From SAR86 cluster bacterium AG-313-N18 (GTDB lineage Bacteria > Pseudomonadota > Gammaproteobacteria > Magnimaribacterales > D2472), in the NCBI GenBank assembly GCA_003283765.1, contig QBVY01000001.1:1-64000 (forward strand): 64,000 bases of DNA, written 5' to 3'. Made by a program: the position numbers and the translations under genes. The notes beneath the pieces were generated by a model. That model was not told where the DNA came from and did no database searches. It saw only the letters and a program-made list of their open reading frames with translations. Shown piece by piece: positions 1 through 64,000 of this stretch. Position 1 is the first letter of the stretch. Every line of letters starts with the position of its first letter.

Positions 1-1223
1 TTTACAACTCTGTTGCACTCAGTTCTTGCTTGCAATTGAGTGACGTCTTTTTTTGATATCCCTGTAACCAAACACCTTTGAATGGTGTTAACAAGATCGT
101 TACTATAGTCGAGCTGCAGTTTATCAATACGTTTCTGAAGAATATACAAGCGTTCTTTTTTTACCTCTATTGGGACCATATCCTCAAGTTGAGAGGCCGG
201 AGTGCCCGGTCTTGCTGAATAAATAAAACTGAAAGATGCATCAAACTTGACCTCTTCTATAAGATCCATAGTCTGTTGAAAATCAAAATCAGTTTCATTC
301 GGAAACCCCACGATAAAATCAGAAGATATTTTTATATTTGGTCTAACCTTGAGCAATTTATTTATTATTTCAATATATTCTTCTCGAGAGTAATTCCTTT
401 TCATTTTTGTAAGAATCTCATTCGAGCCTGACTGAACAGGAAGATGTAAATGACTAACTAATTGAGGAACATGACTATATGCATCTATCAAATCATCAGT
501 CATTTCTAACGGATGAGATGTTGTATATCTGATCCTTTCAACTCCATCAATGCTTCCACATACCTCAATCAAGTCTGATAAGCCAAGCAATCTTCCACTC
601 AGTGAATATTTGTATGCATTTACGTTCTGTCCAACAAAAACTATTTCTGAAACTCCTTGCTCGACCAATCTGGCAACCTCATCAAATATTTGCTCAGGCT
701 TCCTGCTTACCTCGTCTCCTCTTGTATATGGAACCACACAAAAAGAACAATACTTTGAACAACCTTCCATAATTGATACAAAACTAGATGCGCCCGTTGC
801 ATCCGGCTCTGGCAATGAATCAAATTTTTCTTCAATAGGAAAAGATACATCTATAGCCTGAATCTTATTTTCTTCTTTAATCAAAGAGGGGACTTTATGT
901 ATGGTTTGTGGTCCAAAAATTAAATCAACATAAGGCGCGCGTTTGTAAATATTTTTACCTTCTTGAGAAGCAACACAGCCCCCAACTCCAATTTTTAAAT
1001 TGGGATTTAGTTTCTTTAATTTATTAAGTCTGCCTAGTTCTGAATAAACTTTTTCTTCAGCTTTTTCTCTGATAGAGCAGGTATTGAGCAAAATGATATC
1101 TGCATCATTAGGATTATCCGTCTCTTCAACCGTAGGATCTTTTTTAAGTATCTCTAACGTTTTTTGGCTGTCATATTCATTCATTTGACAACCATAGGTT
1201 TTAATATAAAGTTTTGTACCCAT
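1..1223 (-). CDS. miaB: tRNA-2-methylthio-N6-dimethylallyladenosine synthase MiaB (3' end outside window)
   Basis: Reverse-strand translation from ATG at 1223: [28 protein letters not shown]..., with radical-SAM motif [16 protein letters not shown]; runs off the left edge, so absent from the ORF track. Confidence 0.95.
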
Positions 1224-1233
1224 ATATCTAATT

Positions 1234-1560
1234 ATGAAGAAGAAAACTACATATAAAATAATTTTTATGCAGCTTGGAGAAATCTACGAGATTTTTGCAA
1301 AACAAATTTATCAAAGTGACATGTACGGTTTCATAGAGGTCGAAGAGTATATATTTAATCAAAATAAACAGCTAGTAGTTGACCCATCATCTGAAAAATT
1401 AGAAAAAGAATTTAAATCCGTCGAAAGATCATATATCCCCATTAACTCGGTCATTAGGATAGATGAAGTAATTGAGTCTGGAGAGGCAAAGATCAAACAA
1501 AATAAAAGCCAGGTATCTCCTTTGCCCATAAATATTCAACCTGCAAATAAACAAGACTAA
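1234..1560 (+). CDS. DUF1820 family protein
   Basis: ORF 108 aa; YKIIF...[24 protein letters not shown] pattern typical of DUF1820. Confidence 0.7.
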
Positions 1561-1622
1561 TTTAACAAGATTTAAGTGTTTTTTTGCTTAGTATTTAAGC
1601 AGTTGACTGTTAAGCTTTTCCT

Positions 1623-3251
1623 ATGAAAAGAAGGCAAGCTTTAAAACTCAGTTCCATTGGCGCCATAGGACTTTCAGCCTCTATAAGCTCAAGTTGTTCA
1701 AAAAATACGTATTCTTTCAATCATGGTGTTGCTAGTGGGGATCCTCTTGAGGATAGGGTGATTCTTTGGACTAGAGTAACTCCACAAAAAGCAGGCCCAG
1801 CGGAGGCGATCCTTGAAATCTCAGAAAATGAAAATTTTTCTAAGATTGCTTACTCAAAGAAATTGCAAACCTCTTCATTGTCAGATTACACAATAAAATA
1901 TGATTTTTTAGCAAAGCAATATTGCGATAGTGATAAGGGGTTTTTCTATCGGTTTAGAGCTGGAAGTTCCATTTCAGATATCGGTAAATCAAAAACATTT
2001 TCTAAGGATACGCTGTCAGCAAAAATTGGGGTTTTTAGTTGCAGTAACTTTCCAGCAGGCTACTTTAATGCCTACCAAGCTGCAGCTGAAAAAAAAGATT
2101 TAGACTTATGGCTACATTTGGGCGATTACTTATATGAGTATCCTATGGGTGGGTATGCTACAGATAATGCAAAAACGCTAGGAAGAACTCCAAGCCCTGC
2201 ACATGAAATGATTACCCTTTCAGATTACAGGCAAAGGCATGCACAGTATAAGCTTGATCAGGGCTCCAAGGCACTTCATAAACATGCACCACTAATTTCT
2301 GTCTGGGATGATCATGAGTTTTCAAATGATGCCTGGAAGAGAGGAGCAGAAAATCATTCTGAAGATGGATCGGAAGGAGATTTCTTTGCTCGGAGATCAG
2401 CTGCCATCAAGGCTTACTATGAATGGATGCCAATCAGGGAGCAGCAGAATAAAAGAAGAATTTTTAGAGAATTTAAGATTGGCAAACTTATACATTTAAT
2501 CATGTTGGATACTCGGCAATATGGAAGGGATAAACAATTACAACCAAAGGATTACTTTAGTAAATCTGGATTTAATCAAGCAAGGTTCTATAACGATCTA
2601 AATTCAGAAAATAGAGAACTCCTTGGTGCAGAACAATTATCTTGGATTGAAAATAGTGTTTTAAAGTCAAGTGCTGCTTGGACTATTTTTGGCCAACAGG
2701 TCCTGATGGCAAAATTAAAGTTTCCTGATCTAAGTAAAATGCTCAAAACAAAAGAAATTCCAGATTTTCTCAAGCCCTATTTAAAATTTTTAGGCTTGGG
2801 CATACCTTCCAACCTTGATGCATGGGATGGGTATCCCGCAGCAAGAAATAACCTATATCAATTAATGAAAAGAGCTAACAAGGAATTCATTAGTCTTGCT
2901 GGAGATACTCATAATAGTTGGGTTTCTGAACTTGAAAATCACTCAGGCAAAAAAGTAGGCATCGAATTGGGAACCCCCTCTGTGACTTCGCCCGGAATAA
3001 CAGATGTATTAAATTTAGATGAAAATAAGTTCGTTGAGAGCATTGTAAAAATTAACAAAGAGCTTCAATGGATGAACCCCTCTAATAGGGGGTATCTATT
3101 TCTTGATTGCTTGGAAAATAAAATCATTGCCAATTTTAATTTCATTAAAGAGCTGGATAAGATTAATTCTGAGATAAGCTCATCACAATCTTTCGTAATA
3201 TACAGAAAAGGGCTTGAGCTAGAAGAAATAAAGTCTAGTTCAATCAAATAG
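1623..3251 (+). CDS. PhoD-like alkaline phosphatase with Tat/lipoprotein-type signal
   Basis: MKRRQALKLSSIGAIGLSASISSSC leader; GVASGDPLEDRVILWTRVTP, WDDHEFSND and LAGDTHNSW motifs. Confidence 0.9.
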   Translation: MKRRQALKLSSIGAIGLSASISSSCSKNTYSFNHGVASGDPLEDRVILWTRVTPQKAGPAEAILEISENENFSKIAYSKKLQTSSLSDYTIKYDFLAKQYCDSDKGFFYRFRAGSSISDIGKSKTFSKDTLSAKIGVFSCSNFPAGYFNAYQAAAEKKDLDLWLHLGDYLYEYPMGGYATDNAKTLGRTPSPAHEMITLSDYRQRHAQYKLDQGSKALHKHAPLISVWDDHEFSNDAWKRGAENHSEDGSEGDFFARRSAAIKAYYEWMPIREQQNKRRIFREFKIGKLIHLIMLDTRQYGRDKQLQPKDYFSKSGFNQARFYNDLNSENRELLGAEQLSWIENSVLKSSAAWTIFGQQVLMAKLKFPDLSKMLKTKEIPDFLKPYLKFLGLGIPSNLDAWDGYPAARNNLYQLMKRANKEFISLAGDTHNSWVSELENHSGKKVGIELGTPSVTSPGITDVLNLDENKFVESIVKINKELQWMNPSNRGYLFLDCLENKIIANFNFIKELDKINSEISSSQSFVIYRKGLELEEIKSSSIK

Positions 3252-3785
3252 CATTTGCTTATATAGTTTTAGCTCATTAATAGATTCTTTAATGTCATCT
3301 TTGGCTCTATGCGAACCCTTTTTTTCGTATGTCTGAGCGTCGTTCATCCATCTTGAAATAAGTTCCTTTACTGAAGAAACATCGACATGACGGTAATGAA
3401 AATATGATTCTAAGTCAGGCATGTATTTTGCAAGAAACCTTCTATCATGAGAAACAGTATTCCCGCACATTGGAGATGCTTTGTTTCCTACATATTTTGA
3501 AATAAATTCTAAGGTTTCTATCTCTGCTGCTTGCTCTGAAATGCTACTCTGAAGGACTGATTGTGTTAAGCCTGAGTTTCCATGCTGTTTAGTATTCCAT
3601 TCATCCATATTTTCAATAAGTTCTTTTGGCTGGTTAATAACTAAATTTGGGCCTTCTGCAACAATGGTAAGATTACTATCTGTGATAATAGTAGCGATTT
3701 CTATAATTCTCTCTTTGTCTGGATCTAGTCCAGTCATCTCAAGATCAATCCAGATTAAATTTTGATTAGATTTTTGAGTAGACAT
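3240..3785 (-). CDS. orn: Oligoribonuclease
   Basis: IWIDLEMTGLDPDKERIIEIATIITD; DEDDh exonuclease motifs. Confidence 0.95.
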   Translation of the reverse strand: MSTQKSNQNLIWIDLEMTGLDPDKERIIEIATIITDSNLTIVAEGPNLVINQPKELIENMDEWNTKQHGNSGLTQSVLQSSISEQAAEIETLEFISKYVGNKASPMCGNTVSHDRRFLAKYMPDLESYFHYRHVDVSSVKELISRWMNDAQTYEKKGSHRAKDDIKESINELKLYKQMLFD

Positions 3786-3809
3786 ATATGTTGTTAAATT
3801 TTAACTATA

Positions 3810-4700
3810 GTGTATTTTGAGCCCAAGATGTTAAAAGTTCAAACCGGTCAAATAGTTGAGTTCTACTCTAACTCATGCTGCGTAATGTCAGAGGGCAAAG
3901 AATACAAATGCAAAATCAAAGGGAGAATTAACCTTGTTGTGGGCGATCTAGTTGAAATAGAGATATCTTCTGCGAATAGTAGCTCTGACGGGTTAGTTAT
4001 CAAACGATTAGAAAGAGTGACCGCTCTCTATAAATCAAAGGAGAAAATTAAAAAACCAATAGCTGCAAATATTTCACACATTGGTATTTTAGTTACCAAA
4101 AGCCCTAAAACAAATCTTGAGTTTATCGATAAATGGATAACGATTTCAAAAGTTGCCTCAATAGAGCCATTCATAATTTTTAACAAAATAGATCTATTGC
4201 AAAATAGAGCCTTCCAAGAAGACCAAAAAACTTATGAACGCATTGGAATTAAGACTTTTCAAATTTCTGCAAAATTATTCACAAATGTGGATAAGCTAAA
4301 AAAATATCTTTCAAAGAGAACCACAATATTCGTTGGCAACTCTGGCTCCGGAAAATCTACTTTGAGTTCAGCCATTACAGGAAAAGAAATATTATCAAAA
4401 GCACTTTCTAATAATCAAGGTGTTCACACTACCTCTGTTTCTAGTCTTTATCACGTTAATGAAATGAAAATTATTGACTCTCCAGGGGTCAGAGATATTG
4501 GTATTAATCACTTAAAACTAGAGGAAATCATTTTAGGGTTTCCTGAGATAATTAATTATTCTCTAAACTGCGTTTTTCCTAATTGCTCTCATCAAACCGA
4601 TGAAGGATGCGCGGTAATGGCAGCACTAAAGAATGGCGATATTGAAGAAAGTAGATACAATAATTTTATCTTTTTAAGCAATAGAGAATTAAATGAATGA
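3810..4700 (+). CDS. rsgA: Ribosome small subunit-dependent GTPase RsgA
   Basis: Circularly permuted GTPase: FNKIDLL, GNSGSGKSTL, DSPGVRDIG, C-terminal Cys/His zinc motif; start may be ATG 3828. Confidence 0.93.
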   Translation: MYFEPKMLKVQTGQIVEFYSNSCCVMSEGKEYKCKIKGRINLVVGDLVEIEISSANSSSDGLVIKRLERVTALYKSKEKIKKPIAANISHIGILVTKSPKTNLEFIDKWITISKVASIEPFIIFNKIDLLQNRAFQEDQKTYERIGIKTFQISAKLFTNVDKLKKYLSKRTTIFVGNSGSGKSTLSSAITGKEILSKALSNNQGVHTTSVSSLYHVNEMKIIDSPGVRDIGINHLKLEEIILGFPEIINYSLNCVFPNCSHQTDEGCAVMAALKNGDIEESRYNNFIFLSNRELNE

Positions 4701-5427
4701 AAAAACACATTTTGGCTTTAAAGAAATTGATGCTGATAAGAAATCCGAACACGTTGGAGACGTCTTTCATTCTGTTGCTGAAGAATATGATCTGATGAAT
4801 GATGTCATGTCTTTTGGCATGCACAGACTATGGAAGAAAATTCTCATTGAGCTATCTGAGTTAAGCGAAGGCTCTGTTGTTCTTGATATTGCAAGCGGAA
4901 CAGCTGATATTCCAAAATTAATAAATAAAAAATTTAAATCTGTTTCAATGCATGTAACAGATATTAATGAATCAATGCTTGTCCTAGGTAAAGAACGTGC
5001 GATAAACGAAAACTTCTTTCACAATTGTAACTTTACTCTAGCCTCTGGAGAAAGCCTCCCTTATCAAGATAAAACTTTCGATCTAGTCACTGTTGGGTTT
5101 GGGCTTCGAAATTTTACTAACAAGCAGATGGGGCTTGAGGAAATGAAACGTGTCTTGAAACCAGATGGTGTGTTATTAATTTTAGAATTTTCAAAACCAA
5201 CAAATTCTTTTTTTTCTAAGGTTTATGATTGGTACTCATTTAATATTATTCCTAAATTAGGCAAGCTTTTAGCCAATGATTCTGAAAGCTATCAATACCT
5301 TGCTGAGTCAATAAGAATGCATCCTGATCAAGAAACATTAAAGGATTTGGTTCTCGATTCAGGCTTCGACGAATGTAAGTTCTACAATCTTGTAAACGGA
5401 GTTGTTGCAATTCATAAGGCAAAATAA
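4693..5427 (+). CDS. ubiE: Ubiquinone/menaquinone methyltransferase UbiE
   Basis: Class I SAM methyltransferase, LDIASGTADI, VTVGFGLRNF motif. Confidence 0.95.
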   Translation: MNEKTHFGFKEIDADKKSEHVGDVFHSVAEEYDLMNDVMSFGMHRLWKKILIELSELSEGSVVLDIASGTADIPKLINKKFKSVSMHVTDINESMLVLGKERAINENFFHNCNFTLASGESLPYQDKTFDLVTVGFGLRNFTNKQMGLEEMKRVLKPDGVLLILEFSKPTNSFFSKVYDWYSFNIIPKLGKLLANDSESYQYLAESIRMHPDQETLKDLVLDSGFDECKFYNLVNGVVAIHKAK

Positions 5428-5430
5428 AAA

Positions 5431-5928
5431 ATGCGCATAGCTTTAGATAAATTTTTGAAAGAAATAGAGTCATTATCTCCTGGATTTTTGATCAAAATTA
5501 AGAATCTGTATCCACTTGATTTTAATATTGAGATTGATGCTCTTTCGAAATTTTCAATTTCATTAAATAATGACTCTCAAGACTTTAATTTCATTGAGCA
5601 CCCAAATCCAAACTTCTCACTTCAACTCAATATTTTTACAGCCTTAAATGCGTTGAAAAACAAACAGATTCCAACAAAATCTATTTCGGGGGATGTAGAA
5701 AGCGCGGTAATACTGTTAGCTGCTTTAGCAAATATTGATATAGATTTAGAGCTTTTAGTCTACAAATATTTTGGAGATATACCAGCTTTAATGCTAAGAA
5801 AAATTATGTCAAACCAACCACACCAAGAAGAATCTCCATTACAGCAAAGTGAAGTGAATAGAATTCTAAGGTCTTTTAGGGATATCTCGATAAGGCTTGA
5901 TAGACTTGAGCATGTTTTAATAAATTAA
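5431..5928 (+). CDS. ubiJ: Ubiquinone biosynthesis accessory factor UbiJ (SCP2 domain)
   Basis: Position between ubiE and ubiB; SCP2-like sequence with C-terminal helix IRLDRLEHVL. Confidence 0.8.
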   Translation: MRIALDKFLKEIESLSPGFLIKIKNLYPLDFNIEIDALSKFSISLNNDSQDFNFIEHPNPNFSLQLNIFTALNALKNKQIPTKSISGDVESAVILLAALANIDIDLELLVYKYFGDIPALMLRKIMSNQPHQEESPLQQSEVNRILRSFRDISIRLDRLEHVLIN

Positions 5929-7496
5929 TGAATATTCTTTTTTCAGTTCTAGATTGCTTGAAAATTCTCTTTCAGGCCTTTAGGTATGGCATTGTAAACA
6001 TACCGATCGATAACAGCAGCTCTGTTGCTATCAAAACATTTGGTTTATTAAATCCTTTTTTTATTATTAACAGAAAAATTCCTCATGGCTTAAGAATTAG
6101 AAATTTTTTAGAAAGCTTGGGTCCTATGTTCATAAAATTTGGTCAGCTACTATCAACAAGAACAGACGCAATATCCATTGATATAGCAGCACAACTAAAG
6201 GGCTTAACTGATCAATGTACTCCGTTCTCAACTAAGCAAGCTAAAGAAATAATTGAAGAAAGCCTTCAAATTAAAATTAATGATGTTTTTGATGAATTTG
6301 AAGATGTGCCATTGGCGGCTGCATCGTTAGCTCAAGTTCACAGAGCAAAACTAAAAAGCACATCTGAAAAAGTTGTAATTAAAGTCTTGAGGCCTGGAAT
6401 TCATAAACAAGTTAGAAGGAATGTTAGAGTGATGAAGGCTGGGGGCTTCTTAATCAACCTCTTTTACAAAGAAAGCAATAGGCTCAAACTAAAGGATGTA
6501 ATTAGTGACTATGAAAAAACAATCTATAAAGAACTAGATTTAAAAGTTGAGGCAGCAAATACAACTGTAACTAAGAAGAACTTTTCAGATTCAAATCTAT
6601 TATTTATACCAAAAGTGTTTTGGGATCACACTGCAGTTAATGTTTTGACGCTTGAAGAAATTGACGGTATAGCATGCACAGATATCCATGCAATGGATGA
6701 GCTTGGCATAGATAGAAAAACCCTTGCAGAAAATGGGGTAAAGATATTTTTAGATCAGGTATTTAGAGATAATTTTTTTCATGCTGATATGCATCCAGGA
6801 AATATTTTTGTCAGCAAGATTAATGTAACTCAGCCAAGCTATATAGCAATTGATTGTGCCATAGTTGGGTCTTTAAGCCGAGACGATCAATACAATTTGG
6901 CAAGAATGTTGCAAGCTACATTAAAACAAGATTACTACAAACTATCTGAGTTATTCATTGGTGCTGGGTGGGTGTCTAGTCAAACTAATAAAGCCGATTT
7001 AGAGCAAACCTTAAGAGCCACTTGTGAGCCCATTTTTGAAAAGCCCCTATCAGAAATTGAATTTGGAAATTTATTGCTTTATTTATTTGATTCAACCAGG
7101 CAATTCGGTTTATCGGTTCAGCCCTCTTTAATACTTTTGCAAAAAACACTTATACACATAGAGGGCATGGGAAGAGAGATATATGCTGATCTTGATTTCT
7201 GGGGCCTTGCAGAACCCTACCTTGATCAGTGGATTGACAAGCAATTCAGTCCACTTAAGCTCAAAGAGTTTCTAGAGGATAATCATTACGAGATTTTAGA
7301 TAAGGCCTCTTCGTTGCCAGGTGAAATTTTTAACTTGCTTGATAACATAAAATTTATTGCAAACGATGGGAAAAAAAACATTGATCTCATTAAAAGTCTT
7401 GAAGCAAATCTGCAAAACCAGCGAAAATGGCAAAATCTAACTATACTTACACTCATGGGTATTATTATGATTCTAATGTGGATAATGTTAGCGTAG
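5928..7496 (+). CDS. ubiB: Atypical kinase UbiB
   Basis: LGPMFIKFGQLLSTRTD, AAASLAQVHRA, FFHADMHPGNI; C-terminal TM segment. Confidence 0.95.
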   Translation: MNILFSVLDCLKILFQAFRYGIVNIPIDNSSSVAIKTFGLLNPFFIINRKIPHGLRIRNFLESLGPMFIKFGQLLSTRTDAISIDIAAQLKGLTDQCTPFSTKQAKEIIEESLQIKINDVFDEFEDVPLAAASLAQVHRAKLKSTSEKVVIKVLRPGIHKQVRRNVRVMKAGGFLINLFYKESNRLKLKDVISDYEKTIYKELDLKVEAANTTVTKKNFSDSNLLFIPKVFWDHTAVNVLTLEEIDGIACTDIHAMDELGIDRKTLAENGVKIFLDQVFRDNFFHADMHPGNIFVSKINVTQPSYIAIDCAIVGSLSRDDQYNLARMLQATLKQDYYKLSELFIGAGWVSSQTNKADLEQTLRATCEPIFEKPLSEIEFGNLLLYLFDSTRQFGLSVQPSLILLQKTLIHIEGMGREIYADLDFWGLAEPYLDQWIDKQFSPLKLKEFLEDNHYEILDKASSLPGEIFNLLDNIKFIANDGKKNIDLIKSLEANLQNQRKWQNLTILTLMGIIMILMWIMLA

Positions 7497-7512
7497 GGAC
7501 CAGGAGTTAATT

Positions 7513-7698
7513 ATGGGAATAGGTGGAATAAGTTTTTGGCAAATATTAATCATACTGGTGGTTATACTAATTTTATTTGGCGGCAAAAAGATTAGAACAA
7601 TGGGTTCAGATCTAGGAGAAGGCCTAAAAGGTTTTAAAAAAGCTATCAAAGATGATGACTCTACTAAAGATAGTGAGTCTAAATCAGACGACCAATAA
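7513..7698 (+). CDS. tatA: Sec-independent protein translocase TatA
   Basis: N-terminal TM + LFGGKKIRTMGSDLGEGLKGFKKA. Confidence 0.93.
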   Translation: MGIGGISFWQILIILVVILILFGGKKIRTMGSDLGEGLKGFKKAIKDDDSTKDSESKSDDQ

Positions 7699-7701
7699 AA
7701 A

Positions 7702-7947
7702 TTGTTACAGATTGGATTTCTTGAAATTCTAATTATCCTGCTAGTTGGGATATTAGTTATTGGCCCCGATCAGCTTCCTGGATTCATAAAATCCATAATA
7801 AAAACTTTTACCAGATTCCAGAACAAATTTTTTGAATTTAGATCGTCCATTGAAAGAGATATTGGCGCTGAAGACTTGAAGCAAGATATTTTTAATGAGT
7901 TAAAAATGGAAGAGTTAGAAAAGGAAGAAGATGACCGATCCAAATGA
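7702..7947 (+). CDS. tatB: Sec-independent protein translocase TatB (TTG start)
   Basis: IGFLEILIILLVGILVIGPDQLPGFIK. Confidence 0.88.
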   Translation: MLQIGFLEILIILLVGILVIGPDQLPGFIKSIIKTFTRFQNKFFEFRSSIERDIGAEDLKQDIFNELKMEELEKEEDDRSK

Positions 7948-8647
7948 CATGACATTCATGGAGCATTTAAAAGAATTACGCTCAAGAATAATTAGAATGT
8001 TTTTGTTTGCAGGATTAATCTTAATATGCTGTTTGCCATTTACAAACCTCATTTATTCTTTTATCTCGGCACCATTAATGGAGTTGATGCCTGTTGGTAG
8101 CAGCATGATTGCAACGGAAGTAGCCTCTCCATTTCTAGCGCCGTTGAGGGTTACAATTTATTCAGCCTTGATCATATCGATACCATATTTTTTTCTAGAG
8201 CTGTGGGGTTTTATTTCTCCCGGTTTATATAAAAAAGAAAGGGCGTTTGTCGGCCCTCTAATCGTGTCTTCAGTAGTTCTTTTTTACACAGGCATTGCAT
8301 TTGCTTATTTCGTTGTTAGTCCTATCATCCTAAGTTTTTTCATGTCCTCTGCTCCAGACTCAATCCAAGTGATGACAGACATAAATAAGTATTTAGACTT
8401 CGTATTAAAACTTTTTTTTGCTTTTGGTTTTGCTTTTGAGATTCCTGTAGCAACCTTCTTAGTTATCACTACTGGATTAGTATCCAAAGATCGTATCAAA
8501 ACATTGAGGCCATATTTAATTATTAGTTTTTTTATTATTGGAATGTTTTTGACGCCACCAGATATTTTTTCTCAACTATTCTTAGCATTACCAATGTGGC
8601 TTCTCTTTGAGATAGGTCTTTTTATATCAAAAGATAGAAAAAATTAA
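7931..8647 (+). CDS. tatC: Sec-independent protein translocase TatC
   Basis: FMEHLKELRSRII, six hydrophobic segments, adjacent to tatAB. Confidence 0.96.
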   Translation: MTDPNDMTFMEHLKELRSRIIRMFLFAGLILICCLPFTNLIYSFISAPLMELMPVGSSMIATEVASPFLAPLRVTIYSALIISIPYFFLELWGFISPGLYKKERAFVGPLIVSSVVLFYTGIAFAYFVVSPIILSFFMSSAPDSIQVMTDINKYLDFVLKLFFAFGFAFEIPVATFLVITTGLVSKDRIKTLRPYLIISFFIIGMFLTPPDIFSQLFLALPMWLLFEIGLFISKDRKN

Positions 8648-9255
8648 TCTTTTGGTATCTTGCTAAAATCTACATTAAGCCTATCTATCCAGGTATCTGA
8701 AGAGGGCATTTCGGCTGATAGAACCATTTTTAATAATTCTTTTGGATCATTATGAACAAGAACTTGATTTTGATTCTCGAGGGAAACAAACTCCTCATCA
8801 ACAGAATGCTGTAACCAGTTCAGAAAACCATCGTAGTAGCCATTAATATTCAGCAAGCCAACAGGCTTATTTATTCCTCCCAGTTGATTGCTTACCATTA
8901 CCTCAAGAAGCTCATCCATAGAGCCAACACCTCCAGGCAACACAATAAAAGCATCGCTCATATCTAAAAATATTTCTTTTCTTTCAAAAAGAGAATGCGT
9001 AATTATAGTTTCATTAATATTCGGATTTGTAAGTTCAAATTCATGAAGTGACTTTAAGGTAATGCCTGTAGCTTTTCCGCCATTCTCAATGGCGGTATCT
9101 GCAACAATTTTCATTAAGCCCACATTGCCTCCACCAAATATCACTTCCAGGCCTTTTTCAGCCATTGCTTTTCCTATTTGCTGCGCAGCAATTTTATAAT
9201 CTGGTGATTTCCCAAGATGGGCGCCACAAAATACTGATATTTTTTTGATTGTCAT
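8644..9255 (-). CDS. LOG family / TIGR00730 Rossmann-fold nucleoside hydrolase
   Basis: FGGGNVGLMK and LPGGVGSMDELLE motifs. Confidence 0.88.
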   Translation of the reverse strand: MTIKKISVFCGAHLGKSPDYKIAAQQIGKAMAEKGLEVIFGGGNVGLMKIVADTAIENGGKATGITLKSLHEFELTNPNINETIITHSLFERKEIFLDMSDAFIVLPGGVGSMDELLEVMVSNQLGGINKPVGLLNINGYYDGFLNWLQHSVDEEFVSLENQNQVLVHNDPKELLKMVLSAEMPSSDTWIDRLNVDFSKIPKD

Positions 9256-10424
9256 GATGGCAGTCCTAATATATGTTTTGCAATAATATTCAGTTGAACT
9301 TCAGAGCTTCCTCCAGCGATAGTATAAGCCTTAGAGTAAAAAAAGGATTTAGCAATTTCCTGTTTTTGTCCATGGCTTTTTTCAATGATCTCCAGCCCTC
9401 CAGCACCAAGGCTTGCTACATTAAGTTCCCACCTTGCCTGAGTTTCCTCTGTGCTGATGTATTTCAATGTGAGTGCTGCTGGTGAAAAGCCATTCTTTGA
9501 TTCAATGCCAGTTCTTGCCATTGTTAAATCAATCAGATGATTACGGAGTTCATGCTTAATTATTTTCTTATGAAGTTTTTTTTGGCCAGGCGCATTTAAG
9601 GCATCTGTATTTTTGAACGTTTTAATTGGTTCAATATCAACCGCTCCCTCACTCCCAAGGTCTGCCATCATGGTTCTCTCAAATTCGAGGAGTCTTTTTG
9701 CAACCTTCCAGCCTTCATTTTCATTAGCAATTCTATGAGATTTCTTAGCAACAACGTCATCAAAAAAAACTTGGCAAAAGGGGGATTGGCCACTCAAAAG
9801 TTTAATTGGTTTAATTTCAATGTTGGGTTGCTTCAAGTTTAATAGAATAAAAGATATGCCGGCTTGCTTCTTTTCTGTTTTAGCGGTTCTAACCAAACAA
9901 TACATCCAGTCAGCTTTATTGGCTTCAGATGTCCAGATTTTTGATCCGTTTATTATGTACTCATTGCCCTTAAGTTTTGCTGAGGTAGAGACATTAGCTA
10001 AATCTGATCCAGCCCCTGGCTCAGAAAATCCCTGACACCACCAAATCTCTCCTCTTGAAATTTTTGGTAAAAATTCTTTTTTTTGATCTTCAGTTCCAAA
10101 TTCTAAAATTACAGGTCCTAACATTGAAATGCCAAAATTTATTTGAGCTGGCCTGCATCCAAAAAACTTTAACCGACTTCGTAAAATTTTTGTTTCTTCA
10201 AAAGATAAACCTCCTCCTCCATACTCAACTGGCCATTCTGGTGTGCACCATCCCTTGGATACCATTGCATCAAACCAGCTCATAGAATCGGCAGTAGGAA
10301 ATTTAATCTCAGAAGAGGCCCAAACCTGTTCAGAAACAGGCATTGATGTTCTCATTGATTGAGGACAATTTTCTTCAATCCAAGCATCAACTTGCGTTGC
10401 AAAATTATCTAATTGATTGCTCAT
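9252..10424 (-). CDS. Acyl-CoA dehydrogenase family protein
   Basis: WWCQGFSEPGAGSDLA, IINGSKIWTS, C-terminal GGSSEVQLNIIAKHILG. Confidence 0.92.
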   Translation of the reverse strand: MSNQLDNFATQVDAWIEENCPQSMRTSMPVSEQVWASSEIKFPTADSMSWFDAMVSKGWCTPEWPVEYGGGGLSFEETKILRSRLKFFGCRPAQINFGISMLGPVILEFGTEDQKKEFLPKISRGEIWWCQGFSEPGAGSDLANVSTSAKLKGNEYIINGSKIWTSEANKADWMYCLVRTAKTEKKQAGISFILLNLKQPNIEIKPIKLLSGQSPFCQVFFDDVVAKKSHRIANENEGWKVAKRLLEFERTMMADLGSEGAVDIEPIKTFKNTDALNAPGQKKLHKKIIKHELRNHLIDLTMARTGIESKNGFSPAALTLKYISTEETQARWELNVASLGAGGLEIIEKSHGQKQEIAKSFFYSKAYTIAGGSSEVQLNIIAKHILGLPS

Positions 10425-10428
10425 AAAT

Positions 10429-10902
10429 TTATATCTTAAACGAAAAAGTTACAGGTCCAGAATTCACAGAATGAATATCCATATCTGAACCAAAGACCCC
10501 TGACTGAAAATGTATTGGATATTCATTAAGTCTTTTAATCAATAAGTCATACAAATTATTAGCTTTCTCAGTGCCTGCTGACCTATGAAAACTTGGTTTG
10601 TTACCCTTATTCGTTACAGCAGACAAAGTAAATTGACTAACAACCATTAATTCTCCCTTTATCTCCTTTAAACTTGCAAACATTACGCCTCTATCTCCTT
10701 TAAAAAAAGAAAAATTTATAATTTTATGTATAAATTTTTCTATAACCTCTTCACTGTCATCTTTTTCAAAGCAGACATAGACCAAGACTCCCTTATTGAT
10801 TGAGGAATAAAGCTTAGAGTCAATATATATCTTTGCAGATGATACTCGCTGAGCTAAGGCTTGCAAAAGTATGAAGTTTAATTTTCTAAGCTTGTATTCC
10901 AA
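10429..10902 (-). CDS. dtd: D-aminoacyl-tRNA deacylase
   Basis: LAQRVSSAKI, VVSQFTLSA, VNSGPVTF motifs; start position uncertain (overlaps fba end). Confidence 0.88.
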   Translation of the reverse strand: MEYKLRKLNFILLQALAQRVSSAKIYIDSKLYSSINKGVLVYVCFEKDDSEEVIEKFIHKIINFSFFKGDRGVMFASLKEIKGELMVVSQFTLSAVTNKGNKPSFHRSAGTEKANNLYDLLIKRLNEYPIHFQSGVFGSDMDIHSVNSGPVTFSFKI

Positions 10903-11891
10903 GCGCCATTTGCGGCAAGCTTGTTCATTAAAGCTCTATGAGAAAGAGCATCTTGAGCCAGAGGAATATTTTCTTCCTTGCCAAGCCAAGCTTTTAGAGA
11001 TGGTTGCTGTAAAGCTCTCCCATAAGAAAAGCTTAATTTCCATGGAAAACCACCAATCTTATTCATCGCATCCAAGTGAGCAGTTGCATCAATATCAGAT
11101 TGACCGCCTGAAAGAAAAGTTATACCTGGAAGATCTGAAGGGACATTCTCACTAAGACATTTAACAGTCATCTCAGCTACCTCTTGCACTGATGCTTGAC
11201 TCTCTGCAGTTGATCCAGAGGTCACCATATTTGGTTTTAGGATAGTGCCAGCAATATTCACTCCTTCTTGATCTAAACATTGAAAAAGTGATCTTAAAGA
11301 TTTACTAGTTACCTCGTAGCACTTATCAATTGTATGACTTCCATCCATTAAAACTTCTGGCTCTACCATAGGAACCATATTATTACTTTGAACAATCTTC
11401 GCGTATTTTGCTAATGCTTGCATGTTTGCTTCAATGCACTCATCTGTTGGCAAACTCTCAGATATTTTAATAACTGCTCGCCACTTGGTAAATTTTGCTC
11501 CTAATGAAACATACTCCTTGCATCTCTCATCAAGCCCATCCAAGCCTTGGGTTACGGTTTCCTCGAGAGAATATTCTAATGGAGCTAGACCTTTATCAAC
11601 CTTAATGCCAGGCAAGGCTCCTTGATTTTTAATTAATTCAACTAATGGCGTGCCATCTTCGGCATTCTGTCTAATTGTTTCATCAAATAGGATTACGCCA
11701 CCAATATTATCTTGCATGCCGCTAGCTCTAAAAAGCATTTCTCTATAATTACGTCTGTTAATTTCTGTAGATTCAACACCTATAGAATCAAAACGCTTAC
11801 CGCAAGTTGGGTTACTCTCATCAGCTGCAAGAATTCCTTTACCATCTGAGACGATATAATTAGCTATTTCTTCTAGTGTATTTAATGACAT
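10878..11891 (-). CDS. Fructose-bisphosphate aldolase, class I (eukaryote-like family)
   Basis: GILAADESNPTCGKRFDSIG, Schiff-base region GTILKPNMVT, FLSGGQSDIDAT. Confidence 0.95.
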   Translation of the reverse strand: MSLNTLEEIANYIVSDGKGILAADESNPTCGKRFDSIGVESTEINRRNYREMLFRASGMQDNIGGVILFDETIRQNAEDGTPLVELIKNQGALPGIKVDKGLAPLEYSLEETVTQGLDGLDERCKEYVSLGAKFTKWRAVIKISESLPTDECIEANMQALAKYAKIVQSNNMVPMVEPEVLMDGSHTIDKCYEVTSKSLRSLFQCLDQEGVNIAGTILKPNMVTSGSTAESQASVQEVAEMTVKCLSENVPSDLPGITFLSGGQSDIDATAHLDAMNKIGGFPWKLSFSYGRALQQPSLKAWLGKEENIPLAQDALSHRALMNKLAANGAWNTSLEN

Positions 11892-11904
11892 GGTTCTCTC
11901 CTAT

Positions 11905-13041
11905 TCAAAATTTAAAACCTAAAGCAGACAATGATGGTAGCGCTTTTCCCTCCATGAATTCAAGAAAAGCGCCACCGCCAGTTGAACAATATGAAATCTT
12001 ACTCTTGTCTATAAACATTTTAATGGCAAGAAGAGTTTCCCCCCCTCCTGCCAAACTATAGGCATTTGAGGATGCAATTGCCACAGCAAGTTGTTGAGTG
12101 CCTTGTGAGAAAAGTTTTTGCTCAAATACACCAACAGGTCCATTCCAAATAATTTTTTTTGCCTCCGCAATTTTTTCGAAGGCTTTTGGGCTTAGAATTT
12201 GATCAAGTATCATCTCATCATCTTGAACCGCATCAACACTACAGACTCTTGATTCACTTGATTCAATGCTTTTACTTACCACCACCTCTTCTGGCAATAA
12301 TATTTTTTTAGTTGCAAGCAAATCCTTAGCATGCTCCATCATAGAGTCCTCACAAAGTGAGGTTCCTACGTTATTTCCGCTCGCTTTTAAAAAAGTATTT
12401 GTAATGCCTCCTCCAGTTAACACTTCATTGGAGACATGTAAAAGACTTTTAATTACCTCTAATTTTGAAGACACTTTTGAACCTCCGACAATAGATAAGG
12501 TTGGCGTTTCTTTGGAGTCCATTGCTTTTATTAATGCATTTGTCTCCTCTTCTAATAAAAGTCCAGCACAAGAAGCTTCAGATGAGTTTATTGCACCAAA
12601 AGTTGATGCATGAGAACGATGAGATGTTCCAAAAGCGTCAAAAATGTATACATCAGCTAGGTCAGAAAGTTGGCTGGAAAGATCGGGATCATTATCTACC
12701 TCGCCTGACAAAAATCGAATATTTTCAACCAAAGAAATGTCATTATCAAAATTAACATCTTTCAAGGTTTGAAATAATGGGACCCGTGTATTAAAAATTT
12801 CCTCAAGCCTTTTGGCCACAGGAAACAATGAAAATTTTTCATCATGAATTCCTGGCTCAGGCCTGCCAAAATGTGAAATTAAAACTGTTTTTGAGTTTTG
12901 TTTTTTAAGGTAAAGCAGGGTTTGAGTGATTGCAAGAATTCTAGTGTCGTCCAAAACCTTGCCATCTTTTACAGGAACATTTAAATCAACTCTTAGAGCA
13001 ACTGTCTTATTAAAGACATCTGTATCACCCAATTTCCTCAT
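11905..13041 (-). CDS. pgk: Phosphoglycerate kinase
   Basis: VALRVDLNVPVKDG, LISHFGRP, GGSKVSSK, AGGGETL. Confidence 0.96.
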   Translation of the reverse strand: MRKLGDTDVFNKTVALRVDLNVPVKDGKVLDDTRILAITQTLLYLKKQNSKTVLISHFGRPEPGIHDEKFSLFPVAKRLEEIFNTRVPLFQTLKDVNFDNDISLVENIRFLSGEVDNDPDLSSQLSDLADVYIFDAFGTSHRSHASTFGAINSSEASCAGLLLEEETNALIKAMDSKETPTLSIVGGSKVSSKLEVIKSLLHVSNEVLTGGGITNTFLKASGNNVGTSLCEDSMMEHAKDLLATKKILLPEEVVVSKSIESSESRVCSVDAVQDDEMILDQILSPKAFEKIAEAKKIIWNGPVGVFEQKLFSQGTQQLAVAIASSNAYSLAGGGETLLAIKMFIDKSKISYCSTGGGAFLEFMEGKALPSLSALGFKF

Positions 13042-15029
13042 TTTGACAGTAATTTTTTTGCTTGGGTGATTATATTGTTTTCTGTAAAACCAAACTTTAC
13101 CATCAACTCACTTGCTGGAGCACTTTCACCGAAGGTATTCATGCCAATAACAGTATCAGCAAGATTAACCAAACCATGCCAAGAATCAGGATGCAGGGCT
13201 TCTACAATCAGTTTCGGTATCATGGGGTCAACAACGCTATCTCTATATACCTTATCCTGTTGATAAAACTTATCAAGGCATGGCATGGACACTACATTTA
13301 CCTTAAACCCTTCTTCTTTGATTGATTTGGCAGCAGCAACAATTAATTTAACCTCACTGCCAGATGCTATTAACGTAATATCAGCATTGTCCTCATAAGA
13401 AAGGAGATAGCCGCCATTTTCTATTTGACTAACTTGATCTTTTGTCCTTTGAATATGAGGTAAATTTTGTCTTGATAAAACAAGACTGTGCGGAGTCTTT
13501 GTCGAGGTTATTGCCTCTCTCCATCCTACGGCAGTCTCAATAAGATCTGCTGGCCTCCAATTATTTAAGTTTGGAGTTGCTCTAAGGGTCACAAGATGCT
13601 CAATTGGTTGATGAGTTGGGCCATCTTCTCCTAGCCCAATAGAATCATGGGTATAGACAAAAATATTTGGTATCTCCATGAGCGCTGCTAATCTAACAGC
13701 ATTTCGAGCATAATCCATGAACACTAAAAAAGTTCCGCCATAAGGTTTTATTCCACCATGTAAAAGCATCCCATTCATCATGGCTGTCATTCCAAACTCT
13801 CTCACTCCATAAAAAATGTGGTTTCCTTGCGGGTTATCAGGAAGCAATTCAGAGCTGGCTGATGAATAAGTATTATTTGATCCAGTAAGATCAGCTGATC
13901 CACCTACAAGCTCTGGCAATTGTTCACAAAAAAAGTTCAAGCAAATCTCTGAGGCTTTTCTGGTTGCTAAATCTTTTTGATCGCCTACAACCAACCCTTC
14001 AAGAAATTCTTCATAAAGTTTTTCAAAGTCATTGGGAAGGTCATTGTTGATTAATCGTTTTAGCTCATTAGAAAGCTCTGGATGCATTGTCGAGTATTCA
14101 TTCATTAGCGCATCCCATTCAGAGTTGTGCTTTAATCCGATTTCTTTGGCATCCCATTCAGATTTGATGTTCTCAGGAATATCAAAAGGGCTATGCTCCC
14201 ACTCCAGTTGATTTCTTGTTTTTGCAATCTCCTCATCGCCCAAAGGAGAGCCATGCACTCCAGATGTGCCTGCTTTATTTGGTGACCCAAACCCAATTTC
14301 AGTCTTACAACAAATTAAGGTAGGTCGGCTTGATTCCTCTTGAGCAGTTTTTATAGCCTCTAAAATTTGATCTACATTGTGGCCATCTACTTCTAGCACT
14401 TGCCAGTTATAGCTTTTAAATCTTTGAACGGTATTATCTGTGAACCAATTAGTTATCTCTCCATCAATTGAGATCCCATTTTGATCATAAAAACAAATTA
14501 ATTTGCCTAATCCATGGGTACCTGCAAAAGAACAAACCTCATGAGAAACTCCCTCCATTAAACAGCCATCACCAAGAAAGGTGTATGTATAGTGATCAAT
14601 TGGTTGTGGTCCATCTAATTGGTTAAATTTGCTTGCCAGCATCTTCTCAGCTAGTGCCATCCCTACTGCATTTCCAATGCCTTGACCCAAAGGGCCGGTT
14701 GTTGTTTCGACGCCTATCTCAAGATCTAATTCCGGGTGACCAGGAGTTTTAGAGCCTAATTGTCTAAAATTTTTTAAGTCTTCAATGCTCAGGTTATAGC
14801 CCGTTAAATAAAGCAAACTGTATAACAACATTGACCCATGACCATTTGATAAAACAAATCTATCTCGATTGAACCAATGAGGATTTTGTGGATTGTGTTT
14901 TAGGTTATATTTCCATAAAGCTACTGCAATGTCTGCCATGCCCATAGGCATTCCAGGATGACCGGATCTTGCTGCTTGAACAGCATCTATGGATAAAAAC
15001 CTAATAGCGTTAGCAAGTTCTTTGTGCAT
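13038..15029 (-). CDS. tkt: Transketolase
   Basis: SGHPGMPMGMADIA, LGDGCLMEG TPP motif, EDGPTHQPIEHL. Confidence 0.97.
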   Translation of the reverse strand: MHKELANAIRFLSIDAVQAARSGHPGMPMGMADIAVALWKYNLKHNPQNPHWFNRDRFVLSNGHGSMLLYSLLYLTGYNLSIEDLKNFRQLGSKTPGHPELDLEIGVETTTGPLGQGIGNAVGMALAEKMLASKFNQLDGPQPIDHYTYTFLGDGCLMEGVSHEVCSFAGTHGLGKLICFYDQNGISIDGEITNWFTDNTVQRFKSYNWQVLEVDGHNVDQILEAIKTAQEESSRPTLICCKTEIGFGSPNKAGTSGVHGSPLGDEEIAKTRNQLEWEHSPFDIPENIKSEWDAKEIGLKHNSEWDALMNEYSTMHPELSNELKRLINNDLPNDFEKLYEEFLEGLVVGDQKDLATRKASEICLNFFCEQLPELVGGSADLTGSNNTYSSASSELLPDNPQGNHIFYGVREFGMTAMMNGMLLHGGIKPYGGTFLVFMDYARNAVRLAALMEIPNIFVYTHDSIGLGEDGPTHQPIEHLVTLRATPNLNNWRPADLIETAVGWREAITSTKTPHSLVLSRQNLPHIQRTKDQVSQIENGGYLLSYEDNADITLIASGSEVKLIVAAAKSIKEEGFKVNVVSMPCLDKFYQQDKVYRDSVVDPMIPKLIVEALHPDSWHGLVNLADTVIGMNTFGESAPASELMVKFGFTENNIITQAKKLLSK

Positions 15030-15230
15030 GTTTGTGCAAATAGTTTAGGACATGATAATCATAATATGAGGTAGCAATTATTCATATATAAATTTGAGTT
15101 TATTTGCCAAAACAACTAAGATTCTACTTGAAAAGTGATTTGTTCCTGATTGCATGCTAAAACTGCTAAATAGGACGCCAATTTTTGGTGATAAATTAAA
15201 ATTTTACATAACTACGTCGATGAGGAAATT

Positions 15231-16385
15231 ATGAGCTATATCTTTACATCTGAATCAGTCTCTGGGGGTCATCCCGATAAAGTTTGCGATCAGATATCTG
15301 ATGCAATCTTGGATGCATACTTAGCAGAAGATCCTAACAGCAGAGTTGCTTGTGAAACCATGATTAAAAATAATATGGTTTTTATTGCTGGAGAAATTAC
15401 ATCTTTGGGTAGTCCGAACCTTGAGCCAGTTGTCAGAAAAACAATTAATGATATCGGTTATAACTCTGATGAGTATGGATTTAACGGCGATACCTGCAAG
15501 TTTACTAATCTCGTATTTGAGCAATCTCCAGATATATCTCAGGGTGTAACTGAGGGCGAGGGTGAAAATCTAGAACAAGGAGCCGGAGACCAGGGGCTAA
15601 TGTTTGGGTATGCCTGTACTGAAACAGATTCATTAATGCCTCTTCCAATCGATCTGTCCCACAGATTGGTAAAAAAACAAGCTGACGTTATGAAAAGTGG
15701 AGAAATTAAATGGCTTAGACCAGATGCAAAAAGTCAGGTAAGTGTGATTTATTCCGATGATGGTAAAACAATTGAGGGTCTATCTGCGGTTGTTCTCTCA
15801 ACTCAGCATGATGAAGATGTGACTCAAGAAGAAATTAAAGCTGAGGTGATGGATAAAATTATTAAGCCTATCGTCCCTGAAGAATGGATACTAGATTCTA
15901 CAAATATTTATATTAATCCAACAGGTAAATTTGTAATTGGTGGGCCTGTCGGGGACTGTGGTCTCACAGGAAGAAAGATAATTGTTGATACTTATGGTGG
16001 TATGGCTCGTCATGGAGGGGGCGCATTTTCTGGAAAAGATCCATCAAAAGTAGATAGGTCTGCTGCATATGCATCTAGGTATGTAGCTAAAAATATTGTG
16101 GCAGCCGGGCTTGCAGATTATTGTGAAATTCAAGTTTCATACGCTATTGGAGTTGCAAAACCAACATCAATTCATGTAGAAACTTTCAACAGTGAAAAAA
16201 TATCTAAAGAAGCAATAGTAAAGATAGTTGAGGAAGAGTTTGATTTAAGACCTAAAAGCTTGATTGATATGCTGGATCTTAAGCGACCTATTTATCTCCC
16301 AACCGCAGCATATGGGCACTTTGGAAGATCTGATATTGATCTAACTTGGGAAAAAACAGATAAAGCAGATCAGATTTCACAATAA
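15231..16385 (+). CDS. metK: S-adenosylmethionine synthase
   Basis: [54 protein letters not shown]. Confidence 0.98.
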
Positions 16386-16467
16386 AATCTAATTTAACAA
16401 CTTAAGAATGCATTTTCGCAATTATTTTATGTAGAATGCAGACTATAAATTTACTGGAGTAAATATA

Positions 16468-17862
16468 ATGGAAAATGATTATAAAGTAGCGGATATGAGC
16501 CTAGCAGATTTTGGCAGAAGAGAGATCTCATTAGCTGAAAATGAAATGCCTGCATTAATGGCTTTGAGAACTAAATACAAGGATGCTCAACCTCTAAGGG
16601 GTGCAAAAGTTATGGGCTGTATTCATATGACCATTCAAACAGCTGTATTAATAGAAACTCTAGTAGATCTTGGCGCAGATGTTAGATGGTCTGGATGTAA
16701 TATTTTCTCAACACAAGACCATGCAGCTGCAGCAATTGCCGCAGCTGGAATTCCTGTCTTTGCATGGAAAGGGCAAACTGATGAAGAGTTTGACTGGTGT
16801 ATTGAGCAAACAATCGTTCAGGATGGCAAGCCATGGGATGCGAATATGATCCTGGATGATGGCGGTGACTTAACACATATGGTTCACACTAAATTTCCAG
16901 ACATGCTCGAAACTATTCATGGTATTTCTGAAGAAACTACAACTGGAGTTCATAGGCTTAAAGCTATGCTTGAAAGCAACAGCCTAAAAGTGCCAGCAAT
17001 TAATGTAAATGACTCTGTAACTAAGTCTAAAAATGATAATAAGTATGGATGCAGACACAGTTTAAATGACGCAATCAAAAGAGGAACTGATATGTTTCTC
17101 TCTTCAAAGAAAGCATTGGTCATTGGATATGGAGATGTTGGCAAAGGGTCTGCTCTTAGTCTTGCTCAAGAGGGAATGATTGTAAGGGTGGTTGAATCCG
17201 ATCCAATATGCGCTATGCAAGCTTGCATGGATGGGTTTGAGGTTGTTTCAACTTACAATAATGGCGTTGTGACAAGAGATGTAAAAGACATTAACCTAGG
17301 CATACTTGAAGATACTGACTTAATTGTAACTACTACTGGAAATGTAAATGTATGCGATGAAGCGATGTTACGATCAGTAAAAAATACTGCTGTGATATGC
17401 AACATAGGTCACTTTGATAATGAAATTGACACTCAGTTCATGCGAGATAAGTGGTATTGGGAAGAAATCAAACCTCAAGTTCATAGAGTATTTAGGGACA
17501 CTTCTCCATCAGAAAATCCGGACCTGCAAAGTAAAAACTATATTATTCTTTTAGCCGAGGGCAGGCTTGTTAACCTGGGAAATGCAACAGGCCATCCAAG
17601 CAGAATCATGGATGGATCATTTGCTAATCAAGTTTTAGCGCAAATGTATCTATATGAACAAGGCTTTGCAAATGTTAATGATGCAGATAAGCAAAAAGAA
17701 ATGCTGACGGTTAAGGTTCTTCCTAAAAAATTAGATGAAGAAGTTGCGGAGCTCATGGTTCAAGGCTTTGGAGGCACAATAACAAAATTAACAGGTGAGC
17801 AGGCTGAGTATATTAATGTGCCTGTTGATGGGCCTTTTAAAGAGGAAGAGTACAAATACTAA
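16468..17862 (+). CDS. ahcY: Adenosylhomocysteinase
   Basis: [44 protein letters not shown]-terminal [13 protein letters not shown]. Confidence 0.98.
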
Positions 17863-17897
17863 TCTAATTAGTTTTTTTCTAATAAATTACTCATAAT

Positions 17898-17930
17898 AGG
17901 CGGATGAAAGTTCGCCTTTTTTTCTTTTTA
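17898..17930 (+). terminator. Putative rho-independent terminator of ahcY, overlapping lptM start
   Basis: Stem AGGCG (17898-17902) / CGCCT (17913-17917), 10-nt loop, followed by TTTTTTTCTTTTT. Confidence 0.65.
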
Positions 17931-18005
17931 GTACTAGTTTCTTTTTTGGTTACAGGTTGCGGGATGAAAGCGCCAATACCATCTGAAACTCTCCTAAATA
18001 TTTAA
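17904..18005 (+). CDS. lptM: LptM (YifL)-like small lipoprotein, 33 aa
   Basis: Manual translation MKVRLFFFLVLVSFLVTGCGMKAPIPSETLLNI*; lipobox VTGC; directly upstream of lysA as in other gammaproteobacteria; below ORF-track size cutoff. Confidence 0.82.
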   Translation: MKVRLFFFLVLVSFLVTGCGMKAPIPSETLLNI

Positions 18006-18013
18006 ATCCCTTT

Positions 18014-19258
18014 ATGGATCATTTTCATTACAAAGAAGACGAACTGTTTGCTGAAGAAGTTGCATTAAACGATATAGCTGAAAAATATGGGACTCCAGCC
18101 TTTGTTTATAGTAAAGCTACACTTCAAAGACATGCCAAAGCATATATTGATTCGTTCAAGTCCATGAATGGGCTCGTGTGTTTTTCAGTAAAAGCATTAT
18201 CAAATATTTCAATTTTAAAAATCTTAAAAAATTCTGGCTGTGGATTTGATATCGTTTCTGGTGGTGAGCTTCATAGGGCACTTTTAGCTGGTGCAGATCC
18301 TAAAACAATAATTTTTTCAGGGGTTGGAAAATCAAAGACCGAAATGATAGCTGGCATTGAAAATGACATCCTCTCTTTTAATGTTGAGTCTGAGCAAGAG
18401 CTTGATCAGTTAGGAGTGGTTGCCGCAGAAATGAAAAAAATAGCTCCAGTAGCAATAAGATTTAATCCAAACGTTGATGCTGGCGTGCACGAATTTACAA
18501 AGACAGGAAGAAAATTTGACAAGTTTGGTGTAAGTATCGAAGCTGCTAAAGATCTTGTAAAAAAGTGCAATGAAAGCAATAGCCTTAAACTTGTAGGTTT
18601 AACTTGTCATATTGGATCACAAATCATGGAACTCAATGGCTTTGAAGAAGCGGCTAGCCAAGCTCTTGAGCTTTTAGTTGAGCTAGATAAACTGAATATT
18701 AATTTAGATTTTATAGACATGGGTGGTGGACTAGGTGTTAACTATGTGGGAGAGGAAACTGTTCAACCAATTGAATTAATTCAATGTTATGAAAAAATAT
18801 TTTCTGAAAGGAATGAAAGATTGATACTTGAACCAGGCCGCTCTATTTCAGCTAATGCTGGGGTTATGCTCACAAGGGTTGAATATAAGAAAAATGATTT
18901 TCTTATTGCTGATGCTGCCATGAATGACTTATTGCGACCTGCGCTCTATCAAGCCCATCATGATGTTTGGCCCATAACAAAAAAAAATGATGCTATGCAA
19001 TCCAACGTTAATCTTGTGGGTCCTATCTGTGAAACAGGAGACTTCTTAGCAAAAAATATTGAAAGCGAGAGCTCTACAGGAGATTTGTTGGCTGTTAAGA
19101 CTGTTGGCGCATATGGTTTTGTTATGAGCTCAAACTACAATTCAAGACCTAGAGCTGCTGAAATTATTGTCGACAAAGATAAATTCTATTTAATAAGAAA
19201 AAGAGAGGACTACTCTTCTCTTACTGATCTTGAAGAGGGGTTAGATGCTCAAATTTAA
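18014..19258 (+). CDS. lysA: Diaminopimelate decarboxylase
   Basis: YGTPAFVYSKATL, FSVKALSN (PLP Lys), LEPGRSISANAG, GAYGFVMSSNYNSRPR. Confidence 0.97.
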   Translation: MDHFHYKEDELFAEEVALNDIAEKYGTPAFVYSKATLQRHAKAYIDSFKSMNGLVCFSVKALSNISILKILKNSGCGFDIVSGGELHRALLAGADPKTIIFSGVGKSKTEMIAGIENDILSFNVESEQELDQLGVVAAEMKKIAPVAIRFNPNVDAGVHEFTKTGRKFDKFGVSIEAAKDLVKKCNESNSLKLVGLTCHIGSQIMELNGFEEAASQALELLVELDKLNINLDFIDMGGGLGVNYVGEETVQPIELIQCYEKIFSERNERLILEPGRSISANAGVMLTRVEYKKNDFLIADAAMNDLLRPALYQAHHDVWPITKKNDAMQSNVNLVGPICETGDFLAKNIESESSTGDLLAVKTVGAYGFVMSSNYNSRPRAAEIIVDKDKFYLIRKREDYSSLTDLEEGLDAQI

Positions 19259-20030
19259 AAAAATGCATGGGAATGGCAATGACTTTATTATTATAGAGAA
19301 TCTTACCCAAATGCATGCATTATCAAAATCTCAAATAATTAAGATGGGAGATAGAAAAAAGGGCCTTGGATTTGACCAGCTGATAACTATCAATCCACCA
19401 ATAAATTCTCAACATGATTTTTATGTAAAATTTTATAATTCAGATAGTTCTGAGGCTGACATGTGCATGAATGGAGTAAGATCTGTTGGAGCATTTCTTT
19501 GGGAGGCTCAGCTTGCCCCAAAGAAATCTCTATTATTGGGCACTAAATCAAAGCCTGTATTAATTAAACCAACGGGCTCTAAAAAAGTAAAAATTATCTT
19601 AGATTATCCGGTGCAAAAAGAAGTCTCAAAAGCAGAAGCACAGTTTTTAGGTAAGTGTGGTTTAAAAAAATATAAATTTATTGATGCTGGAAATAAGCAT
19701 TTAATAATAGAAACAAAAAAAGTTTTTTCTTTCGACCTGGATGGGCTGTCTTTAAAGCTTAGGAAAAGAAATTTTTTTAAAGATGTAAATATTTCATTAT
19801 TTTCCAAGCACTCAGAAAAGCTTGAGCTTAGAACCAATGAAGCAGGAGCAGGAGAAACCTTGTCATGTGGCTCGGCATCTGCAGCAACTGCGAGCTTTAA
19901 TATAAATGATGGGCTACCTGTAAGAATTATTTCTGCTGGAGGTCAACTGAGCCTCAGAAAAATAAATGATAAGCTTGAGATGACAGGACCAGCTGAATTT
20001 ATCTGTGAGGGAACATGGCTAAAAAACTAG
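19245..20030 (+). CDS. dapF: Diaminopimelate epimerase (divergent active-site motifs)
   Basis: KMHGNGNDFIII, YNSDSSEADMCMNGVRS, GAGETLSCGSASAA; follows lysA. Confidence 0.88.
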   Translation: MLKFKKMHGNGNDFIIIENLTQMHALSKSQIIKMGDRKKGLGFDQLITINPPINSQHDFYVKFYNSDSSEADMCMNGVRSVGAFLWEAQLAPKKSLLLGTKSKPVLIKPTGSKKVKIILDYPVQKEVSKAEAQFLGKCGLKKYKFIDAGNKHLIIETKKVFSFDLDGLSLKLRKRNFFKDVNISLFSKHSEKLELRTNEAGAGETLSCGSASAATASFNINDGLPVRIISAGGQLSLRKINDKLEMTGPAEFICEGTWLKN

Positions 20031-20644
20031 ACGCAAAAGAGGTCGAACTTTACTTGTTAGAAAATACTAATTTCTTTCTTTCAAGAGAATCTCTTGTGAG
20101 CGAGTTAAGCTTTAAGCATGATGCTGAAGGGGCAACTTCGTTGCTAGAGATGCAAGTACGCAAACTAAGAGATGAGCAATCAAGGCTTATGGATATGCTT
20201 TCAGGTTTTGTTTCAACTGGAAAAGAAAATGAAGAGTTATTCTTTAAATCAAAAAATCTTACCTTGTCATTAATTGCTTCTAATGACTTTGAAGAGGTGA
20301 AAAAAACCGTTGAATCATTCTTTGAAAAAAACTTTGAGGTTGATTCATGTTTTTTAGAGGCTCTCTCAGACCACGAATTAAAGGAACTTGAAAGTAAAAC
20401 TGGATTGGATATGAGTAAGAATGCAATTCACATGGGGCCTTTATCTAAAGAAAAAATGGATGCGTTCTTTTCATCTGAATCGGTTAAATCTGCGGTAATA
20501 AGTGTGATGAAATTAAAAGAAGGTTTTGCCCTGCTTAAAATGGGATCTCATGAACAGACTAAATACCTTGGTGATGGAGATACAACATTTATTGAGTACA
20601 TTCGAGATATTATTGTTAAAGTCCTTGAATCAAAAGAGGCATGA
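20015..20644 (+). CDS. DUF484 family protein
   Basis: Position between dapF and xerC; LLEMQVRKLRDEQSRL. Confidence 0.82.
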   Translation: MAKKLDAKEVELYLLENTNFFLSRESLVSELSFKHDAEGATSLLEMQVRKLRDEQSRLMDMLSGFVSTGKENEELFFKSKNLTLSLIASNDFEEVKKTVESFFEKNFEVDSCFLEALSDHELKELESKTGLDMSKNAIHMGPLSKEKMDAFFSSESVKSAVISVMKLKEGFALLKMGSHEQTKYLGDGDTTFIEYIRDIIVKVLESKEA

Positions 20645-21549
20645 ATGACAAAAAGTATTTTCTTTGCTCTTTGATTAATGATTATTTAGATTTTTCAGAA
20701 AATATTAAAGGTCTAAGCGACAACACAATCAACTCTTATCAAAGAGATTTAAATAAGTTTTCAAAATTTTTAGAGGCATCTGGTGTTAATGATTTTGAAA
20801 ATCTCACAGAAAAAATGTGTTCAGCATGGATTGCTGACCTTTTTCAACACAATGTTAGTGCGCGATCTATTCAAAGACATATATCTTCTGCTAAGGGATT
20901 TTTTAATTACTTAAAGAAGAGTGGTTTGGTGATAAATTCTCCATTTGAATTAATCAACTCGCCAAAATCTCCAAGCCATCTTCCAAATGTATTATCTCCC
21001 GAAGAGGTCTCTCAATTGCTTAATTTCATGCCTAAGAATGCTCAAGAAAAAAGAGACTTGGCAATCATTGAGCTTATTTACTCAAGTGGCCTGCGAGTCT
21101 CCGAAACCATCAATGTAAATTTAGGGGATTTTGAGGATAATAAAAATTTTTTAAGGGTATTGGGTAAAGGTTCTAAAACAAGACTTGTACCAGTTGGTCG
21201 CTATGCACAGAATGCCATTAATGATTGGATGATTGAAAGAGAGAAGCTGGCCACTAAAGATGACTCTTTATTTGTAAACTTAAGAGGAAAAAGAATAACA
21301 ACAAGAAGTGTGCAAGAAAGGCTGAAAAATATTGCAATTATGCAGGGGCTGCCTCCTGTAAACCCGCATATGTTAAGGCATAGCTTTGCAACTCATTTAC
21401 TTGAATCAAGTGGAGATCTAAGAAGTATTCAAGAATTGCTTGGTCACAGCTCTTTGTCTACAACTCAAATATATACTAGGCTTGATTATCAACATCTAAT
21501 TAAAGTATATGAAAACTCTCACCCAAGAGCCCATAAAAAAAATGTCTAG
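20641..21549 (+). CDS. xerC: Tyrosine recombinase XerC
   Basis: YSSGLRVSE, PHMLRHSFATHLL, LGHSSLSTTQIYTRLD. Confidence 0.95.
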   Translation: MNDKKYFLCSLINDYLDFSENIKGLSDNTINSYQRDLNKFSKFLEASGVNDFENLTEKMCSAWIADLFQHNVSARSIQRHISSAKGFFNYLKKSGLVINSPFELINSPKSPSHLPNVLSPEEVSQLLNFMPKNAQEKRDLAIIELIYSSGLRVSETINVNLGDFEDNKNFLRVLGKGSKTRLVPVGRYAQNAINDWMIEREKLATKDDSLFVNLRGKRITTRSVQERLKNIAIMQGLPPVNPHMLRHSFATHLLESSGDLRSIQELLGHSSLSTTQIYTRLDYQHLIKVYENSHPRAHKKNV

Positions 21550-22249
21550 TATTCTGCTAATTACATTTGATTTAGATGATACATTTTGGGATATCAAGAG
21601 CACCATCATCAATGCTGAAATGAATTCTAGAAAATGGTCTGAAGACAGGATTGGAGAAAAAATAGAATGGGGAACATTTGAAGATTTTATGAAAATTAGA
21701 AATGAGTTGGTTAAAGAAGATACATCTCTAGAATATGATCTGGGAATGCTTAGGAAAAAAACAATTGCTCACCATACTAAAAAATTTTTTAAAGATGCAA
21801 AAGATTTAGATGAATTTATTGAGGATGCTTATACTTTTTTTTTAGGGGAAAGACACAAAGTAACTTTTTATGACAACGTGGTTTCAGTTTTAGAACAATT
21901 ATCTGCTGAATATAAACTTGGCGTTCTTACAAATGGTAATGCTGATGTAAATAAATTAGGTATTGGCCACTTATTTGATTTTTCAATTTCTTCTATGGAT
22001 GTGAAAAGCAATAAGCCAGATAAAGCTCATTTTGTTAAAGCTCGTGAACTGTCCCAAATTGATTTTAAAAACACTCTTCATGTTGGAGATCATCAGGTTA
22101 ACGATATTTTAGGAGCAAGAAAACTAGGTATAAATACAATGTGGTTTAATCTTAATAATCTTGATTGGGAGATTGATGAAAATCCACCGATTCAATTTAA
22201 TAAATGGTCCCAATTTATAAAACTGGTAGAAAAAAGTTATGGCAACTAA
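21542..22249 (+). CDS. HAD superfamily hydrolase (YigB-like)
   Basis: FDLDDTFWD, LTNGNAD, KPDKAHF, HVGDHQVNDILGAR; ATG at 21542 preferred over track start 21509. Confidence 0.88.
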   Translation: MSSILLITFDLDDTFWDIKSTIINAEMNSRKWSEDRIGEKIEWGTFEDFMKIRNELVKEDTSLEYDLGMLRKKTIAHHTKKFFKDAKDLDEFIEDAYTFFLGERHKVTFYDNVVSVLEQLSAEYKLGVLTNGNADVNKLGIGHLFDFSISSMDVKSNKPDKAHFVKARELSQIDFKNTLHVGDHQVNDILGARKLGINTMWFNLNNLDWEIDENPPIQFNKWSQFIKLVEKSYGN

Positions 22250-22490
22250 GGATTCCTTTGATGCTTTTGTTAGCATTCTTCGTGACAAAATTGATGGGTT
22301 CTCTGAGAATGTAAATCAACCTAGCGTGAAGATTATCCAAAACGAGCTCAGAGATAAATTTGACGATCTTGCAAAATCACAGGGTTATGTCTCAAATGAA
22401 GAATATGAGGCTCTCAAAGGCTTGGCTGAAAGACTAGAGCAAAGAGTTTCCAAACTGGAAGAATTATTAGACGAATCTAAAACTAAATAG
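22239..22490 (+). CDS. ubiK: Ubiquinone biosynthesis accessory factor UbiK (BMFP/YqiC family)
   Basis: 83 aa, NELRDKFDDLAKSQGYVSNEEYEALKGLAERLEQRVSKLEELL. Confidence 0.8.
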   Translation: MATKDSFDAFVSILRDKIDGFSENVNQPSVKIIQNELRDKFDDLAKSQGYVSNEEYEALKGLAERLEQRVSKLEELLDESKTK

Positions 22491-22797
22491 TATCAAGCAT
22501 GTACTGAACAGCTATGCCTATTTCTTCTTTGGTGCAATCTACACAAAGACCCTTAGCCGGCATTCCGTTGATTCCATTGTAGGCATTATTAACAAGCATC
22601 TCATAGCCTTTAATCTCTCTTGATTTCCATTGGCCCTTATTACCCATCATTGGAGCGCCTGCAATTCCTGAATCGTGACATGCAGCACATCCATCTTCAT
22701 AGATCTCTTGAGCAGACCTTGAAAATAAGTTGACAGATAAACCAGTTAGTACCAGTAGAGAAAATATGAGATAGGCTTTACTGAAATAAAGTAACAT
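22483..22797 (-). CDS. Cytochrome c5-like monoheme protein
   Basis: EIYEDGCAACHDSGIAGAPMMGNKGQWKSR: CxxCH plus c5 pattern. Confidence 0.88.
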   Translation of the reverse strand: MLLYFSKAYLIFSLLVLTGLSVNLFSRSAQEIYEDGCAACHDSGIAGAPMMGNKGQWKSREIKGYEMLVNNAYNGINGMPAKGLCVDCTKEEIGIAVQYMLDTI

Positions 22798-22816
22798 TTA
22801 ACTCAAGTATATTCTT

Positions 22817-23407
22817 TTAAAGTTTAGATAAGTAGTTTTCTAATCTTTCAGAATTCAGCATAAATTGAGATTTTTTATTTGCCACAGATGCATTTATTTG
22901 CTCAAGATTTGAGGCTTCGCCGACTTGAATAACTCCAATCATCGCCATCATTACATGAGGATCACATTGGTATACATATACACCCTCTGTATCAAGAACA
23001 ACGCTAATATCTTGATTCATAGCACCTGACCATTTTTTTGCACCTTCTGGAATCATCCCTTCCATTGAAGCAGAGTTATGAGCCATATCAGTAGCTTTAA
23101 AATGAACAGTATCTCCAAGCGATACTTTTAAAACTGCTGGCTCAAAGATCATTTGTCCACCACCTCCGGAATTAAGCATTTGCACTACATGCTCAGAGCC
23201 TTCTGATAGTTGCACCTTCTCAACAGACTCAGTCATGCTTGATGGAGATGATAATGCGGTCGCAGCGCCGCAAGATTGGCCCTCTAGGCATATTGCTACA
23301 TTAGTACTTAATCTTTCTGTGACCATTTCGTCATATTTTTTTCCATTAAAAAACAAGGCGAATGTAAAGGTAATTACTAATAGAGGTAAAAAATTTTTAT
23401 TTTTCAT
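22817..23407 (-). CDS. Pseudoazurin-like cupredoxin with N-terminal extension
   Basis: Type I copper ligands: AHN...YQCDPHVMMAMIG (C-x2-H-x4-M); N-terminal membrane segment and ICLEGQSCGAA stretch. Confidence 0.82.
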   Translation of the reverse strand: MKNKNFLPLLVITFTFALFFNGKKYDEMVTERLSTNVAICLEGQSCGAATALSSPSSMTESVEKVQLSEGSEHVVQMLNSGGGGQMIFEPAVLKVSLGDTVHFKATDMAHNSASMEGMIPEGAKKWSGAMNQDISVVLDTEGVYVYQCDPHVMMAMIGVIQVGEASNLEQINASVANKKSQFMLNSERLENYLSKL

Positions 23408-23523
23408 AATTGTTCAAATTGTAATGGCTGTAAAATTTTATATACTTTATCTTTAATAATAAATAATTTATATGATGCATTATAATTTATAATTATAATT
23501 ATTAGAAGTTTTTTTACTACTTA

Positions 23524-24141
23524 TTAGGAAATAGGCTTTTGAAGTTCAATTACGTGATCAACCACCTGAAGCATCTTTGAGTGGCCTCCTTTGGCCTCTA
23601 TTCTATATTGCCCATCTACAAATATCATTGGGGTTGCAGTAACTTTAAACTGTTTTGAAAGTTCTACTGCGCGTTTAACTTTTTGTCTTACGGAAAAGGA
23701 ATTCATATATTTAATTGTCTCGCTTTGATCCACACCAAGTTTTTCAAGAAACTTTAAAATCGCTCCTTCGCTACCTAAAAAATTGCCTTCCTTATGCATT
23801 GCAGTGAAAACTGCTGAGTGAGCAGTATCACCTATACCCAAAGCTTCAATGGTATAAAAAAGTTTTGCATGCAGCTGATGTATAGGGCCCCATGTGACAG
23901 GCATTTTTTGGTAATTTACAGATGAATCTTGTTGTTTAGCCCACTTGGCAGTAATAGGTGCTAAGTTGAAACAGTGTCCACAACCATACCAAAATACCTC
24001 AACCACATCGACCACGCCATCCTCTTTCACAGGCAGTGGCCTTGATAAGGATCCATAATCTCTTCCAAGTCTATATTCTGAAGCAACAGAAACGGAAATA
24101 ATGAGTAGCAAAAAGGAGGATAGAATTATATTTTTTTTCAT
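23524..24141 (-). CDS. dsbA: Thiol:disulfide interchange protein DsbA
   Basis: VVEVFWYGCGHCFNL (CGHC), cis-Pro TATPMIFVDGQY. Confidence 0.92.
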   Translation of the reverse strand: MKKNIILSSFLLLIISVSVASEYRLGRDYGSLSRPLPVKEDGVVDVVEVFWYGCGHCFNLAPITAKWAKQQDSSVNYQKMPVTWGPIHQLHAKLFYTIEALGIGDTAHSAVFTAMHKEGNFLGSEGAILKFLEKLGVDQSETIKYMNSFSVRQKVKRAVELSKQFKVTATPMIFVDGQYRIEAKGGHSKMLQVVDHVIELQKPIS

Positions 24142-24791
24142 TGTTGGTATAGTCCATGCATGTAATTAGCCAAAGCTTCAATATCTGAATCTTTTAAGTT
24201 TTGAGATGCGGATTGCATTACCAGTGAGTAGTCACCAGCGTCTCTTGTAAGATTTCTATATTCTTTGAGAGTAGAAATTAAATAGCCTTTTTGTTGACCT
24301 GAGACTCTTGGAAAACCAGCTTGAGCATTGCCTGCTCCATTTACTGAATGACATGCAGTGCATGCTGGTATGCCCCTTTCTAGATCACCAGCCCTGTAAA
24401 GACTTTCCCCTAAAGCTAATAACTCAGCATCATCTTTGGCTTGGCCTACTGCAGGAGATTGAGAGCTGTAAAAGGCAGCTATATCTAGAAGCTGAGAATC
24501 AGAAAGAGTTTTTAAATAGGGAATAACGGCCATCATCAAAGCATTCTCTCTATCACCCTGTTGAAAATATTTAAGTTGTTCACTTATGTATCTTTGATTT
24601 TGTCCAGCAAGACTCGGCCAATCAGAGCTAATACTCTGACCATTAACCCCATGACATGCTGCACAAGTGGAAACCAATTCAGATCCAGCCTTTGCATCTC
24701 CGATAGAAAACAAATCGGGCATTTTCACCTCAGCCGTTGAGACTGAAAAAGAAATCATGCTGAAGCCAATGATTAAATAAGTTTTTAACAT
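24138..24791 (-). CDS. Diheme cytochrome c4
   Basis: Two CxxCH motifs (CAACHGVNGQS, CTACHSVNGAGN); start taken at ATG 24791 (MLKTYLIIGF signal peptide) rather than track start 25022. Confidence 0.92.
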   Translation of the reverse strand: MLKTYLIIGFSMISFSVSTAEVKMPDLFSIGDAKAGSELVSTCAACHGVNGQSISSDWPSLAGQNQRYISEQLKYFQQGDRENALMMAVIPYLKTLSDSQLLDIAAFYSSQSPAVGQAKDDAELLALGESLYRAGDLERGIPACTACHSVNGAGNAQAGFPRVSGQQKGYLISTLKEYRNLTRDAGDYSLVMQSASQNLKDSDIEALANYMHGLYQQ

Positions 24792-24855
24792 AAATTGTAC
24801 GTTGTGGTTAAGAAGGCATATTATATGTCGTGCATGGCCTGAGATAAATGATCTT

Positions 24856-25440
24856 ATGAAAAATCCTTTCAAAAATACTACTTTTTTATTTGGCATAACA
24901 AAGTATAAAAATCTCCCTGAAGACACTGGAATAGAAATTCTGTTGTCCGGAAGATCAAATGCAGGCAAATCAAGTGCGTTAAACGCTTTAACTGATAATA
25001 AAAAATTGGCAAGGATTAGCAAAACACCAGGACGAACAACAGAAATAAATTTCTTTAAAGTGGAAGAAAGCTTTAAGCTTCTTGACCTGCCTGGCTATGG
25101 TTTTGCTAAGTCGGGTCATTCAAGAAAAAAAGATTGGGGGCCATTGCTTGAAGAATACTTTGAAAATAGAAAAGCTCTTAAGGCCGTTTTAATATTTATG
25201 GATATCAGGCATCCACTTAAACCAATTGATCTCGAAATGATTGAATTGTGTGAAAGCTTTGATGTAGTCTATATTCCTGTACTAACTAAATTAGATAAAG
25301 TATCTAAAAATATTTTAATGAAGACAATACAACAAGTGAGCAAAGCAACCAATGCTCATGAGGTTTTGGCAATTTCATCCCCAAAAAAGACTGGGTTTGA
25401 AAAACTCAGGAAAATTCTGATAGGATTGAAAGATGTCTAA
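24856..25440 (+). CDS. engB: Ribosome biogenesis GTP-binding protein EngB/YsxC
   Basis: LSGRSNAGKSSALNAL, DLPGYGFAK, TKLDKVSK. Confidence 0.94.
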   Translation: MKNPFKNTTFLFGITKYKNLPEDTGIEILLSGRSNAGKSSALNALTDNKKLARISKTPGRTTEINFFKVEESFKLLDLPGYGFAKSGHSRKKDWGPLLEEYFENRKALKAVLIFMDIRHPLKPIDLEMIELCESFDVVYIPVLTKLDKVSKNILMKTIQQVSKATNAHEVLAISSPKKTGFEKLRKILIGLKDV

Positions 25441-25957
25441 TTTGTCTTTCCAGTCTCAAAACTGCGATGTTACGCTTGCTGAAGGTATAGAAGAATATCG
25501 AGCTTACTTACAAGTAAATGGCAAAAAACAGTTAATTGATGCCCCAGGATCAACAATTATCAGGGATCATGATGCAACTCATGTAATTTTTGGTCTTGAT
25601 ACCTCTTTAGAACAAGAGTCTATGTTAGATTCATGGGTATTCCTGGGAACAAAATGGAAACTAAAAGAATTACTTGCCTACAACAAACTTCCAGAACTAA
25701 AGCAACTATATAAAGATTTTTGGCGCGATCCTGGTTACTTTCGACTCTTAATGGTTGCTATTAAACTAGCGCCCATTAAATTTCAAATAAGGAAGCGAGC
25801 TAAGCAAATGAATAAAAAGTGGCCTTTTGTGTCGCCTGATTCTTTAATGGATCAAAGGGTTTGTGACTTACGTGAAGAATTCGGAATCAAGATACTTACT
25901 CCAGCAGAACGAATGGTTAAAAAGCCATTAATATGGTCTGGAACTATAGCCAACTAA
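25433..25957 (+). CDS. Coq4-like protein (putative ubiquinone biosynthesis)
   Basis: RDHDATHVIFGLDTSLEQE matches the Coq4 HDxxH-x11-E metal-ligand pattern exactly; LxxxYxxDFWRDPGYF segment. Confidence 0.65.
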   Translation: MSNLSFQSQNCDVTLAEGIEEYRAYLQVNGKKQLIDAPGSTIIRDHDATHVIFGLDTSLEQESMLDSWVFLGTKWKLKELLAYNKLPELKQLYKDFWRDPGYFRLLMVAIKLAPIKFQIRKRAKQMNKKWPFVSPDSLMDQRVCDLREEFGIKILTPAERMVKKPLIWSGTIAN

Positions 25958-25961
25958 ATCA

Positions 25962-28661
25962 TTAGTGAGCTTCGTTCCAATTTGCTCCTGTATTTGCATC
26001 CACTATTAAAGGAATGTCTAATTTAACTGCACTTTCCATAAGGCTTGTAATATTTTCAAGGGCCTCCTCTGCAAAACCTTTTTTTACTTCAAAAATTAAC
26101 TCATCATGAACCTGCATAATCATTTTTATATCTGAGTTATTATTTCCAATCCAATGATCAACATCAATCATTGCCTTTTTAATAATGTCTGCTGCAGAAC
26201 CCTGCAATGGAGCGTTTATGGCAGCTCTTTCTGCCGCTTGACGCCTTAGTCCGTTAGAATCATTTATAGCAGATACATGCAGTTTTCTTCCAAGTATGGT
26301 CTCAACAAAAAGATTTTTTTTAGCTAATTCTTTTGTAGAGTCCATATATTTTCTTACACCCGTATATCTCTCAAAGTATGTATCAAGATATGCTTGCGCT
26401 TCATGTCGTGGAATGCCTAGCTGTCTAGTGAGTCCAAAGGCAGACATGCCATAGATTAGTCCAAAATTAATTGCTTTAGCACTTCTGCGATGATCTGGCG
26501 ACACATCTTCGAGTGAGATATTAAAAATTTCTGAAGCAGTGGCTGAATGAACATCTATATTATTATTGAATGCATGAGTTAAATTTTTATCTCCAGATAG
26601 ATGGGCCATAATTCTTAATTCAATCTGCGAGTAATCAGCTGAAATCAATACATTCCCTTTTTCAGCTATAAAAGCCTCTCTTATTTTTCTTCCTTCGGGA
26701 GTTTTGATTGGAATATTCTGAAGATTGGGTTCAGTAGAGGAGAGTCTTCCAGTTGAGGTTACAGCTTGTTGATATGAGGTATGAATCCTTTTTGAGACAG
26801 GATGCTTAATATTAATCAAGCTATCTGTATATGTGGATTTTAATTTTGCTAAGCCTCTATATTCGATAATAATTTTTGGAAGGTCATATTCTTCAGCCAG
26901 TCTTTGAAGAGTGTCTTCATTAGTTGAGGGCTGGCCTTTTGGAGTCTTCTTAAGAACGGGCAAATTTAATTTATTGTAAAGAATCTCAACAAGTTGTTTT
27001 GGAGAGTCCATGTTGAATTCTTCTCCCGCCACTTTAAATGCAGCTTTAGATAGTTCTTCAATCTTAATTGCTAGCTCATTTGAATATTCTGATAGCATTC
27101 GTGCGTCAATCTTTGCTCCATTAGTTTCGACCCTAATTAGGGACTGAAGCATGGGATATTCGATAGATTGAAGAAGGTTAATAAGCTTGGGTTGATCTTT
27201 AAGCATTCCATTGAGGAGATTAAAAAGCCTTAGGGTTACATCAGCATCTTCTGCTGCATAGAATGTTGCAGCTGGAATATCTACCTGAGCAAAGTTAATT
27301 TGCTTTGAGGCAGAGCCTACAACTTCTTCATACTTCATAGGCTCATAATTTAAGTAATATAAAGCCATCCTATCTAGTCCATGTCTCGTACCGGTACTAT
27401 TTAGAACATATGACATCAACATGGTATCTCCTAGGAACTCTTCCACCTTAATACCATGTCTATTGAGCATGGGTAAATCAAATTTAAGATTTTGTCCAAC
27501 CAATTTTTTTTGATTTTTTGTAATGGCGGATCCCAAGATTTTTTGAATTTGAGTAAGCGGTATCTGTTTTGGCATCTCTTCATATGAATGTTTAATGGGT
27601 ATATAACAGCCCTCTCCTTCATTGCATGCCAACGATATCCCTATAAGATCTGCAGTCATTGTGTCCAAAGAAGAAGTTTCAGTATCAATAGCAAAGACAC
27701 TGCTCTTATCAATTTTTTTAGCCCATGCTTTTAAATCATTTTCTGTTAAAAGAGCTTGATACTCTTTTTTTGATTTTGGGGCTTCAGGAGCTTCGCTGCC
27801 TGAGCTTCGAGATGAGTTTATCCATGTTTTAAATTCTAGGGATGCGAATAATTTATTTAACTCCTCTTGATTCTCCTCAGCCATAAGCAGATCTTCAAGA
27901 GAAACTTTTAAATCAACGTCTTTTTTTAAAGTAACAAGTTCAATGTTTCTATCTAAATCTGGAATAGAGTCTCTGAAGTTCTGCCCTACAACTCCAGTAA
28001 GTGAATCTGCATTATCAATAATTCCCTGAAGAGTCTTGAATTCACCAAGCCACTTAACAGCAGTTTTGGGCCCTACTTTTGGTACACCTGGAATATTGTC
28101 AGAAGTATCTCCAACAATCGCTAGATAATCAATTATCTGATTTGGATGAACGCCAAACTTTTCTTCAACTCCCACAACATCATAAATTTGATTATTCATG
28201 GTATTCATCATCTTTACTAGTGGGTCCTCAACCAGTTGCATGAGGTCTTTGTCCAAAGAAGATATAACTATAGGCATTCCTTGCTGTGAACCCATCACAG
28301 CCAAAGTGGCGATAACATCATCGGCTTCTACTTTTGGGATTTCAATAACTGGCATTCCCATTGCATTACATATTTCCTTTAATGGAGAAAGCTGCTCTCT
28401 TAAATCCTCAGGCATTGGGGGGCGATTAGCTTTATAGTCTTTATAAATATCATGACGAAAATTTTTGCCCTTAGCATCAAAGATTGAAAGGTAATATGAA
28501 TCAGGGTTTTCCTTGCGTAAGTTGCGTAACATATTTGTAACCCCTTTAACTGCGCCTGTTGGAAGGCCTGTTGAGGTTGTTAGAGGTGGCATTGCATGAA
28601 AAGCTCTATACAAGTAAGAGGAGCCATCTATTAAAAAAATTTTTTTTGCAGGTGTATTCAT
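25962..28661 (-). CDS. polA: DNA polymerase I
   Basis: 5'-3' exo FLIDGSSYLYRAFHA; 3'-5' exo FAIDTETSSLD; polymerase SADYSQIELRIMAHLS, MQVHDELIFEV. Confidence 0.98.
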   Translation of the reverse strand: MNTPAKKIFLIDGSSYLYRAFHAMPPLTTSTGLPTGAVKGVTNMLRNLRKENPDSYYLSIFDAKGKNFRHDIYKDYKANRPPMPEDLREQLSPLKEICNAMGMPVIEIPKVEADDVIATLAVMGSQQGMPIVISSLDKDLMQLVEDPLVKMMNTMNNQIYDVVGVEEKFGVHPNQIIDYLAIVGDTSDNIPGVPKVGPKTAVKWLGEFKTLQGIIDNADSLTGVVGQNFRDSIPDLDRNIELVTLKKDVDLKVSLEDLLMAEENQEELNKLFASLEFKTWINSSRSSGSEAPEAPKSKKEYQALLTENDLKAWAKKIDKSSVFAIDTETSSLDTMTADLIGISLACNEGEGCYIPIKHSYEEMPKQIPLTQIQKILGSAITKNQKKLVGQNLKFDLPMLNRHGIKVEEFLGDTMLMSYVLNSTGTRHGLDRMALYYLNYEPMKYEEVVGSASKQINFAQVDIPAATFYAAEDADVTLRLFNLLNGMLKDQPKLINLLQSIEYPMLQSLIRVETNGAKIDARMLSEYSNELAIKIEELSKAAFKVAGEEFNMDSPKQLVEILYNKLNLPVLKKTPKGQPSTNEDTLQRLAEEYDLPKIIIEYRGLAKLKSTYTDSLINIKHPVSKRIHTSYQQAVTSTGRLSSTEPNLQNIPIKTPEGRKIREAFIAEKGNVLISADYSQIELRIMAHLSGDKNLTHAFNNNIDVHSATASEIFNISLEDVSPDHRRSAKAINFGLIYGMSAFGLTRQLGIPRHEAQAYLDTYFERYTGVRKYMDSTKELAKKNLFVETILGRKLHVSAINDSNGLRRQAAERAAINAPLQGSAADIIKKAMIDVDHWIGNNNSDIKMIMQVHDELIFEVKKGFAEEALENITSLMESAVKLDIPLIVDANTGANWNEAH

Positions 28662-28743
28662 AAAAATTTATTATGTCATTAGGTTTTTATATAAGCCATG
28701 GATAATATAAGATCATCATGCATTTAATGCTGCTTAAAAAAAT

Positions 28744-29247
28744 ATGAATATTCTAAGAAAAATTCTACTAGCGCCTCCATTAGTTAACTGCGGACTGGGT
28801 ATAGGTTTAATAGTAGGGGCTTATATTTTTGAAGTTTTTGGCTATTACGACCCATGCCCCCTATGCATCCTTCAGCGTTGGTCTTTTGGATTAATTGCAT
28901 TATGTGGAGCTCTATTAATAATTCCAGGATTATATTTAGCAATCAGAAAAGCTCTTCTGCTTTTGGCTGGTTTATTTTCAATGGGTGGCGGAGTGATTGC
29001 TGGTAGACAAATATACTTACAAAATCTTCCCAGTGATCAAGTTCCAACGTGCGCTCCCCCAATGGATTTTTTAATGGATACTCTTCCAATTTTTGAGGTG
29101 ATACAGACTATCCTTCTTGGAGATGGTAATTGCGCTGAATATGAATGGAGATTTATTTTTAATTTTGCAGAGTGGGCATTAATATTCTTTATCTTCTTGT
29201 TGTGCTACAACCTTTACTTTTTGTTCAAAAAGTCTACAAAAATCTAA
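28744..29247 (+). CDS. dsbB: Disulfide bond formation protein DsbB
   Basis: YDPCPLCILQRW, TCAPP, multiple TM segments. Confidence 0.92.
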   Translation: MNILRKILLAPPLVNCGLGIGLIVGAYIFEVFGYYDPCPLCILQRWSFGLIALCGALLIIPGLYLAIRKALLLLAGLFSMGGGVIAGRQIYLQNLPSDQVPTCAPPMDFLMDTLPIFEVIQTILLGDGNCAEYEWRFIFNFAEWALIFFIFLLCYNLYFLFKKSTKI

Positions 29248-29417
29248 ATCTGTAGTATTGCTACATACAAAAATGCTATTTAAGGCTTTAAAGCATATAT
29301 TTATAGGTTTGTTGACAATAATTACTAAATATTTTCAAATCCACTACATCAAATTCTTAAATTATACTTCTCTCAGAGATGTAGAATATTGTAGAATCTT
29401 AAAAGTGATAAATTTTT

Positions 29418-30959
29418 ATGGAAAGTAATGCATTGACTGAAACATTTGAACTAAATACCGAAGATCTGATCAACGCTGCAATTGAAAATGGTGAGGGCAC
29501 TATTGCGAGCAATGGAGCGCTTTCATTGGTGACCGGAGCTCGAACTGGACGAAGTCCAAATGACAGATTTATTGTTAAAGAAGATAGCACCTCTCATCTG
29601 ATAGATTGGGGTGAAATTAATAGACCTTTTGATGCTGAAAAATTCTCACTTCTCTGGGATAAAGTTGATGCCTATCTTGCAGAAAAAAATCGCTACCTGT
29701 CGAAAGTTCATGTGGGTGCTCATGAAGATCATTACATCCCCGTAAATGTTACCGCTGAGAGCGCTTCTCACAGCATGTTCTCACAATTAATTTTTATCAG
29801 TCCTGACGAATTCAACCCTCAAGCAAAGAAAGAGTGGCAAATAATGAGTGCCTTAAACTATGAATGCTCTCCAGAGGAAGATGGAACAAATTCAGAGGGA
29901 TGCGTCATTATTAACTTTGCAGCTAGAAAAGTTCTACTTGCTGGAATGAAATATGCTGGCGAGATGAAAAAATCTATGTTTTCTGTTCAAAATTTTCTAA
30001 TGCCAGAAAAAGATGTATTACCAATGCACTGCTCATCTAACGTAAATAAAGACGGGAACGTATCGCTATTTTTTGGACTTTCAGGAACTGGAAAAACCAC
30101 GCTCTCTGCTGATCCAACTTGCTCGCTCATTGGAGATGATGAGCATGGCTGGGGAGTGGGCACTGTATTTAACTTTGAAGGTGGTTGCTATGCAAAAACT
30201 ATTGATCTCTCCGAAAAAAATGAGCCTGTTATTTGGAAGGCAATTAAACATGGCAGCATAATTGAGAATGTTTTCTTAGATGAAAGCGGCACTCCTGATT
30301 ACACTAATACCTCATTATCTGAGAATGGGCGCTGTTGTTATCCCCGATCACACATTGATGACGCAATTGAATCAAACTCTGCGGGTGAACCAGAAACGGT
30401 AATATTTTTAACCTGTGATTTAACAGGTGTAATTCCTCCAGTTTCTATTCTTTCAAAAGAAGCTGCAGCCTATCATTTTCTGAGTGGGTATACCGCAAAA
30501 GTTGGATCAACGGAGGTTGGATCAACTGAATCAATTGGTACTACGTTTTCAACCTGTTTTGGGGCACCATTTTTTCCAAGGCCGGCCGGAGTCTATGCTG
30601 ATCTCCTGATGAAAAGAATTGAGGCTTTTAATTCTAAGGTTTTCCTAGTCAATACTGGTTGGACCGGTGGGCCGCATGGAATTGGTTCAAGGTTTGATAT
30701 TCCAACAACAAGAAGAATAGTAAATGCTATTCAAAATGGTGAATTAAGTGATGTAGAAACCACTCATATAGATGGTCTAAATTTGGAAGTTCCTGTAGCA
30801 GTAGATGGCGTTGATTCAAAAGTATTAAATCCAAAAGAAACATGGTCAGACGAAGGCCAATACGATGAATATCTTAAGGATCTAATAGGGCAATTCCAAG
30901 AAAACTTTAAAAAATTCTCAGTAAGTGAAGCAATAGTTGCAGCGGGCCCATCAATTTAG
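29418..30959 (+). CDS. pckA: Phosphoenolpyruvate carboxykinase (ATP)
   Basis: [37 protein letters not shown]. Confidence 0.97.
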
Positions 30960-30968
30960 CCCAAACTT

Positions 30969-32501
30969 ATGACTGCAGATGCGTTTAAACGCTCTTTAAA
31001 ACATCATCAAGATAGAGGCTTTTTTAAAAATCTCAAAATTTTACGCGGTATTGAAAGAGAATCTTTGCGCGTTACTCAAGAAGGAAAGATCTCTCAAAGC
31101 AATCACCCCAAGAGCCTAGGCTCCCCTCTAACAAGCGAAGACATTACAACTGACTTTGCAGAAGCGCTGGTGGAACTTGTCACTCCTACTTTTGAATCTG
31201 CAGAAGAGCTTTTTGAACATCTTAGTCTTTTGCATAAATTTCTTTACAGTGAAATGGAAGAAGAAATATTATGGAATTTCTCCATGCCGTGTGCATTTCA
31301 GAACGAGAAAGAAATAAAAATTGCTGAATATGGTGACACCAACAGCGGAATGTTGAAACATATATACAGAAAAGGTTTGAGATTGAGGTATGGATCTATC
31401 ATGCAATGCGTATCCGGGATTCACTTTAACTTTTCTTTATCAGTTGATTCTTGGGACACATTAACTAACGTCGCTGATCAAAGCTTTGTAAACCAAAAGT
31501 ACCTTGGAGCAATTAGAAACATTAAAAGAAATTTTTGGTTTTTATTGGAGCGCCTTGGCGCCTCACCTATTGCTCATGAGTCTTACTTGCTAAATAGAGA
31601 ACATTCTCTAACAAAGCATGGAAGCAATGATCTATTTTTACCATGCGCAACATCTTTAAGAATGAGTGATGTTGGCTATCAAAGTAGTATGCAGAATGCC
31701 CTAAAAATCAACTATAACAATTTAGATGAATTTATAGATGCAATAATCAAAGGAATTAACACTCCAGTAAAGAATTTTGAAGAAATAGGGTTGCTTGATG
31801 AGCTGGGTGTTCCGCAACAAATATCGACTGGGATTTTACAAATTGAGAACGAGTTATATGACACAGTTAGGCCAAAAAGATCTGGCCCAAGTGGTTCTCG
31901 CCCAGCAACCCTTCTAAAAAATGAAGGAATAGAATATTTAGAATTGAGAGGAATCGATATTAACCCTTTTATACCGGAAGGTATTGATGAGAATAAAATT
32001 AAACTTTTAGATATTTTTATAATGCATTCCCTAATTTCTGAAAGCCCTCAAGTTTCTGATGAAGAGATTGAAGAGATAAGAGCCAATCAAAAAACCATGG
32101 TTGAAAATGGAAGATCGGAAAATGTCAATTTAGAACAAAATGGAATCTCCACTCCCTTAAAAGAATTAAAAAAGATCTTTTATGATCAACTAGAACAGGT
32201 TGCAACTGCAATGGATGAATATTGTCCAGGATATTCAAATGCTTTAAGTGCTGAAATGAGTGAAAATTTGCTACCTAGCGAAAAGATTATGAATGAGATG
32301 AATGCTCAAAATTTATCATTTCAAGAATATGGTTTAGCCCAGAGCAAGAAAATTGCTGCGAAGCAACAATCACATGCTGGCGATGATTTTTCAAAGTTTA
32401 CTCTCAATGCTAAAAAATCATTAAAAGATTTCAAAAATCTTAAAAAAAATGCGGGCATGGACATTAATAAATATGTAGAATTGTATAATTCAAAAATTTA
32501 G
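30969..32501 (+). CDS. gshA: Glutamate-cysteine ligase
   Basis: GIERESLRVTQEGKIS, ITTDFAEALVELVTP, YLELRGIDINPF. Confidence 0.94.
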   Translation: MTADAFKRSLKHHQDRGFFKNLKILRGIERESLRVTQEGKISQSNHPKSLGSPLTSEDITTDFAEALVELVTPTFESAEELFEHLSLLHKFLYSEMEEEILWNFSMPCAFQNEKEIKIAEYGDTNSGMLKHIYRKGLRLRYGSIMQCVSGIHFNFSLSVDSWDTLTNVADQSFVNQKYLGAIRNIKRNFWFLLERLGASPIAHESYLLNREHSLTKHGSNDLFLPCATSLRMSDVGYQSSMQNALKINYNNLDEFIDAIIKGINTPVKNFEEIGLLDELGVPQQISTGILQIENELYDTVRPKRSGPSGSRPATLLKNEGIEYLELRGIDINPFIPEGIDENKIKLLDIFIMHSLISESPQVSDEEIEEIRANQKTMVENGRSENVNLEQNGISTPLKELKKIFYDQLEQVATAMDEYCPGYSNALSAEMSENLLPSEKIMNEMNAQNLSFQEYGLAQSKKIAAKQQSHAGDDFSKFTLNAKKSLKDFKNLKKNAGMDINKYVELYNSKI

Positions 32502-32509
32502 GAAATACA

Positions 32510-33508
32510 ATGAAAGCTTTGCAGTGTGTAGAATTAGCCGGCCCTGAAAAACTGATAGTGTCTGACATAGAAGATCCAAAACCAGGCAATGGTGAAGTTT
32601 TAATAGAAATCAAAGCCGCTAGCGTTAATTTTCCGGATGTCTTGATGATTCAAGGCCTTTATCAAGTCCAGCCACCAATGCCATTTATTCCAGGAGCTGA
32701 ATGTTCTGGGGTAATAGCTGAGATTGGTGAAGGCGTCGATTCCTGCAATATAGGCGATCATGTATTTGTTATGGCAGGAAATGGATGCTTTGCTGAAAAA
32801 ATTGTGGTTGAAGCCGCCAGAGTGGTTTTAATACCAAAGGAAATGGATTTCCCTGTTGCTGCAGCTCTTCCAATGACTTATGGAACTTCTTTATATGCAT
32901 TAAAACAGAGAGCGGACCTCAAGCCTGGAGAAACATTACTGGTTTTAGGGGCTGCTGGAGGAGTTGGGCTAAGTGCTGTAGAGCTTGGAAAAGCAATGGG
33001 TGCAAGGGTTATTGCAGCAGCATCATCTGAAGAAAAAATTAAAATATGTTTAGAACATGGGGCTGATGAAGCATTCGTCTACCCCTCGGGCAATCTTGAT
33101 CGAGATCAGCAAAAAGAACTTTCCAATAAAATCAAAGAGCTCACTGGAGGTCAAGGAGCTAATGTTATTTATGATCCAGTTGGAGGATCTTTTAGTGAGC
33201 CAGCCTTAAGATCAATTGCATGGGAAGGAAGATTTCTTGTTATTGGATTTGCAGCTGGAGAAATACCAAAGCTGCCTCTTAATCTAGCTCTTCTTAAAGG
33301 CTGTCAAATAGTTGGGGTTTTTTGGGGTGCATGGACATTGATGTTTTCGGATGAAAATGAAAAAAATTTTCAAGAGCTTTTTGAGCTTCATTCTGCAGGC
33401 AAAATTAACCCTGAAATTTCAGATAGGTTTTCACTTGAGGAATCAGCAGCAGCCATTGCTCATTTAAAAGATAGAAAAGCTAAGGGAAAGGTGATTATTG
33501 ATGTATAA
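32510..33508 (+). CDS. NADPH:quinone oxidoreductase family (MDR zinc-less) protein
   Basis: PFIPGAECSGVIAEIGEGV, LVLGAAGGVGLSAVELGK. Confidence 0.92.
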   Translation: MKALQCVELAGPEKLIVSDIEDPKPGNGEVLIEIKAASVNFPDVLMIQGLYQVQPPMPFIPGAECSGVIAEIGEGVDSCNIGDHVFVMAGNGCFAEKIVVEAARVVLIPKEMDFPVAAALPMTYGTSLYALKQRADLKPGETLLVLGAAGGVGLSAVELGKAMGARVIAAASSEEKIKICLEHGADEAFVYPSGNLDRDQQKELSNKIKELTGGQGANVIYDPVGGSFSEPALRSIAWEGRFLVIGFAAGEIPKLPLNLALLKGCQIVGVFWGAWTLMFSDENEKNFQELFELHSAGKINPEISDRFSLEESAAAIAHLKDRKAKGKVIIDV

Positions 33509-34376
33509 GCAAGCAGGAATTATTTTTCTTTGCTTGGCGATTACACAATGTTCAGAAACAATAGATTTAATGGATAGACCTCTTCATAAAAATAATCCCT
33601 CTTTTCAAAATGAAGAGCACAGACTCCTGCCAATGGATGGTTCCCATAATACAAGAGAGCTTGGTGGTTATGAAACTACTGATGGTAAGTCCGTGAAATG
33701 GGGTATGCTATATCGCTCAGATAAACTAAGTGATATCTCTAAAACTGATCAAGAGTACCTTCACAGTCTTGGTATTAAAAAAATTGTTGATTTCAGGTCA
33801 AAAGAAGAGAAAGCTGAAGATCCAGATATTATTCCGGAGGGAATAAACTACATCGAAATGCCGATTAGTGTTGATGGAGCCATGAGATCAAAAATAGAGG
33901 CAGTATTAAAAGGTGAAACCGATAAAGAGGTTAAAAGCTTTTTAATAGATGCAAATAGGGAATTTGTAACAAGCTATACGGATGTATATGAAAATTTTCT
34001 AAGGAGTCTAATAGATGAAGATGCCCCAACCTTATTTCACTGTACTGCTGGTAAGGATAGAGCCGGTTTTGCCGCAGCAATTACACTTATTGCTTTGGGA
34101 GTATCCAGAGAGAATGTAATTGAAGACTATATGAAGACTAATGCTTTTACTGAAAATAGAATTGAAGAAATTTTAGATCAAATAGAATTAATGAGCTTAT
34201 ATCAGACCGATGCTGAGATTTTGCGGCCTCTGATAGGAGTTGAGCGTATCTACATTGAAACGGCTTTTAAAACAGCTGAAGAAAAATATGGAAGTTTAGA
34301 AAATTTTATAAAAGATGGTTTGAATATTTCTGATGAAGATATTCAAAAGCTAAGAAATAAATTTCTAGAAAGCTAA
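33501..34376 (+). CDS. IphP-type protein tyrosine phosphatase, predicted lipoprotein
   Basis: Lipobox AITQC; NTRELGGYET, DFRSKEEKAEDPD, CX5R loop HCTAGKDRAGFAAA. Confidence 0.88.
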   Translation: MYKQAGIIFLCLAITQCSETIDLMDRPLHKNNPSFQNEEHRLLPMDGSHNTRELGGYETTDGKSVKWGMLYRSDKLSDISKTDQEYLHSLGIKKIVDFRSKEEKAEDPDIIPEGINYIEMPISVDGAMRSKIEAVLKGETDKEVKSFLIDANREFVTSYTDVYENFLRSLIDEDAPTLFHCTAGKDRAGFAAAITLIALGVSRENVIEDYMKTNAFTENRIEEILDQIELMSLYQTDAEILRPLIGVERIYIETAFKTAEEKYGSLENFIKDGLNISDEDIQKLRNKFLES

Positions 34377-35023
34377 CGAGGCGTAACAACCGACTGATAA
34401 GTTAGAAGAAACTTCTCCTCATCAAACGGGGGTCTAAAGAACCCAATATATTGCGCATCAGGGTTAATAAGCAAAATATTATTTGAATGATTTTCTAGGT
34501 GATCCATATGGTTGGAGCTCATATTCTTTGGGGGCTCAACCACCATCACATTCAATTGTGTCGCCATACTTAAAAGCATTGGCCTGTCTCCCCGAGCTCC
34601 AATAAATGAGTTATTAAATGCCTTGGCATATTGATCTACATCATTAGGGGTATCATTTTCAGGGTCTATGGTTACAAGAAGGGCTTGTTTATCGTTCATA
34701 TTAAAGCCTTTAGACCCCAGTGTTGAATAAAGTGCTTTAATTAAAGACATAGCAACAGGACACTCTGCAGGGCACCGAGTATAACCAAAGTATATTAAAG
34801 TCCATTTTCCTCTAAAAATATCTTTATCGATCGTTTCATCATTAGATGTCAGGATTTGAAAATTAGAGAATTCCTTTGGGTTAGGAAATTGATAATATCC
34901 ATTTACTAATAGCTCCGGTGCAGATAAATATCTTGGAGTGGTCAATTTATTAATGAACAAAGACAAAACTGCGATCATGAACAAAATAATTAACACTAAT
35001 GAAATTTTAATATTCTTGCTCAT
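34373..35023 (-). CDS. SCO1/SenC/PrrC family copper chaperone
   Basis: LIYFGYTRCPAECPVAM (CxxxC). Confidence 0.92.
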   Translation of the reverse strand: MSKNIKISLVLIILFMIAVLSLFINKLTTPRYLSAPELLVNGYYQFPNPKEFSNFQILTSNDETIDKDIFRGKWTLIYFGYTRCPAECPVAMSLIKALYSTLGSKGFNMNDKQALLVTIDPENDTPNDVDQYAKAFNNSFIGARGDRPMLLSMATQLNVMVVEPPKNMSSNHMDHLENHSNNILLINPDAQYIGFFRPPFDEEKFLLTYQSVVTPR

Positions 35024-35025
35024 AT

Positions 35026-35889
35026 TTAAATTATGAAGTGATCAATGAGTAAAGCAGCAAAGATAAGAAAAATATAATAAATGGAGTAAACAAAAGTGGG
35101 AAAGGCGGAGACATTATCTTCTTCAAAGTACAGGCGAACTGCATAGTATAAAAAAATAACGCCTAAAATTAATGCTGATATGAAATAAAGAATTCCTGAC
35201 ATCATAACTACGAAGGGCAGCAAACTGACTAAAATTAAAATAATCGTATAAAGAATAATTTGCAGTTTTGTAAATTGGACTCCATGGGTCACTGGAAGCA
35301 TTGGAATGTTTTCTTTTGCATAATCATCTTTTCTGTGGATTGCAAGAGCCCAAAAGTGTGGCGGAGTCCAAGCAAAAATAATTAATACCAACAAAAGAGA
35401 ATTTGGATCAATAGAATTTGTAACTGCTGTCCATCCTAATAGTGGAGGGGCTGCACCCGCGAGACCCCCGATGACTATATTTTGTGGTGTTGCTCTCTTT
35501 AAATAAACTGTATAGACAAATGCATATCCTATTAAAGATGCCAGCGTAAGCAATGCGGTTAGTGTATTTACATAAATCACTAAAATGGCCGCACCAAGTG
35601 AGCCTAAGATAAATGCAAAAATTGAAGCATTGACAGGGCTGACTTCCCCCTGAGGAATAGGCCTATTCTCTGTCCTATTCATATTAGCATCTGTCTTTCT
35701 ATCTATAATTTGATTGATTGCCGCTGCTGAAGATGCGCACAAGGCAATACCAAGCATTGCAAATGCTATTAATGATAATGGAGCCAAGGTTTTGCTAGCC
35801 AGCAATGATCCAACCAGGGCGGTGATTAGCATCATTAGAACTACATTGGGTTTACATAGTTCATAATAGTTTTTGATCGTGTTATTCAT
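35026..35889 (-). CDS. ctaB: Protoheme IX farnesyltransferase (heme O synthase)
   Basis: INQIIDRKTDANMNRTENRP, WTPPHFWALAIHRKDDY. Confidence 0.95.
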   Translation of the reverse strand: MNNTIKNYYELCKPNVVLMMLITALVGSLLASKTLAPLSLIAFAMLGIALCASSAAAINQIIDRKTDANMNRTENRPIPQGEVSPVNASIFAFILGSLGAAILVIYVNTLTALLTLASLIGYAFVYTVYLKRATPQNIVIGGLAGAAPPLLGWTAVTNSIDPNSLLLVLIIFAWTPPHFWALAIHRKDDYAKENIPMLPVTHGVQFTKLQIILYTIILILVSLLPFVVMMSGILYFISALILGVIFLYYAVRLYFEEDNVSAFPTFVYSIYYIFLIFAALLIDHFII

Positions 35890-36853
35890 CTTTCCAAATC
35901 ACAAGATTAACCATTAGGGTTGCTAATAGTAGTAATGCTGCGACTAAATTATGCGCGATAGCAATATACAAAGGAAGCACATAAACAACATTCATAATCC
36001 CTAAGGAAATCTGAGTGACCAATATTACCCCTAAAGTAGAGGCCAGCGGAGCGGCGTTAGAAAACCAAAGCTTAGTAATTAAAATCATAAAGATTAGTGT
36101 CAAAATTAATGCGCTGACTCTGTGAGAATAATGAATGGCAACTCTTGCTTCATTATCTAATAACCCATATAAGTAGTTCGGGCCTACTTCTTGTGACAAA
36201 TTAAACCCATCAGAAAAATTCATATCAGGCATATATGTTCCTTGACATGTTGGAAAATCAACACAAGCCAAAGATGCGTAGTTGGTGCTTGTCCAGGCTC
36301 CTAAAAAAATCTGAATTAAAAGGGCAAACAGAGCAATGCCACCCAAAATCTTTAAATGCCCAATCTGGTGATTTTTAATGCCATCACTGGTATTCAAAAA
36401 TAAGTAAAAAAATAAACTTAGGGTAATAAAACCACCAAACAAATGGCCAGTTACTATAATTGGTAGGAGCTTCAAACTCACAGTAAGATAGCCAAATAAT
36501 CCTTGGCAGCAAATAAAGAATAAAAGAAAAGATGCTATAGCTTTTATTCTTGTCGGCAGTTTATGCTTATATGAAAAAAAAACTAGCAATATTGCTATAA
36601 ATCCAAGAGCGGCTGCAAAGTATCTATGCACAACTTCAGGAATTGCTTTATCAATTTCATATGGAAATTGAGGGTATCGTTGCTCAGCTATTAAAATTTC
36701 AGCTTCAGTTGTAGGAAATACAACAAAACCATAACACCCTGGCCAATCTGGACAGCCAAGACCAGCATCAACAAGTCTTGTCCATGCCCCCAATGCAATC
36801 ACAACAAATGCAAAACATAATCCAAAAAATGAAAGCCCTCTAATTAAACTCAT
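35882..36853 (-). CDS. ctaA: Heme A synthase (COX15/CtaA)
   Basis: GAWTRLVDAGLGCPDWPGCYGF, EVVHRYFAA. Confidence 0.93.
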   Translation of the reverse strand: MSLIRGLSFFGLCFAFVVIALGAWTRLVDAGLGCPDWPGCYGFVVFPTTEAEILIAEQRYPQFPYEIDKAIPEVVHRYFAAALGFIAILLVFFSYKHKLPTRIKAIASFLLFFICCQGLFGYLTVSLKLLPIIVTGHLFGGFITLSLFFYLFLNTSDGIKNHQIGHLKILGGIALFALLIQIFLGAWTSTNYASLACVDFPTCQGTYMPDMNFSDGFNLSQEVGPNYLYGLLDNEARVAIHYSHRVSALILTLIFMILITKLWFSNAAPLASTLGVILVTQISLGIMNVVYVLPLYIAIAHNLVAALLLLATLMVNLVIWKDE

Positions 36854-37389
36854 ATTAAAACCTTTAAGTCCTTTAGTATTAACTTAGGATCCATGGAAAC
36901 CGGAAAAAACATTACAGCCCTTCCATATGGATCGATTATAAAAATTTTTTGCTCAAGAAAAAATTCTTCATTGCTTGTCTCTAATAACTTTTCAAATAAT
37001 TTTCCTTCAGCATCAAAGATAACTTGGGTTCTTGGATAATCAATCAGCTTAGCTTCTGACATTTCGACATCCTGGGAGAAAACTACTCTTTTTAATTTAT
37101 TAATATCTCTATTAAGGGCTACATTAAGCTGTCGCATCAAATAAAGTGCTGTCTCAAGCTCAGCGTCTTTTAAGGCATAGGTTGCAAATAGCCATTTACC
37201 ATCTTCAAATTTTAAATTTTCTGAATCATCAACAAGATCAAGCTGAGTCGCATCAAAATATTCAGCAAAAAATACTCCATTGTTTTTAGTATTTTGTGGT
37301 GAATAGCCTGACTGAAAGGATAGTGTTGAAATCAACAAAACTAAAAGGGGTGTTAATAATAAAATTGCTAAAAATATCTTACTTCTCAT
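36850..37389 (-). CDS. Conserved membrane-anchored protein of cox cluster, function unknown
   Basis: 179 aa, N-terminal TM, possible thioredoxin-like fold without CxxC; between SURF1 and ctaA. Confidence 0.6.
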   Translation of the reverse strand: MRSKIFLAILLLTPLLVLLISTLSFQSGYSPQNTKNNGVFFAEYFDATQLDLVDDSENLKFEDGKWLFATYALKDAELETALYLMRQLNVALNRDINKLKRVVFSQDVEMSEAKLIDYPRTQVIFDAEGKLFEKLLETSNEEFFLEQKIFIIDPYGRAVMFFPVSMDPKLILKDLKVLI

Positions 37390-38090
37390 GATTCTCTCTT
37401 AATTGCATATATAAACATTCCAGCTAAAACGAGGCTCATGGTAAACCATTGGAGAGCGTAGCCGTAATGTTTCGTTGGTGTTATGACAAATGGTGTTAAT
37501 GCAATATGCTCATTCATAAACTGAGATCCAGGATCTAAAATTAGGACCATTTCTGAAAATTGTTTTTCATAGGCTTCTTGAATGACTTTTGGTGATTTAG
37601 TTTGAGAAACTAAAGGCCATTCATTGGTCAATAATTCATCGCCTGCTAAAACTTCTTTCTCTGGCTTTATCAGACTTCCAATTACGCGCAATTTGGTAGC
37701 ATTAAAATTTAGATTAGGCAGATCATTTCTTGTTTTGCCTTGAGAGATCCACCCACGATCAACGAATATTGCTTGATCTTGCTCATAGTAAAATGGTGTA
37801 TATATTTTGTAGCCTACCTTCCCATTTTTAATTTGGTTATCTATTAGAACTTGTTGGGCAGGATCATAAAAGCCTTCTATGTATACTCTGCTCCAAGGTG
37901 AGGAAGTGCTAGAAATAGGCTTGGGAGCTTTGGCTTGTTCCAAATCAAATTCCTGAATAAGATTTAGTTTGGATCCAGCTCTTTCTATCTGCCAAAACCC
38001 TAACAAAATAAATATAACGACAAACAGGCATGAAAAAGCGGTTAATGCTTTGTTATGTTTTATAAGTTCAATTGTTGATAAATCTTTCAT
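37386..38090 (-). CDS. SURF1 family cytochrome oxidase assembly protein
   Basis: LGFWQIERAGSK, VDRGWISQG, HYGYALQWFTMS. Confidence 0.92.
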   Translation of the reverse strand: MKDLSTIELIKHNKALTAFSCLFVVIFILLGFWQIERAGSKLNLIQEFDLEQAKAPKPISSTSSPWSRVYIEGFYDPAQQVLIDNQIKNGKVGYKIYTPFYYEQDQAIFVDRGWISQGKTRNDLPNLNFNATKLRVIGSLIKPEKEVLAGDELLTNEWPLVSQTKSPKVIQEAYEKQFSEMVLILDPGSQFMNEHIALTPFVITPTKHYGYALQWFTMSLVLAGMFIYAIKRES

Positions 38091-38113
38091 TATAAAAATG
38101 TTATAGTTCGAGT

Positions 38114-38326
38114 ATGTGGCTTAAACCTCTTATTGCAGTTGTTATTATCTTAATCTTTTTGAGCTTGTTCAGTAGTCTCTTTTTTCTTTTCAAAGACCAG
38201 GGACAAGGCAAACGCTCTGTATACAGTCTTGGGTTTAGGGTTAGCCTTGCAGCACTGCTACTAATCTTGGTCTCTTATGGCCTATATACTGGAGAGCTAG
38301 GAAATACTGTTCCTTGGGGCTCTTAA
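38114..38326 (+). CDS. DUF2909 twin-transmembrane protein
   Basis: 70 aa, two TM segments; position between coxC and SURF1. Confidence 0.75.
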   Translation: MWLKPLIAVVIILIFLSLFSSLFFLFKDQGQGKRSVYSLGFRVSLAALLLILVSYGLYTGELGNTVPWGS

Positions 38327-39232
38327 TTAAAGTATATAAACAAAAAGAAATAGCATCACCCATACCACATCAACAAAGTGCCAATACCAAGAGGCAGCTT
38401 CAAACCCAAAATGGTTATGAGGATCAAAGTGATTATAAAAAACTGATCTAGAAAGCATTACAGCAAGCATAAAACCGCCCATCATTACGTGGAAGCCATG
38501 GAATCCTGTCAACATAAAGAAGGTTGAACCGTATATACCAGAGTTAAGTGTTAGACCATAATGTGCGTATGCCTCATAATACTCAGCGGCCTGCAATCCA
38601 ACAAATATCAACGCAAGGGTAACAGTTATACCAAGCCAGGTATTAAAACTTTTTTTATTGTCATTTTTAAGCGCAAGGTGAGCAAAGTGAACAGTGACAC
38701 TTGAGCTAAGTAGCACAATAGTATTCCACATTGGCAACCACTTTAAAGCATTGCCCCAACCTGGCCAACTCATGTTTTTATCTGCGAGAACAAATGCTGA
38801 CCCAGCGTCAGGAGTTGACATCACTGGCCATGAAGCTTCAAAGCCTTCCCAAAGCATATTCGCTAATCCTTTTTCACCGTCACCACCGAGCCATGGCACA
38901 GAAAAATTTCTTACATAAAATAATGCTCCAAAAAATGCAGCAAAGAACATTACCTCAGAAAATATAAACCAGCCCATGCCAAATACGAAAGATTTTTGGA
39001 GCTGAGCACTATCTAAACCAGCAATGTGCTCTCTAATAACAGCTCTGAACCAAAAGTATAATGTTACTGCAAAAACAGCAAAACCTGAGTAAAGGATGTA
39101 TACAGAATTGCTGTCAGGCTTTCCAAGATCGTTAATTGTGCCAGCGGCTCCCATTACTAATAGAAAAAGTGCTGTTGCAATATAGATAGGAAATTTACTT
39201 TCCTCAGGTACATAGTATTTCTGATAACTCAT
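38327..39232 (-). CDS. coxC: Cytochrome c oxidase subunit III
   Basis: GWFIFSEVMFFAAFFGALFYVR, GFHGFHVMMGG, ASWYWHFVDVVW. Confidence 0.96.
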   Translation of the reverse strand: MSYQKYYVPEESKFPIYIATALFLLVMGAAGTINDLGKPDSNSVYILYSGFAVFAVTLYFWFRAVIREHIAGLDSAQLQKSFVFGMGWFIFSEVMFFAAFFGALFYVRNFSVPWLGGDGEKGLANMLWEGFEASWPVMSTPDAGSAFVLADKNMSWPGWGNALKWLPMWNTIVLLSSSVTVHFAHLALKNDNKKSFNTWLGITVTLALIFVGLQAAEYYEAYAHYGLTLNSGIYGSTFFMLTGFHGFHVMMGGFMLAVMLSRSVFYNHFDPHNHFGFEAASWYWHFVDVVWVMLFLFVYIL

Positions 39233-39819
39233 ATTGAAGGCTCCATTTCATGACCAGCATGGTGATCATCATTATGATGTTGGGTAAACTCAACATCGTT
39301 ATAATCTGTAACGTCAAAAATTGTATACGAAAGAACAACGCTGTTAATTGAGCTTGGAAGCTCATCATCAAAAATAAGTCTTACAGGTAGAAGGGCTTCT
39401 TCACCCGGAGCAAGTTCTTGTTGTTCAAAACAAAAACACTCTAGTTTTTTTAAATGTGCTGCTGCATTTGAGGGAGCAACACTTGGGATTGCCTGAGCGA
39501 CCATTCTTTTATTAGTTGTGTTTTTTACATAAAAAGTAGCCGTATGATACTTGCCTGTCTTAATTTGAATGTTGTCCTCAGAAGGCTTGAATGCCCATGG
39601 CATTTCTTCATTGTTATGAGAGACAAACTGAATTGAGATATCTCGACCATTGTCAATCTCAATATTTTTATCATTGGTGGCTCTTAGTTCAATCTTTCCG
39701 TTAAGACCCGTTACTTCACAGAAAACATTATAGAGAGGGACCAAGGCAAACGAAAATGTAAACATGCCCAAAACTGCAAAACATAGAGTTTTAATTGTTT
39801 TTTTTGATCCTTCGTTCAT
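39229..39819 (-). CDS. ctaG: Cytochrome c oxidase assembly protein CtaG/Cox11
   Basis: VPLYNVFCEVTGLNGK, CFCFEQQELAPGE; start at ATG 39819. Confidence 0.93.
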   Translation of the reverse strand: MNEGSKKTIKTLCFAVLGMFTFSFALVPLYNVFCEVTGLNGKIELRATNDKNIEIDNGRDISIQFVSHNNEEMPWAFKPSEDNIQIKTGKYHTATFYVKNTTNKRMVAQAIPSVAPSNAAAHLKKLECFCFEQQELAPGEEALLPVRLIFDDELPSSINSVVLSYTIFDVTDYNDVEFTQHHNDDHHAGHEMEPSI

Positions 39820-41405
39820 TAAGTGACCTTCGGGGGGGTTGTAAATGTATGATAAGGGGCTGGTGACTCTACAGTCCACTCAAGACCTCTTGAGCCCTCC
39901 CAAACCTCTGGTGTGGCTTTCTTGCCTCCCATAACAGTTTTAAGCACAATGAATAAAAACAGAATTTGAGAAGCGCCAAATAAGAACGCCCCTACAGAAG
40001 AAATCATATTCCAATCTGCAAATTGAAGTGCATAGTCAGGAATTCTTCTTGGCATTCCGGCTAGGCCAATCCAATGCTGTGGGAAGAAAGTTACATTAAC
40101 ACCTATAAATGAAAGCCAAAAATGAAGTTTTCCAAGTCTTTCGTCATACATATTTCCTGTCCATTTTGGAATCCAGTAATAAACAGCAGCCATGATTGAA
40201 AAGATTGATCCAGGAACGAGAACATAATGAAAATGTGCTACGACAAAATATGTATCATGATATTGGAAATCAGCTGGGGTAATTGCAAGCATTAATCCAG
40301 AAAAACCACCTATCGTGAATAAGACAACAAAAGCTATAGCAAAAAGCATTGGAGTTTCATATGTAATTGACCCCTTAAACATTGTAGTTACCCAATTAAA
40401 AACTTTCACTCCAGTTGGTACAGCAATCAACATTGTTGCCCACATAAAGAATAATTCTGCGGCTAATGGAAGACCAACTGTAAACATATGGTGCGCCCAA
40501 ACAACAAACGATAGAATTGCAATCGAAGCCATTGCCCAAACCATAGATGCATATCCAAATAACTGCTTTCTTGAGAATGTCTCAATGATATGAGAGGCGA
40601 TGCCAAAAGCTGGAAGGATCATAATATAGACTTCAGGATGGCCGAAAAACCAGAAGATATGTTGAAACAAAACAGGATCCCCACCACCGGCAGCGTTAAA
40701 GAAGCTTGTTCCAAAATGGATATCCATAAGCATCATTGTTACGGCTCCAGCAAGAACAGGCATAACCGCTATTAACAGGTAAGCTGTTATTAGCCATGAC
40801 CATACAAAAAGTGGCATCTTCATCAAGGTCATACCAGGCGCTCTCATATTCATGATGGTTACGATCACATTAATAGATCCCATGATCGATGATGCCCCCA
40901 TAATATGGACAGCAAATATAAAAAAGGTAACACTCGGAGGAGCGTAAGTTGTGGATAATGGAGCATAGAATGTCCAGCCAAAATTAGGAGCTCCGCCCTC
41001 CATAAACAAAGATGATAATAAAATAAAAAATGCAAATGGGAGAATCCAGAAACTTAGATTATTCATTCTTGGGAGCGCCATATCTGGAGCACCAACCATC
41101 ATAGGTACAAGCCAATTCGCCAAACCAACAAAAGCTGGCATAACTGCCCCAAAGACCATTATCAGCCCATGCAGTGTAAGCATTTGATTATAAAATTCAG
41201 GCTCAACAATTTGCATGCCAGGTTGGAAAAGCTCTGCTCTTATAACCATTGCCATTGCTCCACCGATTAAGAACATTGCAAAACTAAACCATAAATATAG
41301 GCTTCCTATATCTTTATGATTTGTAGTGTACAACCACCTGGTTAATCCTTTGGCAGGACCATGATGATGATCATCATGATTGTGGGATTCTATTACTGCG
41401 CTCAT
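39819..41405 (-). CDS. coxA: Cytochrome c oxidase subunit I
   Basis: WLYTTNHKDIGSLYLWF, FWFFGHPEVYIMILPAFG, TYFVVAHFHYVL. Confidence 0.98.
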   Translation of the reverse strand: MSAVIESHNHDDHHHGPAKGLTRWLYTTNHKDIGSLYLWFSFAMFLIGGAMAMVIRAELFQPGMQIVEPEFYNQMLTLHGLIMVFGAVMPAFVGLANWLVPMMVGAPDMALPRMNNLSFWILPFAFFILLSSLFMEGGAPNFGWTFYAPLSTTYAPPSVTFFIFAVHIMGASSIMGSINVIVTIMNMRAPGMTLMKMPLFVWSWLITAYLLIAVMPVLAGAVTMMLMDIHFGTSFFNAAGGGDPVLFQHIFWFFGHPEVYIMILPAFGIASHIIETFSRKQLFGYASMVWAMASIAILSFVVWAHHMFTVGLPLAAELFFMWATMLIAVPTGVKVFNWVTTMFKGSITYETPMLFAIAFVVLFTIGGFSGLMLAITPADFQYHDTYFVVAHFHYVLVPGSIFSIMAAVYYWIPKWTGNMYDERLGKLHFWLSFIGVNVTFFPQHWIGLAGMPRRIPDYALQFADWNMISSVGAFLFGASQILFLFIVLKTVMGGKKATPEVWEGSRGLEWTVESPAPYHTFTTPPKVT

Positions 41406-41419
41406 ATTACTTCCTTTTT

Positions 41420-42571
41420 TTAAACTTTTGGTTTTTTATATTCAACAATATCTTTGGGTACAACTATTTCACCATCTCCGTTTTCTGCATTGCCCCAAGC
41501 CTGTCTTGTGTAGGTGATCACCGAAGCCATATCAACCTCTGAAAGCTGATTTGCAAATGACTGCATGGCTGCTCCCTGAACACCTTCCATTAAAATCTCA
41601 ACATTTCTAGGTTTGTTATTTAAAACAATGTCACTGCCGGCCAGATTTGGGAAAATTCCCGTGATGCCTTGTCCATTAGCTTGATGGCATGCAACACAGT
41701 TTTTTAAATATACTCCCTCACCTCTTTCAGTAAGCTCAGCTACACTCCAATCTTTTTCAGTTAGCTCAGCCATCCTAAAAGCAGCATCTTTTTTCTCTTG
41801 GACCCATGCATCATATTCATCTTGAGGTACAACTTTAACAACTACTGGCATAAACCCATGATTCTTCCCGCATAGCTCTGTACACTTGCCCCTGTATATT
41901 CCAGGCTCATCTACAATGGTCCAAGCGGTGTTTATGAAGCCTGGAATTGCGTCTTGTTTTATAGCAAAGTCTGGCATCCACCAGGAGTGAATAACATCAT
42001 TAGCCGTGATTAAAAATCTTATTTTTTTGCCAACTGGTATTACTACCGCCTCATCAACTTCCTCGAGATAGAATTCTCCTTTTGGTGTCTTGTTATATAT
42101 TTCATCCCAATCAGTTGTTAGGTTTGAGAAAAAATCTATATCATCCTCTAAATATTTGTACTGCCACTTCCATTGGTAACCAACTACCTGGATATTAATA
42201 TCGCCCTCTGTATCGTCATAGATTTTAGTAAGGGTATTAGATGCAGGTATTGCCATGAATACCAAGATCAAAAAAGGAACTATCGTCCAGGCTAACTCTA
42301 GCTTGGTATTTTCATGGAATGTAGCGGGGCTTGGATTTTTTTTCTTGGTAAATGCAAACATTGAATAAAACATTATTCCAAATACAACAAGGCCTATGAC
42401 CACACAAATCCAAAAAATTAGCATGTGCAAATCAAAAACTTCTTTGCTTATTGCTGTGACCCCTTCTGTCATATTGAGGTCATCCCATGCAGCAAATATG
42501 TTGGTTGAAAACAAAGTTATTAACCCGGTGAGAAGTGTTTTATTAACGCTTGTGGTAGCTTTTCTAAACAT
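41420..42571 (-). CDS. coxB: Cytochrome c oxidase subunit II with C-terminal cytochrome c domain (caa3-type)
   Basis: CuA motif CTELCGKNHGFMPV; additional heme motif NCVACHQANGQG. Confidence 0.96.
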   Translation of the reverse strand: MFRKATTSVNKTLLTGLITLFSTNIFAAWDDLNMTEGVTAISKEVFDLHMLIFWICVVIGLVVFGIMFYSMFAFTKKKNPSPATFHENTKLELAWTIVPFLILVFMAIPASNTLTKIYDDTEGDINIQVVGYQWKWQYKYLEDDIDFFSNLTTDWDEIYNKTPKGEFYLEEVDEAVVIPVGKKIRFLITANDVIHSWWMPDFAIKQDAIPGFINTAWTIVDEPGIYRGKCTELCGKNHGFMPVVVKVVPQDEYDAWVQEKKDAAFRMAELTEKDWSVAELTERGEGVYLKNCVACHQANGQGITGIFPNLAGSDIVLNNKPRNVEILMEGVQGAAMQSFANQLSEVDMASVITYTRQAWGNAENGDGEIVVPKDIVEYKKPKV

Positions 42572-42727
42572 CAGTAATCCTTCGCTTTCAATGAAGCTTT
42601 TAAAATAAGTAATTGATATATTTAATTATAACTATAAATTATGTTTAATAGAAGCTTTTTAGCATTAAAGCTTGTAAAAAACTGGTTCCTTTTGTGGGGC
42701 TATAATAGCTGTAAATGTTATGAAATT

Positions 42728-42940
42728 CTAGGATTTTTTTGGCCTAAAATCTTCAATATTAAAGACCTGTGGCTCAATTGATTTCGACTTATAAGCGGGG
42801 CTCTCTGCTGGTTTATGCTCCTTGAAATCACAGTTAAGGCAATAAATAGTTTGGTCGTCTGGCGTTATTGCAATCTTGTCTAATTCTTTACAGCTTGGAC
42901 ATACAGCACCAGCAATAAATCGAATAAAGTTTTTAGTCAT
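42728..42940 (-). CDS. YheV-family small zinc-ribbon protein (DUF2387)
   Basis: RFIAGAVCPSCKELD...YCLNCDFKE: two CxxC. Confidence 0.8.
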   Translation of the reverse strand: MTKNFIRFIAGAVCPSCKELDKIAITPDDQTIYCLNCDFKEHKPAESPAYKSKSIEPQVFNIEDFRPKKS

Positions 42941-43739
42941 TGACGTTGTTTAAATTTATATTTGATATATCAGGAAATGTATCAAACCATGATTGAAATG
43001 AAAATGCCGCCTGGGCAATAAGCATACCCGTTCCGTCAAATCCATTTCTTGAAAACTGGCTGGCCCATGAAAAGAACTTTTCTGATGCTTTGCCGTAGCT
43101 CAAGTCATAAAAAATGGTTTGTTTATTAAGCTGGCTATGGATATTCCAATCAAATGAACCAGATAAGGCGGCTGAAGTTGCATTAATTAGTAAATCTATA
43201 GGCTCATCACTTTGCTGAAAAGGCTCTAGCCTGAAGGAAGAAAACTTTTCTAGCAACTGTTCGATTTTGTCAGGAGACCTATTATCAACCATAAGTTTTG
43301 CTGGATTCATCCTTGCGATTGAAGGTATTATGCTTTGGCTTGCGCCGCCTGCGCCAAGAATTAAAACTCTTTTATTGCTAATTTCTATATTTTTATCAGA
43401 GCAATCCTTTATGAATCCCAAGCCATCTGTTGATGATGCAATAATTTTATTATTGTTATTCTTGCTAAGAGTATTTGCAGCTCCAAGCAATTCTACTTCA
43501 CCTGATAGAATATCAGCAGACCGAACACAGTTAAGTTTATGTGGCAATGTAACATTGAGACCATAACCACCCTCCGCAAAAAAACTTTCAATAAATTCAT
43601 TTAAATCACTCTCAACGACATGGAAAGGCTTATAGTTAATTTTTAAGCCCGCAGCCTTGGCAAATTGAGCATGAATATAGGGAGACATTGAATGATCAAT
43701 GGGATCTCCTATAACTCCGAGCTTTATCTCATTGTCCAC
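42933..43739 (-). CDS. aroE: Shikimate dehydrogenase
   Basis: LGVIGDPIDHSMSP, GLNVTLPHK, LGAGGASQS. Confidence 0.95.
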   Translation of the reverse strand: MDNEIKLGVIGDPIDHSMSPYIHAQFAKAAGLKINYKPFHVVESDLNEFIESFFAEGGYGLNVTLPHKLNCVRSADILSGEVELLGAANTLSKNNNNKIIASSTDGLGFIKDCSDKNIEISNKRVLILGAGGASQSIIPSIARMNPAKLMVDNRSPDKIEQLLEKFSSFRLEPFQQSDEPIDLLINATSAALSGSFDWNIHSQLNKQTIFYDLSYGKASEKFFSWASQFSRNGFDGTGMLIAQAAFSFQSWFDTFPDISNINLNNVND

Positions 43740-44666
43740 TTATATCCTCTCTTTCCATTTCTTATTAAAGAATGAAACCAGTGATTTGTTTTTCTTTTGT
43801 GTGATTTTGCTATTAGAGCAAGGCCAGCTAACTAAGGGTGGAAGAGAAGCTAAAATAGATTCTGCCCTTCCGTTAGACTCAATCCCAAACTTAGTACCCC
43901 TATCAAATAGAAGATTGAATTCAACATATCTACCCCTTCGAAATAATTGAAAATCTTTGTCATCTTGAGAAAATTTTGTATTTCTGTGACACAGAATAAT
44001 TTTTTCATAAGTATTAATATAAGATTCAGCGATTTTTTCTAACAAAAATATGCTGGTTTCAACATCTTTATGCTGAAGTTGATCAAAAAAGATGCCTCCT
44101 ATTCCTCTATTTTCATTTCTATGAGGCAGAACAAAATATTCATCACAGTTTTGTGCAAATTTTTTGTAATATGTTTTGCTAAACTCGTCTAATGAAAGTT
44201 TGGCTGCATTATGCCAAAGTGATGAATCTTGATTAGAAATAACATAAGGAGTTAAATCAAAGCCACCGCCTATCCACCAATTATTAATAGTAGAGTTTTT
44301 ACCTATTTCTAAAAATACCCTTATATTCATATGGCTTGTTGGGCAAAATGGGTTGGAGGGGTGAGAAATAACAGAAACTCCGACCGCATGAAACTTAGAA
44401 GAGCTATTTAATTTTATGTTAGAAGCAAGCGAGGAAGATGGCAATTTGCTTCCAGAAATAGAAGAAAAGTTAACGGCTGCCTTTTCGATAACATCACCAT
44501 TTATGGATATTGATTTTCCGCCTCCACCCTGTTTTCGATTCCAGTTTTCTACTTTTCTTTGAAATGATTTTTTATTCAAAGAATTTAGCTTTTTATCTAT
44601 TTTTTTTTGAACAGATTTAAACCTTGATTCAATCAACGCAAGGTTATTTTTATTAAGTTTATTCAC
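43740..44666 (-). CDS. hemF: Oxygen-dependent coproporphyrinogen III oxidase
   Basis: WWIGGGFDLTPY, NENRGIGGIFFDQL, FNLLFDRGTKFGI. Confidence 0.95.
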   Translation of the reverse strand: MNKLNKNNLALIESRFKSVQKKIDKKLNSLNKKSFQRKVENWNRKQGGGGKSISINGDVIEKAAVNFSSISGSKLPSSSLASNIKLNSSSKFHAVGVSVISHPSNPFCPTSHMNIRVFLEIGKNSTINNWWIGGGFDLTPYVISNQDSSLWHNAAKLSLDEFSKTYYKKFAQNCDEYFVLPHRNENRGIGGIFFDQLQHKDVETSIFLLEKIAESYINTYEKIILCHRNTKFSQDDKDFQLFRRGRYVEFNLLFDRGTKFGIESNGRAESILASLPPLVSWPCSNSKITQKKNKSLVSFFNKKWKERI

Positions 44667-45216
44667 GAATATATTCCATGGTTTTTAGGTCTATTATTGC
44701 AGATGGTTTTAAGGCGCCTCCATTATCATGAGCATACACTGCAACACCCGGATCATCGAAAGTTTCTTTTACCTCAGCAAGCAAACTAGGGGTAGGAAAG
44801 TTACTTATATTGGCTGATGTGGAAACCATTAAATTGTTAAACGAATTGAGTAGATTAATAATAGGTAAGTGATTACTCACTCTTAAACCAATACTATTAT
44901 CTGATGCTTTTATTGAAGATAAGATAGAATTATTTGCCTGCATGATAACTGTTACATGCCCTGGCCATATGGACTCTAAAAATTCAATTTCTGATGACTC
45001 AATTTGTTCTGAACAGCCTATAGCGAAAGAAATTGATGGTGCTAGCAAGATGAAGTTTTTGCTCTTAGGCCTTTGCTTTAAAAAAGCTATTTTCTCACAT
45101 GCTTTTATATTTGATGCGTCACAACCTAAACCCCATATCCCCTCTGTTGGATGGATTAAAATATTGCCTTCTTTTAGCCAATTTGATGCTTCAGCAGGAG
45201 ATGAAAATTCTTTCAA
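44659..45216 (-). CDS. tsaC: Threonylcarbamoyl-AMP synthase (TsaC/YrdC)
   Basis: HPTEGIWGLGCDA, KQRPKSKNFILL, VSTSANIS. Confidence 0.92.
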   Translation of the reverse strand: MKEFSSPAEASNWLKEGNILIHPTEGIWGLGCDASNIKACEKIAFLKQRPKSKNFILLAPSISFAIGCSEQIESSEIEFLESIWPGHVTVIMQANNSILSSIKASDNSIGLRVSNHLPIINLLNSFNNLMVSTSANISNFPTPSLLAEVKETFDDPGVAVYAHDNGGALKPSAIIDLKTMEYIRE

Positions 45217-45222
45217 ATTAAT

Positions 45223-45717
45223 CTACTGAATAGACTCATTGGCAGCAAGAACATCATCATGCATTTTAGATTTATACTCGGTCAGCATGTCAGAAATTTT
45301 TTCATCTGTTGTTCCTAACATTTGGACTGCACACAATGCAGCATTTATTGCTCCTGACTTACCTATTGCAAAAGTTGCAACCGGAACTCCCTTAGGCATC
45401 TGAACAGTGGCAAGCAATGAATCCATACCATCTAAATCACCTCCGCCAAGAGGGATGCCTAAGACAGGTTTTGTGGTTTGCGCAGCAATTGCTCCTGCAA
45501 GATGAGCTGCCATACCTGCAGCCGCTATGAATACTTTAGCACCATTTGCTTCTGATTCTTTTACTCGTTTGACCACTTCTTCAGGAGTTCTATGAGCAGA
45601 CAAAATAAACATGCGGTGAGGTATATTAAATTCGTTTAAGGTATCTGAGGCTGCTTGAACAACTGGTAAATCAGACTTAGATCCCATAAATATTGAAACT
45701 GAGATGTGATCAGACAT
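45223..45717 (-). CDS. purE: 5-(carboxyamino)imidazole ribonucleotide mutase
   Basis: MGSKSDLPVVQAA, SAHRTPE, AAAGMAAHLAGAIAAQT. Confidence 0.97.
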   Translation of the reverse strand: MSDHISVSIFMGSKSDLPVVQAASDTLNEFNIPHRMFILSAHRTPEEVVKRVKESEANGAKVFIAAAGMAAHLAGAIAAQTTKPVLGIPLGGGDLDGMDSLLATVQMPKGVPVATFAIGKSGAINAALCAVQMLGTTDEKISDMLTEYKSKMHDDVLAANESIQ

Positions 45718-45780
45718 AAAATAGCTCCTTTTACTATAAATAAAGATGTTGATTATAAAGAATGAACATATAATGTGTAT

Positions 45781-46272
45781 ATGGCTATATTAAAAGTTTT
45801 AACATTTCCAGACCCCAGATTAAGGAAAGTAGCTGTGCCAGTTACTAAATTCGACAAAAGTTTAGAAATTATAACCTCTAACATGCTTGAAACCATGTAT
45901 GAAGAAGAAGGTATAGGACTTGCAGCAACTCAGGTTGATATCCATGAAAGAATTATTGTTATGGATCTTTCTGAAGAAAGAAATGACCCTAAAATATTTA
46001 TAAATCCTGAATTTAAAATTTTAAATGACAAAAGTCTACTTTCATTTACCGAGGGCTGCCTTTCTGTCCCTGGAATAAACGAAGAAATAACAAGACCAGA
46101 CAATATTTATCTAACTTGGCAAGATATTAAAGGTGATTGCCATGAGGCGGAGCCGTCTGGATTATTAACGGTTTGTATTCAGCATGAAATTGATCATTTA
46201 GAGGGAAAGCTAATGGTTGATTACTTATCCCCCCTAAAAAGAGATAGAATAAGGAAGAAGGCCTCTAAATAG
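45781..46272 (+). CDS. def: Peptide deformylase
   Basis: EEGIGLAATQVD, EGCLSVPG, QHEIDHLEGKL. Confidence 0.96.
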   Translation: MAILKVLTFPDPRLRKVAVPVTKFDKSLEIITSNMLETMYEEEGIGLAATQVDIHERIIVMDLSEERNDPKIFINPEFKILNDKSLLSFTEGCLSVPGINEEITRPDNIYLTWQDIKGDCHEAEPSGLLTVCIQHEIDHLEGKLMVDYLSPLKRDRIRKKASK

Positions 46273-46310
46273 CAGAATTTAGAAGAATTTATCTGAACTT
46301 TAAAGAAAAT

Positions 46311-47231
46311 ATGAAAGTTTTATATGCTGGCTCCCCTGAATCATCTGCAAAAATACTAAATTCACTTATTAATGAGGGGTTGGACGTTGTAGGAGCAATT
46401 AGCCAGCCCGATAAAAGATCAAATAGAGGAAAGGGTAAAGAGGCCTCGCCAGTTTCCAAGGAAGCGTTAAGACTAGGAATTCCCACGTTTAAACCAATCT
46501 CACTAGACGGATCATTTAAAACGGAAATTGAGTCCTTAGATTTTGATTTTTTATTAGTTTCAGCTTATGGAAAAATATTGCCTGATTGGTTGCTTAAAAG
46601 TCCAACTATTTCACCAGTAAATATTCATTTCTCACTTTTGCCAAAATATAGAGGAGCTTCTCCAATCCAGACTGCAATATTAAATAATGATAAAAAAACA
46701 GGCATCTCAATCATGAAGATGATAAAAGGAATGGATGAAGGGCCGATATATTGTTTTCATGAGATTGAGATTTTGAACCAAGAAAACAAAAGAGACCTTG
46801 AAAACAAACTTACTTCTTTATGCATTAAAAATATTGCTAAAGATCTAAACGATATTTTTTACAAGAGCCTTGTCCCTGTTGAACAAAATAATTCTCAAGC
46901 AAGCTATTGCAAAAAGATAAATAAATTGTCAGGCAGAATAGAGTTTAGCAAAAAGAGTACCGCTGACATATTTCAGATGCATAAAGCATATGTTGGGTGG
47001 CCAGGACTTTATTTTGAAAAAAATAATCTGTTGATTAAAATCCATGAATTAGAAGAATATAAGGGCAACAATCAAGGCCTTGCGGCTCAAAGTTTTAAAT
47101 TTATATCTGATGGATTGCTTGTAAAAACAAAAGATTCAGAGATAGTTATCACTCACTTACAATTTCCAGGAAAACGCATTATCCCCGCTGCAGATGCAGC
47201 AAATTCATATGCTAAGTTTTTTGAAGAATAA
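46311..47231 (+). CDS. fmt: Methionyl-tRNA formyltransferase
   Basis: VLYAGSPESSAKIL, NIHFSLLPKYRGASPIQTAI. Confidence 0.95.
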   Translation: MKVLYAGSPESSAKILNSLINEGLDVVGAISQPDKRSNRGKGKEASPVSKEALRLGIPTFKPISLDGSFKTEIESLDFDFLLVSAYGKILPDWLLKSPTISPVNIHFSLLPKYRGASPIQTAILNNDKKTGISIMKMIKGMDEGPIYCFHEIEILNQENKRDLENKLTSLCIKNIAKDLNDIFYKSLVPVEQNNSQASYCKKINKLSGRIEFSKKSTADIFQMHKAYVGWPGLYFEKNNLLIKIHELEEYKGNNQGLAAQSFKFISDGLLVKTKDSEIVITHLQFPGKRIIPAADAANSYAKFFEE

Positions 47232-47283
47232 TTTAACTTCTGCAATTCTTCCAATTCACTAAAAAGAGGTTTAATTTATAACA

Positions 47284-48642
47284 ATGAAAATTTTAATACT
47301 GGGCGCTGGACGGGTTGGAAGCAGTCTTGCATCCACACTTTCCAAGCAAGACTATGAAGTTAGCATAGTCGACTTAAACAAAGATAAGCTATTGAGGCTA
47401 CAAGAAGATTATGATTTAGCTACAGAAATTGGTCATGCCTCCCATCCAGATACCCTTCTAAGAGCTGGAGCAGATCAAAATACTATTTTGTTAGCCGTAA
47501 CTAATAGTGATGAATGTAATATTACTTCCTGCCAAATAGCAAAATCTAAATTTAATGTTAAAAAAACAATTTGTAGGCTTTCTGATGCTTCTTATCTTGA
47601 ATCTTTGGAAGCATTTGGGGAAAAAAATATTGATATTGCCATTGGGCCAGAAAATGAAGTTACAGAACATCTTGTTGATTTAATCAAGCATCCAGGCGCA
47701 GAGCAAATTGAGTCATTTGCAAATGGTTCGCTTAAAGTTGTTTCAGTTAAAGCTAGAAAAGACGGGATGTTGGTTAATAGAGAGCTTAAAAGCATAAAAA
47801 GTGATATGCCAGACACAGAAACATATGTTCCTGCAATATATAGAAAAGGGAAGCCCTTAATACCAGAAGGGAAAACAATCATAAAAGAAAATGATGAGGT
47901 GTACTTTTTAGCGGCAGAAAACGATATTGATGGGGTTGTGCAGGAAATGAGGCTGCAAGACACCTCTTCCTCAAGAATAATGATAATAGGCGGGGGGAAA
48001 ATAGGCTTTGCTTTGGCAAAAACACTTGAAGAAGACTATAAGATTAAGATTATAGACCCTGACAAAGATAGGTGTGAACTCCTTTCAAGAGAATTAAATA
48101 GAACAATTGTACTAAAAGGTGCTGGATCTGATGAAGAACTCCTTAAAAGTGAAAATATTGAGAATATAGATGTCTTTTGTGCTTTAACCAACGATGATGA
48201 AACAAATATCATGTCAGCCTTTCTTGCTAAAAAACTTGGTGCCAAAAAAACTATTATTATTGTAAATAATTACACCTACATAAATATACTTCCCAAAAAT
48301 TTTGTTGACATAGCGTTGTCACCTCAAAGGCTAACTGTCTCTATGGTCTTGCAACATCTAGCAAAAGGTGATGTTCCTCAAGAGGTTATATTTAAAATGC
48401 AGAGTGGGGCTGAGGCGATTGAGGGAATAATTCATAAAAATAAATTTACTGAAGATTTTTTTGACAAGCCTATTTCTGAGCTTCCTCTTCCCGAAAATTG
48501 TGTGATTGCGGCGGTAATGCGAGGAGATGAAATTTTTATGTATTCAAAAGATTTACTTCTCAAGCCAAACGATAGAATCATAGTTTTTATTCTTGGGAAA
48601 ACAGATAAAGAAAAAATAGAGAATCTTTTTCTAGAAGACTAA
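47284..48642 (+). CDS. trkA: Trk system potassium uptake protein TrkA
   Basis: Two Rossmann RCK/TrkA-N domains: LGAGRVGSSLA..., IGGGKIGFALAK. Confidence 0.95.
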   Translation: MKILILGAGRVGSSLASTLSKQDYEVSIVDLNKDKLLRLQEDYDLATEIGHASHPDTLLRAGADQNTILLAVTNSDECNITSCQIAKSKFNVKKTICRLSDASYLESLEAFGEKNIDIAIGPENEVTEHLVDLIKHPGAEQIESFANGSLKVVSVKARKDGMLVNRELKSIKSDMPDTETYVPAIYRKGKPLIPEGKTIIKENDEVYFLAAENDIDGVVQEMRLQDTSSSRIMIIGGGKIGFALAKTLEEDYKIKIIDPDKDRCELLSRELNRTIVLKGAGSDEELLKSENIENIDVFCALTNDDETNIMSAFLAKKLGAKKTIIIVNNYTYINILPKNFVDIALSPQRLTVSMVLQHLAKGDVPQEVIFKMQSGAEAIEGIIHKNKFTEDFFDKPISELPLPENCVIAAVMRGDEIFMYSKDLLLKPNDRIIVFILGKTDKEKIENLFLED

Positions 48643-50084
48643 TGAATTACAAATCCATTTTTAACTTGTTGGGCATTCTGCTTGGTATATTTAGTCTATC
48701 TTTTGTGCCGCCTATGCTTCTTGCTTTTATGTATGAAGAATCTAGCATAAAGATATTTTTATACTCTTTTACAATTTTCTCTATTTTAGGTGGATCTATT
48801 TGGGCTGCTACCCGTCAGCAAAATTTACCACTGAATATTTCTGATGGCTTTATTATCACCACTTTATTTTGGGTTGTTCTTGCTTGTGTAGGATCTATTC
48901 CATTTTACTTTTTTGGGCTTAGTTTCAGTGATGCCATTTTTGAGTCAGTCTCAGGAATTACAACAACTGGTGCTACTACTATTGTCGGCTTAGATGATCT
49001 ACCAAAATCAATTCTTTTATATCGACAGCTTCTTCAGTGGATAGGTGGAATGGGCTTAATAGTTTTAGCTGTTGCGGTAATGCCAGCCCTAGGAATTGGA
49101 GGAGGTCAACTTTATAAAATGGAGCTCCCGGGAAGTCATGGCAATCAAAAGCTGACTCCTAAAATAACGGATAGTGCAAAAGCCCTTTGGAAAATATATG
49201 TTGGCCTCACATTTTTTTGCGCAACGCTCTATCTGATTTCTGGGATGACTTTATTTGATTCCATTGCTCACAGTTTAAGTACTGTTGCTGGAGGAGGGTT
49301 TTCAACTCACGACGAAAGCATTGGTTTTTTTAATAGCGCATGGGTTGAAACTGTTTGTATTATTTTTATGTTGCTTTCTGCCGCCTCATTTGCAGTTCAT
49401 TACGCAGCAATATTTGGAGGTAAGCCACTCAAATATTTTTATGATTCAGAGTTTAAATTTTTCTTATCAGTTGTAATATTAATAATTGTAATATCATTAG
49501 TTGTTCATATTTTAAGTAACTCATTTGAGGATGTTTTTTCTCTCATTAGCTCAACTATTTTTCATACCGTTTCCATAGTTACAACGTCAGGTTTTACTAC
49601 AGAAAATTTCTCACTATGGCCTGGTTTTTTACCATATCTTTTATTGGTTGGAGCATTCATGGGGGCATGCTCTCAGTCGGTTGGGGGAGGTATTAAGGCT
49701 TGGCGAGTACTCATCATGATTAACCAGGCCTATAAAGAAATATTAAAAACGATTCATCCAAATGCTGTCCTGACATCAAAGATAGGCACCAAGGTAATTG
49801 ATGCAAAAATTGCAGAAAAGGTTTGGGGTTTTTTTTCTATATATGTATTTATATTTATGTTTCTTCTAATGGCAATGCTTGGAACAGGGCTAAGTTTTGA
49901 AACTGCATTTTCTGCTGTAGGCGCTTGCTTAAATAATTTAGGACCTGGCTTGGGTGATGTAGCTAACAACTATACAAATGTAAATGAGTCTGGAAAATTT
50001 ATTTTATGTTTTGCAATGATTCTAGGGAGGCTAGAAATTTTTACGCTTCTTGTATTGTTTACGCCTGCTTTTTGGCGCCGTTAA
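48642..50084 (+). CDS. trkH: Trk potassium transporter TrkH
   Basis: SVSGITTTGATTI, QWIGGMGLIVLAVAVMP, GACSQSVGGGIK. Confidence 0.95.
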   Translation: MNYKSIFNLLGILLGIFSLSFVPPMLLAFMYEESSIKIFLYSFTIFSILGGSIWAATRQQNLPLNISDGFIITTLFWVVLACVGSIPFYFFGLSFSDAIFESVSGITTTGATTIVGLDDLPKSILLYRQLLQWIGGMGLIVLAVAVMPALGIGGGQLYKMELPGSHGNQKLTPKITDSAKALWKIYVGLTFFCATLYLISGMTLFDSIAHSLSTVAGGGFSTHDESIGFFNSAWVETVCIIFMLLSAASFAVHYAAIFGGKPLKYFYDSEFKFFLSVVILIIVISLVVHILSNSFEDVFSLISSTIFHTVSIVTTSGFTTENFSLWPGFLPYLLLVGAFMGACSQSVGGGIKAWRVLIMINQAYKEILKTIHPNAVLTSKIGTKVIDAKIAEKVWGFFSIYVFIFMFLLMAMLGTGLSFETAFSAVGACLNNLGPGLGDVANNYTNVNESGKFILCFAMILGRLEIFTLLVLFTPAFWRR

Positions 50085-50944
50085 GTTTTGTAAACATCTC
50101 TCGGCTCCTTAGAGAGCTTTCTAAATTTTTTATATTCCCATGAGTATTCTGTTGGAGATTTTAGAATCGCATTCTCCATTTCTTTATTCATAACATCGAC
50201 TCCATTATTTGTGTAGATGTCGGCTCTTGGCTTTTTAAAATTTATAATATGGCCAATATCTTTCTCATAGGAGAGATATGACATTATGATTTGCTTGTTA
50301 GATTTTTTTGCAAGCTTGGGAGCAAGTGAAAAGGAGTAACACTCGTGGCCAAAAAATGTTGAGTAAACTCCAAGCCCATTAGCTGGTACTTGGTCAGATG
50401 CCATACAGGTCATTTGGTTATTTTCTAAAGAGGTAAGAATGGTTTTTACTCCCCCTATTCCCGTTTCAACCATTTTGCAATTTCCTTCCTGTCTAATTTT
50501 TTTAACAAAATTATCAATCGGCTTTAATTTAATTTTTTTATAAAGTGAGGTGTGTGCTCTTTGTGAACTAATCCATCTCAGCAAAAAATCTATGCTTCTG
50601 TTGTGAAGAGAAAAAATTATTAGCCCACTCCCCTGTTCGGGATTATTAAACAAAAATCTATTATTAATTTTCTTTGTTTCCTGAACTATTTTTTTGCTGG
50701 AGCGAGACCAAGTGTATAAAGTTTCATAAAAACTTTTTAAGGTTTCTTTATAGCTTTCTTTGGCGAGCAAATCTAATTCATGCTCGGCAAGATCTGAAAA
50801 AGCTATAGATAAATTTTTCTTGGTAACTCTAAATGAAGGCAAAAACCTTAAAACAAATAAAGGTATGCCAATAAATAAGGCATCTAACATAAGAAAGGCA
50901 AACTTCAGAGGAAAAATTGTAAATATATAAAAAATTATCTTCAT
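50081..50944 (-). CDS. Lipid A biosynthesis (LpxL/HtrB-like) acyltransferase family protein
   Basis: LPSFRVTKKNLSIAFSDL, HNRSIDFLLRW, SDQVPANGLGVYSTFFG. Confidence 0.85.
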   Translation of the reverse strand: MKIIFYIFTIFPLKFAFLMLDALFIGIPLFVLRFLPSFRVTKKNLSIAFSDLAEHELDLLAKESYKETLKSFYETLYTWSRSSKKIVQETKKINNRFLFNNPEQGSGLIIFSLHNRSIDFLLRWISSQRAHTSLYKKIKLKPIDNFVKKIRQEGNCKMVETGIGGVKTILTSLENNQMTCMASDQVPANGLGVYSTFFGHECYSFSLAPKLAKKSNKQIIMSYLSYEKDIGHIINFKKPRADIYTNNGVDVMNKEMENAILKSPTEYSWEYKKFRKLSKEPRDVYKT

Positions 50945-51083
50945 ATAAAGTTTTTTTTAATTATCTTTATTTAATTTACTATTTTATAGACTTATCTATA
51001 AAGAGTTGAGAAAAATCTATATAGATATGATTAAAATAACTGCATAATATAATTTTCTTGAACATGAAATATAAAGGTTTATC

Positions 51084-52445
51084 TTGACAGCAAAAACAAT
51101 GGAAGAACTAGTGGCCCTATGCAAAAGAAGGGGGTTTATATTTCAATCAAACGAAATTTATGGTGGTTTACAAGGTTTATATGACTACGGGCCATTGGGT
51201 GTTGAGCTCAAAAACAACTTGAAACAGTCATGGTGGAGAGAAATGGTTTTTGACAGAGATGATGTGGAAGGTTTAGATGCCTCGATACTAACAAAGCCAA
51301 ATGTCCTTAAATTTTCAGGCCATGAGGATACTTTCACTGACCCGCTCGTAGATTGTAAAGATTGCAAATCTAGGTGGCGCGCTGATCAACTAAAGACCGA
51401 CAAATGCCCCGCGTGTGGCTCAATTAACCTCACTGATCCGAGGCCATTTAATCTCATGTTTAAAACATCTGTAGGGCCAGTAGAAGATAAAGATTCTTTT
51501 GCTTATCTAAGACCTGAAACAGCACAGCATATTTTTACAAACTTTAAAAACGTTATAGATTCAACATCTAAACAACTTCCATTTGGAATTGCACAAATAG
51601 GTAAAGCTTTTAGAAATGAGATTACTCCAAGAAATTTTGTATTCAGAGTGAGGGAGTTTGAGCAGATGGAACTTGAGTTTTTTGTTGTTCCTGGGACAGA
51701 TGAACAATGGCATGAGTCTTGGGTAGAATCAAGATTAAGTTGGTGGGATGCCCAAGGGGTAAGCAAAAATAATCTTGAACTTTATCATGTCCCTGAGGAT
51801 GAGCTTGCCCATTATTCGAAAGCCACAGTCGATATTATGTATAAATTTCCACACGGATTAGAAGAGTTAGAAGGCATTGCTAATCGAACAGACTTTGATT
51901 TGGGATCACACAGTAAGAATCAGACTGAATTAGATATCCAGTCAAATGTTTTAGAAAACAATGAGTCCAATGCAAGACTGGCAACACAAGACCAAGAAAC
52001 AAAAAAATGGACTGTTCCATATGTAATTGAGCCCTCAGCTGGTGTTGATAGGGGTATTCTTGCGGTGCTCAATGAAGCATATAAGGTTGAAGAGCTAGAT
52101 GATGGTAAAACTAGAACAGTTTTAAATCTCAAGCCTCACCTAGCACCTATCAAGGCTGCAGTTATACCGCTTAAAAAAAATCATCAAGGTTTAGTTGATA
52201 TTGCATCAAACATTAAAAAAGATTTACAAAAACTTAGGCTTGGACGAGTATTGCTAGAAAATTCTGGAAATATTGGAAAAAGTTATAGGCGTCATGACGA
52301 AATAGGTACGCCATTATGTATTACAGTTGATTTTGATACCCTTGAGAACGACTCAGTAACAATTCGAGATAGAGATACTATGCAGCAAACTCGAATTGAA
52401 ATTTCTCAACTATCAAAATATTTGGAGGGCTTGATTTTAAAGTAG
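51084..52445 (+). CDS. glyS: Glycyl-tRNA synthetase, single-chain (alpha2) type; TTG start 51084 or ATG 51099
   Basis: [63 protein letters not shown]; homologous to Thermus/eukaryotic-type GlyRS, not GlyQ/GlyS. Confidence 0.95.
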
Positions 52446-52496
52446 ACAAAAGTCACTATTTAATAAGTATAAATAATTAATATTGTTATATTTTAT

Positions 52497-56177
<3,681 letters not shown>

Positions 56178-56181
56178 TAAC

Positions 56182-57279
56182 CTAAATAAGGAGAGGCATT
56201 ACAACATATTTAGGGCTATCGCTTCCTGGGGGTGTAAGTAGGCAACTTTTATCAGACCCAAAGAAATTAATGTGACATGTATCCGTTTGCATGTGTGACA
56301 TTATTTCTTGCAGGTAAGTAACGTTAAATGCAATATCTAGTTCTTCTCCATTATATAAAGTTGGAAAAAATTCTTCTGCCTCTTCTTGCTCTGGATTATT
56401 TGCTGAAATTCTAACACCGTCACTAGAAGTAATTAATCGAATGCCTTTATATTTTTCGCTCGATAAAACAGAAACTCTGCTCAATGTCTCTGAAAAATCT
56501 TTTACGTTAATTTCTAAAACTGAGCTCTCGCCCGAAGGAATAACTTGTTGATAATCTGGAAATTTACCATCTATTAATTTGCTTTTAAAAATGATATTTC
56601 CAACCGCAAGTTCCAAAGAGGCTTTATTGATTTTTAATTCCGCGTCTCCATCTTCATCAGATAAGAATTTTGCCATTTCATTGATTGATTTTCTTGGAAT
56701 GATGCCTGAGAAAGCGTTGTCAGATTGTGTGGCAAGATTTGCAACTGCTAGCCTATGCGCATCTGTTGTAACAGCTGTTATTTCTCCACCACTAATTGAT
56801 AGATACAAACCATTTAAATAATGCCTCCAGTCTTGGTTGCCCATGGCAAAAGATGTATTTTTTATTAGCTCTCTTAAGTCTTTTGCTGGGATAACAAGAG
56901 GAGTATCTCCAGAGTCTATATCAAAAACAGGAAAGTCTGCGCTGGGAAGAGTTGATAGTGAGTACTTACCATTGGTTGTTTTAATATTTAATTTATCGCC
57001 ATTTAAAGATAATTTAATCTCTTCTCCATCAGGAATTAATCTGCAGAGCTCATTTAATTTTTTTGCTGAGGTTGTAGTCTTACCAGAAGATTCTAAGTTT
57101 GCTAATGGGCCGCTTGTGGTCACCTCAGATTCAAGATCTGTTGCTGTTAATTTAAACGTTTTTTCATCTACCTCAAATAGAACATTAGCAAGTATTGGAA
57201 GTGTTTGTCTTTTTTCTACGACGCCCAAAGTAGTGTTAAGAGCTGAAACAATATCCTCTTTTTTAACAGTGATTTCCAT
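56182..57279 (-). CDS. dnaN: DNA polymerase III beta clamp
   Basis: QTLPILANVLFEV, TDAHRLA, C-terminal YVVMPLLI. Confidence 0.96.
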   Translation of the reverse strand: MEITVKKEDIVSALNTTLGVVEKRQTLPILANVLFEVDEKTFKLTATDLESEVTTSGPLANLESSGKTTTSAKKLNELCRLIPDGEEIKLSLNGDKLNIKTTNGKYSLSTLPSADFPVFDIDSGDTPLVIPAKDLRELIKNTSFAMGNQDWRHYLNGLYLSISGGEITAVTTDAHRLAVANLATQSDNAFSGIIPRKSINEMAKFLSDEDGDAELKINKASLELAVGNIIFKSKLIDGKFPDYQQVIPSGESSVLEINVKDFSETLSRVSVLSSEKYKGIRLITSSDGVRISANNPEQEEAEEFFPTLYNGEELDIAFNVTYLQEIMSHMQTDTCHINFFGSDKSCLLTPPGSDSPKYVVMPLLI

Positions 57280-58569
57280 TTAGTTTGTTAACGTCCTATT
57301 TAGGTTTCTGTAGTCCTCTTCAAGAGAAGGAATTTCTTTTCTTAGCTCTTTGATTTTGCTACAAGCATGGAGCACAGTTGTATGGTCTCTTCCGTTAAAA
57401 GCTTCTCCAATTTCAGGGAGACTGTGGTTGGTTAATTCTTTTGTTAATGCCATAGCTAATTGTCTTGGTCTGGTGATAGATCGGCTTCTTCGTTTTGATA
57501 AAAGGTCGGATAGCTTGATGTTGTAATATTCTGCTACTGTCTTTTGGATATTATCTATGCTTACCATTTTTGCAGAAATAACAAATAAATCTTTTAATGC
57601 CTCTTTAACAAATGGTATGTCTATCTCCTGATCAGCAAACCTAGAGTTAGCAACCACCCTTTTTAAGGCTCCCTCTAACTCTCTAATGTTTGATCTAATC
57701 CTTTGAGCTATATAAATTGCGCAGTCATTTGGCAGGGTAACTCCCATAGAATTAGCCTTACTTAATAAGACCGCAGCACGCGTTTCAAGCTCTGGAGGCT
57801 CTATAATAACAGGCAAACCCCAGCCAAGCCTTGATTTTAAGCGCTCTTCAAGCCCGTCTATCTCCTTGGGATATTTATCACATGTAAGTATCATTTGGTG
57901 ATTGCGGTCTAAAAGTGCGTTAAATGTATGAAAAAACTCCTCTTGTGATTGCTCTTTACCTGCAAAAAACTGGATATCATCAATTAAAAGTGCGTCTGCA
58001 TTCCGGTAAAACTCCTTAAACTCGCTCATAGCGCCCAATTGGAGGGCTTTTACCATATCTGCAACAAATTTCTCAGAATGAACATAAACTATCCTTTTGG
58101 AGGTGTCTGAATTCAGTATTTCATTGCCCACAGCATGCATTAAGTGGGTTTTTCCAAGCCCTACGCCGCCATAAATGAATAATGGGTTGTAATCTCCTTT
58201 GGGGTTTGCTGCAACCTGTTTTGCAGCTGCTAGTGCCATATGATTGGATTTTCCCTCTACAAACGTATTAAACGTGAAATTTTGAACAAGGCCAGGGGTA
58301 TTTTCTTCTGTAACATTAAGTTTCTCAACAAATGTTGATTTATCAAGGGTTTTAAATTTTACATTTAATGACTCATCAGACTTATTAACTAAGTTTTCTA
58401 TAATCTGGCCTAAGTTTTCTTTGACATATGTAAGAACGAAGTCATTGGGGGCGCTTATCTCTAAATCATTTTTGTTGATATCAGCTCGCAAGGGTTTAAT
58501 CCAGGTGTTAAACTCTTCTTGTGACAGTTTAGCTTCAAGTTTTTCAGTGCATTCAGACCAAAATTTCAA
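57280..58569 (-). CDS. dnaA: Chromosomal replication initiator DnaA
   Basis: [46 protein letters not shown]. Confidence 0.98.
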
Positions 58570-58645
58570 TTTATTAGACCTCCGGTAGAAAAGTTAGTCT
58601 AACAAAAACTAACAAGATATCTACAGCATAAGCATATGTATTTTC

Positions 58646-58654
58646 TGTGGATAA
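58646..58654 (-). promoter_or_regulatory. DnaA box (TTATCCACA, perfect) between dnaA and rpmH
   Basis: TGTGGATAA on + strand. Confidence 0.7.
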
Positions 58655-58701
58655 CTTGTTGGTATCTAATGTGTTTGTTTTTGAGCTTTTTTTCTTTCAA
58701 T

Positions 58702-58710
58702 TCATCCACA
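58702..58710 (+). promoter_or_regulatory. DnaA box-like (TCATCCACA, 1 mismatch) upstream of rpmH
   Basis: TCATCCACA; followed by TATAAT-like -10 in CTTTATAATTCGG. Confidence 0.5.
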
Positions 58711-58746
58711 ATGCTTTATAATTCGGGGCTAATTTTTTGAGTAATT

Positions 58747-58881
58747 ATGAAAAGAACATTTCAACCAAGCACATTAAAAAGAAAGCGAACTCACGGCTTT
58801 AGAGCAAGGATGTCAACGAAAGCTGGAAGAGCAGTTATTGCCAACAGAAGAAAAAAGGGCCGCAAGGTACTAACCGCTTAG
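58747..58881 (+). CDS. rpmH: 50S ribosomal protein L34
   Basis: Manual translation [44 protein letters not shown]; below ORF-track cutoff. Confidence 0.98.
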
Positions 58882-58896
58882 TTTTTAGGCTCCGCT

Positions 58897-59178
58897 ATTT
58901 CTCAAAAAATTTTCCATTCAAGCTATTCATCAATATTTTTTGATGATGTTCCTCCAAATATTAAACTAAAGATTGTAGTAAAGAAGAAAGACTATTCTTT
59001 GGCGGTGCAGCGCAATAAAATTAAACGTTGGATAAGAGAAATTTTTAGAAAAAATTTGTTGAGTCATGGGTATGTTGTTATTGTAAGGCGTGGTTTTTTG
59101 GAGACCGGATTTAAAAATATCTCCATAGATTTCCAGGCTGCCTTAGATAACTTTGTAAATAAAGAACAAGACGATTAA
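58897..59178 (+). CDS. rnpA: Ribonuclease P protein component; probable non-canonical (ATT) start
   Basis: Frame reads ...ISQKIFHSSYSSIFFDDVPPNIKLKIVVKKKDYSLAVQRNKIKRWIREIFRKNLLSHGYVVIVRRG...; RNxxKRxxRExFR signature; conserved position rpmH-rnpA-yidD. Start coordinate is provisional. Confidence 0.82.
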   Translation: MSQKIFHSSYSSIFFDDVPPNIKLKIVVKKKDYSLAVQRNKIKRWIREIFRKNLLSHGYVVIVRRGFLETGFKNISIDFQAALDNFVNKEQDD

Positions 59179-59179
59179 T

Positions 59180-59392
59180 ATGAAAAAGTTTTTAATATTT
59201 ATGATAGGTTTTTATCAAAAATATTTGAGTTTTTTGTTGGGTAAGAATTGTAAGTTTGAGCCAACATGCTCTCAATACGCAAAAGATAGTATTGAAGCTC
59301 ATGGTTCTTTTGTTGGGGGTTACTATTCTTTGGTAAGAGTTTTAAAATGCGGGCCATGGTCAGCTGGTGGAGTAGATGAGGTAAAAAAATGA
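59180..59392 (+). CDS. yidD: Membrane protein insertion efficiency factor YidD
   Basis: FYQKYLSFLLGKNCKFEPTCSQYAKDSIEAHG. Confidence 0.95.
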   Translation: MKKFLIFMIGFYQKYLSFLLGKNCKFEPTCSQYAKDSIEAHGSFVGGYYSLVRVLKCGPWSAGGVDEVKK

Positions 59393-60939
59393 ATTGGAGA
59401 TATTTTTATATTGGCTCTGTTGTTGCTTTGTCATATGTTTTGTTTTTGTCCTGGAACTCGGAAAAAGAAATAAAACAGGAGTTTGCTGAGGCCTCTGCAA
59501 TTGTACAAAGCCAAACACAAGAGGTGTTACCTTTGGATGAAACGGTTGGTTTGGTAGAAATACAAAACAGCAAACTGATTTTAAAAATCAGCCCAACCAC
59601 TGGAAAAATATGGCAAGCAAGACTTAAGGAACACACGTATCTTAATAATAAAGATTCTCTGGGTGTAAGGTTGTTTGGGTTTGATAGAGCGGAAGGTTTT
59701 AAGTTTTATTTAAACAGTGGTTTTGGCACTCAGGTTAAAACATTTAAGGTTGTTGAAATATTGCCCTCGTCTTTAAGGCTTCTTTCTCTAGATGGAATGG
59801 TTTCGAAAGAAATTGCCTTAAAAACAGATGATTATGAGCTTTTAATAGAGGACAGATGGGTTGGACAACTCCCGTTGGATGTCCCGGCCCCATATGTGGC
59901 AATGTATAGAACAGATCTGCGGCCGTTAGATGCTCGGGATAATTTTTTTGAAAACAGCTCTTACACTGGTGTTGCTTTTAATACACCTAATGAGCCTTAT
60001 GCGAACACAAGGCTAAGAAGCGTTGATGAGCAAATTGAGTATTTCCAGAGAGGTGGTTGGGTCGCATTTATACAAAAATATTTTATGGCGGCTGTTCTTA
60101 CTCCATCGGATAGGGTTCAAACATTATTTGTGTCACCGCCCTTTGATGGGTCCGACACCTACCGAATGGGGGCAATTTCTAGAGAGGTTAAGGCTGGCGA
60201 GGTCAGCTCTGGTATTAGTCATAGAATATTCCTTGGTCCTAAAGTAAGGTCGGATTTAATTAGCAGGGCTCCTGATTTAGAGCTAACAATTGATATGGGT
60301 TGGTTTTGGTTTTTGTCTCAACCCCTAATGATGTTACTCAGCCTGATAAACAACCTGGTTGATAATTGGGGTGTTTCTATTGTCTTGCTAACAATTCTAA
60401 TTAAATTGTTGTTATGGCCTTTGTCTGCAAAAGGTTTTTCCAGTATGGCAAAAATGAGAACGGCGGGCCCAAAACTTAAAGAAATCCAAGAAAGGTATAA
60501 GGACGACAGAGCAAAACTTGGAACAGAGATGATGGCCTTATATAAAAAAGAGGGCATTAATCCAGCGGGGGGATGTTTTCCGCTTTTACTTCAAATGCCG
60601 GTCTTTGTGGCGTTCTTCTTCTGTTTAAGGGAGAGTGTTGAGCTCAGGCATGAATCATTCTTTTTTTGGATACAGGATTTGTCTGCACCGGATCCTTTTT
60701 TTATACTTCCTGTTATTTTTGCAGCGCTTATGTATTTAACACAGCAGTTAAACCCGCAGCCCCCTGGTATGGATCCAACCCAGGCTCAAATCATGAAGTT
60801 TATGCCAGTTATGATAGCTGCAATTTTTGTAATTATGCCAGCGGGTCTTGTGCTTTACTCTGTGGCAAACAGCGCCATTTCTCTTGTTCAACAAAAGGCA
60901 CTGTATAAGAAGTATGGTGCCCCAAGCGCACCTGCATAG
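59389..60939 (+). CDS. yidC: Membrane protein insertase YidC
   Basis: GWFWFLSQPLMMLLSLINN, MQMPVF-type LLLQMPVFVAFFFCLRES, LPVIFAALMYLTQQLNPQP. Confidence 0.96.
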   Translation: MNWRYFYIGSVVALSYVLFLSWNSEKEIKQEFAEASAIVQSQTQEVLPLDETVGLVEIQNSKLILKISPTTGKIWQARLKEHTYLNNKDSLGVRLFGFDRAEGFKFYLNSGFGTQVKTFKVVEILPSSLRLLSLDGMVSKEIALKTDDYELLIEDRWVGQLPLDVPAPYVAMYRTDLRPLDARDNFFENSSYTGVAFNTPNEPYANTRLRSVDEQIEYFQRGGWVAFIQKYFMAAVLTPSDRVQTLFVSPPFDGSDTYRMGAISREVKAGEVSSGISHRIFLGPKVRSDLISRAPDLELTIDMGWFWFLSQPLMMLLSLINNLVDNWGVSIVLLTILIKLLLWPLSAKGFSSMAKMRTAGPKLKEIQERYKDDRAKLGTEMMALYKKEGINPAGGCFPLLLQMPVFVAFFFCLRESVELRHESFFFWIQDLSAPDPFFILPVIFAALMYLTQQLNPQPPGMDPTQAQIMKFMPVMIAAIFVIMPAGLVLYSVANSAISLVQQKALYKKYGAPSAPA

Positions 60940-60941
60940 TT

Positions 60942-62249
60942 TTGATTTTTGCGCTTGCAACCCCTGTAGCCCAGTCTGCTATAGGTGTGTTTAGACTCTC
61001 GGGTGCTGGTTGTTGCGAAGCATTTAATAAGGCGCTTAACAAGCCCGTTTCCGATTATCGAAAAGTGTTTCTAAGAGATGTTATGTGGGATGGGGTTATT
61101 GTTGACAGGTGTTCGGTTGTTTTTTATTTAGCCCCAAGCAGTTACACCGGCGAAGATTCTGTTGAAGTGTTTTGTCATGGGGGTCTTTCTGTAATTAAGT
61201 CATTAACAGGTGTTTTTCTTCATCTTGGTTTCAGGGAGGCTGACCCTGGTGAGTTTTCAAGAATTGCTTTTGGGAACGGAAAGCTTTCTTTGAATGAGGC
61301 TGAGGCGGTTGTGGATCTGATTCATTCTGAGGACGAAAGCAGGGGGCAGCTCTCTTCAGAGGCGGTTGCTGGTAAATTGAGCAATATGATAAAAACCCTA
61401 GGCGATGAGGTTGATGCTATAAGGGTTTTTATAGAGGGAAGTATAGATTTTTCTGATGAGGATTATGATTTTATTTCTGAGGGATCGGTGGACGAAAGGC
61501 TGGTTGGGGTTAGGTCTTCTTTGGTGGGTTTAATTGACTCCTCTTTGGTGTCAACTAAAAAACTAACAAAAAACAGGGTTTTGTTTTTTGGCCCCCCCAA
61601 CACCGGTAAGTCTTCTTTGTTTAATAGAATGTTGGGGTTTGAAAGGGCTCTTGTTTCAAACGTTCCTGGCACCACTAGGGACTTAATAGATTCAGAGATT
61701 TTTTACAACAGCGTAAACATGGAGTTGGTTGATTCTGCGGGTGTTAGGGAAACCGATGATTTGATCGAAGCAAAGGGTGTTGCCCGCTCTGGAGATGAGG
61801 TTCATGATTCGGCTTTGGTTTTGGTTGTTTTGGATCACCTTACTGAAAGATTGGCCAAGGATTTCGCATCAATTTTAAATAAAAAAAACCATTTGTTTGT
61901 TTTCAACAAATCAGATAAAGGGTCTCCAAGCCAAGCATATGATTGTGTTGTGTCTGCAAAGACGGGCGAGGGTATTCAGGAGTTAAAAAAATTGATTTTT
62001 GGTTGTATTCAAAAAAATAGCGAGGATTCTAAAAAGACCTTTATTATAAGAGAGCGACATCTTGTTTTGTTTCAGTCAGCTTTATCAAGTATTGATGCTT
62101 GCATAGATAAGATTTCGAAAGAGAGCGATGTTGATGTTGCGGCTGAAGATTTAAGGATGGTGAGGGCGTCTTTTGATGAGTTCCTGGGTGTCAAATATCC
62201 AGATGATTTGTTGGGCGATATTTTTAATGATTTCTGCATAGGTAAGTAG
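60942..62249 (+). CDS. mnmE: tRNA modification GTPase MnmE (TTG start)
   Basis: GPPNTGKSSLFNRML, VPGTTRDLIDSEI, DSAGVRETDD, C-terminal FNDFCIGK. Confidence 0.95.
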   Translation: MIFALATPVAQSAIGVFRLSGAGCCEAFNKALNKPVSDYRKVFLRDVMWDGVIVDRCSVVFYLAPSSYTGEDSVEVFCHGGLSVIKSLTGVFLHLGFREADPGEFSRIAFGNGKLSLNEAEAVVDLIHSEDESRGQLSSEAVAGKLSNMIKTLGDEVDAIRVFIEGSIDFSDEDYDFISEGSVDERLVGVRSSLVGLIDSSLVSTKKLTKNRVLFFGPPNTGKSSLFNRMLGFERALVSNVPGTTRDLIDSEIFYNSVNMELVDSAGVRETDDLIEAKGVARSGDEVHDSALVLVVLDHLTERLAKDFASILNKKNHLFVFNKSDKGSPSQAYDCVVSAKTGEGIQELKKLIFGCIQKNSEDSKKTFIIRERHLVLFQSALSSIDACIDKISKESDVDVAAEDLRMVRASFDEFLGVKYPDDLLGDIFNDFCIGK

Positions 62250-62289
62250 ATAAAATGTGGAAAATTTGTGCTTAATTTTTTTGTTTTTT

Positions 62290-62298
62290 TTATCCACA
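62290..62298 (+). promoter_or_regulatory. DnaA box (TTATCCACA, perfect) between mnmE and mnmG
   Basis: TTATCCACA; one-mismatch copies nearby at 62256-62264 (TGTGGAAAA) and 62389-62397 (TTATCAACA). Confidence 0.65.
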
Positions 62299-62415
62299 GG
62301 TTATTTAATAAATGGTTACAGTTTATGGGTTTAGGTTTACATAGTTTATCAATGCTTGGGTCTCTTTTGGGGAAAGGGCGCATCCGTTTTATCAACAAAA
62401 AAAAGCCCCTTAATA

Positions 62416-62442
62416 ATAACAACAATAATATATTGTTGTTAT
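62416..62442. repeat. 12-bp perfect inverted repeat, 3-nt spacer, upstream of mnmG
   Basis: ATAACAACAATA-ata-TATTGTTGTTAT. Confidence 0.9.
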
Positions 62443-62460
62443 AACATTCTTATATATATG

Positions 62461-64000
62461 TTTGATGTAATAGTAATTGGTGGGGGTCATGCTGGTGTTG
62501 AGGCTGCACACGCGGTTTATAGGCAGGGCCTTAAATGCTGCCTGGTTACTTTTAAAATTGAAACCATAGGTCAAATGTCTTGCAATCCAGCTATTGGGGG
62601 TCTTGGAAAATCCCACCTTGTTAGAGAGGTTGATGCCTTGGGTGGAATTATGGCTCAAGCCACAGATCGTTCAGGCATTCAATCAAGAACCCTTAACACC
62701 AGAAAAGGTTTTGCGGTTCAGGCTCTCCGAGTTCAGTGCGATAGAGATAAATATAAACAAGCCATACAGCAACTTATGCTTGAAACAAATATCACCATTA
62801 AAGAGGGTGAAGTGGTAGATATTATCCTTGAACGGAATACCATTCTTGGGGTTGAATTAAGATCTGGTGAAAAAATCAACTCACCCAAAACCATTTTGAC
62901 CACAGGAACATTTTTAAACGGAGTAATGTATAAAGGCGATGAAAAGATTTCAGGAGGCCGTGTTGGAGATAGCACATCAATACCCTTGTCGGAAAAACTC
63001 TATGATTTAAAACTACCCATGGGAAGGCTTAAAACAGGAACACCAGCGCGAATAAAACTTTCCAGCATCAACCTAAACCTTATGGAAGAGCAACCAGGTG
63101 ACAAAAACCCGCCTCCCATGTCTGTTCTCCAACCACCCCAAGCAACGCTGTCGCAGATCTCCTGTTATATAACAAGGACTAACAAACAAACCCATAAAAT
63201 CATTTCAGATAACACCCACCTATCTGCAATGTACTCCGGAAAAATCTCTGGAATAGGGCCAAGATACTGTCCATCTATAGAGGATAAAATTAATAAGTTC
63301 GGCGAAAAAGACAGCCATCAAATTTTTATAGAACCTGAGGGCCTAGACAGGGACCTTGTTTATCCAAACGGTATTTCCACAAGTCTGCCCACCTCAGCGC
63401 AAAAAGAATTTGTAGAGTCTATTCAGGGGATGGAAAATTGCATAATAGAAGAATTTGGTTACGCCGTAGAATATGACTTCATTGACCCCAGATCATTGAA
63501 ACCAACGCTGGAAACAAAATTTATTAAAAACCTGTATCTTGCGGGCCAAATAAACGGTACAACGGGATACGAAGAGGCGGCAGCACAGGGCCTTGTTGCG
63601 GGCATTAATGCTGCTCAAAACATTCTTAATAAACCGGATGTAGTTTTTGATAGAAGCGAGGCATATATAGGTGTTTTGATAGATGACCTAACGCTTCATG
63701 GTGTAACAGAACCATACAGAATGTTTACAAGCAGAGCAGAGTTCCGCCTCATGCTTTCCCAGGATACCGCATGCCAGAGGCTTACCGAAAAGGGCCATTC
63801 ACTTGGTTTGATTGCAGAAAAAACATTTGACGCTTACCTGGAAAAAGAAAATACATACCAAAATTTTTTAAAACAAATAAAAAAAATAAAAATAAAACAC
63901 AACAACAAGCCTACAACAGGAGAAGATTTGCTCAAAAGAACCGACCTCGCCTCAAGCGAAATTAAACTGCTTCTAAAAATCTCCAAGGACAAAGAAGAGT
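62461..64000 (+). CDS. mnmG: tRNA uridine-5-carboxymethylaminomethyl(34) synthesis enzyme MnmG (3' end outside window)
   Basis: [75 protein letters not shown]; absent from track because it runs off the edge. Confidence 0.97.

Follow-up and report, generated by a model that had tools for sequence, protein, structure and literature searches.

For a long time it was not known which eukaryotic enzyme decarboxylates the ubiquinone precursor at C1, and the question is still open in many bacteria lacking UbiD. Bacteria of the SAR86 cluster are among the most abundant in the ocean. In E. coli the C1 carboxyl group is removed by UbiD and UbiX, a prenyl-FMN system that is unrelated to Coq4 and absent in SAR86, and which acts at the step proposed below for a Coq4-like protein of this lineage. 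Replacements of UbiD at C1 have been proposed in other bacteria; UbiN of R. capsulatus, a salicylate-hydroxylase-like flavin monooxygenase (FMO), performs a decarboxylative hydroxylation at C1 and makes UbiD dispensable in air (PMC10626278), while UbiZ of Acinetobacter is a prediction based solely on gene context (PMC4746308). Unlike UbiN, the Coq4-like protein is a putative metalloenzyme. The chemistry of COQ4 itself is disputed. Human COQ4 catalyses only a decarboxylation at C1 in vitro with Zn2+, for which the ligands also found in the SAR86 protein are needed, and COQ6 then hydroxylates C1 (PMC7615680), whereas another study, as cited in PMC11495197, describes a single oxidative decarboxylation.

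The eukaryotic and long bacterial COQ4/Coq4 proteins (PF05019; structures 6E12 and 3MSQ) are 221-265 aa in length. The SAR86 protein shares with them an HDxxH-x11-E motif, the glycine G54 and an R-x-E-x-x-I C-terminus, and possibly also the fold and likely the working principle, but it represents a short form of approximately 150-180 aa that is devoid of their N-terminal part and that, from a single sequence, is invisible to the Pfam model. One short protein of Acaryochloris marina (WP_012166799), named 'Coq4 family protein', falls in the same length class, carries the motif and shares 31% amino acid identity over 150 aa with the SAR86 protein, but is of cyanobacterial plasmid origin.

The coq4-like gene and its genomic context

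The window analysed here is a 64,000-nucleotide stretch of contig QBVY01000001.1 of SAR86 cluster bacterium AG-313-N18, whose 1.2-Mb assembly is 73% complete. The coq4-like gene of the short form (25433..25957, + strand) begins with an ATG and codes for 174 aa, as supported by alignments, homology and dN/dS. The sequence of residues 46-62, HDATHVIFGLDTSLEQE, fits HDxxH-x11-E exactly, just as the earlier note on this DNA had claimed. The alignments place the putative metal site at codons 46-62 (25568..25618, + strand; H46, D47, H50 and E62, with an invariant G54), while a C-terminal signature, KWPF...LREEFGI, occupies codons 130-152 (25820..25888, + strand) and is evident in both the alignments and the profile-profile comparison. 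The motif occurs once in the window ORFs that reach 100 aa or more, where 0.025 occurrences are expected from composition; of the 1416 ORFs of a closed SAR86 genome, only the orthologue carries it, with approximately 0.5 expected.

H46, D47, H50 and E62 are invariant down to 28% identity in alignments of 27 and 32 members, the latter of which also has F53, G54, W130 and R147 invariant. W130 and R147 are invariant throughout the short clade, and R147 nearly so when the long Coq4s are included; when 20 diverse members of both forms are aligned, the invariant residues are H46, D47, H50, G54 and E62 only. By analogy with human COQ4 (PMC7615680), H46, D47, H50 and E62 are the presumptive metal ligands. 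The gene is real and evolves under purifying selection, with dN/dS values of approximately 0.09-0.17 against near relatives. One SAR86 genus carries duplicate coq4-like genes, in tandem or nearby, with both motifs intact (L104:4163-4687 and 4706-5233, also G091).

The start of the coq4-like gene is overlapped by 8 bp by engB (yihA; 24802..25440, + strand), coding for a GTPase (Pfam MMR_HSR1), and its convergent neighbour is polA (25962..28661, - strand; assigned from the ORF sequence). This engB-coq4L-polA order is retained only in the genus of the window, and the gene neighbourhood was therefore rejected as functional evidence. The presence of ubiE, ubiJ, ubiB and ubiK in the window, previously pointed out, holds in part. 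Both ubiE (4693..5427, + strand) and ubiB (5928..7496, + strand) are recognised by NCBIfam and by tblastn with the E. coli proteins. The 165-aa ORF between them (5431-5928) can be named ubiJ by position only, with no family match and no tblastn match with E. coli UbiJ, and for a short UbiK-like ORF (22239-22490) tblastn with E. coli UbiK gave nothing convincing. The ubiE and ubiB genes lie approximately 18 kb and the UbiK-like ORF approximately 3 kb from the coq4-like gene; none is co-operonic with it, and these nearby genes are no evidence of linkage.

Affiliation with the Coq4 family

When used alone, the window protein had no match in Pfam, NCBIfam or PDB sequence searches, so that the HMM search named in the earlier note as a check returned no Coq4. 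Likewise, PF05019 placed none of 120 relatives above its cut-off; the best relative reached 17.5 bits against a gathering cut-off of 22.9, and six of 15 members matched the Coq4 model below the cut-off. The published model therefore misses the whole short clade. A tblastn search of plasmids with the window protein retrieved two records, the better being the Acaryochloris protein (E 1e-13), which itself passes the Pfam Coq4 cut-off at 26.9 bits. Judged by these scores, the failure with PF05019 reflects the reach of the model. Comparison of a 27-member profile with five long Coq4s by hhalign gave an E-value of 3e-6 and a probability of 88%, and aligned the HDxxH-x11-E motifs of the two forms with each other and the LREEFGI end with its Coq4 counterpart. 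The short and long forms are only 15-18% identical.

AlphaFold models of two Coq4-like proteins (pLDDT 86.5 and 87.9) were compared with the PDB. The top three matches are Coq4-type structures and the others noise, and 6E12 and 3MSQ are the only entries above a probability of 0.05, but the scores are modest (E ~0.08, TM ~0.4), so that a Coq4 helical fold is tentative. BLAST, profile-profile, fold and residue conservation all speak for the Coq4-like identity first proposed from the motif, and on this sequence evidence the protein can be assigned to the Coq4 family as a short variant.

In the phylogenetic tree the short forms stand apart from the long ones with a support of 100/100 and on long branches. 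The N-terminal half of the long form is missing throughout the short clade. A protein of Aureibacter is also short yet groups with the long forms, and membership of the short clade is therefore not a matter of length alone. Both this protein and that of Acaryochloris, which are above the Pfam cut-off, are also short at the N-terminal half, which is therefore not defining for the family as Pfam draws it. Plasmid-borne Coq4-family genes were encountered in cyanobacteria, Sphingobium and Aureibacter (L262, L263, L264-L270), some of them beside unrelated genes and some in hosts from which ubiquinone is not known. Within the literature collection searched in full text, there was no paper with the phrase 'Coq4 family protein', and the titles and abstracts of papers naming SAR86 and ubiquinone show no evident treatment of Coq4 or the C1 question. 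The finding adds to a known family a short variant with a probable role, from a host in which it was not expected, rather than a new kind of system.

Ubiquinone biosynthesis genes in SAR86 and other bacteria

UbiD (TIGR00148) was found in none of 61 SAR86 genomes, with E. coli, Caulobacter and others positive as controls, and none of the 61 encodes a UbiX above cut-off. The weak UbiX matches are stretches of ORFs of mostly ~400 aa, the size expected of Dfp/CoaBC, which they presumably represent. The UbiD/UbiX decarboxylation genes, for which the earlier note suggested the Coq4-like protein as a possible substitute, are thus indeed missing, and SAR86 has no complete canonical ubi set. The coq4-like gene is present in 87 of the 120 genomes of the order and, by profile search, in 33 of the 36 near-complete SAR86 genomes (at least 90% complete).

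Direct searches of the genome of the window covered UbiD, UbiX, the UbiH family and a salicylate-hydroxylase-like FMO, while the evidence for UbiA, UbiG and COQ7 comes from the closed genome CP097973 (G032). In the latter, E. coli queries identified UbiA, UbiG, UbiE, UbiB and a single hydroxylase of the UbiH/UbiI type (UbiH/COQ6-type), whose gene lies next to a pepP-like one, an arrangement shared with E. coli; COQ7 is encoded at L164:5487-6110 (PF03232, E 1.3e-39), and tblastn with the E. coli queries found no UbiD, UbiX or UbiC. Together with the Coq4-like protein, this set matches by homology COQ2, 3, 4, 5, 6, 7 and 8, with which mitochondria modify the ring. That chorismate lyase (UbiC) was not found in CP097973 (L105-L171) with the E. 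coli protein bears on the source of 4-hydroxybenzoate. Three near-complete SAR86 genomes (G072, G075 and G078) lack UbiD and the Coq4-like protein alike, as do G081 and G084 of the same family (f2) and G033 and G040 (f1, genus g9); the C1 decarboxylase of these genomes is unaccounted for unless it is the salicylate-hydroxylase-like FMO.

Among 370 genomes of the class, the Coq4-like protein is restricted to SAR86 and one other genus, represented by three genomes that are 99-100% complete (G285, G373 and G163). UbiD is absent from these three. This second gammaproteobacterial genus with a short Coq4 (L247, L248 and L249) has genomes of ~2 Mb. In the alphaproteobacteria, eight of 337 genomes encode the Coq4-like protein and 157 encode UbiD; six of the carriers have a close form and no UbiD, and two have a divergent form alongside UbiD. 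The co-absence of UbiD is non-significant over all eight carriers (p 0.29) and weakly significant for the six with the close form (p 0.03), a subset that was selected post hoc and whose members are not phylogenetically independent. Two metagenome-assembled genomes (G487 and G488) contain both UbiD and Coq4-like genes, the latter falling inside SAR86 in the tree, so that mis-binning and true coexistence are both possible.

Proposed role at C1 and alternative explanations

SAR86 carries the Coq4-like protein and lacks UbiD, and the C1 carboxyl group is therefore probably removed in the mitochondrial way. We propose, with a probability of roughly 60%, that the Coq4-like protein is the metal-binding enzyme that decarboxylates C1, oxidatively or not, in ubiquinone synthesis and replaces UbiD/UbiX, a role that is most likely because of the homology to Coq4, the metal, substrate and reaction being extrapolated from it. 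It would be a minimal single-domain enzyme of the family, in which the half with the metal motif is kept and the N-terminal region seen in long forms is gone. H46, D47, H50 and E62 would most likely bind a divalent metal, Zn2+ or another, and the C1 carboxyl would be removed from 3-polyprenyl-4-hydroxybenzoate, whether or not that step also inserts the C1 hydroxyl. The remaining ring chemistry would fall to UbiA, UbiG, UbiE, the one UbiH/COQ6-type flavin hydroxylase and COQ7. Such a role is rendered plausible by the homology, the fold and the invariant motif, by the absence of UbiD/UbiX beside near-universal retention of the gene and the rest of the pathway, and by the parallel lack of UbiD in the other gammaproteobacterial genus and the six close alphaproteobacteria. 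Weighing against it are the widespread FMO, the three near-complete genomes without UbiD and Coq4-like protein, the co-occurrence with UbiD in two divergent alphaproteobacteria and two metagenome-assembled genomes, the family members in organisms without ubiquinone, the lack of a ubi operon link and the negative single-sequence Pfam search.

The main rival, which we regard as rather unlikely, holds that a UbiN-equivalent FMO carries out the decarboxylative hydroxylation at C1, with the Coq4-like protein an accessory or scaffold component of the ubiquinone complex. A salicylate-hydroxylase-like FMO, candidate for the UbiN type (G000:C4:21472-22536, L100:5635-6777 and L149:16509-17642), occurs in 55 of the 61 SAR86 genomes at E 1e-10, that of the window included, some of the weakest matches in this count possibly being other FMOs, and it is also found in genomes without the Coq4-like protein, such as G072, G075 and G078. 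However, five near-complete genomes (G036, G049, G074, G077 and G080) have the Coq4-like protein and no close FMO, the metal motif is invariant though a mere scaffold would not need it, and the kinship with UbiN amounts to a resemblance to salicylate hydroxylase shared by FMOs with many other substrates. There are thus near-complete SAR86 genomes with either of the two proteins alone. At least one of them is present in 60 of the 61 genomes (FMO at E below 1e-25), while about two genomes with neither would be expected by chance; this either-or pattern therefore decides nothing.

Less probable still is that the Coq4-fold metalloenzyme has some other lipid or aromatic compound as its substrate rather than ubiquinone precursors. 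Coq4-family proteins occur in cyanobacteria and Bacteroidota, as well as on plasmids beside unrelated genes, which warns that the family is perhaps not for ubiquinone alone; neither group is known to make ubiquinone. The separation of the short clade from the long Coq4s and the absence of ubi linkage point in the same direction, but UbiD/UbiX are missing while the remaining ubiquinone pathway is present, and the gene is retained almost universally in streamlined genomes. Finally, a chance motif in an unrelated small protein, suggested by the empty single-sequence Pfam, NCBIfam and PDB searches, is refuted by homology to proteins passing Pfam's Coq4 cut-off, with the profile-profile and fold evidence, the expected counts and the motif's invariance across distant relatives against it as well.

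Implications

Returning to the Coq4-like protein as C1 decarboxylase, a wider picture can tentatively be drawn, though we hold it to be somewhat less likely than its opposite; SAR86 may make ubiquinone by the mitochondrial route (COQ2-COQ8 equivalents without UbiD/UbiX), with a stripped-down Coq4 as the catalytic core alone, and the short clade, which also includes proteins of some alphaproteobacteria with small genomes, may represent a bacterial answer to the C1 problem that standard models have missed. A natural 174-aa Coq4 with its ligands intact and without the N-terminal part could separate catalysis from scaffolding. The short Coq4 is also a lead for other marine bacteria without UbiD and, if true, its role at C1 would supply a missing piece of SAR86 respiratory metabolism.
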